Source: Opitutales bacterium (lineage in GTDB: Bacteria > Verrucomicrobiota > Verrucomicrobiia > Opitutales > Intestinicryptomonadaceae). From it: a DNA stretch of 64,000 nt. Of this stretch, positions 1 through 64,000 are shown one piece after another. The stretch is taken from the NCBI GenBank assembly GCA_015061945.1, contig SUVP01000004.1:1-64000 (forward strand), given 5' to 3'. Position numbers and translations under genes: made by a program. Positions within the stretch are counted from its first letter, which is position 1, and each line of letters opens with the position of its first letter. Below the pieces are notes generated by a model, which saw only the letters and a list, made by a program, of their open reading frames with translations, had not been told where the DNA came from and made no database searches.

Positions 1-1107
1 GTTTTTCATCAGCTCTTTGCGACGTTCCTCTGGCAAAGTGAAATCGGCTGGCTTGCCATTTTGAGCGAGAACTTCGTTCTTTTTTACGACATACAAATCG
101 AGAATCTTATTGAAGTTGACTTCGTCTCTGTCGTACTGCAAATCGACTGGTGCTTCGTACTTCGGATAGTGGTTATCGCCGATTGGAATTTTGATATCTA
201 CTTTTTCGGCAATCTCGAGCGTGTTATCGAGTGCTTCGGGCAAATCGGGGAAAAGCGATTCCATTTCTTCTCGAGTCTTGATGTAAAACTCGTTGTTGGG
301 ATACCGCATACGGTTTGTGTCGGACACAAGCGAGCCAGTGTTGATACAAAGCATAGCGTCGTGTGCGGTAGCGTCTTCTTTATATACATAGTGGCTATCG
401 TTTGTGGCAACCAACTTCAAATCGAACTCTCTTGCAAGCTTTACAAGCCCAGGGATAACTTTCTTATCGGCTGGCAAAAAGTGATTTTGGATTTCAATGT
501 AATAGTTGTCCTTGCCGAAAATATCGACAAAATTTGCAGTTATACGTCGAGCATTTTCGTAATCGGAATACAATAGATATTGCGACGCTACCCCATTGAG
601 ACAACCACTTAACGCAATTATACCTTTTGAATATTTTGCGAGCGTTTCAAAATCAATACGGGGTTTGCGATAAAATCCTCGAGAGAAAGATTCACTTGTG
701 AGCTTTGCTAAATTCAAAAAGCCCTCATAATCTTTTGCGAGCAAAGTCTTGTGATGCGTTTGCAACTTTGGATAATTTTGTGGAGTCAATAACGCAGGGT
801 CGCTTTCGATACCGTCAATATCGTCAGATTTTTCTTGCGAACGCAACTGCTTACGCATTTCAGCGACATCGTCATTCAAAGTGTGGTCGTTAATATAATA
901 TGCTTCAATGCCAATAATTGGCTTAATACCAGCTTTTTTCGATGCTTGATAAAAGTCGATAGCACCACACATATTGCCGTGGTCTGTCATCGCAACAGCG
1001 GGCATACCGAGCTCTTTGACACGATTGACAAGCACAGGCAAACGTGAGCAACCATCGAGAACAGAATAATCGGTATGAACGTGAAGATGTACAAAGTTGT
1101 TTGACAT
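1..1107 (-). CDS. dnaE: DNA polymerase III alpha subunit, N-terminal part (runs off the window)
   Basis: The leftward reading frame from the ATG at 1107 stays open to base 1, giving 369 codons with no stop, so the rest lies outside the window. The N-terminus begins MSNNFVHLHVHTDYSVLDG, the PHP-domain signature of bacterial replicative polymerase alpha subunits, followed by the conserved MTDHGNM and GIEAYY stretches and, further on, SGCLNG and NDSHYV. This is the catalytic subunit of the replisome; full-length family members run to about 1,150 residues or more. No Shine-Dalgarno sequence is evident before the start. The gene is divergent from mutA, with 243 bp between the starts. Identity is clear from motifs; the class (DnaE rather than PolC) follows from the N-terminal PHP domain with no preceding OB or exonuclease region. 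Confidence 0.93.
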   Translation of the reverse strand, partial: MSNNFVHLHVHTDYSVLDGCSRLPVLVNRVKELGMPAVAMTDHGNMCGAIDFYQASKKAGIKPIIGIEAYYINDHTLNDDVAEMRKQLRSQEKSDDIDGIESDPALLTPQNYPKLQTHHKTLLAKDYEGFLNLAKLTSESFSRGFYRKPRIDFETLAKYSKGIIALSGCLNGVASQYLLYSDYENARRITANFVDIFGKDNYYIEIQNHFLPADKKVIPGLVKLAREFDLKLVATNDSHYVYKEDATAHDAMLCINTGSLVSDTNRMRYPNNEFYIKTREEMESLFPDLPEALDNTLEIAEKVDIKIPIGDNHYPKYEAPVDLQYDRDEVNFNKILDLYVVKKNEVLAQNGKPADFTLPEERRKELMKN

Positions 1108-1186
1108 TGGCGTAAATATTTTCAGAAAAAATTGCGTAAATTCAAAAATGAAGTTTTGCAAGATTTTTGCCAAAATCAACACCATT

Positions 1187-1215
1187 TTTATATTTTTAAA
1201 ACGCTTGACTATAAT
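1187..1215 (+). promoter_or_regulatory. putative mutA promoter
   Basis: A perfect TATAAT lies at 1210-1215, with TTTATA (4 of 6 to the -35 consensus) at 1187-1192 and 17 bp between them. The site is in the dnaE-mutA gap and would give a leader of about 130 nt for mutA. An overlapping TTGACT at 1205-1210 with CATTAT at 1227-1232 is an alternative. Confidence 0.45.
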
Positions 1216-1243
1216 ATAGAGTCGTGCATTATGGAAAGTTCAT

Positions 1244-1292
1244 GGTGGATTTTCGTCTGTTGATTTTTTTTGAAATCAGTGAGATTTCCACC
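1244..1292 (+). other. nested hairpin in the mutA leader
   Basis: GGTGGA (1244-1249) can pair with TCCACC (1287-1292). Inside it TGATTT (1261-1266) pairs with AAATCA (1273-1278), extendable by wobble pairs. It is not followed by a T-run, so it does not look like a terminator. It has none of the features of a cobalamin riboswitch that I could recognise. It could be a regulatory or stabilising leader structure for the B12-dependent mutase genes. Confidence 0.35.
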
Positions 1293-1350
1293 TGAAAAAA
1301 CCAAAAAAAACGAACACTACGGGAAAGAATTTTAACAGGAAATAAAACTA

Positions 1351-3429
1351 ATGGAAAACGAAAATAAACTGTTTGAAGAGTTCAAACCGTCAACATATCA
1401 AGAATGGTATGTCGAAGCTGAAAAGCTTCTCAAAGGTGCACCATTCGATAAGAAAATGCTGACAAAAACCCCCGAAGGTATCACCCTCAAGCCTATTTAT
1501 AATAAAGAGGATATGACCTTCGACGTATCCCTCCCAGGATTCGATGACTATGTCCGCGGTACATGTGCTGCAGGCAATAAGGCAACTCCTTGGAAAATCT
1601 CACAAGAACTTTGTGCAGGTACTCCAGAAGAATTCAACAAGAAAGCTCTCGACGCTTTGAATAAAGGTCAGACTTCGCTCGAAATCGTTCTCGACGACGC
1701 ATCTGCAAACGCAGTTGACGCAGACAAGTCGGAAAAATGCAAAGTTGCATACAAGGGAATCTCGATTTCATCAGCATCTGACTTCGATGTAGCCCTCAAG
1801 GGTATCGAAACAGATTGTGTAGAGCTTAATATCCACACAGCAAGTGCAGAAGCAGATATCGCATCGGCTCTCTACGCATCGCAAAAAGGCAAAAACCTTA
1901 AGGGTGGTATTTTCTTCGACCCAATTTCACAACTCGCAAAAACTGGTAAACTCAATCGCTCGATTGATTGTGCAATGAACGAGATGTTCGCAGTTGCTTC
2001 TTACAACGTTAAGAATCAACCAGCTTTCACAGCAATCGGTGTTGACACAATGGCATACTCATCAGCTGGTGCAAGTGCAGTTGAAGAACTCGGTTCAGCA
2101 TTCGCAACAGCAGTTGCTTACATCCGTGCAATGCTCGAACGTGGTATGTCAATCGACGAAGTTGCATCGCAAATCCGCTTCCGTGTAAGCTTGGGTAGCA
2201 ACTTCTTTATGGAAATTGCAAAAATCCGTGCAGCGAGAATGCTTTGGGCAAAAATCATTGCTGAATTTGGCGGAAACGAACAATCGCAAAAGATTAAGCT
2301 CGGTGCAAGAACAGCAATCTACAACAAGACTGTTTACGACCCATACGTCAATATGCTCCGCACAGCAACTGAAGCATTCTCTGGCGTAGTCGGCGGTGTT
2401 GATTCAATGACAGTCGGTGCGTTTGATGAAATCATCCGCAACCCAGACGAATTCTCTGAAAGAATCGCACGCAACCAACAAATCATTCTCCAAGAAGAAT
2501 GCAACCTCACAGACGTTATCGACCCAGCAGGTGGTTCGTACTACGTTGAAAACCTCACACGCGAACTCGCATCAAAGGTTTGGGAATTCTTCGCAAAGAT
2601 TGAAGAACAAGGCGGAATCCTCAAAGCACTCGAAGCTGGTTTCGTACAAGATGCAATCGCATCAACAGCAGCAGGCAAAAAGAAGCTTTACGACACTCGC
2701 AGAAGCTCGGTAGTTGGCACAAACAATTACGCAAATATGAGCGAAGAATTGCTCGACAAGGGCGAATGCAAATGTGCAGAACTCTTTGAAGCACGTTCAA
2801 AGAAAGTCGCATCTGATCGCAAAGACATTGCAATCGACCTCGCTGGTGCAACTGGTAGCGACGCAATCGCAAAGCTCGTTGATTACGCATCACAAGGTGC
2901 AACAATCTCTGCATTGCAATCGGCAATCTGCAACTGCTCAGCATCGACAGAAGTTAAAGCTCTTAACATCCACCGTGCAGTAGAACACTTTGAAGCTCTC
3001 CGCAAGGCAAGTGCTGACTACAAAGCAAAGAATGGTTTTGGACCAAAATTGTTCCTCGCAACAATGGGACCACTCATTCAGCACAAAATCCGTGCAGACT
3101 TTATCCGTGGCTTCTTTGAAGTTGGCGGTTTTGACGTTATCTATCCAAACGGCTTTGAAAATGGCGATGACGCTGCAAAGGCATTTGCTGAAAGCGGTGC
3201 AAAGTTCGCTGTTATCTGCTCAACTGACGACACATACCCAACACTCGTTCCAGAAGTGACAAAGGCAATCAAAGCAGTTAAGGCAGATGCTAAAGTATTC
3301 CTCGCAGGTATCCCTGCACCTGAAGCAGAACCCGCATACAAAGAAGCTGGTCTCGACGGCAGTGTAAACATCAAGAGCAACAACTACGAAACACTCAAGT
3401 CGATGCTCGCTGAAATTGGCGTTCTCTAA
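1351..3429 (+). CDS. mutA: methylmalonyl-CoA mutase, small (alpha-type, non-catalytic) subunit
   Basis: This 692-residue protein is related along its length to the mutase large subunit encoded next door: both share the [20 protein letters not shown]-type segment and the [20 protein letters not shown] segment. The C-terminal Rossmann-like domain (about residues 565-692) lacks the DxHxxG cobalamin-binding motif found in MutB. This matches the heterodimeric enzymes of the Propionibacterium type, where the small subunit is structural. The enzyme interconverts succinyl-CoA and R-methylmalonyl-CoA, in propionate formation or breakdown. An AGGA lies about a dozen bases before the ATG. mutB follows 22 bp downstream. 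Neither methylmalonyl-CoA epimerase nor the MeaB chaperone is adjacent. Confidence 0.95.
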
Positions 3430-3451
3430 TCAACGGAAAGGAAAATTTAAA

Positions 3452-5635
3452 ATGAGTAAAAATCCTGATTTCTCAAAAATCGCTTTTGAAAACCCAAAGG
3501 CGAAAATATCAATGAACGAATGGAAAGCAGATGTCGAAAAGAAGACTGGCAAAAAGTTCGACGACCTCATTGTTGATACAATGGAACAAATCCCTGTAAA
3601 GCCTTTGTACACATCGGCAGACACAGAAGGTCTTGAACACACAGGCTTCACAGCAGGTATCGCTCCAAACTTGCGTGGTCCATACGCAACAATGTATGTT
3701 GTACGCCCATGGACAGTACGTCAATACGCAGGTTTCTCGACAGCTGAAGAATCAAATGCATTCTATCGTAGAAATCTCGCAGCAGGTCAAAAGGGTCTTT
3801 CGATTGCTTTCGACTTGGCTACACACCGCGGTTATGACTCTGACCACGCACGTGTAGTTGGCGACGTTGGTAAAGCTGGTGTTGCGGTTGACTCTATTAT
3901 GGATATGCAAGTTTTGTTCGACAAAATTCCGCTTTCGCAAGTATCAGTATCGATGACAATGAATGGTGCAGTTCTTCCAATTTTGGCGTTCTACATCGTT
4001 GCAGGTCTCGAACAAGGTGCAAAGCTCGAACAACTCGCAGGTACAATTCAAAATGACATCTTGAAGGAATTTATGGTGCGTAATACTTACATTTACCCAC
4101 CAACACCTTCGATGAAAATCATCGGTGATATCTTCGCATATACATCAAAGAATATGCCGAAGTTCAACAGTATCTCGATTTCTGGCTACCACATGCAAGA
4201 AGCAGGTGCAACAGCAGACTTGGAAATGGCTTACACACTCGCAGACGGTCTTGAATACCTCCGTGAAGGTGAAAAAGCAGGTCTTAAAGTTGACCAATTT
4301 GCACCACGTCTTTCGTTCTTCTGGGCTATCGGTAAGAACTACTTTATGGAAGTTGCAAAGATGCGTGCAGCAAGAATGCTCTGGGCAAAAATCGTCAATG
4401 GTTTCAACCCACAAAATCCAAAGAGCTTGGCATTGCGTACACACTCGCAAACAAGTGGATGGTCGCTCACAGAACAAGATCCATTCAACAACGTTACACG
4501 CACAGCTATCGAAGCTATGGGTGCAGCTCTCGGACACACACAAAGCTTGCACACAAACGCTCTCGACGAAGCTATCGCATTGCCGACAGACTTCTCTGCT
4601 CGTATCGCTCGCAACACACAACTTTACTTGCAAGACGAAACAAGCATCTGCCGTGTAATTGACCCATGGGCAGGTTCGTACTACGTTGAAGCTCTCACAG
4701 ACGCTCTCGTAAAGCGTGCATGGGGACACATCCAAGAAGTCGAATCGCATGGCGGTATGACAAAAGCTATCGAAGCAGGCTTGCCAAAGCTCCGCATCGA
4801 AGAAGCATCGGCACGTCGCCAAGCACGTATCGACAGTGGTCGCGAAACAATTGTTGGTCTTACAAAATACCGCCTCGAAAAAGAACAGCCTCTCGATATT
4901 CTCGATATCGACAACACAGCTGTTCGCGAAGCACAAATTAAGAAGCTCCAAACACTCAGAGCAAACCGCGACAACACAAAAGTTCGCCAAATCCTCGAAG
5001 AAATCACAAAGTGTGCAGAAACAGGTCAAGGAAACCTTCTCGAGCTCAGCGTTGAAGCAGCAAAGGCTCGTGCAAGCTTGGGTGAAATTTCTGACGCTTG
5101 CGAAAAGGTATTTGGTCGCTACAAGGCAGTTATCCGCTCAATCAGTGGTGTATACGAAAAAGAATTCGCAAAGGACGGCAAGAATATGGAAATTGTCAAC
5201 GATATCTCGAAACTCATCAAGGAATTTGAAGGAAAAGAAGGTCGCAAGCCACGTATCCTCATCGCAAAGATGGGTCAAGACGGACACGACCGTGGTGCAA
5301 AGGTTGTTGCAACAGCATACGCAGACCTCGGCTTCACAGTTGATATGGGACCACTCTTCCAAACTCCAGAAGAAACAGCAAAGATGGCAGTCGAAAACGA
5401 CGTACACATCGTTGCTATGTCATCATTGGCAGCTGGCCACAAGACACTCTTGCCACAACTCGTTGAAGAGCTCAAGAAGCTCGGACGTGAAGACATTATG
5501 GTTGTTGTCGGTGGTGTTATCCCAGCACAAGACTACGACTTCTTGCTCAAGAACGGTGCAAGTGCAATCTTCGGACCTGGAACAGTTATCCCTGAATCAG
5601 CAAAGAAGATGCTCCAACTCCTCTTGGCAGAATAA
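3452..5635 (+). CDS. mutB: methylmalonyl-CoA mutase, large (catalytic) subunit
   Basis: The start at 3452 gives 727 residues. An upstream in-frame ATG at 3416 would overlap the end of mutA, while a good Shine-Dalgarno sequence (GGAAAGGA, 3435-3442) serves the start chosen here. The N-terminal TIM barrel carries family motifs such as GYHMQEAGA and RIARNTQL. The C-terminal cobalamin domain holds DGHDRG with the axial histidine at residue 612 (codon 5285-5287). With MutA it makes adenosylcobalamin-dependent methylmalonyl-CoA mutase, so the cell needs B12. The two genes form an operon closed by a strong terminator. In an anaerobic fermenter the pathway would usually run from succinate towards propionate, which is inference here. 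Confidence 0.97.
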
Positions 5636-5660
5636 GCTGGTACTGAAAAATACTTATCAG

Positions 5661-5693
5661 AAAAATGCGAGGTTTACGCCTCGCATTTTTTTT
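5661..5693 (+). terminator. rho-independent terminator after mutAB
   Basis: AATGCGAGG and CCTCGCATT form a 9-bp stem around a short loop, followed by a run of eight or more T on the plus strand, 26 bp after the mutB stop. Confidence 0.9.
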
Positions 5694-5709
5694 GGTTAGT
5701 TAAAAAATA

Positions 5710-5737
5710 TTGACAAATTATAAACATCACCTATTTT
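5710..5737 (+). promoter_or_regulatory. putative promoter of the 5774 PEP-CTERM gene
   Basis: A perfect TTGACA (5710-5715) is followed after 16 bp by TATTTT (5732-5737). The context TATTTTTC recurs at the equivalent place upstream of the genes starting at 55261 and 56412. Confidence 0.5.
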
Positions 5738-5773
5738 TCTTTTCCTTATAAATTTTAATTTAATAATCTAAAT

Positions 5774-7123
5774 ATGAAAAAATTACTTATCACTTCATCG
5801 CTTTTTGCATTTCTTACCAACTATTCTCTCGGTGCAGAAATAGTAGCATTAAGCGGACAAGAACTCGTCTATGACACTATAACAAAAGTCTACAAGACAA
5901 AAGAAGAAACACCTTATGCAGACCAAAAGTACATGGCATATAAAGGCGGTTCTATTGTTGTAAATGGCGACATAAATGTAACACTTACTGATTTTCATAG
6001 ATATACAGAAAAACTTAATGAGGTTGATTTCGTTTCAGGACTAATAAAATTGAACTCAACAAAAAATGCCAAAGACGATACAACAGATTACTCTAACGCA
6101 TCACCAAGTGTTGTTGTAAAAGGTACAGTTCGCACTGTTATCAATGGAGACACAAAAATAGACCTTCTCTATGGTGGTAATGGTGGAAACGTAGATAACG
6201 CTACATCGACAGTTGGTGCTGTTGATCTCACGATAAACAGCGGTACATTTGGTAGTATTAGGGTTGCAGGTGGTGCAACAAGTAGCGTAGATGGCAATGT
6301 CACATTGAATATGTACGGTGGCGAATCAAATACTATTTACGGGGCTATTTCTGGTGGAACTATTGGCGGTACAGTAAGCTTGAACATAGCAAATACACTC
6401 GTAAATAAAAATATTTACGCTGGTATTGCTGGATCGTCTTCATATATTAATGGTGGAACACGCATTGTTTTATCTGGTACAACAAAAGTTTCGGGTAATG
6501 TTACAGCGGGTTCATGGTCATCAGAAGCTGGAAAAATTAAAAACGGCACGTCAATTACTTTGAAAGATTCGGCAAATGTACTCGGTACAATCAATGGTGC
6601 TGGTGGAGCAGAAGACGCTTCATATATTGAAGGCGATAAAGTGTTAAACATCGAAAGCTACAATGGCACATTAGATGCAACTATCGCAAATATCGACATT
6701 CTCAATATTTCAGCCGATAGCTACATTACATTCACAAACTCATTTAATGTTGAAACTTTATCAATAGAAATTTCTCAATTTGCATTACTCTCAACAGATG
6801 CTAAAGTTGTTTTGGCTGACGGAACAACATTTGAAACTCTCACATTGGTTGGGGATTTCAGTAAAACAAGAAATACTTATGACTTGTCTCAAGTCTTTGG
6901 AGAAAACACTGGTGTTGTACTCGCTTCAATGGAAGAAAATGGAACAACATTTACTGTTGTAAGCGAAGGTCAAGAATGGACAACAGAGAACGTATCATTT
7001 GAAAATGGTGCAATAAGTTTCGACCTTGGAGAAGCAATTGTAGCAGTTCCAGAAGCAAGTACATATGCACTTATCCTTGGTGCAATAGCTTTGGGCTTTG
7101 CAGTATATCGCAGAAGAAAATAA
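5774..7123 (+). CDS. secreted surface protein with PEP-CTERM-like sorting tail
   Basis: This 449-residue protein has an N-terminal signal peptide (MKKLLITSSLFAFLTNYSLG, then AE). Its long middle region is rich in Gly, Thr, Ser, Asn and Val in short beta-type repeats (for example around residues 130-290, with recurring GG-x-V-x-L-x-I patterns), as in beta-helical adhesins. The last about 25 residues read VPEAS, then a hydrophobic helix, then YRRRK: the three-part layout of PEP-CTERM proteins, which exosortase systems process and attach or release at the outer surface. No exosortase gene is in this window. The substrate or partner is unknown. It stands alone between its own promoter and a terminator shared with the converging gene. 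Confidence 0.85.
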   Translation: MKKLLITSSLFAFLTNYSLGAEIVALSGQELVYDTITKVYKTKEETPYADQKYMAYKGGSIVVNGDINVTLTDFHRYTEKLNEVDFVSGLIKLNSTKNAKDDTTDYSNASPSVVVKGTVRTVINGDTKIDLLYGGNGGNVDNATSTVGAVDLTINSGTFGSIRVAGGATSSVDGNVTLNMYGGESNTIYGAISGGTIGGTVSLNIANTLVNKNIYAGIAGSSSYINGGTRIVLSGTTKVSGNVTAGSWSSEAGKIKNGTSITLKDSANVLGTINGAGGAEDASYIEGDKVLNIESYNGTLDATIANIDILNISADSYITFTNSFNVETLSIEISQFALLSTDAKVVLADGTTFETLTLVGDFSKTRNTYDLSQVFGENTGVVLASMEENGTTFTVVSEGQEWTTENVSFENGAISFDLGEAIVAVPEASTYALILGAIALGFAVYRRRK

Positions 7124-7146
7124 GATTAAGCAATAACTTATTTCAC

Positions 7147-7181
7147 AAAAAAGCCGTTTGCTATTAGCAAACGGCTTTTTG
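7147..7181. terminator. bidirectional terminator
   Basis: AAAAAGCCGTTTGC (7148-7161) and GCAAACGGCTTTTT (7167-7180) form a 14-bp stem with a 5-nt loop, with A and T runs on both sides. It lies between the converging genes ending at 7123 and 7216. Confidence 0.92.
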
Positions 7182-7215
7182 TTTAGGGTTATAACACAAG
7201 GCTTTTGATTGTAGC

Positions 7216-9459
7216 CTAATTCTTTCTTGCGAAATCGATGCTCAAGAATTTTTCATACAAGTCAATCGCCGTATAAAAATAGTGGTTAGACGATTCAAAA
7301 CCGATGTGTGCGTCTTTCATAACAATCGCGAGCTGTTCTTTTGCAAGACGCTCCTCTGCGTCAAGAATTGTAAGCATACTCTGTTTGTTTTCCGGCTTGT
7401 TAGCATCACGCAACTGCACAAATTTAGCTTGGTTTACAACTGATACAAAATGGATTCTGGCTGTATCTGCCCAACCATATGTTTTTTCAAATTCGGCTTT
7501 CTGAACGTCAGACATCTTTGACGTATCAACCGACTTCAAAATCTGCATACCTTTTTCAAATCCAGTTGCCAATTTTTGCATTTGCGAGATATACGCATCT
7601 TCTTTAAAAATCGAACGCCAACTTCTCAAATCGTCGTAAGGGTAGCATACCATTGTCGCCGTATAATTTGTCTTATGCGAGAATATCGGGTTTGCGACAC
7701 CCACATTGTGCGGACCATAATAAATCCCTGAAATAAAGAATGGGTATTCTTCAAACGCTTCAGAAAATATTTTCCATGCCTGAACTATTTTATCTGCTTG
7801 CGATACTCCATAATACTTTTCAGCAATGCGAGTGATATTTTCAGAAAATGATTTTGATGTATCGTAAGTATTGAAAAGTTCGAGGTTAGCAGTTGGGTAT
7901 CCGCCCAAGCTCCACGACAACAAGAAATTTTCAACACCATTTTCACGCAACGCTTTTGTGTGTCTGCCCGCAATATTCATAACTGGCAACGCTGGTGCCG
8001 ACGCAAATTCCCACGACAAATTCACCTGCACTTTCGCCATTGTGCGAAGTCCACATTCCTTTGCTTTCTTCCAACAGTTAATCGCACGTTGGCTTGGTCC
8101 GACAACAGAAAGCGAGTACTCGTTTATAGTCGATTTCGCCCCACCTCGCTCCATTTTACAACCGATTTCGCTAACGGTCATATAAATTATCCCTTTGTCG
8201 AGACGTGGGAGGATTTCCATTGTTTCTTCCTCTTTCCATTTCCAGTCCCACGCAATCATTTGAGCTGTTGGCGAGCCACGTTTGATTGCTCGATAAATTG
8301 TATTATTCACTTCTGAAATAATATCAACCTTGCCACGTTGCTCACAAATTTTGCAACGCTTGTCAAAATCGCTTCTCGACAAACAGTTTGTTGGGTTTTC
8401 CGACGCAGTGATTGTGAACACTCCACCCAATTTTGGTGCTTGCTTAAAGACTTTTTCAGTCGCATCCGAAAGCCACATTAAAACAGCAGGATTAGATGTA
8501 CACATTGAAGTTATGGTCAACTTTGGGTAGTGCGTACCCTTTAACTCTGCACGCTCTGGCGATGTTTCAAAGAAAGAATCGGGCATTCCACGAGGTTCGT
8601 TAAAATAGAGCCAAACTTTTATTCCGTATTTTTCTGCACGTTCAATCAACTTGTTCAAATTTTTTATACGCTTTGGAGCATCGCTCGACCCTGGGAAAAT
8701 TCCCATTGGCTCAACAAGCGAATTTAGGACTATATGCAACCACACCGCATTGACACCTTTTTCCGCAAGCTCTGCGAGAAGCCCGTCTGGATAGGACATA
8801 TCAGTCATCAATGGATCTGCATAATCTGAGAAGTACGAAAATGCCATTCTCACTGAATCGTCTTTTTTAGTATTCACTCCGTCTGTTTTGGCGACTGAAA
8901 AGTTTTCAATAAATGAATATTTCGGAGCTTCGTCAAATATCGATTCAATCCCATTTTTACGCAAAACTTCCGCAATCCCACGAGCTCGTTTTTTCTCGAT
9001 TTGAGTAGGTGGAACATATTTCAACTCTGCACAAATCGGCTTAAATGCACCGAGCTTTTCATAAAGAAAATCGTCGTGAAGTAGACGCATTGACAAAGTT
9101 TTTGCATCGAGATTCAAGAGAGTCAACATCTGTGGATAGTCCAAAAGATGCCAGTTTCGGCGGAGAAGTGTGATGTACCCTTTGGGAGATTCCCACCATT
9201 TTGAGATATTCTTTTGCGGGGGCAATCCCATATCGGTTGCCATTTCTTCAATTTGCTGTTGCGACGCTCCCACGACTTTTGCGAGTCTTTCAGCCGATAC
9301 GCTCGTCCAATTTCTGAACACAAACGCATACAATCTATTTGGGAAATATTCATACTGCATTGCATCTTTCTTCAAACGCGACACAGGCAAACACGCTAAA
9401 TCATTCCCAAATAAAAATGAAGATATTAAACATAATACTATAATAGAAAGATACCTCAT
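7216..9459 (-). CDS. secreted TIM-barrel glycoside-hydrolase-like protein
   Basis: A 747-residue protein with a signal peptide (MRYLSIIVLCLISSFLFG). Residues from about 190 look like an (alpha/beta)8 barrel: a segment on a female-worded 'KGVNAVWLHIVLN' strand, a KYGIKVWLYFNEPRG strand, and later a strand ending TITASEN with an acidic residue where barrel hydrolases carry catalytic groups. A CxxC pair (CKIC, just after TITASEN) follows and could hold a metal or disulfide. I do not recognise a named GH family with certainty; the layout resembles uncharacterised hexosaminidase-like barrels found in Verrucomicrobiota and Bacteroidota. TTGACA lies about 30 bp before the start (9489-9494, minus strand). 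No Shine-Dalgarno sequence is seen. It has no operon partner. Confidence 0.6.
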   Translation of the reverse strand: MRYLSIIVLCLISSFLFGNDLACLPVSRLKKDAMQYEYFPNRLYAFVFRNWTSVSAERLAKVVGASQQQIEEMATDMGLPPQKNISKWWESPKGYITLLRRNWHLLDYPQMLTLLNLDAKTLSMRLLHDDFLYEKLGAFKPICAELKYVPPTQIEKKRARGIAEVLRKNGIESIFDEAPKYSFIENFSVAKTDGVNTKKDDSVRMAFSYFSDYADPLMTDMSYPDGLLAELAEKGVNAVWLHIVLNSLVEPMGIFPGSSDAPKRIKNLNKLIERAEKYGIKVWLYFNEPRGMPDSFFETSPERAELKGTHYPKLTITSMCTSNPAVLMWLSDATEKVFKQAPKLGGVFTITASENPTNCLSRSDFDKRCKICEQRGKVDIISEVNNTIYRAIKRGSPTAQMIAWDWKWKEEETMEILPRLDKGIIYMTVSEIGCKMERGGAKSTINEYSLSVVGPSQRAINCWKKAKECGLRTMAKVQVNLSWEFASAPALPVMNIAGRHTKALRENGVENFLLSWSLGGYPTANLELFNTYDTSKSFSENITRIAEKYYGVSQADKIVQAWKIFSEAFEEYPFFISGIYYGPHNVGVANPIFSHKTNYTATMVCYPYDDLRSWRSIFKEDAYISQMQKLATGFEKGMQILKSVDTSKMSDVQKAEFEKTYGWADTARIHFVSVVNQAKFVQLRDANKPENKQSMLTILDAEERLAKEQLAIVMKDAHIGFESSNHYFYTAIDLYEKFLSIDFARKN

Positions 9460-9516
9460 AAGAATGAGAATCTATCCTACAAAAATATTGTCAATTATTT
9501 TTGCGAGAAGTGTCGA

Positions 9517-10242
9517 TTAAATCGTACCAGCATTCACGCCAATATTTTCGCCTGTGATTGAGTCAGCCTTGTCGGACAACAAGAACATCACAGTACTCGC
9601 AACCGACTGCAAGCTCGTCGCACTTTTAAGCGATGTGCGATTAAATATTCTATCCTTTTGCTCGTCCGAAAGCGTTGAACTCATCGACGTTTCCATAAAG
9701 CCAGCAACAACTGTGTTCGAGCGTATTCCACGTTCGCCCCATTCGCGTGCAGTGTTTTTCGAGAACGCTTCTATCGCACCTTTGGTTGATGCATACATAG
9801 CAAGCCCTTTGTATCCAGTATGTGCCGATATAGAAGAAATATGAACAATACTACCCTTAACAGAGTGCAAAAGAAAATTTCTGATAACATATTTCGACAT
9901 CATCATCGGCGTAAAAACGTTCACCTTGTACATATCCTCAAGCTTTGAATAATCCAAATTCGAGATAATATCATCATACGCACACGCACCATTATTAACG
10001 TATCCAGCGAGCGACGTTTTCAGCCCGACGAACTCTTTGAAAACTTTTTCTTTCACAAGCTCAGTTGCGGATAAATCGAACGGCAAATGATTTATTGAAT
10101 CGGGATATTCCGACATCAACTCACGAAGTTCTGGCGTCATCGTTCGGCTGATACCATAAACATAATCGCCCGCTTCGGCAATCTGGCGGGCAATTTCCAA
10201 GCCAAGCCCTTTTGAAATTCCTGTTATCAAATATTTCTTCAT
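9517..10242 (-). CDS. short-chain dehydrogenase/reductase (FabG-like)
   Basis: A 241-residue classical SDR. It has the cofactor loop TGISKGLG at residues 7-14, an NNGA variant of the NNAG motif (83-86), and the catalytic set Ser137, Tyr150, Lys154 (YASTK). The end of the upstream AMP-ligase gene overlaps its ATG by four bases, so the two are translationally coupled. With the acyl carrier protein and ligase it looks like a small unit that loads an acid on a carrier and then reduces or modifies it, perhaps a 3-oxoacyl-ACP reduction. The true substrate is not visible. FabG of fatty-acid synthesis is the nearest textbook relative, but the context is not a fab operon. Confidence 0.85.
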   Translation of the reverse strand: MKKYLITGISKGLGLEIARQIAEAGDYVYGISRTMTPELRELMSEYPDSINHLPFDLSATELVKEKVFKEFVGLKTSLAGYVNNGACAYDDIISNLDYSKLEDMYKVNVFTPMMMSKYVIRNFLLHSVKGSIVHISSISAHTGYKGLAMYASTKGAIEAFSKNTAREWGERGIRSNTVVAGFMETSMSSTLSDEQKDRIFNRTSLKSATSLQSVASTVMFLLSDKADSITGENIGVNAGTI

Positions 10243-11471
10243 TTTCTCGATGTCTTTCCTGTTCTCGTCAATTTGATATCTTCAACAAATTTTATAATGC
10301 GTGGAATTTTGAATTCTTGCAATCTCGTTTTTAGATAATCACGAATTGATTTTTCATCGAGCGATTTAGCGACAACTTCAGCACAAATAACATTGCCCAA
10401 CACGCTATTTTTCTTGCCGAAAACACGCACCTGCGAAACAGGCGTGAGCGACAATATCGCATCTTCAACTTCGCTTGGATTAACTTTGTATCCACCCACA
10501 TTTATCATTTCGCCTTGCCTTGCGACAAATTTAATCGACAACGGATTTTCTGCGACAACCTCGACTAAATCGCCACTCCTGTACCACTGCCCCATCAACG
10601 ATAAATCAGCCGTTTGCCCCAACAAAGACTCGTGCAAAAGCAATTCGTTATCTACAATTTTAACAAGATTTTTCACTTCATCTCTCACAACAAAAACATC
10701 ATCTTGCGATGCGAACAGAGTGCCAACCTCAGTCGACGCATAGACGTTTGTAATCTTTGCATTTGGAAAAATTTTTGCGAGAAGTGTCGATGTTTTTTTG
10801 TCAAATTTTTCTCCGCCCGATGTTATGCGTTTCACAAAATCGAAACTTACATTTTGCCAAATTAACATTCTGTAAAACGTAGGCGTTGCCGATATGTGAG
10901 TGATTTTTTCTTTCTCTATAACACCAAAAATTTCATCAATCGATAGACCAAAAAGTCGCACAATTTTATTCTTATTTAAAAGTGCTTGAAAGAAAACTTG
11001 CACACCTGCAATATGAGTCGGGTTGTACGCAAAGCCCCAAATATCCAATGAATGCTGGCTTTTGCGTTTCGTAAAACGTGTTATAGATTGCAACGTATGC
11101 GAAACTTTTTTGGGGCGTCCAGTCGTCCCCGATGTAAAGAAAGTTATCTTTGCATTTTTAATGTTATCTAATCGGAGGACAAGCTCATCTACACTTTTTA
11201 AATCGTCATACGAGCGTGCAATTTTCATCTCGCTATACTCGCCATTTTGCAAATTTGTCAAACTCTCGATTTCAGATTCTGTAAAATCTGAATCAAGCAA
11301 AACGATTTCTTTTTCCGACAGTGTAGCAATTAAAATTTGCAAAAAACAATCGTAGATAGAATCAGTTTTTAAATAGAGCGAGAAGGATTTTGCCGAATTC
11401 AAATCAGCCAACAACGTTTTATACGAAACGCTTTTTTCAGAATCTAAAAAAAATATTTCCGACTCGCTCAT
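10239..11471 (-). CDS. AMP-dependent acyl-acid ligase (adenylating enzyme)
   Basis: A 410-residue member of the acyl-adenylate-forming (ANL) superfamily. The phosphate-binding loop TFFTSGTTGRPKK sits at residues 110-122. Later come YASTE (adenine/substrate region), YRSGD (the conserved hinge-side Asp) and a C-terminal TRTGKTSRK with the catalytic-lysine region. It is shorter than typical acyl-CoA synthetases (500 or more), mainly in the N-terminal part. The overlapping acyl carrier protein gene suggests that it activates a carboxylic acid as AMP ester and transfers it to the carrier thiol. The substrate is unknown. Four-base overlaps on both sides show a single tightly coupled operon. Confidence 0.88.
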   Translation of the reverse strand: MSESEIFFLDSEKSVSYKTLLADLNSAKSFSLYLKTDSIYDCFLQILIATLSEKEIVLLDSDFTESEIESLTNLQNGEYSEMKIARSYDDLKSVDELVLRLDNIKNAKITFFTSGTTGRPKKVSHTLQSITRFTKRKSQHSLDIWGFAYNPTHIAGVQVFFQALLNKNKIVRLFGLSIDEIFGVIEKEKITHISATPTFYRMLIWQNVSFDFVKRITSGGEKFDKKTSTLLAKIFPNAKITNVYASTEVGTLFASQDDVFVVRDEVKNLVKIVDNELLLHESLLGQTADLSLMGQWYRSGDLVEVVAENPLSIKFVARQGEMINVGGYKVNPSEVEDAILSLTPVSQVRVFGKKNSVLGNVICAEVVAKSLDEKSIRDYLKTRLQEFKIPRIIKFVEDIKLTRTGKTSRK

Positions 11472-11689
11472 ACCGAAATTCTATCGAGAATATCGCCGAT
11501 AGTATAAACTATTCCATCCTCAAAAACATCGACATCATACTCTACTTCAATCCTGACAGTGAACTCTGCCAAATCAAAAGAGTCGAAGCCCAAATCGCGT
11601 TTCAAGTCTGTTTCAGGCGAAATAGAATCGCACTTTTTGCGTCCGCGATTTTCAAGAATCGTATTGATTATCGATAACAAATTTTCCAT
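11468..11689 (-). CDS. acyl carrier protein
   Basis: A 73-residue acidic protein with the phosphopantetheine attachment motif DSFDLAE; Ser37 is the expected modified residue. Predicted four-helix layout and length fit stand-alone carrier proteins. It is the first gene of the ACP / AMP-ligase / SDR operon, overlapping the ligase gene by four bases. It is not next to any fatty-acid synthesis gene, so it is probably a dedicated carrier rather than housekeeping AcpP. A TTGACA (11720-11725, minus strand) lies 30 bp before the start, but no convincing -10 follows. Confidence 0.92.
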   Translation of the reverse strand: MENLLSIINTILENRGRKKCDSISPETDLKRDLGFDSFDLAEFTVRIEVEYDVDVFEDGIVYTIGDILDRISV

Positions 11690-11741
11690 AGAAATTTAGA
11701 CAACCCAATTACCCTACATTGTCAACGCAAATATGAAAAGC

Positions 11742-13979
11742 TTACTTCATCTGAAATTTTATATTTTTAATCTCCACAAAATCGCTCGGACGCATAGAGA
11801 TTGAGAACATTGCGATGTTTACAGTTGCCGTATTTTCTGGAGCGTATGATTGCACAAATATTGACATCCACGAAAAGTTTTTTATCGACGGTAAACGTTG
11901 TCTTGTTTGTGAAATCAACTTTTTATTTTTGTCGTAAAACGCCATCTCGATATAAAAAACTGCACCTAAATCGAGATTGCCCGAAACATCCATAGAGAAC
12001 CGATATTCCTTGTTCGGTGGCACGACAAACGTGCGATAAAAATACGCTGGCAACCACGATGACATCTTTATCGATTTATCAAATCTTCCGACATTTGAAT
12101 AAACATTTGGCGAGTGCTTAAAAGTCCATTTTGAGAAATTTATTTTCCCATTTTCAGTTTTGTCGATGTATTCTATTATATTGGCAACGCCCGAAAAATT
12201 GGGGTCTTTAGCCTGTTGCAATCGCATCTGCGACGGGTCCATATAATCGAGTTTATCCCATGCAGAAAAATCTACCTTTGGATACTTTGTGTTATTTTTA
12301 TACCTATCAAGATAAACTTTCAACGTGCGTTTTGATACATCTATGGCTTGCGAAATATCGTCAACTTTAGCCGAAAAATTCTTATCTTTTGGCGACAATA
12401 ACCACAACTTTTTTTGGAGATTATATGTGTGAATGTATGATTTTGTAATATCAAACATCAAACGCAGTTCATAGACTCTCATCTTCACAACAGGCGTTTT
12501 CGCCGAAGTTTCAGCCGATTGCAACGCACATTCCATTTCGTCCAGTGCGTCAGCTGAAAATACTTCAGCCTGCCCGTCTCGCTTGTATAAAGTCAGCCAC
12601 ATCGGAACATCCTTGCGAGCGTCCCACTGCTCTTTTGCAATGTCAAAAAATCGACGCACGTCAGTTGCTGTCTCTTTGTAAAAGTCTCGATAAAATTCGT
12701 TTTCGAGCTCGACTGGGTCGGCATCAATGTCGATAAGAAGATTTGAAAGCACCCAATATTTGCAAGCATCATACGCCCAATTCGGATACATCTCGCAATA
12801 ATAATATCTTGCTCCTTGAGCATACGCATTCTTCAGTCCGTCAGCGATGTGGTGCGTTATGTTGCGTGGAATAAAATAATCTTTGCCATAGTTGTAATCG
12901 TAAATTCCAAAGTGCTTAACACCACGTTTTCGCCAAGCTTTCATAAGGTTGATGTCTCGCTCGCGAGCTTCTTCGTTGAAATAATTTCCTCTGTCGCCAC
13001 ACAAGTAAACAATGATATTGTCTTCAAGTGGAATGGACGGTGGATTCTCAGAATTGATGTATGCGAGAGTCGATACCAACTTATCCGGATGAGCTTTTTT
13101 GAAATATCGTGCAATATCATTGGAAAAGCTGAAGACAAGATTCGAGAAATCGGCATATCCATTTGGAGTGAGACCACGCTTGTACATCAGCGAGTATTTG
13201 TCATCAGCAAATGCAGTAGAATCGGCATAAGATAGCGAGTAAACTTTTCTTTTGGGATTCTTTTTAAAATATTCGTGCGAGTGATTTTTAATAAAGTGCC
13301 GAAGCCCACCATTGCGAAAATCAATCATAGCCGACGGCGACCACTTTTCACGCACCCCACCAACCTCTGCCAAAAATTCGGGATTTTCCGTCGTTATATT
13401 TTCATCAATCAGACGAAACAAATAGTGGTTTGCCCCCATGTACGAAAATTCCTGTCCTGTAATACCTGCAAAAGATTTCTTTGCATACCCTATAGCACGT
13501 CCTTTGAACGAAGGTGATGTCGTATAAACGCCTCGCTTGATACGCCTACCCGATTCGCACTCTATGCCGATTTCAGACGGCACAAAAAACTTTATACCAC
13601 AAAATTCACGAAGAAACATTCCAAGTTTATTCAACGCATCCTCGCAATCGCAATACTCTATAATCGCCCTATTTTTCTCTATTGTAAAACTCAAATTATC
13701 ATCTGAATTACCGATATTTCTTTTATCTTTTTCACGTAAAAATATGGTAAATTTTTTGTCAATTTTTGGAGATTTATTTATGATATGATTAGGTAAAAAT
13801 TTAGACAAAATAATTTCTGTTTCAGATTTTGATTTATCTGAAGTTTCCGAAAAACAAATAACAAAATCATCATACCCGATAAACGCATTCGAGCAATCGC
13901 CACATCGAGTTCCCCAAGCCGACACAGCCGACACGACAACCAATAACAAGCATACAATTACTCTAACCCCAAATGCCAT
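11742..13979 (-). CDS. secreted DUF4838-type glycoside-hydrolase-like protein
   Basis: A 745-residue protein with an N-terminal signal peptide (about residues 1-22). An N-terminal region ending in FFVPSEIGIECESGRRIKRG resembles the accessory domain that precedes GH20/GH67-type barrels. The middle contains the block NWAYDACKYWVLSNL followed by DPVELENEFYRDFY, which is characteristic of DUF4838 proteins. The C-terminal ~180 residues look like a beta-sandwich carbohydrate-binding-like domain. Function is unproven in the family; it is linked to glycan breakdown by distribution. It lies 52 bp upstream of the ACP operon in the same direction and could share its transcript. It is divergent from manC. 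Confidence 0.75.
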   Translation of the reverse strand: MAFGVRVIVCLLLVVVSAVSAWGTRCGDCSNAFIGYDDFVICFSETSDKSKSETEIILSKFLPNHIINKSPKIDKKFTIFLREKDKRNIGNSDDNLSFTIEKNRAIIEYCDCEDALNKLGMFLREFCGIKFFVPSEIGIECESGRRIKRGVYTTSPSFKGRAIGYAKKSFAGITGQEFSYMGANHYLFRLIDENITTENPEFLAEVGGVREKWSPSAMIDFRNGGLRHFIKNHSHEYFKKNPKRKVYSLSYADSTAFADDKYSLMYKRGLTPNGYADFSNLVFSFSNDIARYFKKAHPDKLVSTLAYINSENPPSIPLEDNIIVYLCGDRGNYFNEEARERDINLMKAWRKRGVKHFGIYDYNYGKDYFIPRNITHHIADGLKNAYAQGARYYYCEMYPNWAYDACKYWVLSNLLIDIDADPVELENEFYRDFYKETATDVRRFFDIAKEQWDARKDVPMWLTLYKRDGQAEVFSADALDEMECALQSAETSAKTPVVKMRVYELRLMFDITKSYIHTYNLQKKLWLLSPKDKNFSAKVDDISQAIDVSKRTLKVYLDRYKNNTKYPKVDFSAWDKLDYMDPSQMRLQQAKDPNFSGVANIIEYIDKTENGKINFSKWTFKHSPNVYSNVGRFDKSIKMSSWLPAYFYRTFVVPPNKEYRFSMDVSGNLDLGAVFYIEMAFYDKNKKLISQTRQRLPSIKNFSWMSIFVQSYAPENTATVNIAMFSISMRPSDFVEIKNIKFQMK

Positions 13980-14167
13980 TTATCTGAGAATGCTACTTTT
14001 TCATAACCACACTATCAAGCTAATAATATCAACTCAAAAAAACATCATCAAATATCCTAATAACTTTATATATAAATTCTGATCAAACTATTAAGCTTGC
14101 AATATTGCCTTATTATTGAATAAATGTCTTAAAACAATTAAACAGTTTAACTCTAAATCAATCAACG

Positions 14168-15517
14168 ATGGCAAAGAAAACAAATATGATTCTCCTCTCT
14201 GGAGGTTCAGGGAAAAGATTGTGGCCTCTTTCAAACGGAGTTCGTTCAAAACAATTTTTAAAAGTTCTCAAGTCAAATGACGGCTCCTACGAATCAATGG
14301 TACAACGAATCGTTCGCCAGATTTCAGAATCTACGATAGATGCATCTATAACTGTTGCCACCGGTATTTCTCAAATAGATTCCATTTCGAACCAATTAGG
14401 CAATAAGGTAGAAGTAGTAGCAGAACCCGAACGTCGAGATACATTTCCAGCTATTGCACTTGCGACTGCACATCTTTTCTTAAACAAAAAATGTGATAGA
14501 GACGAAACTATCGTAGTAATGCCAATCGATCCATACACAGAATTAGGATATTTTAAAACGATTTCCGAAATGGTAGAAGCCGTAGAAAATGACGAAGCAT
14601 CACTTGTTTTAATGGGGATCAAGCCAACCGAACCATCTACAAAATTTGGATATATAATTCCAGAAAATAAAGGAGAACACAAATCAAGAGTATCTCGTTT
14701 TACAGAAAAACCTTCAGAAGAAGTCGCTAAGGAACTTCTCGATAATGGTGCATTATGGAATGGTGGCGTATTTGCATTTAAACTTGGATATATGCTTGAT
14801 ATAATATCGAAATATATGCCATTAGATTCGTTTGAAAAAATCAAAAGTAATTATGATAAATTCCCCAAAATCAGCTTCGACTACGAGGTCGTAGAAAAAT
14901 CAAATTCAATTGCGGTAATCTCATTTTCAGGCAAATGGAAAGATCTTGGAACTTGGAATAGTCTTTTGGAAGAAATACCAGAAAACACCATTGGCAATGT
15001 AATTTTAGACGAAAAAACTTCTGGAACAAAAGCAATCAACGAATTATCCATTCCTGTAATATGCTTAGGGTTAAAAGATTCTGTAGTAGTAGCCAGTGCA
15101 GATGGTATTTTTATTGGCGATAAAGAATCGAGTGTTAATTTAAAATCGTATGCAGAATCAGTAGATGCACGCCCTATGTGCGAAGAACGTCGTTGGGGGA
15201 ATTATCGTGTACTATCATATGACGAATACGAAGACGGAGTAAAATCGCTCTCAAAAATTTTAACATTTAACAATGGTGGTTCTGTATCGTACCAAACACA
15301 CAACTTCCGAGATGAAGTATGGACAGTTGTAGACGGAAAAGGAAAATTAGTTCTTGAAGATAAAATCTCCGAAATAAGACGTGGAGATGTCATCAAAATA
15401 AAAGCAGGTGAAAAACATTCCGTAAAGGGTGTTGAAAATCTCCAAATCCTCGAAGTTCAAATCGGGAAAGAATTATCGGAATACGATATTCAACGTTACG
15501 ATTTCTCTTGGGAATAA
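14168..15517 (+). CDS. manC: mannose-1-phosphate guanylyltransferase (ManC/CpsB type)
   Basis: A 449-residue protein with two domains. The N-terminal nucleotidyltransferase starts MILLSGGSGKRLWPLSNG with the G-G-S-G-x-R/K pyrophosphorylase signature and a downstream SKQFLK; FTEKPS and WNGGVFAF are family blocks. The C-terminal part (about 335-449), from RRWGNYRVL onward, is a type II phosphomannose-isomerase cupin with EVWTVVDGKGK. It makes GDP-mannose from mannose-1-phosphate and GTP. The cupin may add isomerase activity, as in bifunctional family members, but I cannot tell whether it is active. It is the first gene of the rightward polysaccharide operon, with no clear Shine-Dalgarno sequence. 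Confidence 0.93.
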   Translation: MAKKTNMILLSGGSGKRLWPLSNGVRSKQFLKVLKSNDGSYESMVQRIVRQISESTIDASITVATGISQIDSISNQLGNKVEVVAEPERRDTFPAIALATAHLFLNKKCDRDETIVVMPIDPYTELGYFKTISEMVEAVENDEASLVLMGIKPTEPSTKFGYIIPENKGEHKSRVSRFTEKPSEEVAKELLDNGALWNGGVFAFKLGYMLDIISKYMPLDSFEKIKSNYDKFPKISFDYEVVEKSNSIAVISFSGKWKDLGTWNSLLEEIPENTIGNVILDEKTSGTKAINELSIPVICLGLKDSVVVASADGIFIGDKESSVNLKSYAESVDARPMCEERRWGNYRVLSYDEYEDGVKSLSKILTFNNGGSVSYQTHNFRDEVWTVVDGKGKLVLEDKISEIRRGDVIKIKAGEKHSVKGVENLQILEVQIGKELSEYDIQRYDFSWE

Positions 15518-15565
15518 TCAATTACCCGTTCACAGATTTCTTAATTTCCCTCACAACCTTTCGTT

Positions 15566-17104
15566 ATGCCCAAGAAACATAGTGAGAATGGTATTATTAT
15601 AAAAAATACAATACTGTTGTATTTTCGGATGATACTAATCGTACTTATAAATCTTTATATAAGTCGTGCAATATTGTCAACAATGGGAGTGAGTGACTTC
15701 GGGATATACGTTGTTATAGGTGGATTGGTAATGATGTTCTCAATTATGTCTGGCTCTCTATCTACAGCGATAAGCCGTTTTATAACATTTGAATTGGGGC
15801 GAAAAGATATATCTCAATTAAAGCGTGTTTTTTCTACATCTGTAATAGTACAAATTTTGATATCTATTTTAGTTGTTGTAGTAGGTGAAATCGTAGGAAT
15901 ATGGTTTTTAAACTACAAAATGAATATTCCATCCGATAGAATGATTGCAGCAAATTGGGTTTTGCAATGTTCTATTTTCACATTTGCAATAAACCTTATA
16001 AATATTCCGTACAATGCGGTAATCATAGCACATGAACATATGTCTGCATATGCGTATGTAAGTATATTTGAAATTCTTCTTAAATTGTTTTCAGTTTTGC
16101 TATTACCCATTCTACCATTTGATATGCTGAAATCATATGCGGTCTTACTTCTGATTTCCAGCGTACTAATAAGATTTTGTTATACGATATATTGCTACAA
16201 AAAGTTCGAGGAGTGTCGTGTAAAAATGATATTTGATAAACAGCTTGTCAAAGAAATGGGTGGTTTCGCAGGATGGAATCTTATAGGTAATAGTGCTTAT
16301 TTATTAAATACACAAGGCGTAAACTTATTATCGAATATCTTTTTTGGAGTTATAGTAAACGCTTCGCGTGGGATAGCAACACAGGTTGAACATGCCATAT
16401 CAATGTTTGTAAACAATTTCTCAATGGCGATAAACCCGCAAATAACTAAGTCATACGCAAGCGGAGATTTTAAACGTATGCACGATTTGATATGTTGCGG
16501 ATCAAAATGTTCATTTTTCTTAACTCTATTTATAGCCATTCCATTCTTACTTGAAACAGAATGGATACTTAAAACTTGGCTAGATGTTGTCCCTAATTAT
16601 GCGCCGACCTTCGTCCGTCTTACTATAATTGCAGTACTGACAACGGTGTTATCAAATGCACTCGTTACGGCGATGTTTGCGACCGGAAAAATAAAAAAAT
16701 ATCAAATAATTGTAGGACTAACAGGTTCCCTTGTTTTCCCTACTACATGGCTATTTTTTGAGTTAGGATACCCCGCTTCTTCCGCTTATATTATTTATGC
16801 AATAGGTTATTTCATACTACTATTCGTACGATTATATTTAATGCGAGAAATGATAAAATTGTCCATAATGCGATTTACAAAAGACGTAATAGTAAAATCT
16901 ATCACAGTTTTTACAATAGCATCAATATTACCATTTTTTATTCACAATCTAATGGAAGAATCGTGCTTAAGGACAATAGTTGTTTCTCTTATATCAAGCA
17001 TCTCTATATTTTCTACTATCTATATAATTGGGCTTGAAAAGGCTGAAAAACGTTATATTGTGGACCAAATAAAATACTTTATTGAAAATAAATTTGCTCG
17101 GTAA
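15566..17104 (+). CDS. Wzx-type polysaccharide flippase (MOP/MATE superfamily)
   Basis: A 512-residue, strongly hydrophobic protein with about 12-14 predicted membrane helices. It begins with a short basic tail and then an ILLYFRMILIVLINLYISRA helix, and carries the amphipathic MGVSDFGIYVVIGG stretch typical of O-antigen/teichoic-acid flippases. The expected role is to flip lipid-linked repeat units across the inner membrane. Position in a glycosyltransferase operon supports this. It has 49 bp to manC upstream. It is followed directly by the remains of an SDR gene. Confidence 0.88.
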   Translation: MPKKHSENGIIIKNTILLYFRMILIVLINLYISRAILSTMGVSDFGIYVVIGGLVMMFSIMSGSLSTAISRFITFELGRKDISQLKRVFSTSVIVQILISILVVVVGEIVGIWFLNYKMNIPSDRMIAANWVLQCSIFTFAINLINIPYNAVIIAHEHMSAYAYVSIFEILLKLFSVLLLPILPFDMLKSYAVLLLISSVLIRFCYTIYCYKKFEECRVKMIFDKQLVKEMGGFAGWNLIGNSAYLLNTQGVNLLSNIFFGVIVNASRGIATQVEHAISMFVNNFSMAINPQITKSYASGDFKRMHDLICCGSKCSFFLTLFIAIPFLLETEWILKTWLDVVPNYAPTFVRLTIIAVLTTVLSNALVTAMFATGKIKKYQIIVGLTGSLVFPTTWLFFELGYPASSAYIIYAIGYFILLFVRLYLMREMIKLSIMRFTKDVIVKSITVFTIASILPFFIHNLMEESCLRTIVVSLISSISIFSTIYIIGLEKAEKRYIVDQIKYFIENKFAR

Positions 17105-17105
17105 A

Positions 17106-17307
17106 ATGAAACTGAAGACATTTATCAAAAAATTAATTTTGTTGTTCGTTCCCGAAGAAACATATTACAGTAAAAGTATATTATATTTCCCAAAATGAAA
17201 AATTGAAAGGAAAGAAAATTCTTATAACAGGTGGCGAAAGAGGACTCGGTGCAACGATGGCAGAAAAATTCACAAGAGAAGGAGCTTCTATCTTAATTTG
17301 TGGATAA
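17106..17307 (+). pseudogene. truncated and frameshifted SDR gene remnant
   Basis: An ATG one base after the flippase stop opens a 30-codon frame (17106-17198). It reads like the variable N-terminal tail of polysaccharide-locus SDRs. In the +1 frame, from 17194, there follows a readable SDR start: KGKKILITGGERGLGATMAE, with a GG-x-R-G-x-G variant of the cofactor loop, one helix and a second strand, before a TAA at 17305-17307. The remaining ~200 residues are absent and the next gene starts 40 bp later. So it looks like a decayed oxidoreductase gene that probably worked with the TPP enzyme downstream. A 30-residue peptide gene is a less likely reading. Confidence 0.7.
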
Positions 17308-17346
17308 ATTGTTAATTTACTAAAATAATAGAAAATTAGAAACGAT

Positions 17347-19119
17347 ATGAATACATATTACACGAATGAACATGCTATACTAATTATTTTAAGTTTACTA
17401 AAGAAACATGGGATAAGAAAAGTAGTTGTATCCCCGGGTGCTACAAATATAACGCTTGTTGCGAGCATGCAACAAGACCCTTTCTTTGAGATATATTCTT
17501 CGGTAGATGAACGTTCAGCAGGATATATCGCGACAGGACTTGCTTCGGAATCGGGTGAACCAGTTGTGCTTTCTTGCACTGGTGCTACAGCATCGAGAAA
17601 TTATATGCCAGCTTTGACAGAAGCTTACTATAGAAAACTCCCAATCCTTGCCATAACTGCAACACAAGGCGATGAAAGATCTTATCATAACATCCCACAA
17701 GTTATAGACAGAACAACAGTCCCTAACGATATAGCAAAATTAAGCGTAAGTATTCGAGCATGCAAAGATGAAAAAGATGAGTGGGAAGCTACAATAAAAG
17801 CAAACAAAGCAATTCTTGAACTTACCAGAAACGGAGGCGGACCCGTTCATATAAATCTTGCGACAACATATAGTCGCGATTATTCGGTAAAGGAGCTTCC
17901 CGATGTAAGAGCAATAAAACGCATAACGACATCTGACAAATATCCAGAAATTCTATCATCAAAGAAAATTGCTATTTTTATTGGTTCGCACAAGGATTTC
18001 TCAGAAGAAGAAACCAACGCAATAGATTCGTTCTGTGCTACATATAATGCAGTTGCTTTGTGCGACCATACAAGTGGATACAAAGGCAAGTACGCTGTTC
18101 ACCACGCCTTAGTATTGTCTCAACAATATTACAAATCGGTTCTATCTCAAATAGACTTGCTCATACATCTTGGAGAAATTTCTGGTGATTATTGCACAAC
18201 AGATAAATTAAAACCTAAAGAAGTATGGCGAGTTTCTCCCGATGGAGAATTAAGAGACACGTTCAAGACACTGCAATACATTTTCCAAATGCAAGAGATT
18301 GAGTTCTTCCAAAACTACAAAAAGGAAGAACAGATATCTAAAAATACATTGTTAAACGAATGTAATACAGAATACGAGTACGTTTATAATTCCTTACCCG
18401 ATGTAGACTTCTCAAATATTTGGATAGCTAAAAATTGTATATCTCAAATTCCCGAAAATTCAGTTGTGCATTTTGGAATATTAAATTCACTAAGATCTTG
18501 GAATTTTTTCAAACTTCCAGAATCAGTAAAATCATATTGCAATGTCGGCGGATTCGGAATTGATGGAGCAATTTCAACTATTATCGGTGGTGCACTTGCA
18601 AAACCAGATAAATTGCACTTTGCTATATTAGGCGACCTTGCGTTCTTCTATGATATGAATGCACTTGGCAATAGACACCTTTTGAAGAATATAAGAATCT
18701 TACTTATCAATAATGGCAAAGGTACGGAATTTAGGAACTACAATCACCCCGGTGCTGTATTTGGAGAAAAAGCAGATGATTATATTGCAGCTGGTGGACA
18801 CTATGCATGCCAGTCAAAAACTCTTGTAAAGAATTACGCCGAAGCATTAGGATTCAAATATCTTAGTGCATCTGATAAACCAGAATTAATTGAAGCAAGT
18901 AAGATATTCTTTACAGAACAAGTATCAGACAAACCGATGTTACTTGAGGTATTCACGGAATCGAAAAAAGAAAGCGATGCACTATTTTCTACGCGTAATG
19001 CAATAACCGATAACAAAACATTTATAGAATTAAGACAAACGGGTGCATCTATTGCCAAAAGTGTCTTACCTAAAGACAGTTATAATAAGATAAAAAATAT
19101 AGCTAAGAAATTTTTGTAA
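17347..19119 (+). CDS. thiamine-diphosphate-dependent enzyme, MenD-like
   Basis: A 590-residue protein with the three-domain layout of TPP decarboxylases and synthases. The N-terminal Pyr domain has VSPGATN (28-34) and Glu55 in VDERSAGY, the cofactor-activating Glu position. The C-terminal PP domain has the GD...NN cofactor motif: Gly429-Asp430 and Asn455-Asn456. The start resembles MenD and other polysaccharide-locus TPP enzymes more than acetohydroxy-acid synthase. Its reaction is probably a decarboxylation or carboligation that makes an unusual sugar or substituent; the locus lacks other menaquinone genes. The SDR normally found beside such enzymes is broken just upstream, so the product may not be made as in the ancestral locus. 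Confidence 0.8.
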   Translation: MNTYYTNEHAILIILSLLKKHGIRKVVVSPGATNITLVASMQQDPFFEIYSSVDERSAGYIATGLASESGEPVVLSCTGATASRNYMPALTEAYYRKLPILAITATQGDERSYHNIPQVIDRTTVPNDIAKLSVSIRACKDEKDEWEATIKANKAILELTRNGGGPVHINLATTYSRDYSVKELPDVRAIKRITTSDKYPEILSSKKIAIFIGSHKDFSEEETNAIDSFCATYNAVALCDHTSGYKGKYAVHHALVLSQQYYKSVLSQIDLLIHLGEISGDYCTTDKLKPKEVWRVSPDGELRDTFKTLQYIFQMQEIEFFQNYKKEEQISKNTLLNECNTEYEYVYNSLPDVDFSNIWIAKNCISQIPENSVVHFGILNSLRSWNFFKLPESVKSYCNVGGFGIDGAISTIIGGALAKPDKLHFAILGDLAFFYDMNALGNRHLLKNIRILLINNGKGTEFRNYNHPGAVFGEKADDYIAAGGHYACQSKTLVKNYAEALGFKYLSASDKPELIEASKIFFTEQVSDKPMLLEVFTESKKESDALFSTRNAITDNKTFIELRQTGASIAKSVLPKDSYNKIKNIAKKFL

Positions 19120-19152
19120 TATTTTTTCTTACCTATAAACAGTATAACAATA

Positions 19153-20367
19153 ATGAAAATCTTGCAGATAAATTCAGTTGGTAACAGTGGTTCAACCGGA
19201 CGTATTGCAGAACAAATTGGGCTGGAAATAATAAAAAACGGGGGAGAAAGTTATATCGCCTGTGCAAGAAATATATCTACATCACAATCTAATCTTATAA
19301 AAATTGGCACAAAACTCCATGTATATCTTAATGTGTTATGGTTCAGAATTTTTGGGACAGATGGTCCTTTTTCAATTCTCCCCACAAAAAAACTAATCAA
19401 ACAAATAAAAGAAATAAATCCCGATATTATCCATTTACACAATACACATGGATATTACTTAAATAATTCAATACTTCTCAAATTTTTAGCAGAATACAAC
19501 AAGCCAGTAGTGTGGACAATACATTCGTGTTGGATTTTCACTGGTCATTGTACTCACTTTGACTTTGTAAGATGCGACAAATGGAAAACATCTTGTTCAA
19601 ATTGTCCACAATTAAGATATTATCCCAAGACATATTTTTTTGATAGATCTACGGAAATACATAAAAGTAAAAGATCTGCAATTCTCAAGATTAAGAATTT
19701 GACCTTTACGCCTGTATCTGACTGGTTAGCTGGATTAATAAAAGAGTCAGCATACAGCAACTATAAAACCATTGCTGTCAGAAATGGTTTAGCTTTAGAT
19801 ATGTTTAAACCAACTGCACCAAACATAATTTTAAAATATAATATCCCAGCAAAAAAAATAGTACTGTTTGTTGCAAGCCCATGGACGCAAAGAAAAGGCT
19901 TTCATTACATCCCTAATATTCAAAAAAAATTAGGCGATGATTTCGTGTGCGTTGTTGTAGGTGTAAATTCCAAACAAAAAGAATTCTTAAAAAAATACAA
20001 TATAATCGCCATAGAACGTACTGAAAATGTCAGAGAACTATGCGAACTTTATACAATCGCAAGTGTATTCGCTAACCCTACTCTCGAAGAAGCTTTATCT
20101 ATGGTAAACCTCGAAGCATTAGCATGCGGAACACCTGTTGTCACCTTTAATTCTGGAGGCACAAAAGAAACGATAACAAACACTGAGATAGGCTCGGTTA
20201 TAGAACATAATGAAGATATAATGTGTCAAGAAATTATAAGATTCTCAAATATTGACAAAAAATTAATTTCAAAAAAATGTCGTCAATCCGTGGAAGAAAA
20301 TTTCGATAAAAACCACGTTTGGCAAAAATATATAAACATATATAAAAATATCCTAAACAATTCCTAA
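19153..20367 (+). CDS. glycosyltransferase family 4
   Basis: A 404-residue GT-B enzyme. It opens with KILQINSVGNSGSTGRIAEQ, a glycine-rich N-terminal loop seen in colanic-acid-type GT4 enzymes, has HLHNTHGYYL and TIHSCWIFTGHC in the acceptor domain, and ends with the nucleotide-sugar domain motif EALSMVNLEALACGTPVV (E-x7-E type). A cysteine-rich stretch (CDKWKTSCSNCPQ) lies near residue 150. It probably adds one sugar of the repeat unit on the cytoplasmic face; donor and linkage cannot be read from sequence. Confidence 0.88.
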   Translation: MKILQINSVGNSGSTGRIAEQIGLEIIKNGGESYIACARNISTSQSNLIKIGTKLHVYLNVLWFRIFGTDGPFSILPTKKLIKQIKEINPDIIHLHNTHGYYLNNSILLKFLAEYNKPVVWTIHSCWIFTGHCTHFDFVRCDKWKTSCSNCPQLRYYPKTYFFDRSTEIHKSKRSAILKIKNLTFTPVSDWLAGLIKESAYSNYKTIAVRNGLALDMFKPTAPNIILKYNIPAKKIVLFVASPWTQRKGFHYIPNIQKKLGDDFVCVVVGVNSKQKEFLKKYNIIAIERTENVRELCELYTIASVFANPTLEEALSMVNLEALACGTPVVTFNSGGTKETITNTEIGSVIEHNEDIMCQEIIRFSNIDKKLISKKCRQSVEENFDKNHVWQKYINIYKNILNNS

Positions 20368-20379
20368 TACCCTAATTTT

Positions 20380-21375
20380 ATGAAAATCTGCTATATATAC
20401 AGAAGTAAAAATATATCTTTTAGCATAGAAAGAGTATTTGCCCAAATTAGAAAATATACATCACCATCAATAGAACAATCAGAATTGTATTGCCCCAGAA
20501 ACAATGCACAAAGTCCTATTACATATATCAAAAATATGTGGGCAACCTTAGGAACAAAAGCCAACATCTATCATATCACTGGTGCTGTTCACTATATGGC
20601 ACTTTTCTATCCACGCAAAAGAACGCTTATCACAGTACATGATTTAACGCATATCACAGGAGTAAAAGGAATCAAAGGTTTCTTTTTGAAAACAATATTT
20701 GCGACACTACCATTTAATTGGGTAAAACATATTGTCGCAATAAGTGAGTGCTCCAAGAATGAGATTGTGGAAAAAATTGGAATCTCACCAAATAAAATTG
20801 ACGTCATCTACGACCCTGCACCAGATGATTTTCCCTACAAAGCCAAAGAAATAAATTTAGATAAACCAAGAATTTTATGTTTTTCCCATCTCATAAATAA
20901 GAATCTAACTCGCCATATAAAAGCACTTGAAGGGATAAATTGTCATCTTAGAATTCTCGGTAGAATTCCAGAACAAGACAAAAACCTATTGGAAGCATTA
21001 AATATTGAGTATTCTAATGCTTTCGATATTTCTTCGGAACAAATAAAAAAAGAATATGAAGATTGCGATATTCTTCTATTCGCATCTACATCAGAAGGAT
21101 TTGGTGTTCCGATTCTTGAAGCACAACTTACAGGACGTCCAGTCATCACTTCAAATATAGCACCATTAACAGAAGTATCGGGAGAAGACTCAGCTATAAA
21201 CGTTGACCCGTTTGATGTGGAATCTATTAGGACGGGAATTAAAAAACTAATATCAGAAAAGGATTTGGCAGAAACCTTAATACAAAAAGGATTAAAAAAT
21301 GTCGAAAGATTTTCGCCTGCAAATATAGCAAAGCAATACGAAAACGTTTACAATAAAATGTTGAAAAAGCATTAA
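20380..21375 (+). CDS. glycosyltransferase family 4
   Basis: A 331-residue GT-B enzyme with TVHDLTHITG in the N-terminal domain, and the C-terminal block ASTSEGFGVPILEAQLTGRP of GT4 donor binding. It follows the previous GT gene by 12 bp and fits an assembly role for the same repeat unit. It is somewhat shorter than most GT4 proteins (about 370) but complete at both ends. Confidence 0.87.
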   Translation: MKICYIYRSKNISFSIERVFAQIRKYTSPSIEQSELYCPRNNAQSPITYIKNMWATLGTKANIYHITGAVHYMALFYPRKRTLITVHDLTHITGVKGIKGFFLKTIFATLPFNWVKHIVAISECSKNEIVEKIGISPNKIDVIYDPAPDDFPYKAKEINLDKPRILCFSHLINKNLTRHIKALEGINCHLRILGRIPEQDKNLLEALNIEYSNAFDISSEQIKKEYEDCDILLFASTSEGFGVPILEAQLTGRPVITSNIAPLTEVSGEDSAINVDPFDVESIRTGIKKLISEKDLAETLIQKGLKNVERFSPANIAKQYENVYNKMLKKH

Positions 21376-21394
21376 TCTGCAAAATTAAAGAACA

Positions 21395-22531
21395 ATGAAA
21401 ATATGTATATTAACACAACCATTGAAATTTAATTATGGTGGAATATTGCAAGCGTACGCACTTCAAAAAGTGTTAAAAGATATGGGACACAATGTGTTAA
21501 CATTAAATTATGATAGCACGTTTAAACTAACAAAAAAAACGATAATCAAAAGAATCATTGCAAAATTATTGTGGGGCAAACGTATATCACTACTTGGTAG
21601 AATTGCGTTCCCTGAATTAAACAAACATTTAAGACGCTTTATCTCCGAAAATATTGATTATTCCGAACTCTTATATGCTCCCCTAAAATATGAACACATA
21701 GATAAATTCAAATTTGACGCATTTATTGTAGGGAGCGATCAAGTATGGCGAAAAGCATATTCACCCCACTTGCCAACCTTCTTCTTAGACTTCTTAGAAA
21801 AAAATCAAAACGTAAAAAAAATAGCGTATAGTGCATCTTTTGGAACATCTGAATTTGAAGTACCATCAAGCGAACTAAACCAATACATAAGATGGACGCA
21901 AGAATTTAATAACATATCGGTAAGAGAAAAAGATGCGATTAAAATAATAAGAGATGACTTAAAATCAAACGCTGAACTTGTGTTAGACCCAACAATGTTG
22001 CTCACACCATCTGATTATTTGGAACTAATCGATTCAGATAAATCACGCAATCTTATTGACAAAGATATACCGAAGAATCAATGTATGGGATATGTTTTGG
22101 ATATAAACAAAAATAAAAAATCGTTGTTTGATAATATATCTAAAAAACTTGGCTTAACTGGAAATATATTATCAATTCAACAATTCCCCCCCAAAGACTT
22201 TAATTTAGACTCATGCATTCAGCCACCAATAACACAGTGGCTACAAATGATAAAAAATTCTTCGTTTGTTGTTACCGATTCATTTCACGGCACAGTATTT
22301 TCAATAATATTCAATACCCCTTTTGCAGTTGTCTCAAATAATGAACGTGGAGCATCGAGATTCAATACACTTCTCGAAACGTTTAATCTCAAAGATAGAA
22401 TGATTTCTCCAGATGACGCTAATGCGACAGAAAAAATACTAAATTCAAAAATCGATTGGAACAACGTTAACACAATTTTAAAACAATGCCGAGAAACCTC
22501 CAAATGTTTCTTAAAATCGGCACTTAAATAA
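21395..22531 (+). CDS. polysaccharide pyruvyl transferase family protein
   Basis: A 378-residue protein starting MKICILTQPLKFNYGGILQA, with the NYGG(x)LQAYAL loop, GSDQVWR near residue 113 and SFHGTVFSIIF near residue 295. These are the hallmarks of the CsaB/WcaK pyruvyl transferase family. The expected reaction moves enolpyruvyl from PEP to a sugar as a ketal, adding negative charge to the glycan. A weak AAAGAA lies before the ATG. It is the only decoration gene of this type in the operon. Confidence 0.88.
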   Translation: MKICILTQPLKFNYGGILQAYALQKVLKDMGHNVLTLNYDSTFKLTKKTIIKRIIAKLLWGKRISLLGRIAFPELNKHLRRFISENIDYSELLYAPLKYEHIDKFKFDAFIVGSDQVWRKAYSPHLPTFFLDFLEKNQNVKKIAYSASFGTSEFEVPSSELNQYIRWTQEFNNISVREKDAIKIIRDDLKSNAELVLDPTMLLTPSDYLELIDSDKSRNLIDKDIPKNQCMGYVLDINKNKKSLFDNISKKLGLTGNILSIQQFPPKDFNLDSCIQPPITQWLQMIKNSSFVVTDSFHGTVFSIIFNTPFAVVSNNERGASRFNTLLETFNLKDRMISPDDANATEKILNSKIDWNNVNTILKQCRETSKCFLKSALK

Positions 22532-22537
22532 TCTGCA

Positions 22538-23554
22538 ATGAACCAAGATACTAAAGTTACGGTAATCGTACCAGTGTATAATACACAGGAATATTTACCT
22601 AAATGCATAAATAGCATTTTAAAACAATCGCACAACAATATAGAACTTATATTGATAAACGATGGTTCTATAGACAATTCCGCTAAAATCTGCGATGAAT
22701 ACTCACGAAAAGATACAAGGGTACATGTTATCCACCAAAAAAACAGCGGAGTATCGGTTGCAAGAAATAAAGGATTAGATAAAACAACAGGCGATTATAT
22801 TGTATTCGTAGATTCAGATGACTGGATTACAGACAATTACATAACAACTCTTCTTGAGCATTCAACAAACCCAGAAGAAGAACTTTTAATGACAGGCTGT
22901 TCGTATGTGTATCCAACCCACACCGAAGAAATAACTTATGGCTCGGGGACTTTCCCATTAAAAGATGCATTAGCAGATGAAACTATATCGAGAAACAATT
23001 TTATTACATCAAAATTATTCCTCACAAAGATAATAAAAGATAACAACATAAGATTTAAACAAGGAATCAGCTATGGCGAAGATTGGATTTTTGGCATGGA
23101 ATATATGAAACATATTTCATACTTAAAAATCATCTTAGATTGTGGATACATGTATAATCGTGACCTAATCAATACGTCTCTTGTGGCACGCCGATTTAAA
23201 TTTGAACAATACCTTAACACCTTTGAACACGCTAATGAATGTATATTAGGAATATACGGCAATGCACCTGACCCAAGAAAAGAGCTATTAAAATCATTTA
23301 TCTCTTATAGATATTTACTTTCTGCAATAAAAGCAATGTACAGAAAGGATTCGTTAAAACCAAGAAAACAACGCATAGAAAACTTGCAGAATATTACTTC
23401 AAAATACCCGACGTATATAAAATATATGGGTGAAAAGTTATTAAGCAAAAATCAGTTATCACTTTTCGATTTATATTACCTTACAATCTTCAAGTTGAGA
23501 TATTCTTTATTGCAACCATTTTGGAATTTTTACATACGCATAAAATCAAAATAA
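22538..23554 (+). CDS. glycosyltransferase family 2
   Basis: A 338-residue GT-A enzyme. It begins with VTVIVPVYNTQEYLPKCI, then LINDGSIDNS and SVARNKGLD, and has the DSDDW metal-binding motif near residue 93. A central GISYGEDWIFG carries the ED catalytic-base motif. The C-terminal third is basic and probably sits at the membrane. It starts 6 bp after the pyruvyl transferase gene. Confidence 0.9.
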   Translation: MNQDTKVTVIVPVYNTQEYLPKCINSILKQSHNNIELILINDGSIDNSAKICDEYSRKDTRVHVIHQKNSGVSVARNKGLDKTTGDYIVFVDSDDWITDNYITTLLEHSTNPEEELLMTGCSYVYPTHTEEITYGSGTFPLKDALADETISRNNFITSKLFLTKIIKDNNIRFKQGISYGEDWIFGMEYMKHISYLKIILDCGYMYNRDLINTSLVARRFKFEQYLNTFEHANECILGIYGNAPDPRKELLKSFISYRYLLSAIKAMYRKDSLKPRKQRIENLQNITSKYPTYIKYMGEKLLSKNQLSLFDLYYLTIFKLRYSLLQPFWNFYIRIKSK

Positions 23555-23560
23555 TATTTG

Positions 23561-24526
23561 GTGAAAAAACTATTTAAGATTTTTATATTTCTATCAATAA
23601 CAATAATATTTTATGTATTTATTGTTAATTCGGCATATCAATATTTCTCAAATAGAACACCTGCTGAGAAATATGCTTTAGCAAATTTAACTTTTGCAAA
23701 ATCAATAGCTAATAAAAATGTAAAATTCCAAAGATTTTATCAGGGTGCATACTACGGAATAATGTATTCAAACACACCTATTAGCCCACAAACAACATTT
23801 TCCAACAATATTTATATATCCTTTGCACAAGCACTTAAAGTTCGCAAGCAAATAAATTTTCCATTGACTGACACAATCGATAAACTAAATAGAATATCAA
23901 ACCAACACACAAGAGAAATGGTTGCCTCCGAACTCTGCTTTATGTCAATGTTTGCTAAAGATTACGACGCAACAATATCTATTATGAATTATTCTCGAAA
24001 GGATTATGCATGGTTCACAATGCTAACTTTTGTATATTTCAATTCCGAAAAGAAAGATTTTATTATTAAAGATAAATTGATTTCAAAAAACTTGCGTCAT
24101 TTTAAAAATAAAAATGATTTAAATTCCAAAGACGTATGGGATATGGTTTGCTCTATGCCTCATCTATTAATTGGTGGATTCTATAAGTCGAGCTCAGAAA
24201 CGGCAGTATTGGCATTCGATGATTACAAACGCTATAAAAATAGAAATATATGTGATTTTTCTAAATCTATAAAACAATTTCATACCGATTATAAATCGCG
24301 TAGAACCTCAGAAAGTGCAAAGGTTTTATCTGGACTGCTATATTTATCTGGGCAAACAAAAGAGGCATTAAATATAGTTGAAAAAATCAATAGTCCGAGT
24401 GCAAAAATCAATGCAATTTCCTTGATTATAAATTTAGCAATTTTCAATGATGATATAAAAACTGCTGAAATGTTGGCAGAAAAGCTTTCGACATTGAATA
24501 AAATTAAAATGTACTTTTTCTTGTGA
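23561..24526 (+). CDS. membrane-anchored hypothetical protein, TPR-like
   Basis: About 321 residues from a GTG at 23561; a TTG three bases earlier is an equal alternative, as no Shine-Dalgarno sequence decides it. One hydrophobic helix (about residues 3-25) precedes a soluble part made of paired helices with lengths and Ala/Leu pattern like tetratricopeptide repeats, best seen near the end (SGQTKEALNIVEKI). It overlaps the next gene, a WaaL/Wzy-type protein, by four bases (GTGA). Many WaaL-like proteins carry a fused periplasmic TPR domain, so this may be the split-off version of that part. Function is not known. Confidence 0.6.
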   Translation: MKKLFKIFIFLSITIIFYVFIVNSAYQYFSNRTPAEKYALANLTFAKSIANKNVKFQRFYQGAYYGIMYSNTPISPQTTFSNNIYISFAQALKVRKQINFPLTDTIDKLNRISNQHTREMVASELCFMSMFAKDYDATISIMNYSRKDYAWFTMLTFVYFNSEKKDFIIKDKLISKNLRHFKNKNDLNSKDVWDMVCSMPHLLIGGFYKSSSETAVLAFDDYKRYKNRNICDFSKSIKQFHTDYKSRRTSESAKVLSGLLYLSGQTKEALNIVEKINSPSAKINAISLIINLAIFNDDIKTAEMLAEKLSTLNKIKMYFFL

Positions 24527-25920
24527 AAAAACATATTATATATTTTTTGCTATCGTTTGTATTATCGGTCGGAATATGGACTCGATTTGAATACATGCTC
24601 GTTTTGTCGGCAATAACGACATCCCTACTTTTGTTTTCATCTACTTGCGGATCAATAAACGATAACATTAGTAAAATATTAAAAAATAAGTTTAATTGGA
24701 TACTTTTGGCAATTACACTTATTGTTATAGTATCTTTATGCAATCCAAATGGCATATTTATTCAAGAAGACGGATATTATTATATAAAGAAAATCCCTTA
24801 TATTGAGTACCTACCCACTTCAATATCGATATTTCCTTCGGAAAGAGGGTCTTATTATTTTATTCTCTTTCTATTAAATATATTCAATATTACAAATACC
24901 TATATATTAACAACTAAAACCAAGCAAGATATAAATTTATTTTTTATTTACATAAGTATTTTTGGATTTATTTGTGCAAATACCATAATACTAATGACCA
25001 TTTACAACAGCCATAATGCAGTAGAAACATCCGGACGTAAATTGCTTGGTATTATAGAAGCCTATATGGCTTCTCCAACAGGAACATTTTTTTCACAAAA
25101 TATGGCATCTCAATATATGATATTGATTTTATCAGCAACAATATCATTATTTATACAAAACTTAAAAGAAGTAAAAACAGCACACAACTCTACATATATT
25201 ATTGTATTTGGCATATTTATAATATTCGACATTATTGCCCTTGTTTTATGTATACAATTACAAGCATTCATAGGAATAGTAGTGTTGACATTAACACTAA
25301 TCGCTGAGGTATTCCATATTATCTTAAAACAAAGACGAAATTTTATATACTTATTATCTGTTATCATCGCCTTAGGGACAGTAACATATATTTTTATTCC
25401 GAATAATCAGTTGGTAGAAACTCTTTCAACACAAATATCAAATAAATTAGAACGTAAGATAACAGAAACGCATCAAGACAAAGGTCGTATTGCATTATGG
25501 TGCCACGCATATAATCTTTTTGAGAAAAACAAATACTGGGGAATAGGAGTAAATAATTTCTACTTTTATTCATATCAATATGATAAGGAATACTATATAA
25601 AACAACATCCACAAAAAGTATCAAAATCAATATCATATTCAGCACATAATGATTTACTACAACTTTTATGTGAGTTTGGAATATTTGGTTCTACAATATT
25701 CTTTGTTGGTATGGTATATTTTTTGATACTTTTAAGCAAACGTATAACATCACAATATCCATACAAAAATACTTTAGTAGGGATATTGTTAGTTGCGATA
25801 ATATCTTTATTTGATATGCCTTTTCAACTGATAAACGTATCGTGTCTATTTATTCTTTATAGCACGTCAATATTACTCTATTATTCTATTGATACCTGTC
25901 CAAGAAATCATCTACCATAA
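24523..25920 (+). CDS. O-antigen ligase/polymerase (Wzy_C family) membrane protein
   Basis: A 465-residue polytopic protein with about 11 helices. It starts at a GTG that overlaps the stop of the gene before. A large periplasmic loop contains RIALWCHAYNLFEKNKYWG, and then comes SAHNDLLQLLCEFGIFGS, the H-N-D-x-L-Q-x-x-x-E-x-G-x-x-G signature of O-antigen ligases and related polymerases. It would join repeat units or attach finished glycan to an acceptor in the periplasm. The operon has a second polymerase candidate right after it, so one is likely the polymerase and the other the ligase. Confidence 0.82.
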   Translation: MKKHIIYFLLSFVLSVGIWTRFEYMLVLSAITTSLLLFSSTCGSINDNISKILKNKFNWILLAITLIVIVSLCNPNGIFIQEDGYYYIKKIPYIEYLPTSISIFPSERGSYYFILFLLNIFNITNTYILTTKTKQDINLFFIYISIFGFICANTIILMTIYNSHNAVETSGRKLLGIIEAYMASPTGTFFSQNMASQYMILILSATISLFIQNLKEVKTAHNSTYIIVFGIFIIFDIIALVLCIQLQAFIGIVVLTLTLIAEVFHIILKQRRNFIYLLSVIIALGTVTYIFIPNNQLVETLSTQISNKLERKITETHQDKGRIALWCHAYNLFEKNKYWGIGVNNFYFYSYQYDKEYYIKQHPQKVSKSISYSAHNDLLQLLCEFGIFGSTIFFVGMVYFLILLSKRITSQYPYKNTLVGILLVAIISLFDMPFQLINVSCLFILYSTSILLYYSIDTCPRNHLP

Positions 25921-25984
25921 AAAACATCTAAAAAATACTTGATTATACAACCCGAAAATATAGGATGTCTTCCAATTTTGTATA

Positions 25985-27373
25985 ATGAAAAATTTCGTTA
26001 ATAGTTTTTTTGAACAGGTTGGATGCTATATTGCAATAATATTTACGGCATTGCAGTTTCTTGGATTTTTCACAAATAACACACCAGTTGAAGCCATACT
26101 TGTAGGATTCTGTATAATCCCATTGCGATTAATATATCTCAACAGATTGAGGGATGCATCAAAGAATTTCGCCAGAATATATCTTTGGTCGGGTTGGGAC
26201 TTATCAATGATAGTTTGCCCAACCATATTCTTTGATTCATACGCAGGAATGGTGTATAAAAAAATAGTTGGAGCTGAAATAGCTATTTCTCCTACAGATG
26301 TAACTTTCACTATTTATATGGGGGCTTTTTCTTTGTTTTTGTTGTTTATATCATCTATATGGTGGAGAAACGACAAGACACCAGATACGGATTATACACC
26401 AGCACTCACACGTGAACAAGTTATATTTTGGTCTATTGCTCTCGCTTCTATAGCATTTACAAGTGCACTTGTTTCCAATATAATGGGATTAGGTAGATTG
26501 GGCGAAGAATCGGTATATTTGCCCTTTAAACTGACCGGTATAATTAATTATTTTTCGTTTGGATTCACTTGGTTTTTAAACTTTTTTATTCTCGACGCAT
26601 ACGCAAAAAAAAGAATCTCTCTCATATTTGCAGTTGGAATAATCTTATTGCTGACATTAAATGCATCAGCAGCAAGTTTGTCAAAAGGACAACTAATATC
26701 GCCAATCGCCGGCATTATCATTTATTTAATTATCACAAAAAAATTCACGGTAGGTGCCTCAATGACAATGGCATTACTGTTCGCATTTGTGTTCATTGCA
26801 GCCAGTTTCTTATCGGGATACCGTGATTCTCGCCAACATATATATACAAAAGGATTTGGTGGAGAAGCCGCAAATTATTCTATGATGAAATATACACATA
26901 GAATATTTAGTGATGGAATTACTTTTATGAAGTTCCATTCAAATGCAACACACCACGACCTTCATACAATGCTGAAACATTGGAATTATAATGTTAGCGA
27001 CGTTCACACCTATGCCATTGACGGAAAACCTCTCGGAACAACTTCAACACATAGTACTGGGTGCGTAAATTTACCGGCAGCATATTTGTTTGGATTTCCA
27101 TTTTTTATAATATTCACAATATTGGCAGGACTTGCTACATCATATATCGATTACGGATTGCCTCGTTCAAATAGCATATTCTCCTCAACGATATTTAGAG
27201 TGTACGCAGCATACGCAATTGCCCGAGTATACATAGCCGTCAGTGCATTAGAGTTTTTTACACGTGCCTATAATGGAAGCTTTGCATTTATATCATTCCC
27301 TATAATAACAATTTTCTTTTACATTATATATCTAAAGTTTTTTTGTACAAAAATACAAAACAATAATATCTAA
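25985..27373 (+). CDS. polytopic membrane protein, candidate Wzy polymerase
   Basis: A 462-residue protein with about 11-12 predicted helices and a loop with several His residues (HRIFSDGITFMKFHSNATHH, near residue 305) and conserved-looking GYRDSRQ. Sequence motifs are weak, as is normal for Wzy; position between the ligase-like gene and the O-acyltransferase supports a repeat-unit polymerase. It has a 64-bp AT-rich gap to the gene before and no Shine-Dalgarno sequence. Other polytopic polysaccharide proteins cannot be excluded. Confidence 0.6.
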   Translation: MKNFVNSFFEQVGCYIAIIFTALQFLGFFTNNTPVEAILVGFCIIPLRLIYLNRLRDASKNFARIYLWSGWDLSMIVCPTIFFDSYAGMVYKKIVGAEIAISPTDVTFTIYMGAFSLFLLFISSIWWRNDKTPDTDYTPALTREQVIFWSIALASIAFTSALVSNIMGLGRLGEESVYLPFKLTGIINYFSFGFTWFLNFFILDAYAKKRISLIFAVGIILLLTLNASAASLSKGQLISPIAGIIIYLIITKKFTVGASMTMALLFAFVFIAASFLSGYRDSRQHIYTKGFGGEAANYSMMKYTHRIFSDGITFMKFHSNATHHDLHTMLKHWNYNVSDVHTYAIDGKPLGTTSTHSTGCVNLPAAYLFGFPFFIIFTILAGLATSYIDYGLPRSNSIFSSTIFRVYAAYAIARVYIAVSALEFFTRAYNGSFAFISFPIITIFFYIIYLKFFCTKIQNNNI

Positions 27374-27379
27374 ATACCG

Positions 27380-28882
27380 ATGTTATTTAACTCAATTGAA
27401 TTTATTTTTATCTTTCTACCCATAACCTTTGCGTTATTTTATTTTTCGGTAAAATATACAAATGTAAGAATTGGTTTATTTGTTTTATCTATTGCATCTT
27501 TATTTTTTTATGGATACTGGAATTTACCTTGCTTGTTTTTATTGATTGCAAGCATATCTACAAATTACCTCATATCTAAAATCCTTATACCCAAACAGCC
27601 AAATAAAATCACACGAAGAATAATTCTTTACAGTGGAGTTATTTTAAATTTATCGCTTATAGGATTCTTTAAATATTATAATTTCTTTTTAGAAAATATT
27701 AACTACGTTATTAATTCAGATTTATCTTTTAAAGAGATTATCTTGCCACTGGGTATTTCCTTTTTCACATTCCAACAGATTATTTATATAATAGATAGTT
27801 ACAAAGGAAAGATTCAATCGACCTCATTTTTAGAATATCTTTTGTATATATCATTTTTCCCACAACTCATAGCTGGGCCGATTGTAAAACCAGAACAAAT
27901 GTTACCTCAGCTTTTGAATTATAATCCGCAAACAATACATTCGGAAAAAGTTTTAAATGGTATTGTATATTTTCTGCTTGGGTTATTTAAAAAAGTTGTA
28001 ATAGCAGATACGTTTTCTATGTACATAAGAAAACCATTTGCCGTAGCAGAAAGTGGTGTAGATTTATCTTTTATAGAATCCTTATATGCAACATTAGGCT
28101 ATACATTCCAAATATATTTCGATTTTTCAGGATATTGCGATATGGCAATTGGCTTAGGCTTTTTGTTTGGAGTAACATTACCAACCAACTTTAATTCGCC
28201 ATATAAAGCACATAGCATAATAAATTTCTGGAGAAATTGGCATATAACACTATCTAATTTCCTAAAAGATTACATATATATTCCACTGGGCGGAAATAGA
28301 AACGGAAAAATTAGACAACGCGTAAACTTATTGATCACAATGTTTATAGGTGGATTATGGCATGGTGCAAGTTGGACATTTGTATTTTGGGGAACATTAC
28401 ATGGAGTATATCTAATAATAAATCATACATTTATCGCCATATTAAAATTCTTACACTTAGATTCTATCCGAAAAAATTTTATATATTCAACATTAGCGTG
28501 GATAATCACATTTTCATCTGTCGCATTCGCATGGATATTTTTCAGAGCCTCTACATTTGCAGGAGCTATGCAGATTATAAAGGGTTTGTTTAGTTTTGAT
28601 ATAAAGCTTCCAGCTTCAATAGTCGCTCTTTTCCCGACTATCTTAAAACCGTACATTACACCAGTTGGGACATTAACATATGCGGGCAATGCATCAATTT
28701 CAGGATTATTATTTGAAACAGCTTTGATAATTATAAGCTTTTTGATTGTTTTTTTCACACCAAATATACCAGAATTATCCGACAGAAAGAAATATATTTT
28801 AATAATAATTACGTTTTATCTGTCATTGCAAAAGGTTTTATTTTGCTTGGAAGAATCTGAATTCATATATTTTCAGTTTTAG
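27380..28882 (+). CDS. MBOAT-family O-acyltransferase (AlgI/DltB-like)
   Basis: A 500-residue membrane protein of the MBOAT family. Family signatures include LPLGISFFTFQQIIYIID, FWRNWHITLSNFLKDYIYIP and GLWHGASWTFVFWGTLHG, with the invariant His328 and a second His341. AlgI and relatives move acetyl groups across the inner membrane for glycan O-acylation. The SGNH-like protein encoded 11 bp downstream is the expected periplasmic partner. It follows the polymerase candidate after 6 bp. Confidence 0.93.
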   Translation: MLFNSIEFIFIFLPITFALFYFSVKYTNVRIGLFVLSIASLFFYGYWNLPCLFLLIASISTNYLISKILIPKQPNKITRRIILYSGVILNLSLIGFFKYYNFFLENINYVINSDLSFKEIILPLGISFFTFQQIIYIIDSYKGKIQSTSFLEYLLYISFFPQLIAGPIVKPEQMLPQLLNYNPQTIHSEKVLNGIVYFLLGLFKKVVIADTFSMYIRKPFAVAESGVDLSFIESLYATLGYTFQIYFDFSGYCDMAIGLGFLFGVTLPTNFNSPYKAHSIINFWRNWHITLSNFLKDYIYIPLGGNRNGKIRQRVNLLITMFIGGLWHGASWTFVFWGTLHGVYLIINHTFIAILKFLHLDSIRKNFIYSTLAWIITFSSVAFAWIFFRASTFAGAMQIIKGLFSFDIKLPASIVALFPTILKPYITPVGTLTYAGNASISGLLFETALIIISFLIVFFTPNIPELSDRKKYILIIITFYLSLQKVLFCLEESEFIYFQF

Positions 28883-28893
28883 AAGATTGAGTT

Positions 28894-29841
28894 ATGAAAA
28901 TTGGGAAACTTTTACTCGGAATTTTATTTTCACTTATTTTGTATGTCGCAATATTTTGCTTCTTCGTAAAAAAGCCAATTTTATACGGAGAACTTAATTC
29001 TATGATAACAAAGAAATATGATAGGTTAGAAAAAATTTCAGATAATAAACTCGTAATTTTAGCTGGTTCAAATGGTAGATATTCACATTCGGCAAAAACA
29101 ATGAGGGATTGTTTGCATATGCCAGCCGTTAATTTATCAATAACCGCATCAATATCTATAGATTGGCAATTAGAACTCATAAAAAGACACTTAAATAGTG
29201 GCGATATCATATTCTTACCACTTGAACCTCACAATTATAATTCAACAGAACAAGATTCGGCAAAATCGACAGAAGGTATATATTGTTTGTTGTACAACAA
29301 AAGAGAATGGTTGAAAATGCCACTAATAAAAAAATATTATACATTTTACCATGCTGACCTATTCTTAATATTCGAAGATATTTTAGAACGTGCAATGCTA
29401 TTGGCAGATGTTAAACCACGCTCAAAAGGACAAAATGAATTCGGCGATGAGATTGGACATACACCTGAACGTGGAAAACCATATTTTGCGTATATCAACT
29501 CGCTTAGAGATATAAATCCATACCGACAGGGAATAAACACAGAAAGTTATTCTATGAAGAAGCTATCGGATTTCTTACAATGGGCATCACTGAATAAGAT
29601 TCGTGTATTTGGATGCCTTCCCACAATAATTAATACGGTAAAAGTTCCACAGAATTATATCGAACAACTCAAAAGTTTTTATGAAAAATATGGACATAAA
29701 TTTATTGTCTTAGACAACAACGCTCAATACGATATAAGCTTATTTTATGACACTCCTTTTCACTTAAATACCGAAGGGCAAAAACTTCATTCAGAAAAAG
29801 TGGCACAAAAAATAAAAGAAGAGCTAAATAAGCTAAACTAA
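28894..29841 (+). CDS. SGNH-like periplasmic partner of the MBOAT acyltransferase
   Basis: A 315-residue protein with one N-terminal membrane helix (about 5-25) and a soluble domain. LAGSNGRYSHSA places Ser59 in a G-S-N context like the SGNH nucleophile block, and FYDTPFHLNTEGQ near the end gives Asp286 and His290 for the rest of a triad. Such proteins (AlgX/AlgJ, DltD, PatB types) work with MBOAT proteins to acylate exported polysaccharide. Family assignment is from motif and context. Its stop overlaps the stop of the opposing gene. Confidence 0.72.
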   Translation: MKIGKLLLGILFSLILYVAIFCFFVKKPILYGELNSMITKKYDRLEKISDNKLVILAGSNGRYSHSAKTMRDCLHMPAVNLSITASISIDWQLELIKRHLNSGDIIFLPLEPHNYNSTEQDSAKSTEGIYCLLYNKREWLKMPLIKKYYTFYHADLFLIFEDILERAMLLADVKPRSKGQNEFGDEIGHTPERGKPYFAYINSLRDINPYRQGINTESYSMKKLSDFLQWASLNKIRVFGCLPTIINTVKVPQNYIEQLKSFYEKYGHKFIVLDNNAQYDISLFYDTPFHLNTEGQKLHSEKVAQKIKEELNKLN

Positions 29842-31067
29842 GAATTCATCAAATCTTTCAATATATCTAAGTAATTTTCAGCTTGAATATCGCGATCATA
29901 CTTTTCGGCGATGTTTTTATAGCCGTTTTCACCGAGTTGTTTTAATAATTCTAGATTTTCCGACGCTTCGAGCAAGGCATCTGCCATAGCTTTGGCATTT
30001 TCTGGTTCGATTGAAATTCCCATTTTTGCGTTTTCAACTAAGTCTCTTGAAAAGCCGTCGACGCCCATCAATACTGGTCTTGCACAACCAGCACTCTCAA
30101 ATATTTTTGATGGCATAACTGTTTGGAAAAGCCCAGTCTTTTTCAAGTGTACAAGATTTATATCCGATGATGCAATCCAATCTGGAATTTCTTGTTTAGG
30201 TCGACGTCCCAAAAATACAACGTTTTTCAAGTTCTTCGCTTTTGCTTTTGCTTCTAATTCTTCTCGAACAGCACCATCGCCAATCAAGACAATTTTGATT
30301 TTATCGTTGCCTTGGTTTTGCAAGATTTCGGCAGATTCAAGAGCCGTATCTAACGCACACGCCATTCCGATTGTACCAATATAGCTACAAATAAATTTGC
30401 CATCGAGTGAATGTTTTTTTAATAATTCCTCATTGCGTTCGCGGGGATAAAAAAGAGTTCTGTCAACCCCATTCATCACGACAGAAATTTTGTTTTCATC
30501 TATTCCTCGCTCTTTTAATTTTTCGACATATCCTTGTCCTACTGTAACGATATGATCTGCCGAATTGTACATAATCTTTTCCATAACGGATATGATTGTT
30601 AGCAACCCACTCGGCAATTTTGCTCCGACAGCGATAATCGATTCTGGCCAAATATCTCGTACCTCAAGGCAGAACGGAATTCTTTTTATAGAGTGAAGTA
30701 GTACGCCAGCCCAACCACAGAAAAATTGCGGACTTGTCGCAATTAGAATATCTGGACGTTTCATAAACAAGCCACGCATAAATGCCATAATCATATAGCT
30801 TACAAAGTTCATTATTCTTCGCAATGTTCCTTTGTTTGCGGCGATATACGTCCATACTCGTACAACTTTAACACCATTGATAACTTCAGTTTGGCTAAAT
30901 TTATTTTTGTAGTCCTCGTAAACTACACCATTTGGGACATTAGGTGCACAGGTTAAAATGGTAACATCGTGTCCGTCTTTTGCCCAACGTTCTGCAAGTG
31001 CCGATACTCTCGAAGCTGGTGCGTTTCCTTCTGGGGTATAATAATGCGTTAGAAATAAAATTTTCAT
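29838..31067 (-). CDS. glycosyltransferase family 4, WbuB-like
   Basis: A 409-residue GT-B enzyme starting MKILFLTHYYTPEGNAPASR, with LEVRDIWPESIIAVG in the N-terminal domain: the pattern of WbuB-type transferases that add FucNAc-like or other amino sugars. The donor domain has a short E-S-A-G-C-A-R-P block. It is the last gene of the leftward operon and overlaps the heparinase-like gene by four bases. Its 3' end overlaps the converging SGNH-like gene by four bases. Donor specificity is unproven. Confidence 0.88.
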   Translation of the reverse strand: MKILFLTHYYTPEGNAPASRVSALAERWAKDGHDVTILTCAPNVPNGVVYEDYKNKFSQTEVINGVKVVRVWTYIAANKGTLRRIMNFVSYMIMAFMRGLFMKRPDILIATSPQFFCGWAGVLLHSIKRIPFCLEVRDIWPESIIAVGAKLPSGLLTIISVMEKIMYNSADHIVTVGQGYVEKLKERGIDENKISVVMNGVDRTLFYPRERNEELLKKHSLDGKFICSYIGTIGMACALDTALESAEILQNQGNDKIKIVLIGDGAVREELEAKAKAKNLKNVVFLGRRPKQEIPDWIASSDINLVHLKKTGLFQTVMPSKIFESAGCARPVLMGVDGFSRDLVENAKMGISIEPENAKAMADALLEASENLELLKQLGENGYKNIAEKYDRDIQAENYLDILKDLMNS

Positions 31068-32695
31068 TTTAGTAATCCTATTTGCGAGGAGAAAGTTGTC
31101 GGCAATACTACGATGTTTGAGAGATTTATCATATCGATATCTTCAGCTTTACCAAACTCTGCACTATATTTTACTTTTTGAATTTCTGCATTCCAACCTT
31201 GTGGATATGTTATAAAATAGCGAGTATTATTTGCCGAGATTTCAATACGATTCATCTGTTTATTTATTGAAATATTTTCGCCTAAAACGTGCCACAGAAT
31301 TTCAACTAAATGTTCCCCGTTTCCTTCGATTTCATCATCAATCGACAATCCATCGTCCGAAATATTCCACGTTCGTTGGTGTAAAATTTTTCCGTATCCG
31401 TTGTGCGTTGCCGATACTTTGTTTCCTGAAAATTTGCGTTCTACAATTTTTGCCCGATTAGCCACTCTGTGAGCACTCCAAACTTCCGAAGAATTTTTGC
31501 CGTCTATTTGAATCGTATTATGTGCAAGAGTCGAGCGTTGGTATTTTCGCAATGGAGTATCGATATATTCGCCAGTGCCAGAGTCAGTGATTAGTTTAAA
31601 ATCTTTGTGCCAAAGTTCAAATGTGAGAGTGTCGGCGTGGGCGTGTCCTGGTTGATAATCGGGACCGATATTTCCAGCATCGCAAATAGCAGTCCAATCG
31701 CCAGCGACAAGTTTTGCATATCCTGTATCTGCAAGGTCGATAGAATTCGTATTATCTTCTGAAAAATTAAACCCTAAATTTTTTGCGTACGAAAAAATCT
31801 GATTAGGCGAGGGAGCGATTCCCAAAGCACAATCATTGAGAAGTGGAATTTTTCCGTCTGGAGTTGTCATTGCGACGAGCCACTCGAGCATCTTTTGAAT
31901 TTTCTGATTCAATCCTGAAATCTCTGCACCAATGTTTGCCAAATCTAATAAATCTTCAAGGATTATGCTGTGGTACATTGCGGAACGCTCGAAGTGTCCA
32001 CCGTCTTGTAAAATTTGTTCTTCGAGTTCTTCTTTATAAATATCAGTCCCGATTTTTAACCAACGCTTTGCATCGTCGCCTTCAAAAAATATTCCAGCAA
32101 AAACAAACGCTTTTGCATTTGCCAAATAGTGATTAGCCAAGAGATGTCGTTCTATTTTTTGTTCGAGAAATTTTGCTTGGTTTGCCAAGCTTTGCAACGC
32201 TTCAATACTCAGAGGATTACCCGACAAATGCCATTTTATCCAATTAACAATTCGCAAAGAAATTGTGTATGGCTCCCAGCCATTGCCTTTGCCGACAGGA
32301 TTTTCAGCAATCCAACGCAATATCAATTTTTCGCCATCTTCTCTTGAAATATTCTCTTGTCGAAGATAGTCAAAATAGTGCAAATTGTATAACCACAACT
32401 TCCCCAGTTGAGCGTTATTCCAATCTGAGGGAAAATTCAACGTATTTTCGACATTTAAAAATCGAAATCGATTTTCTTGAATTAACGATTTTGAAGATTT
32501 TACAAAATCACATTTGCGAGAAAGCGAAGCAACCTCAATCAAAGTCAACATCTTTGGCAAAGACGCTTTCTTTAATCGATAATATACATTATAAAATAAT
32601 TGCGACAACTTCAAGAATCTAATCGTTTTCAAGTAGAGCAAAAACGAATATTTATTTTTTTTCACGTTGCTTTTACTTGAAGACATAAAGATCAT
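31064..32695 (-). CDS. heparinase II/III-like (alginate-lyase-family) protein
   Basis: A 543-residue protein with an alpha/alpha-toroid N-terminal half (LLANHYLANAKAFVFAG, DGGHFERSAMYHSIILEDL) and a C-terminal heparinase II/III beta-domain (GHAHADTLTFELW, STLAHNTIQIDG). Its tyrosine and histidines match the catalytic layout of uronate lyases. There is no signal peptide, so it should act in the cytoplasm or at the inner face, unlike degradative lyases. Its place in a UDP-ManNAcA synthesis operon suggests a role in making or editing the uronate-containing glycan. Such genes recur beside WbuB-like and fused oxidoreductase genes. A start at Met4 (32686) is possible. Confidence 0.85.
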   Translation of the reverse strand: MIFMSSSKSNVKKNKYSFLLYLKTIRFLKLSQLFYNVYYRLKKASLPKMLTLIEVASLSRKCDFVKSSKSLIQENRFRFLNVENTLNFPSDWNNAQLGKLWLYNLHYFDYLRQENISREDGEKLILRWIAENPVGKGNGWEPYTISLRIVNWIKWHLSGNPLSIEALQSLANQAKFLEQKIERHLLANHYLANAKAFVFAGIFFEGDDAKRWLKIGTDIYKEELEEQILQDGGHFERSAMYHSIILEDLLDLANIGAEISGLNQKIQKMLEWLVAMTTPDGKIPLLNDCALGIAPSPNQIFSYAKNLGFNFSEDNTNSIDLADTGYAKLVAGDWTAICDAGNIGPDYQPGHAHADTLTFELWHKDFKLITDSGTGEYIDTPLRKYQRSTLAHNTIQIDGKNSSEVWSAHRVANRAKIVERKFSGNKVSATHNGYGKILHQRTWNISDDGLSIDDEIEGNGEHLVEILWHVLGENISINKQMNRIEISANNTRYFITYPQGWNAEIQKVKYSAEFGKAEDIDMINLSNIVVLPTTFSSQIGLLK

Positions 32696-34842
32696 TATAC
32701 GAGTTCAGTCGAACCCGATTTCAACGCTTTCAATGTTGCAAATGTCGCTCGAGTTGTATTGAGCAATGAGTCTAATTCGATAGGAAACTCTCTGCCTGTC
32801 TTAACCGAATCCAAGAGTGCCGTTATTTCTTCTGCAAAGCCCTTGCTCTGCTTACCCGATAATTTGCGTTTGCCGAGTTTCCCCGAACAAATTGTAGTAT
32901 TAAAATTATCCATAATCGCAGTCGAGCCTTCGCCATAGACTTCACAATATTCCTTTGGTAAGTTTGTATCGCCTAATGCGACGTAATTAAGAACACCGAT
33001 ACTACCATCTGCAAATGTATAGACAATATTGACGCTATCTTCGGCGACAACTGCAACGTTGTCAGTTTTTATAGAAGTCGCTTGAACCGACACAACTTTC
33101 GATCCACAAATATAACTCATAAAATCTACAAAGTGGCAACCTTCGCCAATAATTCTACCGCCTCCAACGTTAGGGTCTTGCACCCATACGTCGCGTGCTA
33201 TTTCGCCTGCATTTACGCGATACATCATAACAAGAGGCTTTGCACGTTTTGCAAAATATTCCTTTATCAATTTTGCGTGCGGACTGAATCGACGATTAAA
33301 CCCGACCATTACTTTCCCTGAAGAATTTTTTACGCATTCCTCTAAAGATGAAAGTTGTTCTTCAGTTATTGCCAATGGCTTTTCGACAAAAACATTTTTA
33401 CCTACTTTCAACGCATCTTCAACCAAAGTCGAGTGAGTATCGTGGCGAGTTGTAATAAAGACGAGGTTTGTGTCTGCATCGGCAAAGATATCATCTTTTT
33501 TTGATGTTGCGAATTCAAAGCCCATTTTTCTTGCAGTTTCGCCACAATTCATTCCACTTGCAGAACATAATCCACGCAGTCTATATCCCGACATTTTTTT
33601 CAATGTAGGCATCAATACTGCTTTTGTGAAATTACCACAACCGACAAATGAAACTACTGGAGAGGATGGCTCTGATTTTACTGGTTGTTTTATTTCTACT
33701 CGAGATACAGGTTGTTTATTTTCCGCATTTGAATACTCCAAAACGATACCCATATAAGGTTCGCCTGTCTTTCCGAGAAGAAGTTGATACGCATCAAGGG
33801 CATTTTCAAAATCAAAACGATGAGTAACCAACTTTGATGGAGTAATTCTGCCCATCGAGACCAAGTCGACAAACGCTTGCATATTGCGTTGTTCTGTCCA
33901 TCGAACGTATCCGTACGGATAGTCAATACCATCTTCCTCGTAAACGGGGTCGTATCTTCCGGGACCATACGACATACTCAAGCGAAAATCTAATTCTTTC
34001 TTATAGTATAAATCTCTGGGAAGATTCATTCCGACCAAACCAGTTGCAACTACTTTGCCTTTCATCTTAGCAATTTCAGACGCAACTGTTACTGGTTCAT
34101 TTGAAGATGTCGCCGCTGTTATTAAGACTGCATCAACACCACGTCCATTTGTAAATGACATCGCCGATTCAACCAATCCACCGCTCACTGCTTCATCTGC
34201 CCCAAGTTCAAGAGCCAATTTACAACGTTGTGGATTTGGGTCAAACCCGATAACTCTACAACCCGATGCTTTTGCCATTTGCACTGCGAGCATACCTAAA
34301 AGCCCCAACCCCAAAATACAAACAGATTCACCCAAATGCAATTCGCACTGACGCAAACCTTGCATTGCAATAGAACCAACTGTCGCACATGATGCATCTT
34401 CAAACGATACATTATCTGGAAGTTTTACGACCAAATTTTTGGGAACGTAATTAAACTCTGCGTGATTAGCATAACCAACACCACCACAAGCGACTCTATC
34501 GCCTTTTGACAAACCATTCGCTCTAATACCAGCTTCAAGAACAACGCCTGCACAAGAATATCCCAACGGAATTGGTTGGTCGAGCTTTGCTTGAACTTTC
34601 TCTAACGTCTCAAAAAGACCTTCTGTTTGAATTTTGCGAATAACTTTCCGCACTTGGTCTGGCATTTTCATCGCCTTGCCGATAAGCGAACGTTTTGCAA
34701 AATCCACGAGCATTCGTTCTGTTCCTGACGATACAAACGAAACGTGATTTCGCATCAAAATACCATTAGATTTACACAATGGCGATGGCACATCAGCCAA
34801 CCACATTTCGCCAGTTTTGAACGATTGTAAAATTTGCTTCAT
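32695..34842 (-). CDS. fused zinc-type alcohol dehydrogenase and Gfo/Idh/MocA oxidoreductase
   Basis: A 715-residue two-domain enzyme. Residues about 1-365 are a medium-chain dehydrogenase (GDRVACGGVGYANHAEF, and Rossmann motif ILGLGLLGMLAVQMAKASG). Residues about 390-715 are a Gfo/Idh/MocA domain (VSFVGCGNFTKAVL, VFVEKPLA with the EKP motif). The two halves are joined by a Pro/Val/Lys-rich linker. These fusions are found in surface-polysaccharide loci and probably oxidise or epimerise a nucleotide sugar. The substrate is not established. The stop overlaps the next ATG by one base (TAATG). Confidence 0.9.
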   Translation of the reverse strand: MKQILQSFKTGEMWLADVPSPLCKSNGILMRNHVSFVSSGTERMLVDFAKRSLIGKAMKMPDQVRKVIRKIQTEGLFETLEKVQAKLDQPIPLGYSCAGVVLEAGIRANGLSKGDRVACGGVGYANHAEFNYVPKNLVVKLPDNVSFEDASCATVGSIAMQGLRQCELHLGESVCILGLGLLGMLAVQMAKASGCRVIGFDPNPQRCKLALELGADEAVSGGLVESAMSFTNGRGVDAVLITAATSSNEPVTVASEIAKMKGKVVATGLVGMNLPRDLYYKKELDFRLSMSYGPGRYDPVYEEDGIDYPYGYVRWTEQRNMQAFVDLVSMGRITPSKLVTHRFDFENALDAYQLLLGKTGEPYMGIVLEYSNAENKQPVSRVEIKQPVKSEPSSPVVSFVGCGNFTKAVLMPTLKKMSGYRLRGLCSASGMNCGETARKMGFEFATSKKDDIFADADTNLVFITTRHDTHSTLVEDALKVGKNVFVEKPLAITEEQLSSLEECVKNSSGKVMVGFNRRFSPHAKLIKEYFAKRAKPLVMMYRVNAGEIARDVWVQDPNVGGGRIIGEGCHFVDFMSYICGSKVVSVQATSIKTDNVAVVAEDSVNIVYTFADGSIGVLNYVALGDTNLPKEYCEVYGEGSTAIMDNFNTTICSGKLGKRKLSGKQSKGFAEEITALLDSVKTGREFPIELDSLLNTTRATFATLKALKSGSTELV

Positions 34843-34848
34843 ATTATA

Positions 34849-35997
34849 TTACTTCTTAAACGTATCTAAAACTCTACCGCATGCTTTGCCGTCACCGTAT
34901 GGGTTTACGGCTTTGCTCATTAATTCGTATGCCTTGGGGTTATCTATTAACTCCGAAACTTCGCTGACAATCTTATCGTAATTAGTTCCTACCAACTTGA
35001 CTGTCCCAGCGTCGACTGCTTCAGGACGTTCTGTTGTATCACGCATTACCAAAACTGGCTTTCCCAATCCAGGAGCTTCTTCTTGAACACCTCCGCTATC
35101 GGTCAAAAGCAAGTACGACTTTTCCATCAAAAATACAAACGGCAAATAATCTAAAGGCTCGATAAAGAACATATTTTCAGGGGCTTTATCGCCAAAGACT
35201 TCTTTAATCGGCTTGCGAACGTTTGGATTCAAGTGCATCGGATACACAAAATCTACATCAGAATATTTCTCATTTAGCGATTTTATCGCTGAACACATCG
35301 AGATAAACCCATCGCCAAAATTTTCGCGACGATGCCCTGTTATCAACACAAGTTTCTTGCCATTCGACAATCTCGATACATCGTAGCCCGATTTCAAAAG
35401 TATATTGCTCAATTCAGCTTTTATTTCGTCTGATGAATTGATTTTTTCAACGACATAATGAAGTGCGTCAATCACTGTATTACCAGTTACGATAATATCG
35501 TTATCAGAAACATTTTCAGCCAAAAGATTTTTACGACTCAATGGAGTTGGTGCAAAATTGTACTTGGCAATTCGCCCAGTAATTTGACGATTCATTTCTT
35601 CTGGCCACGGACTGTAAATATTGTGCGTACGCAAACCAGCCTCGATATGACCAACTGGAATCTGTTTATAAAATGATGCTAATGCTGCAGCAGTTGAAGT
35701 TGTCGTATCGCCGTGAACAAGCACGACATCCGGTTTGGCTTTTTCCAAAACATCACGCATACCGAGCATAACTCGACTTGTAATATCGAACAAGTCTTGC
35801 CCTTGTTTCATTATATCCAAGTCGTAATCAGGCGTAATTTCAAATAATGATAGTACTTGGTCGAGCATCTGACGATGTTGCCCTGTTACGCATACTATTG
35901 TTTCAAAATGGTCAGAATCGGCTTGAAATGCCTTTACCAATGGAGCCATTTTTATCGCTTCGGGACGCGTCCCAAACACTAACATTATTTTTTTCAT
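34849..35997 (-). CDS. wecB: UDP-N-acetylglucosamine 2-epimerase (non-hydrolysing)
   Basis: A 382-residue protein starting KKIMLVFGTRPEAIKMAPLV, with VHGDTTTSTAAALAS, GHIEAGLRTHN, PEEMNRQ and TDSGGVQEEAPGLGKPV, all signature blocks of WecB/MnaA. It converts UDP-GlcNAc to UDP-ManNAc, the substrate of the dehydrogenase encoded 6 bp upstream. The length is normal for the family. Confidence 0.96.
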   Translation of the reverse strand: MKKIMLVFGTRPEAIKMAPLVKAFQADSDHFETIVCVTGQHRQMLDQVLSLFEITPDYDLDIMKQGQDLFDITSRVMLGMRDVLEKAKPDVVLVHGDTTTSTAAALASFYKQIPVGHIEAGLRTHNIYSPWPEEMNRQITGRIAKYNFAPTPLSRKNLLAENVSDNDIIVTGNTVIDALHYVVEKINSSDEIKAELSNILLKSGYDVSRLSNGKKLVLITGHRRENFGDGFISMCSAIKSLNEKYSDVDFVYPMHLNPNVRKPIKEVFGDKAPENMFFIEPLDYLPFVFLMEKSYLLLTDSGGVQEEAPGLGKPVLVMRDTTERPEAVDAGTVKLVGTNYDKIVSEVSELIDNPKAYELMSKAVNPYGDGKACGRVLDTFKK

Positions 35998-36003
35998 TTT
36001 CGC

Positions 36004-37206
36004 CTATTTAAAAATTCCGCAGAAATCGAGTGCGAGCTTTTCAGTATTGCGTGGGAGTGTTTTGAACTCGTTATGAGCTACCAAATAAACTACTATATCT
36101 GCCTTTTCAAACGCTTCTTGATAGTTTGTCAATTTGTAAACATCGTGCTCTTGGACGTTTGGTTCAACGATGAGAATCTCTGCGTCGTGCGATGATTCCA
36201 ACACTTTTGAAACGATATGTTTTGCTGGCGATTCACGCAAATCGTCGATATTTGGCTTAAATGCCAAGCCCATCATTGCGACAACTGGCTTGCGATTCTT
36301 CGCCAAATTAAATTTCAAAATTTCATTCACAACTCTTTCGGCACACCAGAAAGACTTGTAGTTATTTATTTCACGAGCCTTTGCTATTATCTGCGATTCT
36401 ACTGGGAAATCTGCAGTCAAGAAATATGGGTCGACCGCAATGCAGTGTCCGCCAACGCCACAACCGGGTTGTAGAATATTAACTCTTGGATGTTTGTTTG
36501 CAAGGGTGATAAGCTCCCAAACGTTGATTCCAGCCTTGTCGCAAATAAGCGATAATTCGTTTGCGAACGCAATTTGTACGTCGCGCGACGAGTTCTCTGT
36601 GAGCTTGCACATTTCTGCGGTTTTTGAGTTTGTCTTGTGAAGATTGCCCTTCACAAATTGTGCATAAAATTCAACTGCTTTTTCTGTCGATTCTGGATTT
36701 ATACCACCGATAACGCGATCGTTATGGACAAGCTCATAAACGACATTACCAGGGAGAACACGTTCTGGACAATATGCGATATAGATTTTATCCTTCAATT
36801 CTGGACGTTCTGCAAAAATCAAGTCAGTCATTTTGTCTGTAGTACCGACCGGCGATGTCGATTCAATCACAAACAAATCGCCTTCTTTCAACAATGGAAG
36901 AACCATTCTCGTTGCTGATTCGACATACGAAATATCTGGTTGGTGGTCTCCTTTAAACGGAGTTGGCACTACGATGAAATATGCGTCGCTTTCAACAGGT
37001 GCAGTATATGCTTTCAGTTTGCCATTTGCGACAACTTCAGCACACAATTCTTGCAAATCAGGCTCAACAATATGAATCTTACCTTGATTTGTTAATTCTA
37101 CAACTCTGGGGTTAATATCAACGCCTGCAACATCAATGCCATTTTTTGCAGAGACAATTGCAGTTGGCAAGCCGATATAACCAAGCCCTAAAAAACACGC
37201 TTTCAT
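36004..37206 (-). CDS. wecC: UDP-N-acetyl-D-mannosamine dehydrogenase
   Basis: A 400-residue UDP-sugar 6-dehydrogenase. The N-terminal NAD domain has GLGYIGLPTA and the C-terminal domain has GCGVGGHCIAVDPYFL with the catalytic Cys. The GHCIAVDP form separates WecC-type enzymes from UDP-glucose dehydrogenase. It oxidises UDP-ManNAc to UDP-ManNAcA with two NAD+. It leads the five-gene leftward operon. An inverted repeat stands 37-59 bp upstream of its start. Confidence 0.93.
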   Translation of the reverse strand: MKACFLGLGYIGLPTAIVSAKNGIDVAGVDINPRVVELTNQGKIHIVEPDLQELCAEVVANGKLKAYTAPVESDAYFIVVPTPFKGDHQPDISYVESATRMVLPLLKEGDLFVIESTSPVGTTDKMTDLIFAERPELKDKIYIAYCPERVLPGNVVYELVHNDRVIGGINPESTEKAVEFYAQFVKGNLHKTNSKTAEMCKLTENSSRDVQIAFANELSLICDKAGINVWELITLANKHPRVNILQPGCGVGGHCIAVDPYFLTADFPVESQIIAKAREINNYKSFWCAERVVNEILKFNLAKNRKPVVAMMGLAFKPNIDDLRESPAKHIVSKVLESSHDAEILIVEPNVQEHDVYKLTNYQEAFEKADIVVYLVAHNEFKTLPRNTEKLALDFCGIFK

Positions 37207-37242
37207 ATTTTCTTTTAGTCTGTTTTAAAACTATATAATGCT

Positions 37243-37265
37243 ACTTGTTTTAAATTTTAACAAGT
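37243..37265. promoter_or_regulatory. inverted repeat upstream of wecC, possible operator
   Basis: ACTTGTT (37243-37249) and AACAAGT (37259-37265) form a perfect 7-bp inverted repeat with a 9-bp AT spacer. It lies in the wecC leader region, with no T-run that would make it a terminator. No regulator is assigned. Confidence 0.35.
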
Positions 37266-37340
37266 CTAATTTTTATCATTTAACCAAAAGTTAAAAAACA
37301 AAATCTATAAATTCATTCTTACTAAAATATAACAATGCGT

Positions 37341-37370
37341 AAAAAAAAACGACCACTTAAGGTCGCCTTT
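37341..37370 (-). terminator. terminator upstream of wecC
   Basis: On the minus strand GCGACC and GGTCGT pair around CTTAAGT-like loop bases and are followed by nine T. It would stop leftward transcripts arriving from 37390-37600, just before the wecC leader. No full gene feeds it; only the short open fragment at 37387-37500 lies upstream. Confidence 0.75.
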
Positions 37371-37386
37371 TGTATCTATTAAAATT

Positions 37387-37500
37387 TTAGTTTTTTGTTT
37401 TATTTTTACCGACTGGCATAAATAAGTTTGGGACATTTTGTCCACCTGTATAAGTGAGCAATACACCATTCCACTTTTGAATAACTACCTTTTCATTTTG
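37387..37500 (-). other. short coding-like fragment ahead of a terminator
   Basis: A 37-codon open frame, bounded by stops on both sides, with no ATG at its start. It contains a protein-like stretch (VVIQKWNGVLLTYTGG, then NLFMPVG). It ends 17 bp before a good leftward terminator. It may be the tail of a lost gene or a small peptide gene with an unusual start. No relative is recognised. Apart from this, the terminator, the inverted repeat and the motif at 37567, I see nothing in the 404-bp gap 37207-37610. Confidence 0.3.
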
Positions 37501-37566
37501 TTAATCTAATTCTATTCTATGTTTTCAGAATTTTAAAATATAAGAAAAATTTTTCACATATTTTTA

Positions 37567-37579
37567 TTTTGCTATTGAC
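37567..37579 (+). promoter_or_regulatory. TTTTGCTATTGAC element of the GH51 gene
   Basis: The exact 13-mer lies 31 bp before the ATG at 37611. The same element stands upstream of four other genes in this region (41280, 54084, 55261, 56412). The final TTGAC could act as a -35 hexamer, but the sequence conservation extends eight bases further upstream. Confidence 0.6.
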
Positions 37580-37610
37580 TACTATCGCATGAATACTAAA
37601 CAATGCTAAA

Positions 37611-40196
37611 ATGAAAAAATTAATATTCATTTTATCGGCTATATCAACTTTATTATCAATATCTTGCACGCAAGATCAAAAAAATATATCTGCGTTCATT
37701 TATTCCAGCAAAGATCATCGAATGCCTCTACATGGCATGGGAAAACCAACTCCGATGCAAATTGCTTACAAAGTTGGCGACAAATGGGAAACAACAAATA
37801 TCGGCTTGCTCTTTAGCTTCTTCGGACTTCGCGAAATACGCCATGTACGCCAAATGACAACTCCGTATCTGTTCAAGGGTATTGATGGCAACTGGCATTG
37901 CGTTTGGGCGTTCGGAAAAGGTCTTTCTGAGTTTGCACATTCATACTCAGAAAATTTTACGTTGTGGCGTAAACAAAATAATACTACCCTACCTAACGGG
38001 ATTACATTCCTAAACCCAATCGTAAAAATCGACGGTAAAAAATACGTCGTAAAATTTAAGAGTGGAAAAGATTTCTATCAAATCGAAACGCCTGATCTCA
38101 TCACATATTCAGCTCCGAAAAAAATTACAGAAGCTCAATATGCTAACGAATACACTAATTTGAAAATAAATGGTAAAACTTTTGAAGGCATATTTACAGA
38201 AATTCCTCAATCTTGTTTAGACGCATATCTTGCAAAAGAAAAAGATGCGAACAGACGCAATGCTCTCGAAAAAATAAAGCCCGACAATATTGAATCGCAC
38301 CTAAATGGCGTTAAAAAATTGTCAGCCACACTCTCGCTCACTGGCACATCGAAAAAAATAAATCCAAAAATGTTTGGCTTGTTCTATGAAGACGTTGGTA
38401 TGACTTGCGATGGTGTATTATATCCCGAATGTATACAAAATCGCGACTTTGAATTTTTGCCGACAGACCGCGAAGGATACACGTCGACTACTGCGTGGGA
38501 ATTCCCGAATACAAAATATCAAGTTAAGACTGATAACCCTATTTCAAAAAATAATCCACACTACATTCAGCTCGATACGACGACTCCAGCGACAATCCGC
38601 AACACTGGCTGGGCTGAAGGTATCTATTTGAAAAAAGGCGGAAAGTATAGATTCAGTTTCTTTGCAAAATCGAAAACTCCAACAGAAATTTCTGCGAAAG
38701 TTTTCAACAATAAAAAAATTGCGTTGACTGGTTCTGTGAAAATTGAAGGCGATGCTTGGAAAAAATATAGTGTCGAGCTAACTGCATCAGATGAAATAGA
38801 AAACGCCAAGTTTGAACTCAATGTAAATGGTGGAAAACAAGTTTGCCTCGATATGATTTCACTCTTCCCCAAAGACACATACAAAGGCAGAGAAAATGGA
38901 CTTCGCAAAGATATTGTTGAACTCTTCGCACAACTAAAACCAAATTTCCTACGTTTCCCCGGGGGATGTATTGTTCACGCAGACAAGGTTGCAAATTTCT
39001 ATCGTTGGCAAAACACAATCGGCAAACTCGAAGATAGAAAACCGACAAAGGTCGTGTGGGAATATCACCAAACCTTCGGGCTTGGATATCAAGAATATTT
39101 TGAGCTTAGCGAAGATATTGGTGCAGAACCAATCCCCGTTGTTTCCGCCGGAGTCGCATGTCAAGTTCGTGGTGGAGAATGCGTACCAATGGAAGATATG
39201 CCAACATATATTCAAGAAGTTCTCGATTTAATCGAGTGGGCAAATGGCAATGCTAAAACAACAAAGTGGGGGAAAGTCCGTGCCGAAAACGGACACCCTG
39301 CTCCATTCAATATGAAATATCTCGGTATCGGAAATGAAGACGAAATGACAAAAGATTTTGAAAAAAGATATTTGATGATAAAAGATGCCGTAAATAAGAA
39401 ATATCCAGAAATAATAATTATTGGTAGTTCTGGTATTATGGCAAAAGGTCAAGATTACGATGAAGGCCATCAAATTGTAAAGAAGTCGAAGACTCCAATT
39501 ATCGACGAGCACTACTATTGCTCGCCAGAATGGTACATCGCAAATCAAGACTTTTATGATAATCACGATCGCAACGGACCCAAAGTTTACCTTGGCGAAT
39601 TTGCTCCACAATATAAATCAAACAAGAAAAGAAAAAGCAGTACATACGTTTACAATATGCTTAATGTACGCGAGAACAACGTGTATAGCTCGTTGTCATC
39701 TGCAATTTATATGATGAACCTTGAACGCAATGGCGACATTGTATCGATGCTCTCGTATGCTCCGTTAGTTTGTAGAAATTGTTATGAACGCCAAACGTTC
39801 ATGATTCTTGCCGACAACAAAGGTGCGTATCCAACAACAGAATATTATATGCAAAAATTGTTCTCGCATAATGGTGGCGAAAAATATTTTGATTCAAAAT
39901 TAAAGCTCGACACAAAAATTTTCGGAATGGCAGAACGCACATTTGCAAGTATCATCTCTGATAAAAACGGCGATACAATCGTAAAGCTTATAAATATTCT
40001 ACCAGTTCCGCTTGAAATTTCGGCAGATATATCGAGCAAAATTGATGGTGAAAAAACGGTGAAGAAAACTGTTTTCACAGGTAAGGAATACACCGACACA
40101 AAACCTACAATCACAGAATCGCAAACAAAGTTGGGAGGGAAATTCAAAGAAACTCTCCAACCATACTCATTTGTGATTTTGCGATTCTTAAAATAA
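37611..40196 (+). CDS. GH51 alpha-L-arabinofuranosidase lipoprotein with N-terminal extension
   Basis: An 861-residue protein with a lipoprotein signal (LLSISC lipobox). Residues about 20-215 form an extra domain with repeated aromatic beta-blades, like part of a GH43-type propeller. The GH51 part starts near residue 235 (MFGLFYEDVG) with a carbohydrate-binding insert, then LRFPGGCIV, the acid/base Glu576 in GIGNED, and the nucleophile Glu663 in LGEFAP. The C-terminus ends in the expected beta-sandwich. It should release terminal arabinofuranose from arabinan or arabinoxylan at the cell surface. The gene stands alone, flanked by the shared 13-base element and a terminator. Confidence 0.9.
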   Translation: MKKLIFILSAISTLLSISCTQDQKNISAFIYSSKDHRMPLHGMGKPTPMQIAYKVGDKWETTNIGLLFSFFGLREIRHVRQMTTPYLFKGIDGNWHCVWAFGKGLSEFAHSYSENFTLWRKQNNTTLPNGITFLNPIVKIDGKKYVVKFKSGKDFYQIETPDLITYSAPKKITEAQYANEYTNLKINGKTFEGIFTEIPQSCLDAYLAKEKDANRRNALEKIKPDNIESHLNGVKKLSATLSLTGTSKKINPKMFGLFYEDVGMTCDGVLYPECIQNRDFEFLPTDREGYTSTTAWEFPNTKYQVKTDNPISKNNPHYIQLDTTTPATIRNTGWAEGIYLKKGGKYRFSFFAKSKTPTEISAKVFNNKKIALTGSVKIEGDAWKKYSVELTASDEIENAKFELNVNGGKQVCLDMISLFPKDTYKGRENGLRKDIVELFAQLKPNFLRFPGGCIVHADKVANFYRWQNTIGKLEDRKPTKVVWEYHQTFGLGYQEYFELSEDIGAEPIPVVSAGVACQVRGGECVPMEDMPTYIQEVLDLIEWANGNAKTTKWGKVRAENGHPAPFNMKYLGIGNEDEMTKDFEKRYLMIKDAVNKKYPEIIIIGSSGIMAKGQDYDEGHQIVKKSKTPIIDEHYYCSPEWYIANQDFYDNHDRNGPKVYLGEFAPQYKSNKKRKSSTYVYNMLNVRENNVYSSLSSAIYMMNLERNGDIVSMLSYAPLVCRNCYERQTFMILADNKGAYPTTEYYMQKLFSHNGGEKYFDSKLKLDTKIFGMAERTFASIISDKNGDTIVKLINILPVPLEISADISSKIDGEKTVKKTVFTGKEYTDTKPTITESQTKLGGKFKETLQPYSFVILRFLK

Positions 40197-40220
40197 TTTG
40201 AGTTTTACTAATTACGATAA

Positions 40221-40260
40221 AATTAAAGCACGGAATAATTCCGTGCTTTAATTTTTATTT
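40221..40260. terminator. bidirectional terminator
   Basis: AAAGCACGGAATAATTCCGTGCTTT (40225-40249) is a near-perfect palindrome followed by a T-rich tract on the plus strand, and preceded by an A-rich tract. It separates the converging genes ending at 40196 and 40255. Confidence 0.88.
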
Positions 40261-41280
40261 TTCCGCCATTGGAATGGAGGATAAGACTCGCTTTATTAGA
40301 TCATTCATTATCTTATCTTTTCCATTTTTAGGGATTATTAAATAACGATATTTCCCTGTTGAGTCAGTTGAAAAATCAAGAAGTCCGTTATCATTAACTT
40401 TAATTTTGATAGGCTCTGAAACTTCCCATAATTCAGGCGAAAAGACATACTGAACGCTTGTTAAATCCCATGTAGGACGATCGTGTCTATCCGACTTGTT
40501 CTTATTAACACCTAATGCATAAAAATGATATGCTACCCCCAAGACATTATTTTTTGAAAGTTGTTTTTCAATTTCTATTTGGGGGAATCGCAATGCTAAG
40601 CCGACTTCAATACCACTAAATATAATTGGGACGGGAGAGTTTTCAAAAAATAATTTTGCCGATTTTATGTCTTGTTTAACATTAAATTCTGGCTGAAAAG
40701 TCTGAAGAGTTTTTGTCTTTGCAAACTGCCCTGCCATAATAGAAAAGTATTTTACTTTTTTAGCGACCAACTCTCTTCCAGATAAAGGAGAATATTCGTC
40801 TGCAGACGATTCCAATAGTCTTGCAACATTAGTTGAAAAACCAACTGAGATATAAATAACTTCGCCATTTTCGCTCTCTGCTAAAACTTTTCTTGCCAAC
40901 TTTACAGCATCAATAATCTTGCTTGATTTATCTATTTTACGGGCGAAACGATATGATCCATCTGCGTTTTTCAGTTCTGATACTGGAATAATATAGTGTC
41001 TATCAAACTTTGTTGCACCATCGCGAACAATGCCAATCGGAAAATCATATCCATAATAATTATTCAATATGCTGGTAAAAATAGGGGAATAAATATGATC
41101 TTTATTAAGCAATATTGCTAAAACTTTTGCCTTCCCTGATTCTTGATAATCGTAAAGCATTGCTAAAGCGAGAGCATCGTCAATATCATTGCCCATATCG
41201 GTATCAAATATTACTTTCTGTGGTTTTGCAAAAGTAAGAGTTACTGCTAAAAGAAAAATAAAAACGAGTATTCTTTTCAT
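40255..41280 (-). CDS. exported nucleoside-hydrolase-like protein
   Basis: The start at 41280 gives 341 residues; an in-frame ATG at 41310 would put ten residues ahead of a clean signal peptide (MKRILVFIFLLAVTLTFA), so the later start is preferred. The motif DTDMGNDIDDALAL (residues 26-39) is the calcium-binding signature of inosine-uridine nucleoside N-ribohydrolases. Export is unusual for the classical enzymes but known in gut and soil glycan degraders, where the fold may act on other N- or O-ribosides. It carries the shared element 66 bp upstream. Substrate unknown. Confidence 0.85.
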   Translation of the reverse strand: MKRILVFIFLLAVTLTFAKPQKVIFDTDMGNDIDDALALAMLYDYQESGKAKVLAILLNKDHIYSPIFTSILNNYYGYDFPIGIVRDGATKFDRHYIIPVSELKNADGSYRFARKIDKSSKIIDAVKLARKVLAESENGEVIYISVGFSTNVARLLESSADEYSPLSGRELVAKKVKYFSIMAGQFAKTKTLQTFQPEFNVKQDIKSAKLFFENSPVPIIFSGIEVGLALRFPQIEIEKQLSKNNVLGVAYHFYALGVNKNKSDRHDRPTWDLTSVQYVFSPELWEVSEPIKIKVNDNGLLDFSTDSTGKYRYLIIPKNGKDKIMNDLIKRVLSSIPMAEK

Positions 41281-41345
41281 AGGTATTCTTTGTTGTGTTA
41301 ATATTACCATTGATTACAAAAAAAGTTTCCGATTAATTTTTTTGA

Positions 41346-41358
41346 GTCAATAACAAAA
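41346..41358 (-). promoter_or_regulatory. TTTTGTTATTGAC element of the nucleoside-hydrolase-like gene
   Basis: The 13-mer differs from the GH51 copy by one base (T for C at position 6). It stands 66 bp before the start at 41280 on the minus strand. Confidence 0.55.
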
Positions 41359-41407
41359 CAACATATTTTGCCATAGAATTGCTGTAATACATAATCCTAT
41401 TGCGAAA

Positions 41408-41450
41408 ACAAAAGACCGCAAAATGTATAACATTTTGCGGTCTTTGTCTT
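41408..41450 (-). terminator. terminator after the DUF5107-TPR gene
   Basis: AAAGACCGCAAAATG (41411-41425) pairs with CATTTTGCGGTCTTT (41431-41445), a 15-bp stem. The leftward T tract is short and interrupted but the stem is strong. Confidence 0.85.
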
Positions 41451-41454
41451 ATAT

Positions 41455-44400
41455 TTATTTTATTGAATTTAACATAAACGTCGTCCAAAGCTTATTTGGT
41501 TCAAGTTTATTTGATGTAATGAATGCTTTCTTGGCTTTTTCTATATTACCCAAGCCCAATTCACCTAACCCTAATGTATAGTAGGCTTGAGCATTTATTG
41601 TTTCTGTTTTTATACCTCTTAAATCACCTTCTGCAAAAAAGTTAATATAGCGTTTAACTATTTTACTATTGCCAGTTTCAACCAATGCTTTAAACAAAAC
41701 CGTTGCTTCTTCTTTTCTACCAAGTTCAGTAAGAGCTAAAGCTTTCCAATAACGAAAATCTGTTTTACCAACATTTGTTTCAACCGATTTAATATAATTC
41801 TGTTTTGCTTTTTCTTTATCTCCCATTTTTTCGTATGCCTTTGCAATCATATAATAGATTTGAGCATCGCGAGGAATTCGAGTATCGTATAGGAAGATTT
41901 GATGATTTTCAGGGAATGTAAAAGCTTCTTGCAAAAGTTTAATAGCTTGTGCGAAATCACCTGTTTTAGATTTTTCCAGCGATGACATCATTAAAGCATC
42001 TACATAAACGTCGTGAATGCTTTTTACATTTTCACCTGTTGGGTAATATCCATTACGCAATAAATCAAGAGCATAATCATTTTTGCCCAAAAATACTGCG
42101 AGAATTATTTCAGATACCGATGGGAAATAACGCTTCACAATTATATTATGATGCTTGTTTAGAATATCAAAACGATACTTTGCACTTGCTTTCTTAGATT
42201 CAAGTATTTCATCGAGTTCTTCAAAATAGACAGCTTGTGGCTCAAGTTCTATCGCTTTTAGATAAGCTTTTTCTGCAACATCAAGATTTTTTGCATAGTG
42301 ATGATTCGCCCACCCAATATTACGCCATGCTAAAGCATAATCTGCCTTAAGTTCTGTACATTTATGCCAGTAATTTAAAGCCTTATCAGGTTGATTATCG
42401 TAATACAAGTTTCCGAGATAATAGTAAATTTTCCAGTTGTTAGGAATATATTTACTCATCTGCATCAGAACATCAACTGTTTCAAGTCTGAATACATTAG
42501 ATACTGGCAAGTCGAGAGCTTGAAGATACATTTTTTTAGCTTCGTTTTTATCGCCATTTTTATCTGCGATGTATCCCAACCACATCTTAACAGTTGCATA
42601 GTTTATCTTGGAATCTATCTTTTCAAGAAGTTTCTGTGCTTCCGAGATAAAACCATTGTTCATATATTTTATCGCCAATTCAACATACGATTCTGGTTCA
42701 TCTCTCATCAATTTTTCAAAATCATTAGATTTATTATCGAGCAAGAATTTTTCATAATTTGCATAAGCATTGAGAGGATCTATTGAAAGTATAGATTCAA
42801 TACATTTGCTTGCTTCTTTTTCTTTGCCTAAAATTCTAAGGATAGATGCTTTTAGATTTTGAGCAGAAAAGTTTCGTGTATTATAAGCAATTGCTTCATC
42901 AAGGCATTCAAGTGCCGATACATAATTTTTCTGTTTTGAATAGATTTGTGCGAGCTGTGTATTTGACGCCGATGTAAACGTGTAATTCCAACTCGCTTTG
43001 TAGAACATTTCAATGGCTTGATCAATTTTACCTTGTTCTTTGAGAACTAATCCCAAATTGTATGTTGCTTCACAATCATTCGGACGAGTGTAATCTTTTG
43101 TCTGACGTGCGATAGCAGTTTCAAGATGTTTTCTTGCCCTCTCATAATCACCACGCTGACGCCAGTACGCACCTAAAATAGTATTTGTTCGTACATCTTT
43201 AGGATCGCGACGCAATACTTCTTCAAAATAATCGAGCGGATTTAAGAATCCATTATGGAATTGGAGAGTTCTTAAGCCAACATAGAAACATTCTTCAGTA
43301 TTTTTTATTTCATTTGGAGGCAATGGTGTTTTTACTGTTTCGGGCAAAGGTTTTTTAGAATCTTTTTTTATTGCTTGATACGCTAAAAGCTCCTTGCCAT
43401 TTGTATCCAGAAGAACCATCTTAAGATCACATTCCTTTGTATTTGCTGGAACTGATACTGTTTTTATAAATGGTTTGCTTGGATCTATATCAAACGTCTC
43501 TGAATATATTACCTTATCCTTTAGAGAAAGTATAACTTCTAAGTTATCTAATTTTTCAGTAGTATTTACACCTAAAAAGGCTTTATCATTAGCAATAACA
43601 TCAAGATTTAATGTCGCTAACTTTGAAGCTTTTTTTGCTCCTTTTATATTGCGAATTCCGTAGTAATATTGGGTAAAACTTTTAACCTCGTATGGAAGGG
43701 TCCAGTTGTAATCAGGTTGATTATCAGAATATGCTCCCATCATAAGCTCAATATAATGCCCTGCTGTATCGGTAAGAACTTTTGTAGGCCAACCAGAATT
43801 TGGCCCCCAAGACCAAAATTTGCCACCAGCAGAAATGTGTCTGTTGGCATACATCATAGTTCCTGCATCTTTGCCATAGTCATAACCAGCTATAAAATCT
43901 TCTTTTCTTTCGTGAGCAAAAATAGAATTTCCGACTGGATGTGCCTTCCACAAATCAACCTTTACGCCATTTTGATATGCTTCTGTCCCGTTATATGTTT
44001 CATAAGAAATAGGCCAATGACAAAAACTGTTTTTGGCGTGATATACCCCAAACTCTGTATTTTGTGGGAAAATAATTTGATAATTTTCATTTGAATGAGT
44101 CGATGCATTTGCCCAAAAAAGCATAGAGTTGCTATTGTGCGTCGCATTTATTAGACGACCATCAATTTTCATATACGATTTATCTGGGAAAACTGTGATA
44201 CCAATACTCCAAGACATTCTGTGCCGACGTTCTGTTTCACCTACCCAAATTGTTTTGCTACCATCATCATTTACGACAATCTTATAATCGACAGGTGTGT
44301 GTGATGTTATTCTGTGGTGGTGAAAAACATTCCATTCCACGCCACCAGAAATCCATGCACCATTCATACCTACGATTGCAGGTTTAATAACATCTTGCTT

Positions 44401-44751
44401 GTAGAAAATATCATAGTTGTTGGTTTTATCTATCGCATAAAAAAGACGACCTCCTATTTCAGGAAGAACACATACCTTTATATATTTGTTTTCCAAAAAA
44501 AGAGCCTTATATTTTACATTCTCTTTCTTTTGTGTAATATTCATATTGTCATTGAGCAGATATGGATATATTGCTCGCTTGGCACGCTGATACATATACA
44601 TACGATTAAACATCGGAGCTGTTTCAGCTGGACGAATTTTATACGTTGGAATTTCCAATGTATCTTCCCACGCCTTTACTGATGTAGCATGCGTACAAAT
44701 AGTTGTAGACAGTGCAAAAAAGATAGAGAAAATTACTTTTATTTTCTTCAT
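41455..44751 (-). CDS. secreted DUF5107 protein with C-terminal TPR repeats
   Basis: A 1,098-residue protein with a signal peptide (about 1-22). Residues about 28-370 match the DUF5107 pattern: VLPEIGGRLFYAIDKTNNYDIFY, GGVEWNVFHHHRITSHTP and MSWSIGITVFPDKSYMKIDG, a galactose-mutarotase-like sugar-binding fold. A beta-rich linker follows, and from about residue 500 to the end there are many tetratricopeptide-type repeats (for example RGDYERARKHLETAIARQ, LGLVLKEQGKIDQAIEMFYK). Such proteins are widespread in glycan degraders but their activity is not settled. It is downstream of the AraC gene by 173 bp in the same direction. A copy of the shared 13-mer is not seen before it, only a poor match. 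Confidence 0.85.
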   Translation of the reverse strand: MKKIKVIFSIFFALSTTICTHATSVKAWEDTLEIPTYKIRPAETAPMFNRMYMYQRAKRAIYPYLLNDNMNITQKKENVKYKALFLENKYIKVCVLPEIGGRLFYAIDKTNNYDIFYKQDVIKPAIVGMNGAWISGGVEWNVFHHHRITSHTPVDYKIVVNDDGSKTIWVGETERRHRMSWSIGITVFPDKSYMKIDGRLINATHNSNSMLFWANASTHSNENYQIIFPQNTEFGVYHAKNSFCHWPISYETYNGTEAYQNGVKVDLWKAHPVGNSIFAHERKEDFIAGYDYGKDAGTMMYANRHISAGGKFWSWGPNSGWPTKVLTDTAGHYIELMMGAYSDNQPDYNWTLPYEVKSFTQYYYGIRNIKGAKKASKLATLNLDVIANDKAFLGVNTTEKLDNLEVILSLKDKVIYSETFDIDPSKPFIKTVSVPANTKECDLKMVLLDTNGKELLAYQAIKKDSKKPLPETVKTPLPPNEIKNTEECFYVGLRTLQFHNGFLNPLDYFEEVLRRDPKDVRTNTILGAYWRQRGDYERARKHLETAIARQTKDYTRPNDCEATYNLGLVLKEQGKIDQAIEMFYKASWNYTFTSASNTQLAQIYSKQKNYVSALECLDEAIAYNTRNFSAQNLKASILRILGKEKEASKCIESILSIDPLNAYANYEKFLLDNKSNDFEKLMRDEPESYVELAIKYMNNGFISEAQKLLEKIDSKINYATVKMWLGYIADKNGDKNEAKKMYLQALDLPVSNVFRLETVDVLMQMSKYIPNNWKIYYYLGNLYYDNQPDKALNYWHKCTELKADYALAWRNIGWANHHYAKNLDVAEKAYLKAIELEPQAVYFEELDEILESKKASAKYRFDILNKHHNIIVKRYFPSVSEIILAVFLGKNDYALDLLRNGYYPTGENVKSIHDVYVDALMMSSLEKSKTGDFAQAIKLLQEAFTFPENHQIFLYDTRIPRDAQIYYMIAKAYEKMGDKEKAKQNYIKSVETNVGKTDFRYWKALALTELGRKEEATVLFKALVETGNSKIVKRYINFFAEGDLRGIKTETINAQAYYTLGLGELGLGNIEKAKKAFITSNKLEPNKLWTTFMLNSIK

Positions 44752-44924
44752 ATTTAATCCTATATTTTTTGTTTTTTTATTTGAGTTTTCGTCAACAGAC
44801 TTGTGGTTATTCTATCTTTTATACACAAAAATAACAATAATAATAAATGGATACCTTGAACAAAAAAAGGAACCCTACTTTCAGTATAAAATATTTCTAA
44901 CTTCAGAGATCTATATGAATTTTA

Positions 44925-45833
44925 TTATATCTCTTTGCATATTGAAGTTGGTGGAGTTCCAAAATATTTCTTAAACGCCTTAGAAAAAGAACGGCGATTT
45001 GCAAAACCAACTTTTTTTGCAATTTCATCACACGAATATTTATTGCTTTTTATTAGCTTTAGCGAACCAAGCATTTTACATTTTGCGATATATTTAGAAA
45101 AACTTAATGCCGTTATATCAATAAAGAGTACGTTTAATTCTTTTTCTGTACATTTTATTTTTTTTGCAACATCCGACAATCGCCAATTTTTAAATGGTTT
45201 TTTTGCAATTTGCTCTACTATATCTGAAACGATTTTTTCTTTTGTAGATTTCGGTTTTATTATTGTTTTTAAATTTTTTCTAAGCGATAAAATCACAGCA
45301 TCGGCAATTGTTTTCAAAACAATTTTTGACGGATTTTCTGTTCGCAATTCATTTATATAAGCATCAAATAATTTGACGACATTTGAAAATTCTTCTTTTG
45401 TAGAAAAGGATATTTGTGAAGGGACAACATCGTTCCAAAACGGTGAAATTTTTAAATGAATCCAATAAACTTCAACTCCGTTTTTTTGAGCAAAGTTATC
45501 GCACATTTTAAAGGGTGGTATAACAATAATATTATTTTCAGTTATCTTGACATTTTGCTTGTCAAATTTGGCAAAAAAAGTTCCTTTACGAACCATTATT
45601 AAGTCCGTAAAGGAATCATTTATTCGAGAATGATAATAACCTTTTTGATGAATAGCTAAACCTGCATTTACAAGGTGATATTGAATAAATACAGATGTTA
45701 AAAGATTTTCTTGTTCTTGATAAGGTGGCGTATAATGCAAAAGTTTAAATGTATCCTTTTGAGAATATCGTTTAAGTTCTTTTGCATTTTTTATTATCCA
45801 ATCTGGATTCTTTTTCTTAATCTGTACCATCAT
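44925..45833 (-). CDS. AraC-family transcriptional regulator
   Basis: A 302-residue protein. The N-terminal half has a cupin-like sensor fold (RKGTFFAKFDKQNVKITENNIIVIPP). The C-terminal ~100 residues hold two helix-turn-helix units, the second ending in EIAKKVGFANRRSFSKAFKKYFGTPP, the AraC signature. It is the last gene after the DUF4091, beta-helix and GH42-like genes, 28 bp from the last. It probably senses a sugar and controls this region; the shared 13-base element is a candidate site for it, which is inference. Confidence 0.9.
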   Translation of the reverse strand: MMVQIKKKNPDWIIKNAKELKRYSQKDTFKLLHYTPPYQEQENLLTSVFIQYHLVNAGLAIHQKGYYHSRINDSFTDLIMVRKGTFFAKFDKQNVKITENNIIVIPPFKMCDNFAQKNGVEVYWIHLKISPFWNDVVPSQISFSTKEEFSNVVKLFDAYINELRTENPSKIVLKTIADAVILSLRKNLKTIIKPKSTKEKIVSDIVEQIAKKPFKNWRLSDVAKKIKCTEKELNVLFIDITALSFSKYIAKCKMLGSLKLIKSNKYSCDEIAKKVGFANRRSFSKAFKKYFGTPPTSICKEI

Positions 45834-45861
45834 TTATCTTTAATTCATTATAACACCACCA

Positions 45862-48552
45862 TTATTTTGATAATCTAAGAAGTTTTACATCGCCTTTTTT
45901 CAAATCGAAAACTTTTGTTTTAAAACGTCCAAGATTTTTCTTTTCCAAAACGTCATAGACATCAGCTTCTTCTTTAAGTAGCAATGTATGCTTTGCATCT
46001 TTAATTGTGTGGAACCCGATATAATTTGCATTAGTAGTTACAACTGCATCGTTATCGACATAGCTATGTACGCCAGCAATTCTTGCAAAACATGCAGTTG
46101 TATTTTTGTTGATTGAAGTTAAGCCACAGAAAATTTGTGGATATTTCCCTGTTTTGCGAACAACGATTGCTGGTTTACCATTTTGATAATTTGCCAACAC
46201 GATATCACCCGATTGAATTTTTGGAGAGAAAAGTAGTTCTATATCTTTATTGATTCCACATTTGTCCATTCCAAGTTTTTTTCCTTCTTCAGTTGGATAT
46301 GCAAGAGCTTTTTTGATACCAGCATATTCTACATCAAACCCTGTTGCATCCTTTATCGATTCAAGAGAAAATCTACGATTGTCTTTATCGATATATCCTA
46401 CATTCCACATGTAAACGTTTGTCATTCGATTTTCAGATTCTCGCAAGAGTTTACGTTGTTTACCATTTAGTGCAAATCCTGCTGAAACATAATGTAGCTT
46501 AGGTGTAATTTTTCCATCAAGAATATCCTCAAACATATAATATCCCAATGTTGCTCCATTTTTCATTATCTGACGAGGAAGATCTATTATCGTTTTAACA
46601 ACTGTAAGTAGATTATGTGGTTCGCCCGCACAATAACATAACGAAACTTCATCATAAGTTAATGCAATATCTGGAATGTAAGGCGATGGTTTATTTATAA
46701 ACTCATTTTCGATTTCTTTAAATTCATCCATTACATCCCATAATTCACGATCTAAATACCAACCACAACCGAACAAGTCCATCCACCATGACCCGAGATT
46801 CTTTAGTGTCTGTTGTATCATATTTCGGCGTAAAACTTTTTTACTCGATTCACGATTAGTTTGTTTAAAATCCATAACAAACGGCGGAGATCCTGATTCG
46901 GGGGCAAGCCACGTTCTATTATCGTCTTCTTCAAGCCAAAGTTTTCCATATAGTGCAGATGTTTCAGTTGGGGCTTGAGTACATTTCAATCCACCAAATT
47001 CTCTATCAAAATATGCAATTGGGGATGTAAGAATATCAATATCGGGGGAATCTAATACTTTTCTGAATGCGTAATGACCAGAATATGCCGGACCTTTTTT
47101 AGCATTAACAAACACATTGCCATATCCATAGAAGACGACAGAAAGACGTCCTTTAGGAGCAGTTTCACGAATTGTTTTTGCTGCAAGCAAAATAGTATCA
47201 CACATTGCATCTTGAAGGAACAAGTTGAAGTCTACAACGTGCGAAGAATTTTCAGGATTTATCAATGGTGCATGGGCATTTCTACGTTCTTTTTCTGATG
47301 GAACTTTTACATCAGCTATTTTTACATTTGGGTTTTGCCATGCCTTTTGCAACGCTTCGTCTGTTTGATATTTTTCTTTCAACCATTTTTTCCATGCTTT
47401 TTGTATAGAAGGAGAGAATCCGTTAAAAGTTTTGGGGACAAAAGTTCCACCATAAAACCACTCGCTTGAATTTCCACCAGAAGGATGATACCCAGCGATA
47501 TTTTCTGGATACTTTTCTTCTACATATTTAATAAATTTTTTCATGGCTTTCATCGCGTCGCGTCGATACACTTCTGAACCTGGGAATGGATAACGAACGT
47601 GATATCGAATAATGGGAGTTCCATCGGCATTCTGCATAACCTCGCTTGGATTTGCATCAAGCCATTCTTTTGGTGGCTCAAGACCAAGACGTACGATAAT
47701 TTTTGCATTGGGATTTGCTTTAATAACCGGCTGGAAACGTGAATCTACTAATTTTTTACAGATAGCATCATCTTTCCAAAAGGCAGGTACGCCAAAAGTA
47801 ATAAAGTCTACACCGACTTGCGATGCATACTTTTCCGTAGTCATAAATGTCTCTTGCGTATTGGTAGCTATTATTTCTCGAGATTTTGTGTCATACACCT
47901 TAACCTCAAAACGCCCTTTTGTATTTGCACGAGCTTTTGCGACAATACGATATCTCTTACCCTTTTCAATCTTGATATCTTTTATACAAAAATTAAGACG
48001 TTCAATATCATCTATGCCTGCGTGTTTATTTACAAACGCTTTGTCAATATGCAATACACCATTTTCATTTTTGGCTTTATATGGTTTATCTGAATATTTT
48101 TTTGCGTCGGGAGATTTGTTAGAAAAATCCAGAAAATAGTCCTGCCAAGTTACAAGTTCTTTGATTATCCAATTTGAAAAGAGATTTTTATCAACCGGAT
48201 TTGAAGTAAAATCGTAAAGAGATTTCTTTGTTTTGTCGTCCAAATTTTCCAAGGTTAAATCGGCAATCCAAATATCTTTTACCAACGCACTAAAATTCAG
48301 TGATACTGTAGCATCTTTTGAATCGATATGAGACGTGAAATCTATATTATAAACTTGCTCTTGCTTGTCGACGTTCTGAAATTTTGTACCTGGAACATTA
48401 CTGTAAAACATACGACTGCGAACAGGTTTTCCATCAACATGCAAAAACGGAATTTCTCCACATTTTTGCACCGTATATTCATGTTTTACTTCCTTACAAC
48501 CGATTAGCATTGTAAGCAATAATAATGTAGAAAATATCAATAGCTTTTTCAT
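45862..48552 (-). CDS. GH42/clan-A-like glycoside hydrolase lipoprotein
   Basis: An 896-residue lipoprotein (LLTMLIGC lipobox). After a beta-sandwich-like region there is a TIM barrel from about residue 245: VDFITFGVPAFW, IVRLGLEPPKEWLDANP, GYHPSGGNSSEWFYGG with a probable acid/base Glu, and KLWLEEDDNRTWLAPE with a candidate nucleophile Glu. The overall layout recalls beta-galactosidases of GH42 and uncharacterised relatives in Verrucomicrobiota and Lentisphaerota. The C-terminal part is beta-rich. It follows the beta-helix gene after 4 bp. Substrate unknown, likely a galactoside or related side chain. Confidence 0.72.
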   Translation of the reverse strand: MKKLLIFSTLLLLTMLIGCKEVKHEYTVQKCGEIPFLHVDGKPVRSRMFYSNVPGTKFQNVDKQEQVYNIDFTSHIDSKDATVSLNFSALVKDIWIADLTLENLDDKTKKSLYDFTSNPVDKNLFSNWIIKELVTWQDYFLDFSNKSPDAKKYSDKPYKAKNENGVLHIDKAFVNKHAGIDDIERLNFCIKDIKIEKGKRYRIVAKARANTKGRFEVKVYDTKSREIIATNTQETFMTTEKYASQVGVDFITFGVPAFWKDDAICKKLVDSRFQPVIKANPNAKIIVRLGLEPPKEWLDANPSEVMQNADGTPIIRYHVRYPFPGSEVYRRDAMKAMKKFIKYVEEKYPENIAGYHPSGGNSSEWFYGGTFVPKTFNGFSPSIQKAWKKWLKEKYQTDEALQKAWQNPNVKIADVKVPSEKERRNAHAPLINPENSSHVVDFNLFLQDAMCDTILLAAKTIRETAPKGRLSVVFYGYGNVFVNAKKGPAYSGHYAFRKVLDSPDIDILTSPIAYFDREFGGLKCTQAPTETSALYGKLWLEEDDNRTWLAPESGSPPFVMDFKQTNRESSKKVLRRNMIQQTLKNLGSWWMDLFGCGWYLDRELWDVMDEFKEIENEFINKPSPYIPDIALTYDEVSLCYCAGEPHNLLTVVKTIIDLPRQIMKNGATLGYYMFEDILDGKITPKLHYVSAGFALNGKQRKLLRESENRMTNVYMWNVGYIDKDNRRFSLESIKDATGFDVEYAGIKKALAYPTEEGKKLGMDKCGINKDIELLFSPKIQSGDIVLANYQNGKPAIVVRKTGKYPQIFCGLTSINKNTTACFARIAGVHSYVDNDAVVTTNANYIGFHTIKDAKHTLLLKEEADVYDVLEKKNLGRFKTKVFDLKKGDVKLLRLSK

Positions 48553-48556
48553 ATTT

Positions 48557-50557
48557 TTATTTTTTAGGAATTATTTTGTTTCCTCGAGCTACAATATTTT
48601 CAACAGATTCCGGCTGATAATATACCCCCGCAAGCGGAACTTTTTTCGACTCAACATATGTATTATCGATAATGTAAACATTCTTTGAATTTCTTACGCA
48701 AAAGCCTCCTCGATACCAATGGGCATTCACATAATCAGAATTGTTTTCTATAAAATTGTTTCTGAAAATTATATTATCTGTACTCGAAATCACAGCGACC
48801 AATCCGTGTGTGTCGTAAAATTTATTGTTTTCAAATAACAAATTTTTGATAATCGGAACAGCTGGTTGTTCATCAGATGGATCTACTCTCATATAGGCTG
48901 CAAGCATAATATCATAAACAAATTTTTGACTCATGCGTCCAATAAGATTTGTTTTACGGAATGTACAATTTCGCACAACGACATTATCAACACCATAGCC
49001 CTCACACCAGACTCTATTTGTATATCCAGTTTCAATTTTTAATGCACCGCCCTCTTCAAGCTCAAACAATGTGTTTTCTATTGTGACATCTTTTGCGAGC
49101 ATAAGAATACCTCTTCGGGTATGGCGAAAATATTTGCAATCTTTGATGATTACATTGCGAGTGCCATACTTTGTTTTAAAACAGACAAAACAAGAACCTT
49201 CCTGTTTAGGAAGTGGCTTATCGAGTACAATGCGTTCGCCATCGACACGCTTTATCTTTGCTTTGAAGTTTGTCGGAATATAGTTGTCCTGGAAAAGCTC
49301 AATTTCTTCATCAACCTTTGGCGAGAAAAACTTTATCCCGCGGATATTATCCGATTCCAAAATATAATCGCCAACTTTTTTCATTACAAACGAGCGATCG
49401 TGAAAATTGCCACCATCATCCATTCCCATTGAGAACGTACAATTTATCAATTTTACAAAACCTTTTGAATTTGCGATATGGTGGTGGTCGGCACTCGATG
49501 AACATGCACGTCGGGCATCGTCTTTCGGAGGTGCGACATTTACATTGATGTATTGCCAATACTGTTGTTCGCCATCTACATGTAAGGCGTGTCCACGACA
49601 CGAAAGAATATCGATATTTTCGAGCGTAAGATGTTTGTTTGCGAGCATATCGATACCATTCTTCCCGTAATAATAATGCATCAATCTATATATTGAATTT
49701 AGCGGGACTTCTCGAACAAGTTTTCGTTGCGGATAAATTCTCAACTTGTTAGGCGATAACCATTCGTGATCGAGAACATCAACGCCCTCACCTAATCCTA
49801 ATTTTGACATACCAAACCAGCCATTAACGAGTCCAGTTCTGAATGAACTTAAGTCATCATAAAATGGGTCAATAGTTAAAACAGGTGCTCGTTTTCCATA
49901 CATTGGATAACGTTCATATTGAAAAAAGAACAAATCTAAATACGGACGTTCTGCCTTTGCATCTTTCCCAACAACACGAGTAAAAGCAGCGAGCGGGTCG
50001 TTTTGCCAATCCCAGTCTAATTTGAGATTACAAATTTTCATACGCTCACAATTTATTATACTTATATTAGAATTTGTTGTGGCTGGATTAGCGTCCCATT
50101 GTGGTTGTGGATTTTTTAATTTTACACTTTTGCTGTAATAGATGAGCGTAGCATTGTTAAAGTCTACAACAAAATCTTTCATTTCTTCAAACTTGATAGA
50201 AACAGCGTCGAAACATTTGTATGTTCCCTTGTTGATAACAAGCTTGCTCGCACCGATTTTTTTACAGTGTGCAATCGCCTTATTGATTATTGTCGCAGAA
50301 TTTGTGATATTCTCATTCAGCCCAAAATCAGACGCATTGACGACAATGTCGTTTTTGGGCGATGGCAACATTACTTCAAAATCTTTCGCACCAGTCGGCA
50401 AATTTTTAAAAGTTATGTTAGACGACTTCGCATCGGACAAGGCTGGACAATATTTTAATCCAGTTTTTTCTAAAGCTCGATTTGCGTTTTCAACATTTTT
50501 TGCCGAAAGTAAAATCGGCAAAAATAATGCGATATAACAGAGAAGTTTTAATTTCAT
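48557..50557 (-). CDS. secreted right-handed parallel beta-helix protein
   Basis: A 666-residue protein with a signal peptide (about 1-19). From about residue 70 it shows the short strand-turn repeats of a parallel beta-helix (for example ILSCRGHALHVDGEQ, FVKLINCTFSMGMDDGGNFHD, VVRNCTFRKTNLIG). GMDDGGNFHD is a conserved Asp-rich turn like the active-site loops of GH28, GH110 and related enzymes. GH110-type alpha-galactosidase or polygalacturonase-like activity is possible but not shown. Its ATG shares one base with the DUF4091 gene stop (TAATG), so the two are coupled. Confidence 0.8.
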   Translation of the reverse strand: MKLKLLCYIALFLPILLSAKNVENANRALEKTGLKYCPALSDAKSSNITFKNLPTGAKDFEVMLPSPKNDIVVNASDFGLNENITNSATIINKAIAHCKKIGASKLVINKGTYKCFDAVSIKFEEMKDFVVDFNNATLIYYSKSVKLKNPQPQWDANPATTNSNISIINCERMKICNLKLDWDWQNDPLAAFTRVVGKDAKAERPYLDLFFFQYERYPMYGKRAPVLTIDPFYDDLSSFRTGLVNGWFGMSKLGLGEGVDVLDHEWLSPNKLRIYPQRKLVREVPLNSIYRLMHYYYGKNGIDMLANKHLTLENIDILSCRGHALHVDGEQQYWQYINVNVAPPKDDARRACSSSADHHHIANSKGFVKLINCTFSMGMDDGGNFHDRSFVMKKVGDYILESDNIRGIKFFSPKVDEEIELFQDNYIPTNFKAKIKRVDGERIVLDKPLPKQEGSCFVCFKTKYGTRNVIIKDCKYFRHTRRGILMLAKDVTIENTLFELEEGGALKIETGYTNRVWCEGYGVDNVVVRNCTFRKTNLIGRMSQKFVYDIMLAAYMRVDPSDEQPAVPIIKNLLFENNKFYDTHGLVAVISSTDNIIFRNNFIENNSDYVNAHWYRGGFCVRNSKNVYIIDNTYVESKKVPLAGVYYQPESVENIVARGNKIIPKK

Positions 50558-53500
50558 TAGTTGTCCTTATTTTTCTTATTTAAACGTTCTATATGTGAAG
50601 CAATTTCATTACGAAGCTCGATTGTATATGCATCTGGGTTTGGGAGCAATTCGGTTGAATTTCTCGCACCAGGGTTTGGATAAACTGCGTACGACTTCAC
50701 CTTTTCGAGAGTCGCAAGTGCGAGCTTATCGTTCTTTTCTTTTGCAAGTTTTTCGAGCAAGATGAAATATTCATAGTCTTCTTGTCCATCGCGAACGACT
50801 TCCATTCTCACAGATGAGAATATTTCTTTGCGACCGATAACCTCGCCTGAATAAATAAAGTATCCGTCGCCATGCGGGAACCGATTACGGCGTACAATAT
50901 TTGGTTCTGGTGTACTCAATCTATCTTTATGGAATCCCCAAATTAAATGATTACGCATATGCCAATCAACGCCCCAATATTCATAACCAAGGAATCCACC
51001 TGCATAACAGAACGCAGCCATTAAGCGTTCTTGTGCATTGTATGGAGTATCTATACAATAATTTCCATCAGTTGTGAATATTTTTTGTTTTTTCTGTTTA
51101 TCAATTTTTTCAATTTCTTTTGGAGTATTTACAGATGACATATTCAAGCCCCAAATATCTACATCTTTTTCGATTGGTTCTGCATAACCCCAAGTACTTG
51201 TATAAATCTTAGCTTCAGGAGCAACCGAGTGAATCACTCCGAAATAAGTATTTAACATATCTGCAATGTGTTTTTTCCAATAATATGGTTCGTCCGACAT
51301 ACATAGGATAAACTTATCAGCCCAGCCTTTTGAACGGATATGTTCATAAACAACGCTTATTCTACCTTTCATACGTTCGAGATATTCTGGACGCAAAATA
51401 GTGTAATCTTTTGTTTCGGTATATGGCCATTTCCCGTCGTATGGTTTTTCTTTGTCGATAATAGGTAATGGTCTTGCAAAGTTATGGAATGGTAATATAT
51501 CTAAATACATCATTGGCACACCAAGCTCATCGAATGACAATTTGCAGAACTTATCGAATTCTGTAAAATCTACTTCGTATTTGTCGTTTTTCCAAACAAA
51601 ATTAAATTTATCATGCGTATTAAGTGTAGCACGTTTTGTTGCCATAAACTTTTGCAATTCTGTGCGATTATAGAATTTATTGTGAATCCCTTTTTCGTAT
51701 ATTCGCTTACGCCAACTTCCAAACCCTCCTTCACTACGTTTGTCGAAAATTGCCAACAAACTTGTTTGTTTTGGAAGTGCAAAATCGAATACTCGAACAG
51801 AATATGGGATTGTTTCTACAACTTCATCATCGCACACAAATTCCACTTTGCCATTGTACACACCAGCTTTTGTGTTTTCGTTCGTCTGGAATGTAAGCCA
51901 TACCGATTCTGTTTTGTTAGCTTTTAAATCGATATTCTTTTGTGGAATAATTGGGTCGGGATACAATTCAGCCATTGAATTTGGCGGGACACAACGTTCG
52001 TGAAATTGTAAGTGTGAGAAGTTATGATAATTACTCTTTGAATCTATTATGACGTACTTTGCAACGCCCACATCCTGTGCTTTTAGTGTCGCACCATTTT
52101 CAGATACTGCGTCTGAAACATTTATTTGAACATCATACATCGATTCAGTTGCTCTAACTGCTAATTGAAGATTTTCTACTTCATTTTTAGCCAAAGAAAT
52201 CTCAGCTAATTTTGTAGTTAGAGGAGGAGCATAGAATGGAAATACTTTTACAACAGAATTGACCTGCCAAGAAATTATCTTCTTTTCAGCTTGCAAGTCA
52301 AAAGCTGTTTGAGCCTTGTATTTTTCACAACGATAACATTCTGCGAACAACACGCCGTCGACAAGGAATTCACTATCTTCTGTACCTATCAACCCAACTG
52401 ATAGATAACTATTTTTTAAATCATTATTGAAAATTACATCTTGGATTTGCCAATCCCCAGAAGATGACAGTTTCTTTGTAAAATAATTCGACTCTCTATT
52501 TTTTGAGGAAGTTAAGCGTAATCGCGGGAGCATCATATCTCCTTTAATAGCCTTAACTGCAATCGCACAAATATAACTTTTACCATATTGAATATTTTTT
52601 ATATCTTGATGAACTCCAAACCAGTCTTTTGATTTATCAATTTTTACAGACAAAGCTTTTTTGCCATAAATACCGCCGTCGACAACATTGGCTTCATCTT
52701 TTGTGGTATATCTTTTGTACCAACCATTGAGATCTTCTTCAAAGCTTGGGTTTTTCGCCATATTTGAAGGCGAGTTCAACATACGTTCAAACGCCTTAAA
52801 ATCGACAGCAGAACGTGTGTCAGCTTTTTGGTCGCTCATAATATAACTTGATTGTTTTGTACCACCAGTTTTGACAATCTGATTTTTTCTGTCTCGTTTG
52901 AGATAAAGTGAATACTCATATTCTGTATATGGTTGCATTTCTTCAGCACTAAAAAGAAGAATGTCGTTGAGCAACATAAACGGAACTTTTTTACCGCCTC
53001 TGAATAGAGCAAAATCGTCTTGCGAAAAATTACCTGCAACTACACGCTTAATTGGGATATATCCTAAGCTTTTACTTACAACATCCTTTCTCAAATTGTA
53101 AATTGATGTTGTAAAGCGGACATCATATTCTTGCGGAGAAACGTCCCACTCGGAATTTTCACGTTCTTTTTTTAGCGTCAATTTTTCTGGCTTATTTACG
53201 ACGTAAGAAAGTTTTGTGCCGTCATTCAAAGATACATCAATATCATCAAAGTACGCATCGCCACCATTGATGTAAGCGATTGTACCAACGTTCATACGTG
53301 TATAACCTTCTGGAACATTTACATTCACCGAAAACTTTGTCCATTCAGGAACTTCTTTTGGGCGTTCCGAGTAAATATATTTTGTAGGCTTTTTCTTGCC
53401 AAACAATGCGACGTAAAAACCGATGCCCTGATGCTTTCCTTCGGCTTTAATGTTTTCCCCCTTTACATACATGGAAACAGTACCAGACAATCCTCCCTCT

Positions 53501-54084
53501 ACATCGAATTGTTTTTTTACAGCAATCCATGATGCCTTAGAATTTGGTTCAACGTGTGTGTGAATACATTTTTTACCGATGTGCGAATGTTTTTTTGTCA
53601 AAATGTTTTTGTGAGTATCATCAACATCTTTTTGTTCCCATATTGAATCTTCAAGAGAATTATATTTCTCAAAAGAATCTAAGAAATTTTTTGTTGGCAC
53701 ATAATAATCGGGGACTTCATAAGCATCGCGAATATTATAATAAACCCAAATTTTTGTAGTTTTGCCAACTTTACAATCTACTGGAATTATAAATTGGGAA
53801 TTCTTTTTAAGCTTTTTGGTTTTAGGTTGTACGCACCATAAAAGCTCCCTATTATTTTCAGATAAGATGCGAATCGACTTTATATGTTTACCGACAAGAC
53901 CAAGCTCTTTTGCTGAAATTTTAAGTTCTCTACCAACAGCATCAATTTCCCCAACGTTCGATATTTCAACTTGGAGTCGATTTTTTGCAGGAACCCCGCC
54001 ATCAAGATAAAGAGGAAAATGCCAATGAGATGCGTATACACCAAGTGAAAGCATCAAAAAAAATACAGTTATAATTCTCTTCAT
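50557..54084 (-). CDS. secreted DUF4091 (GH123-like) multidomain protein
   Basis: A 1,175-residue protein with a signal peptide (about 1-18). The N-terminal half has beta-sandwich, carbohydrate-binding-like modules (around residues 30-290 and 430-590). The C-terminal part from about 640 has the layout of the DUF4091/GH123 group: AGVYNGKVEFVCDDE, a barrel with ILCMSDEPYYWKKH (an acidic D-E pair), GFLGYEYWGVDWH, and then RMEVVRDGQEDYEYFILLEK, which is the DUF4091 hallmark. The GH123 relatives act on N-acetylgalactosaminides; substrate here is unknown. It is the first gene of a co-directional set with the shared 13-base element 92 bp upstream. Confidence 0.82.
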   Translation of the reverse strand: MKRIITVFFLMLSLGVYASHWHFPLYLDGGVPAKNRLQVEISNVGEIDAVGRELKISAKELGLVGKHIKSIRILSENNRELLWCVQPKTKKLKKNSQFIIPVDCKVGKTTKIWVYYNIRDAYEVPDYYVPTKNFLDSFEKYNSLEDSIWEQKDVDDTHKNILTKKHSHIGKKCIHTHVEPNSKASWIAVKKQFDVEGGLSGTVSMYVKGENIKAEGKHQGIGFYVALFGKKKPTKYIYSERPKEVPEWTKFSVNVNVPEGYTRMNVGTIAYINGGDAYFDDIDVSLNDGTKLSYVVNKPEKLTLKKERENSEWDVSPQEYDVRFTTSIYNLRKDVVSKSLGYIPIKRVVAGNFSQDDFALFRGGKKVPFMLLNDILLFSAEEMQPYTEYEYSLYLKRDRKNQIVKTGGTKQSSYIMSDQKADTRSAVDFKAFERMLNSPSNMAKNPSFEEDLNGWYKRYTTKDEANVVDGGIYGKKALSVKIDKSKDWFGVHQDIKNIQYGKSYICAIAVKAIKGDMMLPRLRLTSSKNRESNYFTKKLSSSGDWQIQDVIFNNDLKNSYLSVGLIGTEDSEFLVDGVLFAECYRCEKYKAQTAFDLQAEKKIISWQVNSVVKVFPFYAPPLTTKLAEISLAKNEVENLQLAVRATESMYDVQINVSDAVSENGATLKAQDVGVAKYVIIDSKSNYHNFSHLQFHERCVPPNSMAELYPDPIIPQKNIDLKANKTESVWLTFQTNENTKAGVYNGKVEFVCDDEVVETIPYSVRVFDFALPKQTSLLAIFDKRSEGGFGSWRKRIYEKGIHNKFYNRTELQKFMATKRATLNTHDKFNFVWKNDKYEVDFTEFDKFCKLSFDELGVPMMYLDILPFHNFARPLPIIDKEKPYDGKWPYTETKDYTILRPEYLERMKGRISVVYEHIRSKGWADKFILCMSDEPYYWKKHIADMLNTYFGVIHSVAPEAKIYTSTWGYAEPIEKDVDIWGLNMSSVNTPKEIEKIDKQKKQKIFTTDGNYCIDTPYNAQERLMAAFCYAGGFLGYEYWGVDWHMRNHLIWGFHKDRLSTPEPNIVRRNRFPHGDGYFIYSGEVIGRKEIFSSVRMEVVRDGQEDYEYFILLEKLAKEKNDKLALATLEKVKSYAVYPNPGARNSTELLPNPDAYTIELRNEIASHIERLNKKNKDN

Positions 54085-54175
54085 ATTACCCCATCTATAA
54101 ATTTTTTACAAAAAATATTATAAATATATACCTTTGTCCTTAGTTTGAAATTTAAACATATAAGGCAATTTAAAT

Positions 54176-54188
54176 GTCAATAGCAAAA
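54176..54188 (-). promoter_or_regulatory. TTTTGCTATTGAC element of the DUF4091 operon
   Basis: Exact match to the GH51 copy, on the minus strand, 92 bp before the start at 54084. A TTGACA is formed with the next base. TATGTT follows 14 bp after it. Confidence 0.6.
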
Positions 54189-54220
54189 TGACAAAATTCT
54201 ATCTAATATTTAATATATTC

Positions 54221-54254
54221 ATAAAAAGCCTCCTTTATAAAGGAGGCTTTTTGT
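54221..54254 (-). terminator. terminator after the second PEP-CTERM gene
   Basis: AAAAAGCCTCCTTTATAAAGGAGGCTTTTT (54223-54252) is a perfect palindrome with A and T runs, serving the leftward gene that ends at 54266; it also insulates the DUF4091 promoter. Confidence 0.92.
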
Positions 54255-54265
54255 ATATCTCCAAA

Positions 54266-55261
54266 CTATTTTCTTCTTTGGTACAATGCTAAACCAAGAG
54301 CCAAAGATCCCAAAATAACAGCCCATTCAGCTGGTTCCGGCACTGATGTCATACCAGTGAGAAGATAACCACCTTCGACTTTTGAGAAACTCAACCCATC
54401 AAGTTTATTTCCTTTATCGTCTACAAATGAAACTGCCATTTCTTGCCCCGTTGCATTAGTTACAGTAAATACAGCCTTTGAATCGTCCCATGAGTCAAAA
54501 TCCCATAATGCACTTGTATCTGAAAAAAGAATACCTCCATTTTTTAGACCATCTGCAAAAATGAACGATGACGCTGTGTCTTTTTCCGTATCAATATAAC
54601 CCCATCCAGAAACAGTTAATATTGCACCATTAGTGATATTAAAAGCATTTTCTGTCCCATCTCTGAAATCAAGTTTTAATTGTTGATTGCAGTTCATATT
54701 CAACTCAAAATGCTTACCTACACAAGCAGAACCAATAGTAGAATCAACTGTATTACCAACACTCAATGCATTTTCTTTGTAAAGATTTGCGGTAAGCATA
54801 CTACCATTGTTAATAAATAATTTCTCTATTTTCATTTGATCACCTGCAGAATCATTAATAGTTAATGTAAGCGACGATGTTTTATCACTATCATATACTG
54901 ATACTGCATTAAAAATCACATGTCCCCCATCTGCTAATGTAAGTGTGTTTGTTCCTTGACATACAACAGAATACCAACCTGATCCATTATAAACAGATAA
55001 TCCACCCTGTGCTTTATTTGTAGCAGTCGCAGATATTCTCTTACCCGCACCCTCAATTGTTATATTGGCGTCTACCAACCATTTTGAAGCGGACCAAGCG
55101 GTTGAGAAGTCCGAAACAGTGCAAGTTCCAGACACCTTAGTTGTTGTAGTGCTGTTCCCACCATTGAAATCGACATATGTTGCCGATGGATCAATGGTAA
55201 ACGTAGCATACGATGACAACGAAAACAGAATCAACGATACTGTTGTTGTAATAGTTCTCAT
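54266..55261 (-). CDS. secreted protein with PEP-CTERM-like sorting tail
   Basis: A 331-residue protein with a signal peptide (about 1-18) and a body rich in beta-type repeats of the kind seen in autotransporter-like or parallel-beta proteins (for example LTLADGGHVIFNAVSV, LTINDSAGDQM). The tail VPEPAEWAVILGSLALGLAL-YQRRK has the Pro-Glu-Pro, hydrophobic helix and basic end of PEP-CTERM proteins. It resembles the protein at 5774 in architecture, but not in its control region beyond TATTTTTC. It shares nearly its whole leader with the isomerase-like gene at 56412, which suggests joint control. Confidence 0.85.
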   Translation of the reverse strand: MRTITTTVSLILFSLSSYATFTIDPSATYVDFNGGNSTTTTKVSGTCTVSDFSTAWSASKWLVDANITIEGAGKRISATATNKAQGGLSVYNGSGWYSVVCQGTNTLTLADGGHVIFNAVSVYDSDKTSSLTLTINDSAGDQMKIEKLFINNGSMLTANLYKENALSVGNTVDSTIGSACVGKHFELNMNCNQQLKLDFRDGTENAFNITNGAILTVSGWGYIDTEKDTASSFIFADGLKNGGILFSDTSALWDFDSWDDSKAVFTVTNATGQEMAVSFVDDKGNKLDGLSFSKVEGGYLLTGMTSVPEPAEWAVILGSLALGLALYQRRK

Positions 55262-55281
55262 AATTTATACTTTCTTTTGAA

Positions 55282-55362
55282 TTTATACATTTAGCCTATT
55301 TTTCATAATAAACTTATATTTGAAAAATAGCAACGCCTTTCAAAGTCAATAGCAAAACGACG
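55282..55362 (-). promoter_or_regulatory. conserved 82-bp leader, copy of the PEP-CTERM gene
   Basis: On the minus strand this block starts with CGTCGTTTTGCTATTGAC, has TATTTTTCAAA 14 bp after TTGACT, then GTTTATTAT and AATAGGCTAAATGTATAAA, ending about 20 bp before the start. It aligns with 56439-56520 at roughly 70 of 82 positions with one gap. The start context itself diverges. It probably holds promoter, operator and 5' leader. Confidence 0.65.
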
Positions 55363-55532
55363 GATTTCTTATAATTTTTAATAAATTTTCTTTTATAAAT
55401 AGATTTATATAGAAATTCCTGTAAATTATGTACTTTTGACTTATCGAATTTTGCATTCTATAGACTTTTTGAAACTATCCCCTCTCTTTTTCTAAAAAAA
55501 CAGAATACTTCTTCGTGTAGTTTCTTCAAAAA

Positions 55533-55570
55533 GCAAAAAGAGGTCCGCATTTTCAGCAGACCTCTTTTTT
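55533..55570 (-). terminator. terminator after the isomerase-like gene
   Basis: AAAAAGAGGTC (55535-55545) pairs with GACCTCTTTTT (55558-55568). It lies 12 bp after the leftward gene's stop. The 320-bp gap 55262-55581 otherwise holds only the conserved leader. Confidence 0.88.
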
Positions 55571-55581
55571 TAAATTTTCGA

Positions 55582-56412
55582 TTAGTTATTTCTCAAATAA
55601 TCGACACACGCTTTAACTTCAGATAAGTTGTTCTCGAAATTTGCTTCGTATTCGATAACCAAGAAACCGTTGTAGCCTTGTCTATCGAGTTCGCGGAGCA
55701 TAGCCTTTGTATCAAGAGCACCTGTGCCAAAAATTACTGGTTGATTCTTTTTGTCGCCATATTCTTTTTGGTCTTTGAAGTGAATAGATGCGATTCTACC
55801 TTCGTACTTCTTGAGTGCATCAATTGGTGGAACACCAGCACGCGATGAATGCCCAGTATCAGGATTCATCTTGATATTTTTATAATTCTTAATAATTGGC
55901 AAAGTATAGTCTGGGTTCCAGTAGTTAGTTCTGCCTTGTGCGTGATGGTGAATTGCCATTGTAATTCCATATTTGCCAGCTATCTTTTCCCATAAGGGAA
56001 GGAGGTCTTCGCGTGCTTCTGTCAAAACAATTTTACAATCAAATTCCTTCAAGAATTTGCATAGCTTCTCGATTTCTTTTTCATTTTTTGCGTATGCAAC
56101 ACCAAAACTTACAAGTTTAAGATTAGCATCCTTAAGGAGCTTTTTCATATAATCCTTATGTTCTGGTTTCATATATTGACTTGTGAGAACACCTGGAAAC
56201 TTGTCGCTAAGTTTTTGATTTGGATAGCATTCTACGCCATCGAGACCCAAGCTCTTGATTTTATTGATAGTTTCTTCAAGAGTGAATCTATTAAAAGTAT
56301 AAGTCTGAACCGCAACATTTCTGTGCTTTGGCTGAGCCTTATCGCATTTTTCTGATGTTGCACACCCGAGGAGTGTAGCAACCATAGCCATCATAAGAAT
56401 AATTTTTTTCAT
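55582..56412 (-). CDS. exported sugar-phosphate-isomerase/epimerase-like lipoprotein
   Basis: A 276-residue TIM-barrel protein of the xylose-isomerase-like (AP endonuclease 2) superfamily. The N-terminus has a lipoprotein signal (ATLLGC lipobox). The barrel carries LGLDGVECYP, KLVSFGVAYA, KIVLTEARED, MAIHHHAQGRTNYW, MNPDTGHSSRAG, IASIHFKD and FLVIEYE, which supply the Glu, Asp, His metal ligands of the fold. Membrane or periplasmic location is unusual for a sugar isomerase but known in Planctomycetota and Verrucomicrobiota, often with exported sugar oxidoreductases. Substrate unknown. It shares its leader with the PEP-CTERM gene at 55261. Confidence 0.85.
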   Translation of the reverse strand: MKKIILMMAMVATLLGCATSEKCDKAQPKHRNVAVQTYTFNRFTLEETINKIKSLGLDGVECYPNQKLSDKFPGVLTSQYMKPEHKDYMKKLLKDANLKLVSFGVAYAKNEKEIEKLCKFLKEFDCKIVLTEAREDLLPLWEKIAGKYGITMAIHHHAQGRTNYWNPDYTLPIIKNYKNIKMNPDTGHSSRAGVPPIDALKKYEGRIASIHFKDQKEYGDKKNQPVIFGTGALDTKAMLRELDRQGYNGFLVIEYEANFENNLSEVKACVDYLRNN

Positions 56413-56438
56413 ACAAACAACAAGTATTTGAGTTTTAG

Positions 56439-56520
56439 TTTATACATTTAGCCTATTATTATATAATAAACTTTTTTTTGAAAAATAAGTACGTATCTCA
56501 AAGTCAATAGCAAAACGACG
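56439..56520 (-). promoter_or_regulatory. conserved 82-bp leader, copy of the isomerase-like gene
   Basis: Minus-strand block with CGTCGTTTTGCTATTGAC at its upstream end and TATTTTTC 14 bp after TTGACT, ending 27 bp before the ATG at 56412. It is the partner of 55282-55362. Confidence 0.65.
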
Positions 56521-56542
56521 AATAATTTATTAAAGAACTATA

Positions 56543-56656
56543 ATGAAATACCGATTTGGCAATATCCCAAGTCCAAAGAGAATGAGAAAGTCTTGGCATC
56601 ACCCCAAAAATCCGCAAATGAGTTCTTTGGAAGAAATTTTCCATATTATTAACTAA
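56543..56656 (+). CDS. small basic 37-residue ORF, doubtful
   Basis: ATG at 56543 to TAA at 56656, a 37-residue peptide rich in Lys, Arg, His and Pro (IPSPKRMRKSWHHPKNPQM). It is divergent from the isomerase-like gene, 22 bp from its leader. No clear Shine-Dalgarno sequence. It lies just before IS debris, so it may be a chance frame or a fragment. Confidence 0.25.
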   Translation: MKYRFGNIPSPKRMRKSWHHPKNPQMSSLEEIFHIIN

Positions 56657-56764
56657 CGAACAAACAAACGCTTAAAAATATTCCTGCAAATCCGTAGATT
56701 ATATCCGAAAATGCAAATATGAAAATAAATAGAGCTAAGATTGAAGTTATTAAGGAAGATTTAA

Positions 56765-56933
56765 AGTCGTTTCCTGTTTACTAAAAACAACTCGATAACC
56801 GAAGGTTTCCATAGAAAAATGAAACTAATACAACGAATGGCTTATGGTTATAAAAACTTCCAAAATTATAGATTAAGGGTATTAGTCCTATGCGGTATAT
56901 TTCATTAAAATCCACTCTCTTTGGAGTTGACCC
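56765..56933 (+). mobile_element. IS transposase tail, degraded (ISL3-like)
   Basis: The frame 56765-56908 encodes the last 47 residues of a transposase: NNSITEGFHRKMKLIQRMAY, then GYKNFQNYRLRVLVLCG. This matches the T-E-G-x-x-K-x-K...R-x-x-Y-G-x-x-N-F-x-N-Y-R pattern at the end of ISL3-family transposases. A stop precedes it and the rest of the gene is missing. GGAGTTGACCC at 56923-56933 may be the right-hand inverted-repeat end; the left end is not found. The element cannot move by itself. Confidence 0.7.
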
Positions 56934-57212
56934 TTAAAAATAACCTTCTAATTCAAGCACAGAATTTCTCACTTCACAGAAAGACGATACTTTAATTACT
57001 TATCCTTCTTTTTTGCATCATTAGATGAATCCGATGCGTACACGCTATTACCATCCGATTCGCCAACGAGCAAAGCAATATTTGTAGTGCAACAGAAATC
57101 CGCAAGCGAGCCATTGCAAAGCAATGCGATGAGAAAACAGAACAAGCCACGATTATAGTCGTGGCGGTCAACGTCAGGAGGAACGAAGTTCCGAAGTGCA
57201 GACTGCGTCTGC
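56934..57212. repeat. palindrome-rich, gene-poor stretch
   Basis: No convincing gene. Short hairpins crowd this part: CATTGCAAAGCAATG (57112-57126), GCCACGA/TCGTGGC (57146-57164), GGAACGAAGTTCC (57180-57192) and GCAGACTGCGTCTGC (57198-57212). On the minus strand, about 57000-57150 stays open and ends in a hydrophilic SNDAKKKDK tail, which could be the end of a lost gene. Loop sequences such as GAAG and TGCG recur in the repeats next to it. Confidence 0.45.
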
Positions 57213-57310
57213 TTGTGTTCGCTTCGCTCGTTCGAGTTCGCCACACGCCACAAAAAAACGCAACCCTTACGGATTGCGTTTTTAAAGTGGCGGGATGGAC
57301 GAGACTCGAA
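57213..57310 (-). repeat. 98-bp direct repeat, distal copy (tRNA-Asp 3' end plus terminator)
   Basis: Nearly identical to 57591-57689: one substitution and one T fewer. It contains a full copy of the tRNA terminator (57252-57283) and the last 23 nt of tRNA-Asp including CCA (57288-57310), but not the rest of the tRNA. This is how a tRNA-anchored attachment site or a local duplication looks. Confidence 0.8.
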
Positions 57311-57590
57311 TTGAACTCGCTCGCACAGTAGTGCTCGTCTCGGCACTCGCTACGCTCGGCTCTTTGCTACGCAAAGCTTCCCCCAAAAGCTTGCTACGCA
57401 ACTTTTGTGTTGAACTCGCTCGCACAGTAGTGCTCGTCTCGCCCTTTGGGTAAATTGCTTCGCAATTTATTCTTCCCAAAAGCTTGCTACACAACTTTTG
57501 TGTTGAACTCGCTCGCACAGTAGTGCTCGTCTCGCCCTTCGGGTAAATTGCTTCGCAATTTATTCTTCCCAAAAGCTTGCTACGCAACTT
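57311..57590. repeat. tandem repeat of about 93 bp, three units
   Basis: Units begin at 57311, 57410 and 57503 with the same 32-bp start (TTGAACTCGCTCGCACAGTA and onward). Units two and three are nearly identical over 93 bp; the first differs in its second half. Each holds small palindromes such as AAATTGCTTCGCAATTT and AAAGCTTGCTACGCAACTTT. The array is framed by the two 98-bp repeats. Confidence 0.85.
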
Positions 57591-57689
57591 TTGTGTTCGC
57601 TTCGCTCGTTCGAGCTCGCCACACGCCACAAAAAAACGCAACCCTTACGGATTGCGTTTTTTAAAGTGGCGGGATGGACGAGACTCGAA
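57591..57689 (-). repeat. 99-bp direct repeat, tRNA-proximal copy
   Basis: Partner of 57213-57310, spaced by 378 bp. It includes the genuine tRNA-Asp terminator and the 3' end of the intact gene. Confidence 0.8.
57631..57662 (-). terminator. terminator of tRNA-Asp
   Basis: On the minus strand AAAAAACGCAATCC pairs with GGGTTGCGTTTTTT, followed by T-run, 5 nt after the tRNA 3' end. A second copy at 57252-57283 belongs to the distal repeat. Confidence 0.88.
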
Positions 57690-57743
57690 CTCGCGACCTC
57701 CTGCGTGACAGGCAGGCGTTCTAACCAACTGAACTACCACCCC
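57667..57743 (-). tRNA. tRNA-Asp (anticodon GTC)
   Basis: A 77-nt gene that folds as a normal tRNA: acceptor stem GGGGTGG with CCATCCC (one G-U pair), discriminator G and encoded CCA. The anticodon arm is CCTGC-CTGTCAC-GCAGG with GTC at the anticodon, and the T loop is TTCGAGT. GTC reads Asp codons. It is flanked by its own promoter and terminator. Confidence 0.97.
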
Positions 57744-57767
57744 AGTGATTTTTCAATTATGTTTATA

Positions 57768-57795
57768 ACTCTACTTTTTTAGGTTTGTTTGTCAA
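57768..57795 (-). promoter_or_regulatory. tRNA-Asp promoter
   Basis: Minus strand TTGACA (57790-57795), 16 bp, then TAGAGT (57768-57773); transcription would start about 18 bp before the tRNA. The rest of 57744-57957 is AT-rich without visible genes. Confidence 0.55.
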
Positions 57796-57957
57796 CAAGT
57801 TTTTTTATTTTTTTATTTTTATTTTTTCCGACACAACATCTATCTACTTTTCTGTATGTTATCGCACCCAAAAAAATTTTATTTTTTACTTAATTAGAAA
57901 ATTTTTCTTACGATTTAACTTGTAGTTAGTTGTATTAGTGTTGTTGTGTTGTATAAA

Positions 57958-57998
57958 AAAACGTCCGAGCTTATCTCTTCTCTCGGGCGTTTTTTGTT
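57958..57998 (-). terminator. terminator after the IclR gene
   Basis: ACGTCCGAG (57961-57969) and CTCGGGCGT (57982-57990) form a stem with one G-T pair, and A and T runs lie on both sides. It directly follows the leftward gene that ends at 58000. Confidence 0.85.
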
Positions 57999-57999
57999 T

Positions 58000-58794
58000 T
58001 TAGAACAAACCGTAACCTAAACGAGCCGATATCATATCGGCATAACTTTTGACGATTCGCCCAACTTCATCAAGCTCATCATTTCGGATACGTTCGCTTG
58101 GACCTGTAATCCAAATTGATGCGACGGGGTATCCGTGTGCATCGAACACTGGTGCACCGACGCAATTTACGCCGTTGATTTCTTCGCCTTTATCGAGACC
58201 ATATCCGCACGCACGTACACGTTCAAGCTCGGCACGGAAACTTTTCATATCGCAAATTGTATTTTCGTTGTGGCGGACAAATTTTAATTTTGCCAAACGT
58301 TTTTCGAGTTCATCTTTTGGAAGAAATGCGAGCATCGCTTTACCTGGAGCAGATGCGTTGAACGAGATTCTCATACCGACTTCACCCAAAAATTTGAAAG
58401 GGAATCTGCCAGGGGCTTGTTCGATAAGCACACATGCGTCCTCCAAAAGAGTCCCGAGCATTGCAGTTTCGCCGATTTTATCACGCATCATACGCAAGAT
58501 ATCCATACTTTTTTCGACGATATTCGATTCGCCAAACGACGCATAGCCCAATGCTGCGAGCTTTCGCGACATTCTGATTGTGCGTTCGTCGCTATTTTTG
58601 CGAACATATCCGCAGTCTTCGAGAGTGCAAATGATTCTGAAAATACTACTTTTTGAGTGAGCCGTTGCTCTGGCGATTTCGGGCAAAGACATACCTTCTG
58701 GATTTTTCGCCAACAGTTCAAAAACTTCTAACGCACGTTTCAAATTTGGAACGTGATAACGTTCATGTGGTGCTTTTTTAGTTTCTTTATTCAT
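58000..58794 (-). CDS. IclR-family transcriptional regulator
   Basis: A 264-residue protein. The N-terminal winged helix-turn-helix has MSLPEIARATAHSKSSIFRI (about residues 34-53) and the C-terminal effector domain has FNASAPGKAMLAFLP and GLDKGEEINGVNCVGAPVFD, the IclR signature. IclR proteins sense small acids and sugar-derived metabolites and often control nearby catabolic genes. The neighbouring leftward operon (61915 to 58926) is a natural candidate target but has its own terminator before this gene. Confidence 0.93.
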   Translation of the reverse strand: MNKETKKAPHERYHVPNLKRALEVFELLAKNPEGMSLPEIARATAHSKSSIFRIICTLEDCGYVRKNSDERTIRMSRKLAALGYASFGESNIVEKSMDILRMMRDKIGETAMLGTLLEDACVLIEQAPGRFPFKFLGEVGMRISFNASAPGKAMLAFLPKDELEKRLAKLKFVRHNENTICDMKSFRAELERVRACGYGLDKGEEINGVNCVGAPVFDAHGYPVASIWITGPSERIRNDELDEVGRIVKSYADMISARLGYGLF

Positions 58795-58822
58795 AATTTT
58801 AACAAAAGTGTTTTATATACGC

Positions 58823-58850
58823 ATTGTCGCATAATAAAAAATTATGTCAA
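58823..58850 (-). promoter_or_regulatory. putative IclR gene promoter
   Basis: Minus strand TTGACA (58845-58850), 16 bp, GACAAT (58823-58828, 4 of 6). The -10 region has two direct ATGCG copies separated by ACA, which might form part of an operator. Confidence 0.4.
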
Positions 58851-58879
58851 ATTATAAAAAAATAAAATCGCAAATAACA

Positions 58880-58908
58880 AAAAAATCGACGATACGCTCG
58901 CCGATTTC
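58880..58908 (-). terminator. terminator after the beta-helix operon
   Basis: On the minus strand AAATCGGCG pairs with CGTCGATTT (one mismatch), followed by a T-run. It lies 18 bp after the stop at 58926. Confidence 0.75.
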
Positions 58909-58925
58909 GTTAAAAAAAGCTTAGT

Positions 58926-60071
58926 TTATTCCATCGGGCAACCGACATTATTTTCAAAGACAAAATTTTTGCCATGTCCGCCCATATCGAAAACAATGTC
59001 TTTCATAAACCCATGATGCAAGACGTTGTTCGCCACAACTGAGTAATCTAAATTTTTTATAGCAAAGCCGTATTCGGGAGTAAATTTGCCCTTGCCCCTG
59101 TCATCACGCCCTGCCCTGAATGCGTTGCCGACAAAACTTAACCCGCAAGAATTTTCAAAAATTACATTCGCAGAAATTTCGTTTTTGCCGAGAGTTGACG
59201 GATCTTTTCCGCAACGGCGGAAGACATTTCCAGTTACAGTTGTCGCTGTGATTTTGCCAGTTTTCAGCCCAGCACCCCAGTTTCTGTCAAACGAGTTGCC
59301 CGTTACATTCCAAGTATTACCAGTTGGGAGATACAATCCGCAACCTTTATTCCATTCAACTCTATTTGCGGTGAACATCACAGTTGAACCAGAATTTTCG
59401 CAACCAAAGCCGTGTGAACCATTGCCACTAAATTGGTTGTCGGTAACAAAGCCGTCCCAACCTTCGAGCATAACGCCACAACCTTTATTTGCCATAAACT
59501 GACTGTGTCTAATTATAAACAACCACGAGCGTTTCAGATACAGCCCATGCCCTGAGAAATTCTGCACTTTGGTATCGTCGATAACATGCGTATCTTCTTT
59601 TGGAGAATATTTTTTATTGTTTAAAAATATTCCGTGAATCGCCTTTTTCGCATTGCGTATACCTTGCAAAGTTAAGCCTTTAATTCTCGCACCGAACGCA
59701 CCAGTGATGTCGACCAAGCAATCTCTTTCTTTAGAATCTAAAACAAGGATTGCACCATGAGTTTCGGTTCTGAAAATCCACTGTGCATCGCCCAAAAGAG
59801 TTGTGTGCGGACGCATTTTCAAGCCTCCACACAAATATTTCCCAGACGGAAAATACACTACACCTTCGACTTCCCCAGCCTTATCTATTGCCGATTGTAT
59901 CGCCGATGTATCGTTTGTTTTGCCGTCGCCTTTTGCACCGAAGTCGAGAACATTGAATACCGACTTGCCACCTGTTACGACAACATCAGCACTCGCACAT
60001 ACATCCATAGTAGATGCGAGCGACACTGCCGAAAACAAACCTACTCCTTTGATAAAATCGCGTTTATTCAT
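58926..60071 (-). CDS. exported right-handed beta-helix protein (pectate-lyase/polygalacturonase-like)
   Basis: A 381-residue protein. The N-terminus NKRDFIKGVGLFSAVSLAS looks like a Tat-type signal with KR in place of RR. FNVLDFGAKGDGKTNDTSAI (about residues 38-57) is the entry motif of polygalacturonase and pectate-lyase beta-helix proteins, and the rest is made of N-x-F/N-x-V coil repeats (for example NQFSGNGSHGFGCENSGSTV). The catalytic residues of a given family cannot be assigned. Its start overlaps the end of the EEP gene by four bases, so it is the third gene of that operon. A tail-spike-like or carbohydrate-binding role is the alternative. Confidence 0.83.
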   Translation of the reverse strand: MNKRDFIKGVGLFSAVSLASTMDVCASADVVVTGGKSVFNVLDFGAKGDGKTNDTSAIQSAIDKAGEVEGVVYFPSGKYLCGGLKMRPHTTLLGDAQWIFRTETHGAILVLDSKERDCLVDITGAFGARIKGLTLQGIRNAKKAIHGIFLNNKKYSPKEDTHVIDDTKVQNFSGHGLYLKRSWLFIIRHSQFMANKGCGVMLEGWDGFVTDNQFSGNGSHGFGCENSGSTVMFTANRVEWNKGCGLYLPTGNTWNVTGNSFDRNWGAGLKTGKITATTVTGNVFRRCGKDPSTLGKNEISANVIFENSCGLSFVGNAFRAGRDDRGKGKFTPEYGFAIKNLDYSVVANNVLHHGFMKDIVFDMGGHGKNFVFENNVGCPME

Positions 60072-60991
60072 TTTATTTTAGTTTTGAGTAAAAGAGGGAA
60101 GTGGTCGGAAAGCCATACACCATCGAAGCATTCTGAGAACACTGCGAATTTTTCAACTTCGATATTCTTCGAGATAAACACCCAATCAATCCAAACGCTT
60201 TTCTTGCCTGTGTAGCCATAATTGTCGGTGAATGTCGAGCCATAGAGTGGGGTTTTGCAAACCTTTGAAGCGTCTATCATAAAGCCCGAGTCTTTTATAA
60301 TCTTGATTGGGTTACTATCTGGTCTTGCGTTAAAATCGCCCATTGCATAGAATGTGTTATCGCCTGCAATCTCTTTAATTTTCTTTACGAAAAGCTTTGC
60401 CGATTCAACTCTGACGTGGTCGCCTTTGTGGTGGAAGTGCGTGTTGAAAATGAAAAATTCTTTACCTGTATTTTTATCTTTAAACTTTCCCCAGTTGCAG
60501 TTGCGTGGATACTCTGCGCCCCAACCTCTCGATTCTTTTTCGGGAGTTTCCGAGAGCCAAAATACGCCTGAATCGAGAAGTTCAAATCGACTCGCTTTGT
60601 AGAAAATTACATTGTTGTGATTGCGTTTGCCGATTTTCGTTTTACTTGGAGTTGTTGTTGTGCCGAAGATTTTATAAGTATCGCCCAGTGCTTTTTTCAT
60701 ATCGGCGACTTGATTACCGAAAAGCTCTTGCGAACCGCAGATATCAATTTCGTGATATATAAAGAAATTTTTGATTAACGGCAAACGTTTTGGCCAAGCA
60801 TTTGTGCCGTCATAAACAAGCGTTTTCTTGCCGTTTGCATCTACAACTTCTTTAGTGTGTCCATCGTTTGGATGGTCATATCGCATATTAAATTGGCAGA
60901 TTGACAAACTTTCATCTTTAGTATCTTGACACTGTTTAGTTGTACAACCACACAAGATGAATACGGCAAAAATTAAAGATATAATTTTCAT
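60068..60991 (-). CDS. endonuclease/exonuclease/phosphatase-family lipoprotein
   Basis: A 307-residue protein with a lipoprotein signal (FILCGC lipobox). The EEP fold is shown by SICQFNMRYD at the start, CGSQELF (metal-binding Glu), FIFNTHFHH (catalytic His), YAMGDFNARPDS (D-x-N) and SDHFPLLLKT (final D-H). Members of this exported subgroup may act on phosphodiesters, phospholipid-like or nucleic-acid substrates; which one is unknown. It is second in the operon, 6 bp after a close paralogue, and may serve phosphate or nucleotide scavenging at the cell surface. Confidence 0.88.
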   Translation of the reverse strand: MKIISLIFAVFILCGCTTKQCQDTKDESLSICQFNMRYDHPNDGHTKEVVDANGKKTLVYDGTNAWPKRLPLIKNFFIYHEIDICGSQELFGNQVADMKKALGDTYKIFGTTTTPSKTKIGKRNHNNVIFYKASRFELLDSGVFWLSETPEKESRGWGAEYPRNCNWGKFKDKNTGKEFFIFNTHFHHKGDHVRVESAKLFVKKIKEIAGDNTFYAMGDFNARPDSNPIKIIKDSGFMIDASKVCKTPLYGSTFTDNYGYTGKKSVWIDWVFISKNIEVEKFAVFSECFDGVWLSDHFPLLLKTKIK

Positions 60992-60997
60992 ATTTTT

Positions 60998-61915
60998 TTA
61001 GTCTATTTTAGTTCTGAGTAAAAGTGGGAAGTGGTCAGAAAGCCATACATTTTCTATGCAATCTGCAAACACTGCAAATTTTTCGACTTCGACATTTTTC
61101 GAGACAAACACCCAATCAATCCATATAGATTTCTTTCCACTATATCCACGATTGAGTGTCCAATCGGCTCCATAAAGTGGAGTTTTGCAGATTTTAGACG
61201 CATCGTACATAAAGCCCGATTCTTTCAAAATTTTAATAGGTTCGCTATCGGGCGTTGCGTTTAAATCGCCCATTGCGTAGAAAGTATTATCGCCTGCAAT
61301 CTCTTTGATTTTCTTTGCGAAAAGCTTTGCCGATTCAACCCTAATATTGTTGCCTATGTGGTGGAAGTGCGTGTTGAAAATGAAAAATATTTTACCAGTT
61401 TTTTTATCTTTAAATTTTCCCCAGTTGCAGTTGCGTGGATACTCTGCACCCCAGCCAGCCGATTCCTTTTCGGGAGTTTCTGAAAGCCAAAATACGCCCG
61501 ATTCGAGAAGTTCAAACCTGTCGCGTTTGTAGAAAATTACATTATTATGATTTGCTCTATTTATTTTATCGCGAGACGGTATTGTCGTTGTGCCGAAGAT
61601 TTCGTAAACATCGCTCATATCTCGACGCATCGCTTCTATCTGTTTTTTAAACATCTCTTGAGATCCACAAATATCGACATCGTGATATCGCAAAAAATTT
61701 TGGATAAGAGGCATTCGTTTCCTCCAAGGATGAGTACCATCACGTTTTTGTACTTTTTTACCGTTTACGATTTTTTTTGAAATAACTCTGCCATCGTTTT
61801 TAGCCGCACAACGCATATTAAATTGACATACAACAATGCTGTCATCGCGATTATTCGACGCAAAGCTCGATACGCAAAATGATGATACTAACAAAAGTAA
61901 TAATAAAACCTTCAT
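60998..61915 (-). CDS. endonuclease/exonuclease/phosphatase-family secreted protein
   Basis: A 305-residue paralogue of the gene downstream, with a Sec signal peptide (MKVLLLLLLVSSFCVSSFA) but no lipobox at the usual place. It has the same catalytic set: CQFNMRC, CGSQEMF, FIFNTHFHH, YAMGDLNATPDS and SDHFPLLLRT. The middle and C-terminal parts are about three quarters identical to the neighbour by eye, while the first ~60 residues differ. The two genes look like a recent tandem duplication with one copy switched to a lipid anchor. A TTGACT lies at 61945-61950. Confidence 0.88.
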   Translation of the reverse strand: MKVLLLLLLVSSFCVSSFASNNRDDSIVVCQFNMRCAAKNDGRVISKKIVNGKKVQKRDGTHPWRKRMPLIQNFLRYHDVDICGSQEMFKKQIEAMRRDMSDVYEIFGTTTIPSRDKINRANHNNVIFYKRDRFELLESGVFWLSETPEKESAGWGAEYPRNCNWGKFKDKKTGKIFFIFNTHFHHIGNNIRVESAKLFAKKIKEIAGDNTFYAMGDLNATPDSEPIKILKESGFMYDASKICKTPLYGADWTLNRGYSGKKSIWIDWVFVSKNVEVEKFAVFADCIENVWLSDHFPLLLRTKID

Positions 61916-61975
61916 AAATACATTTTCACTAAATCAAAAAAATAAGTCAAAAAAAAATGCATAGATTTTCTTAAT

Positions 61976-62006
61976 AAAAAAAGCTCTCCACACTGGAGAG
62001 CTTTGT
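61976..62006 (-). terminator. terminator after the efflux operon
   Basis: AAAGCTCTCCA (61980-61990) pairs with TGGAGAGCTTT (61994-62004) around a 3-nt loop, with leftward T tract. It lies 18 bp after the stop of the outer-membrane factor gene. Confidence 0.9.
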
Positions 62007-62021
62007 AAAAAATTGAAGTTG

Positions 62022-63533
62022 TTATTTTGTCTCATCTGAAGGAGATTGATTTCTTTCAAGATTAGCCGATTCGTACATCGACGGCTTTATATCTTGGTTT
62101 TCAACTGCTTCTTTGTTGAGTTCCCAACCACCACCGATTGCAGTGATAAAATCTACACATGCACGGAATCTATCGCCACGCAAATTGATTTGTTCACGTT
62201 CGTTCAAGAGAGCATTTCTCGAAGCATCGCTAACTGAGAAGTAGTCGACAAAACCTAAATCGTATTGTTTACGTGTAAGTTCAAAAACTTTGTTTGACGC
62301 CTTTGTGACATCCATTCTCTTTGCGTATTCAATTTTCAAATTATTGATTTGCGACATTGCATTTTCAACTTCGCCGATTGCTGTAAGAACTGTTGCCTTG
62401 TAGTTTTCAAGCGTTTCTTTGTGCTTTGCAAGTGCAACTTGCTTTTGTGCATAGATTCTACCAGCTTGGAAAATCGGGATATAAATTTGTGGACTTATGC
62501 CCCATGCAAAACTGCTCGAGTTGAGAAGTTTGTCGACTTTATTTGCTTGCAAGTCGGTATTAGCCGATATCGAGACTGTTGGGAAGTACCCTGCGTGAGC
62601 CGCACCTATGCGAGCATTTGCTGCATAAACTGCACGTTCTGCAGCCGCAATATCAGGACGACGTTCGAGCAACTGCGACGGAATTGCCTGTGGGAGTTTT
62701 GGCAAAATTTCGCCCAACGGAGCATCTGTCAATTCGAGCTTTGATGGTGTTGTTCCGATGAGAATTGCGATGTTGTTGCGAGCAATCGCCATTGCTCTGC
62801 GAACTGCTGCGAGCTGTGCACCAGCTTCAGCTTCCTGTTGAATTGCACGTTGCAAGTCCAAATCGCTGGCAAAATCGAGCTTTACACGGTTTGCGATAAG
62901 CTCGGTTTGTTCTTTACGAACAGCCAATGTTCTTTCGAGCAATTCTATTTCAGAACAATGTTGTCTAATTGTAAAGTATTGCTTTGCTACTTGCGATTGC
63001 ATCGAAAGCATCAACGAGTTGTATGCGTCGAACGCTGCTTCAGCGTCGGCTACATCAGCGTTGATGATACTGCGAACGCGACCAAATAAGTCTAAATCCC
63101 AAGTCATACCCAAGCCGACTGTCCAGCGATCAACTTGTTTGTATGCTGTTTCGATATTTTGCGAATTGCCTGTGCGTGCGAACGAGCCACGTCCATTTGC
63201 TTGTGGATAGAATGCCGACGCATCAATGCGAGCATTTTGGCGTGCCTGTTCTACTCTAAAGAATGCAGCCGAAAGAGTCGGACTATTTTTTCTGCACTGT
63301 TCCAAAAGCGAATCGAGTGTTGGATCTGAAAAGATTTTCCACCAATCGCCTTTTGGCAATGATTCTGCTGGTGCGGCTTCTTTCCACATTCCTTCGTCTC
63401 TAAAGAAATGTTTTTCGCTCAAATCTTCTTTTGCAATTTCAGCAGTTGGTGCAACGTAATCTGGACCAACCATACAACCGCCAAGAGCAAATGCAGTTGC
63501 CACCATAAATAGATTTTTGATAATATTTTTCAT
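62022..63533 (-). CDS. RND efflux outer-membrane factor (NodT/OprM type)
   Basis: A 503-residue lipoprotein (FALGGC lipobox, then MVGPDYVAP, the typical OprM-type start). The body shows the duplicated TolC arrangement: a DPTLDSLLEQCRKNSPTLSA segment with long helices, and a second half with RRPDIAAAERAVYAANARIG and GYFPTVSISA. It forms the trimeric outer-membrane channel of a tripartite pump. It starts one base after the stop of the RND permease gene upstream. The membrane-fusion protein gene is expected further upstream, outside the window. Confidence 0.95.
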   Translation of the reverse strand: MKNIIKNLFMVATAFALGGCMVGPDYVAPTAEIAKEDLSEKHFFRDEGMWKEAAPAESLPKGDWWKIFSDPTLDSLLEQCRKNSPTLSAAFFRVEQARQNARIDASAFYPQANGRGSFARTGNSQNIETAYKQVDRWTVGLGMTWDLDLFGRVRSIINADVADAEAAFDAYNSLMLSMQSQVAKQYFTIRQHCSEIELLERTLAVRKEQTELIANRVKLDFASDLDLQRAIQQEAEAGAQLAAVRRAMAIARNNIAILIGTTPSKLELTDAPLGEILPKLPQAIPSQLLERRPDIAAAERAVYAANARIGAAHAGYFPTVSISANTDLQANKVDKLLNSSSFAWGISPQIYIPIFQAGRIYAQKQVALAKHKETLENYKATVLTAIGEVENAMSQINNLKIEYAKRMDVTKASNKVFELTRKQYDLGFVDYFSVSDASRNALLNEREQINLRGDRFRACVDFITAIGGGWELNKEAVENQDIKPSMYESANLERNQSPSDETK

Positions 63534-63534
63534 T

Positions 63535-64000
63535 TTAAGCCTTCTTATTTGAATATCCCTTACGAATTACATAGAAGAAAACAGGGGTAAAAATCAAGCC
63601 GAATATTGTTACACCCAACATTCCGAAGAATACCGATGTACCCAACGCTTGTCTCAATTCCGATCCAGAACCTTCTGCAAATGCCAACGGAACTACACCC
63701 AAGATGAACGCAAATGAGGTCATCAAAATTGGTCGTAGACGATTTCTCGATGCCATACTTACTGCGTGGATAACATCTTCGCCCTTATCTTGACGCTGTT
63801 TTGCAAACTCTACAATCAAGATAGCATTCTTACATGCCAAGCCGATGAGAACAACAAAACCGATTTGCGTCATAATATTGTTGTCCATTCCACGAAGCAT
63901 AACACCACCGATTGCAAATACGAGTACGAGCGGAACAACCAAAATTACGGATAATGGGAGTGTCCAACTTTCGTACAATGCCGAGAGAAGTAAGAACACA
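63535..64000 (-). CDS. RND efflux permease, C-terminal part (runs off the window)
   Basis: The last 155 or so codons of an AcrB/MexB-type inner-membrane permease; the frame is open to the window edge. Visible are LSVILVVPLVLVFAIGGVML, GFVVLIGLACKNAILIVEFA, SRNRLRPILMTSFAFILG and the terminal helix GVTIFGLIFTPVFFYVIR, i.e. the last transmembrane helices including the region that follows the second periplasmic loop. It pumps drugs, bile-type detergents or metabolites with the protein encoded next. Full-length relatives have about 1,040 residues. Confidence 0.95.
   Translation of the reverse strand, partial: VFLLLSALYESWTLPLSVILVVPLVLVFAIGGVMLRGMDNNIMTQIGFVVLIGLACKNAILIVEFAKQRQDKGEDVIHAVSMASRNRLRPILMTSFAFILGVVPLAFAEGSGSELRQALGTSVFFGMLGVTIFGLIFTPVFFYVIRKGYSNKKA

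Follow-up and report, generated by a model that had tools for sequence, protein, structure and literature searches.

The repeats that follow the tRNA-Asp gene in the window (the whole analysed stretch of 64,000 nucleotides) very probably represent an array of tRNA-linked repeats (TLRs) of the type found behind tyrT and tyrV of Escherichia coli and known in Rfam as RtT, here in a divergent form of Opitutia (Verrucomicrobiota). This is a known, poorly understood kind of repeat and the phylum is new for it in this work. TLRs were first described in 1978 and, by the account of a 2021 paper (PMC8144298), were without known function until that paper reported binding of Hfq and CsrA by the three rRNA-linked ones. 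In the open literature that was searched TLRs are treated in gammaproteobacteria. Verrucomicrobiota of gut and rumen have the same layout, even to the closing helix and the change in the inverted T-arm, which means that this kind of repeat is old, or is spreading, or arises repeatedly. What surprises is the depth of layout conservation together with the differences in occupancy from tRNA to tRNA, and since related genomes contain both empty and occupied sites the origin of TLRs becomes testable.

Layout of the array behind tRNA-Asp

On the strand of the tRNA the order is tRNA-Asp, T1, D', X1, X2, X3, D, T2 and a truncated next unit, with the following positions in the window:

57667..57743, minus strand: intact tRNA-Asp(GTC) gene with encoded CCA (ARAGORN; Rfam RF00005, 70.7 bits)
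57630..57666, minus strand: T1, a terminator-like hairpin (AAAAAACGCAATCC-GTAA-GGGTTGCGTTTTTTT) directly 3' of tRNA-Asp (direct reading; inverted-repeat listing)
57596..57629, minus strand: D', which repeats the acceptor/T-arm of tRNA-Asp imperfectly and in inverted orientation (GTGGCGTGTGGCGAGCTCGAACGAGCG...), followed by a small hairpin (inverted match to its own tRNA first of 48; pairs with D in the predicted fold)
57503..57595, minus strand: X1, a 93-bp core unit of the AT subtype with start CACAAAAG and end GCGAGTTCAA (repeat analysis)
57410..57502, minus strand: X2, a 93-bp core unit of the AT subtype with 98% identity to X1 (repeat analysis)
57311..57409, minus strand: X3, a 99-bp core unit of the GC subtype that also occurs at tRNA-Gln and tRNA-Leu (94% identity to the tRNA-Gln copy)
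57288..57310, minus strand: D, a second copy of the last 23 nt of tRNA-Asp (100% identity to 57667-57689)
57252..57287, minus strand: T2, the terminator duplicate (repeat comparison)
57213..57251, minus strand: truncated next unit, consisting of a second D' and the first five bases of X (repeat comparison)

T1 was called by direct reading together with the inverted repeat and is absent from the list of a simple terminator scanner; a terminator of the same type stands 3' of tRNA-Asp in the relative G001. The block 57213-57310 (98 nt), composed of the last 23 nt of tRNA-Asp, the terminator and about 39 nt past the terminator, is found again at 57591-57689 (99 nt) with 98% identity, one gap and a start-to-start distance of 378 bp, in agreement with the earlier note on this DNA, which had described the terminator and tRNA end as a 98-bp block occurring twice. 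The three units of about 93 bp which that note had placed between the copies are present in this number, with two of them being 93 bp long and the third being a 99-bp unit of the other subtype. Also the T-arm-like piece it had seen in the array unit was recovered, namely as the unit end GCGAGTTCAA on the tRNA strand. The two copies of the tRNA end enclose array units and no cargo.

The window contains two tandem arrays, of which the one at tRNA-Asp is by far the stronger (score 418 versus 55), and cores nearly identical to its own occur at five further sites of the genome, every one of them the 3' end of a stable RNA. Therefore, this repeat is more than a product of chance.

On its far side the array is adjoined by a second hairpin repeat family (window 57100-57212; CCATTGCAAAGCAATGCGATGAGAAAACAG...GCCACGATTATAGTCGTGGC...GGAACGAAGTTCC...GCAGACTGCGTCTGC) that is numerous between the genes of this genome (C1:294.8-299 kb, C2:38-41 kb) and has one copy directly 3' of tRNA-Leu(TAA). 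A fragment of an ISL3-type insertion sequence is located at 56777-56933 and related ISL3 elements are found directly after tRNA terminators in several relatives.

Occupied and empty sites in the genome and its relatives

In the genome of the window (a 2.5-Mb assembly in 15 contigs) 48 tRNAs were scored. Searched genome-wide with the core model, it yields nine matches, all of them 3' of the genes for tRNA-Asp, tRNA-Gln(CTG), tRNA-Ser(GCT), tRNA-Leu(TAA) or 5S rRNA, with one to three cores per locus. At each of the four core-bearing tRNAs the terminator is followed by the tRNA's own 3' end in inverted, imperfect form and the core by a direct copy of it, and for Asp, Gln, Ser and Leu both the direct and the inverted copy rank the own tRNA first of 48. 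This means that the genome search proposed in the earlier note, for the repeat near other tRNA genes, was successful at tRNA-Gln, -Ser and -Leu as well as at 5S, and its idea of a repeat family expanding by way of tRNA ends is borne out by cores behind other tRNA and 5S genes with the own 3' end duplicated, as in the TLRs of E. coli. Its suggestion that the repeat was born from tRNA sequence holds for D' and D, whose sequence is derived or copied from the 3' end of the tRNA, but not for the hairpin core. In the array at tRNA-Asp two core subtypes stand together that are also present singly at other tRNAs, which suggests from the sequences that cores were moved or copied between loci.

Apart from these four, the inverted copy gives the own tRNA rank one among the 48 solely at a tRNA-Met, where no core is present. 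A piece of the terminator is repeated after this gene (L038, G000:C4:242061-242134) and 12 nt of its own 3' end recur there in inverted form, perhaps as a relic.

Named relatives of this genome belong to Opitutia (Verrucomicrobiota), e.g., Puniceicoccaceae bacterium Marseille-Q1082. Among 19 genomes of the family eight contain the core and 11 gave no match. Occupied sites in the relatives comprise:

G009: tRNA-Leu(TAG), His, Gln(CTG) and Val(TAC)
G015: tRNA-Pro(TGG), an Arg tRNA and 5S
G001: tRNA-Ala
G010 and G018: 5S

One plan (tRNA, T1, D', one or more cores, D, T2) is followed at 11 tRNA loci in four genomes and also at 5S genes in several. The comparison of the locus among relatives, likewise proposed earlier, revealed that tRNA-Asp has no such array in the relatives examined and mostly a plain terminator. 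Cores located off RNA genes are found 3' of protein genes in G017 and G018, and G001 and G017 possess longer dispersed repeats that contain a core. The dispersed repeats of G001 (L155, L160, L164) number eight, are about 320 bp long and include a part that resembles the core. The tRNA-Gln(CTG) gene has no encoded CCA in both element-carrying genomes, whereas CCA is encoded in four of the five element-free copies examined (L002, L219, L222-L226). The core pattern occurs, as far as named genomes are concerned, in the Opitutia group and in three isolated records of other phyla, and it has no match in viral contigs. Phage or plasmid origin was considered and rejected, as phage and plasmid records gave no match to the array.

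Two further ideas were abandoned. The array of G001 had been taken to have lost its tRNA, but tRNA-Ala sits 1.4 kb upstream, separated from the array by an ISL3 insertion (L203, G001:C1, 1250-2600). Terminator identity as proof of duplication in place is a weak argument because the terminators after one and the same tRNA differ between species. Another common terminator-containing repeat (AAAGAGCGAACTGTGTTGGACACAGCTCGCTCTTT, then about 200 bp) is located 3' of Pro tRNAs in different genera (L167, L181, L183).

Fold, putative product and spread of the repeat

The first hairpin of the core shows 18 distinct inner sequences among 24 copies, nearly all of them self-complementary. Among the distinct hairpins of the tRNA strand 16 have G..A loops and one has a T..C loop (shuffled sequences: mean 1.3 G..A), and this strand bias suggests that the relevant form is the tRNA-sense strand when folded. 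Across 12 aligned units from different tRNAs the closing helix between D' and D as well as the inner hairpins covary and none of 500 shuffles reaches the covariation score; since D varies with the tRNA, the covariation of D' with D arises partly from the copying itself. The RNA D'-X1-X2-X3-D of tRNA-Asp is predicted to fold into a single domain closed by D' and D (z = -4.6). D' is imperfect at several loci, and in nine of 11 tRNA loci it shows the same change in the T-loop complement, with GAGAA replacing TCGAA.

From the fold, the covariation and the literature on E. coli it is likely that read-through of T1 gives rise to an RNA of the form D'-X(n)-D. According to the folding model and by analogy this RNA would constitute one domain closed by the D'-D helix that mimics the acceptor/T minihelix of a tRNA, and it may be trimmed like a tRNA 3' end or be ended by T2. 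Its amount would then follow the transcription of tRNA and rRNA. In rrnB of E. coli T1 stops 87% of the transcripts, and the RNA between T1 and T2 stems from read-through, is processed and is bound by Hfq and CsrA (PMC8144298); by analogy to rrnB the array of tRNA-Asp may provide an RNA with a tRNA-like 3' end. As to its growth, a core would arrive at the 3' end of a stable RNA, where its own end GAGTTCAA resembles the T-loop GAGTTCGA, and tandem duplication, taking place between this 3' end of the tRNA and its copy, would then probably enlarge the array.

The alternative that survives best is an active non-autonomous mobile element, in which the core is moved by some enzyme acting on the folded single strand and is directed to tRNA T-loops and the 3' ends of stable RNAs. 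It concerns the spread of the repeat and is thus compatible with its being a TLR. The patchy presence (eight of 19 family genomes), the occupation of different tRNAs in different species, the two core subtypes within one array, the strong strand bias of the hairpin loops and the cores found off RNA genes and in dispersed repeats all speak for mobility. On the other hand, there is no Y1 transposase in the family, a reverse transcriptase is present in one genome only, no target-site duplication was recognised and no autonomous copy was seen; a search for Y2 transposases gave no match, and neither did its positive control. None of the families of Y1 transposases, reverse transcriptases and tyrosine recombinases tracks the repeats among the family genomes; tyrosine recombinases occur in 18 of 19 of them regardless of whether the repeat was found. 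We therefore regard active mobility as possible, yet doubtful. The more general proposal that TLRs are a mobile non-autonomous folded-strand element of at least two distant phyla, which settles at the 3' ends of stable RNAs and rewrites D' and D for each tRNA or 5S host, seems to us slightly less probable still.

Neutral template switching or slippage has to be considered next. Replication folding back at the terminator palindrome would leave inverted and direct copies of the tRNA end that have no function. Indeed, the inverted copy begins right after this palindrome, arrays end in truncated units and each unit derives from its own locus, but neither the core common to different loci and genomes nor the compensated stems are explained in this way, which renders such an origin unlikely.

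Duplicated tRNA ends also recall the attachment sites of integrases, and the earlier note had offered an att scar of a lost element. In this reading an integrase-type element would have inserted at the 3' end of tRNA-Asp, supplying a new tRNA end and terminator, before its loss left a remnant between attL and attR. The window locus has in common with integrase att duplications their classic mark, an intact tRNA together with a displaced copy of its 3' end farther downstream. In G015 the displaced tRNA-Pro end is followed by a terminator equal to that of the uninterrupted tRNA-Pro of G009, and a different terminator separates tRNA-Pro from the core. Moreover, one relative (G009) carries an intact gene for a 343-aa integrase that ends about 60 bp from its tRNA-Leu(TAG) array (L207, G009:C11, 2355-3386). 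Both observations make it possible that TLRs come into contact with integrated elements at tRNA ends. At the window locus, however, the contig has no integrase closer than 133 kb and the copies enclose no cargo, relatives have tRNA-Asp sites with a plain terminator instead of an array, and one core is used at many tRNAs and 5S genes, which is beyond the reach of a single attP. Among the integrase loci examined solely that of tRNA-Leu in G009 sits at an array, and the TLRs of E. coli share the layout without any element. An att scar, one of the two readings of the earlier note, is consequently not supported and very improbable. Least credible of all are REP/BIME-like repeats of the RAYT type, since in spite of their being dispersed hairpin-rich repeats between genes, with rtT-like similarity reported inside enterobacterial BIMEs (PMC2965389), PF01797 (Y1/RAYT) was found in 0 of 19 family genomes by a search that was positive in 8 genomes of other families, and REP elements do not have RNA-gene-specific ends such as D and D', which are particular to the tRNA.

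Comparison with the tRNA- and rRNA-linked repeats of Escherichia coli

The comparison with the TLRs of E. coli was made in both directions. In E. coli K-12 tyrV has 3.1 downstream units of 178 bp, each closing with the last 19 nt of tRNA-Tyr, and copies corresponding to D are found at +166, +344 and +522. Its D' (GGGGAAGGATGAGAAGC) shows the same GATGAGAA change as the verrucomicrobial D'. The RtT model of Rfam (RF00391) marks the tyrV units and matches the unit behind tRNA-Pro of G015 over its full length with 41.3 bits (E 8.5e-5), which is the best verrucomicrobial score and lies below the gathering cut-off of 45 bits; weaker matches concern the units of tRNA-Gln (25.9 bits) and tRNA-Arg, and the tRNA-Asp copy of the window has no match to this model. 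As no verrucomicrobial copy reaches the cut-off, the window locus is not formally filed under RF00391. Conversely, the model R2, constructed from verrucomicrobial units only, recovers the three tyrV copies full length (E about 1e-8). It does not find the TLRs of argQ/V/Y/Z, lysV and rrnB of E. coli and thus architecture is the main argument for homology to the TLRs in general. In this respect lysV, whose terminator is duplicated too, agrees in its order and carries CCCGAAGGGCGAG, and in rrnB 5S, T1, hairpins, the 5S 3' end and T2 follow each other.

In E. coli 22 TLRs are known at ten loci, each of them terminating with 18-19 bp from the tRNA or rRNA gene that precedes it, and the definition used goes back to Egan & Landy and Rudd (PMC8144298). 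The verrucomicrobial repeats agree with it in the copy of the 3' end of their own gene (23 of 23 nt at tRNA-Asp), in their site immediately 3' of a tRNA or rRNA gene (nine of nine in the genome of the window, though not exclusively in relatives) and in copy number (one to three cores compared with one to five copies per locus). With RtT they share the predicted helix in which the tRNA-derived 3' part pairs with the 5' part and closes the domain, in addition to the recovery of three tyrV copies by the model of the new units.

Taken together, the 178-bp repeats of tyrT/tyrV (rttR) and the verrucomicrobial repeats both lie directly 3' of a tRNA or 5S gene and end in a copy of its 3' end. They occur in one to five units and have an inverted T-arm with GATGAGAA, hairpins with GNA loops, the motif CCCGAAGGGCGA and a closing helix of D' with D. 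The verrucomicrobial forms differ in belonging to another phylum and in a core that scores below the Rfam cut-off; furthermore, their cores can form tandem arrays that lack the tRNA piece, as with the 93-bp units, and in relatives are present off RNA genes too. The second known counterparts are the small RNAs RrA, RrB and RrF located between T1 and T2 of rrnA, rrnB and rrnD of E. coli (PMC8144298). There as well the 3' end of 5S is repeated between two terminators, together with GTTGCGAAGCAAC and hairpins of the CCC-loop-GGG type, and the 5S-linked copies of Verrucomicrobiota correspond to them. The latter contain other cores, in some cases with an inverted 5S segment.
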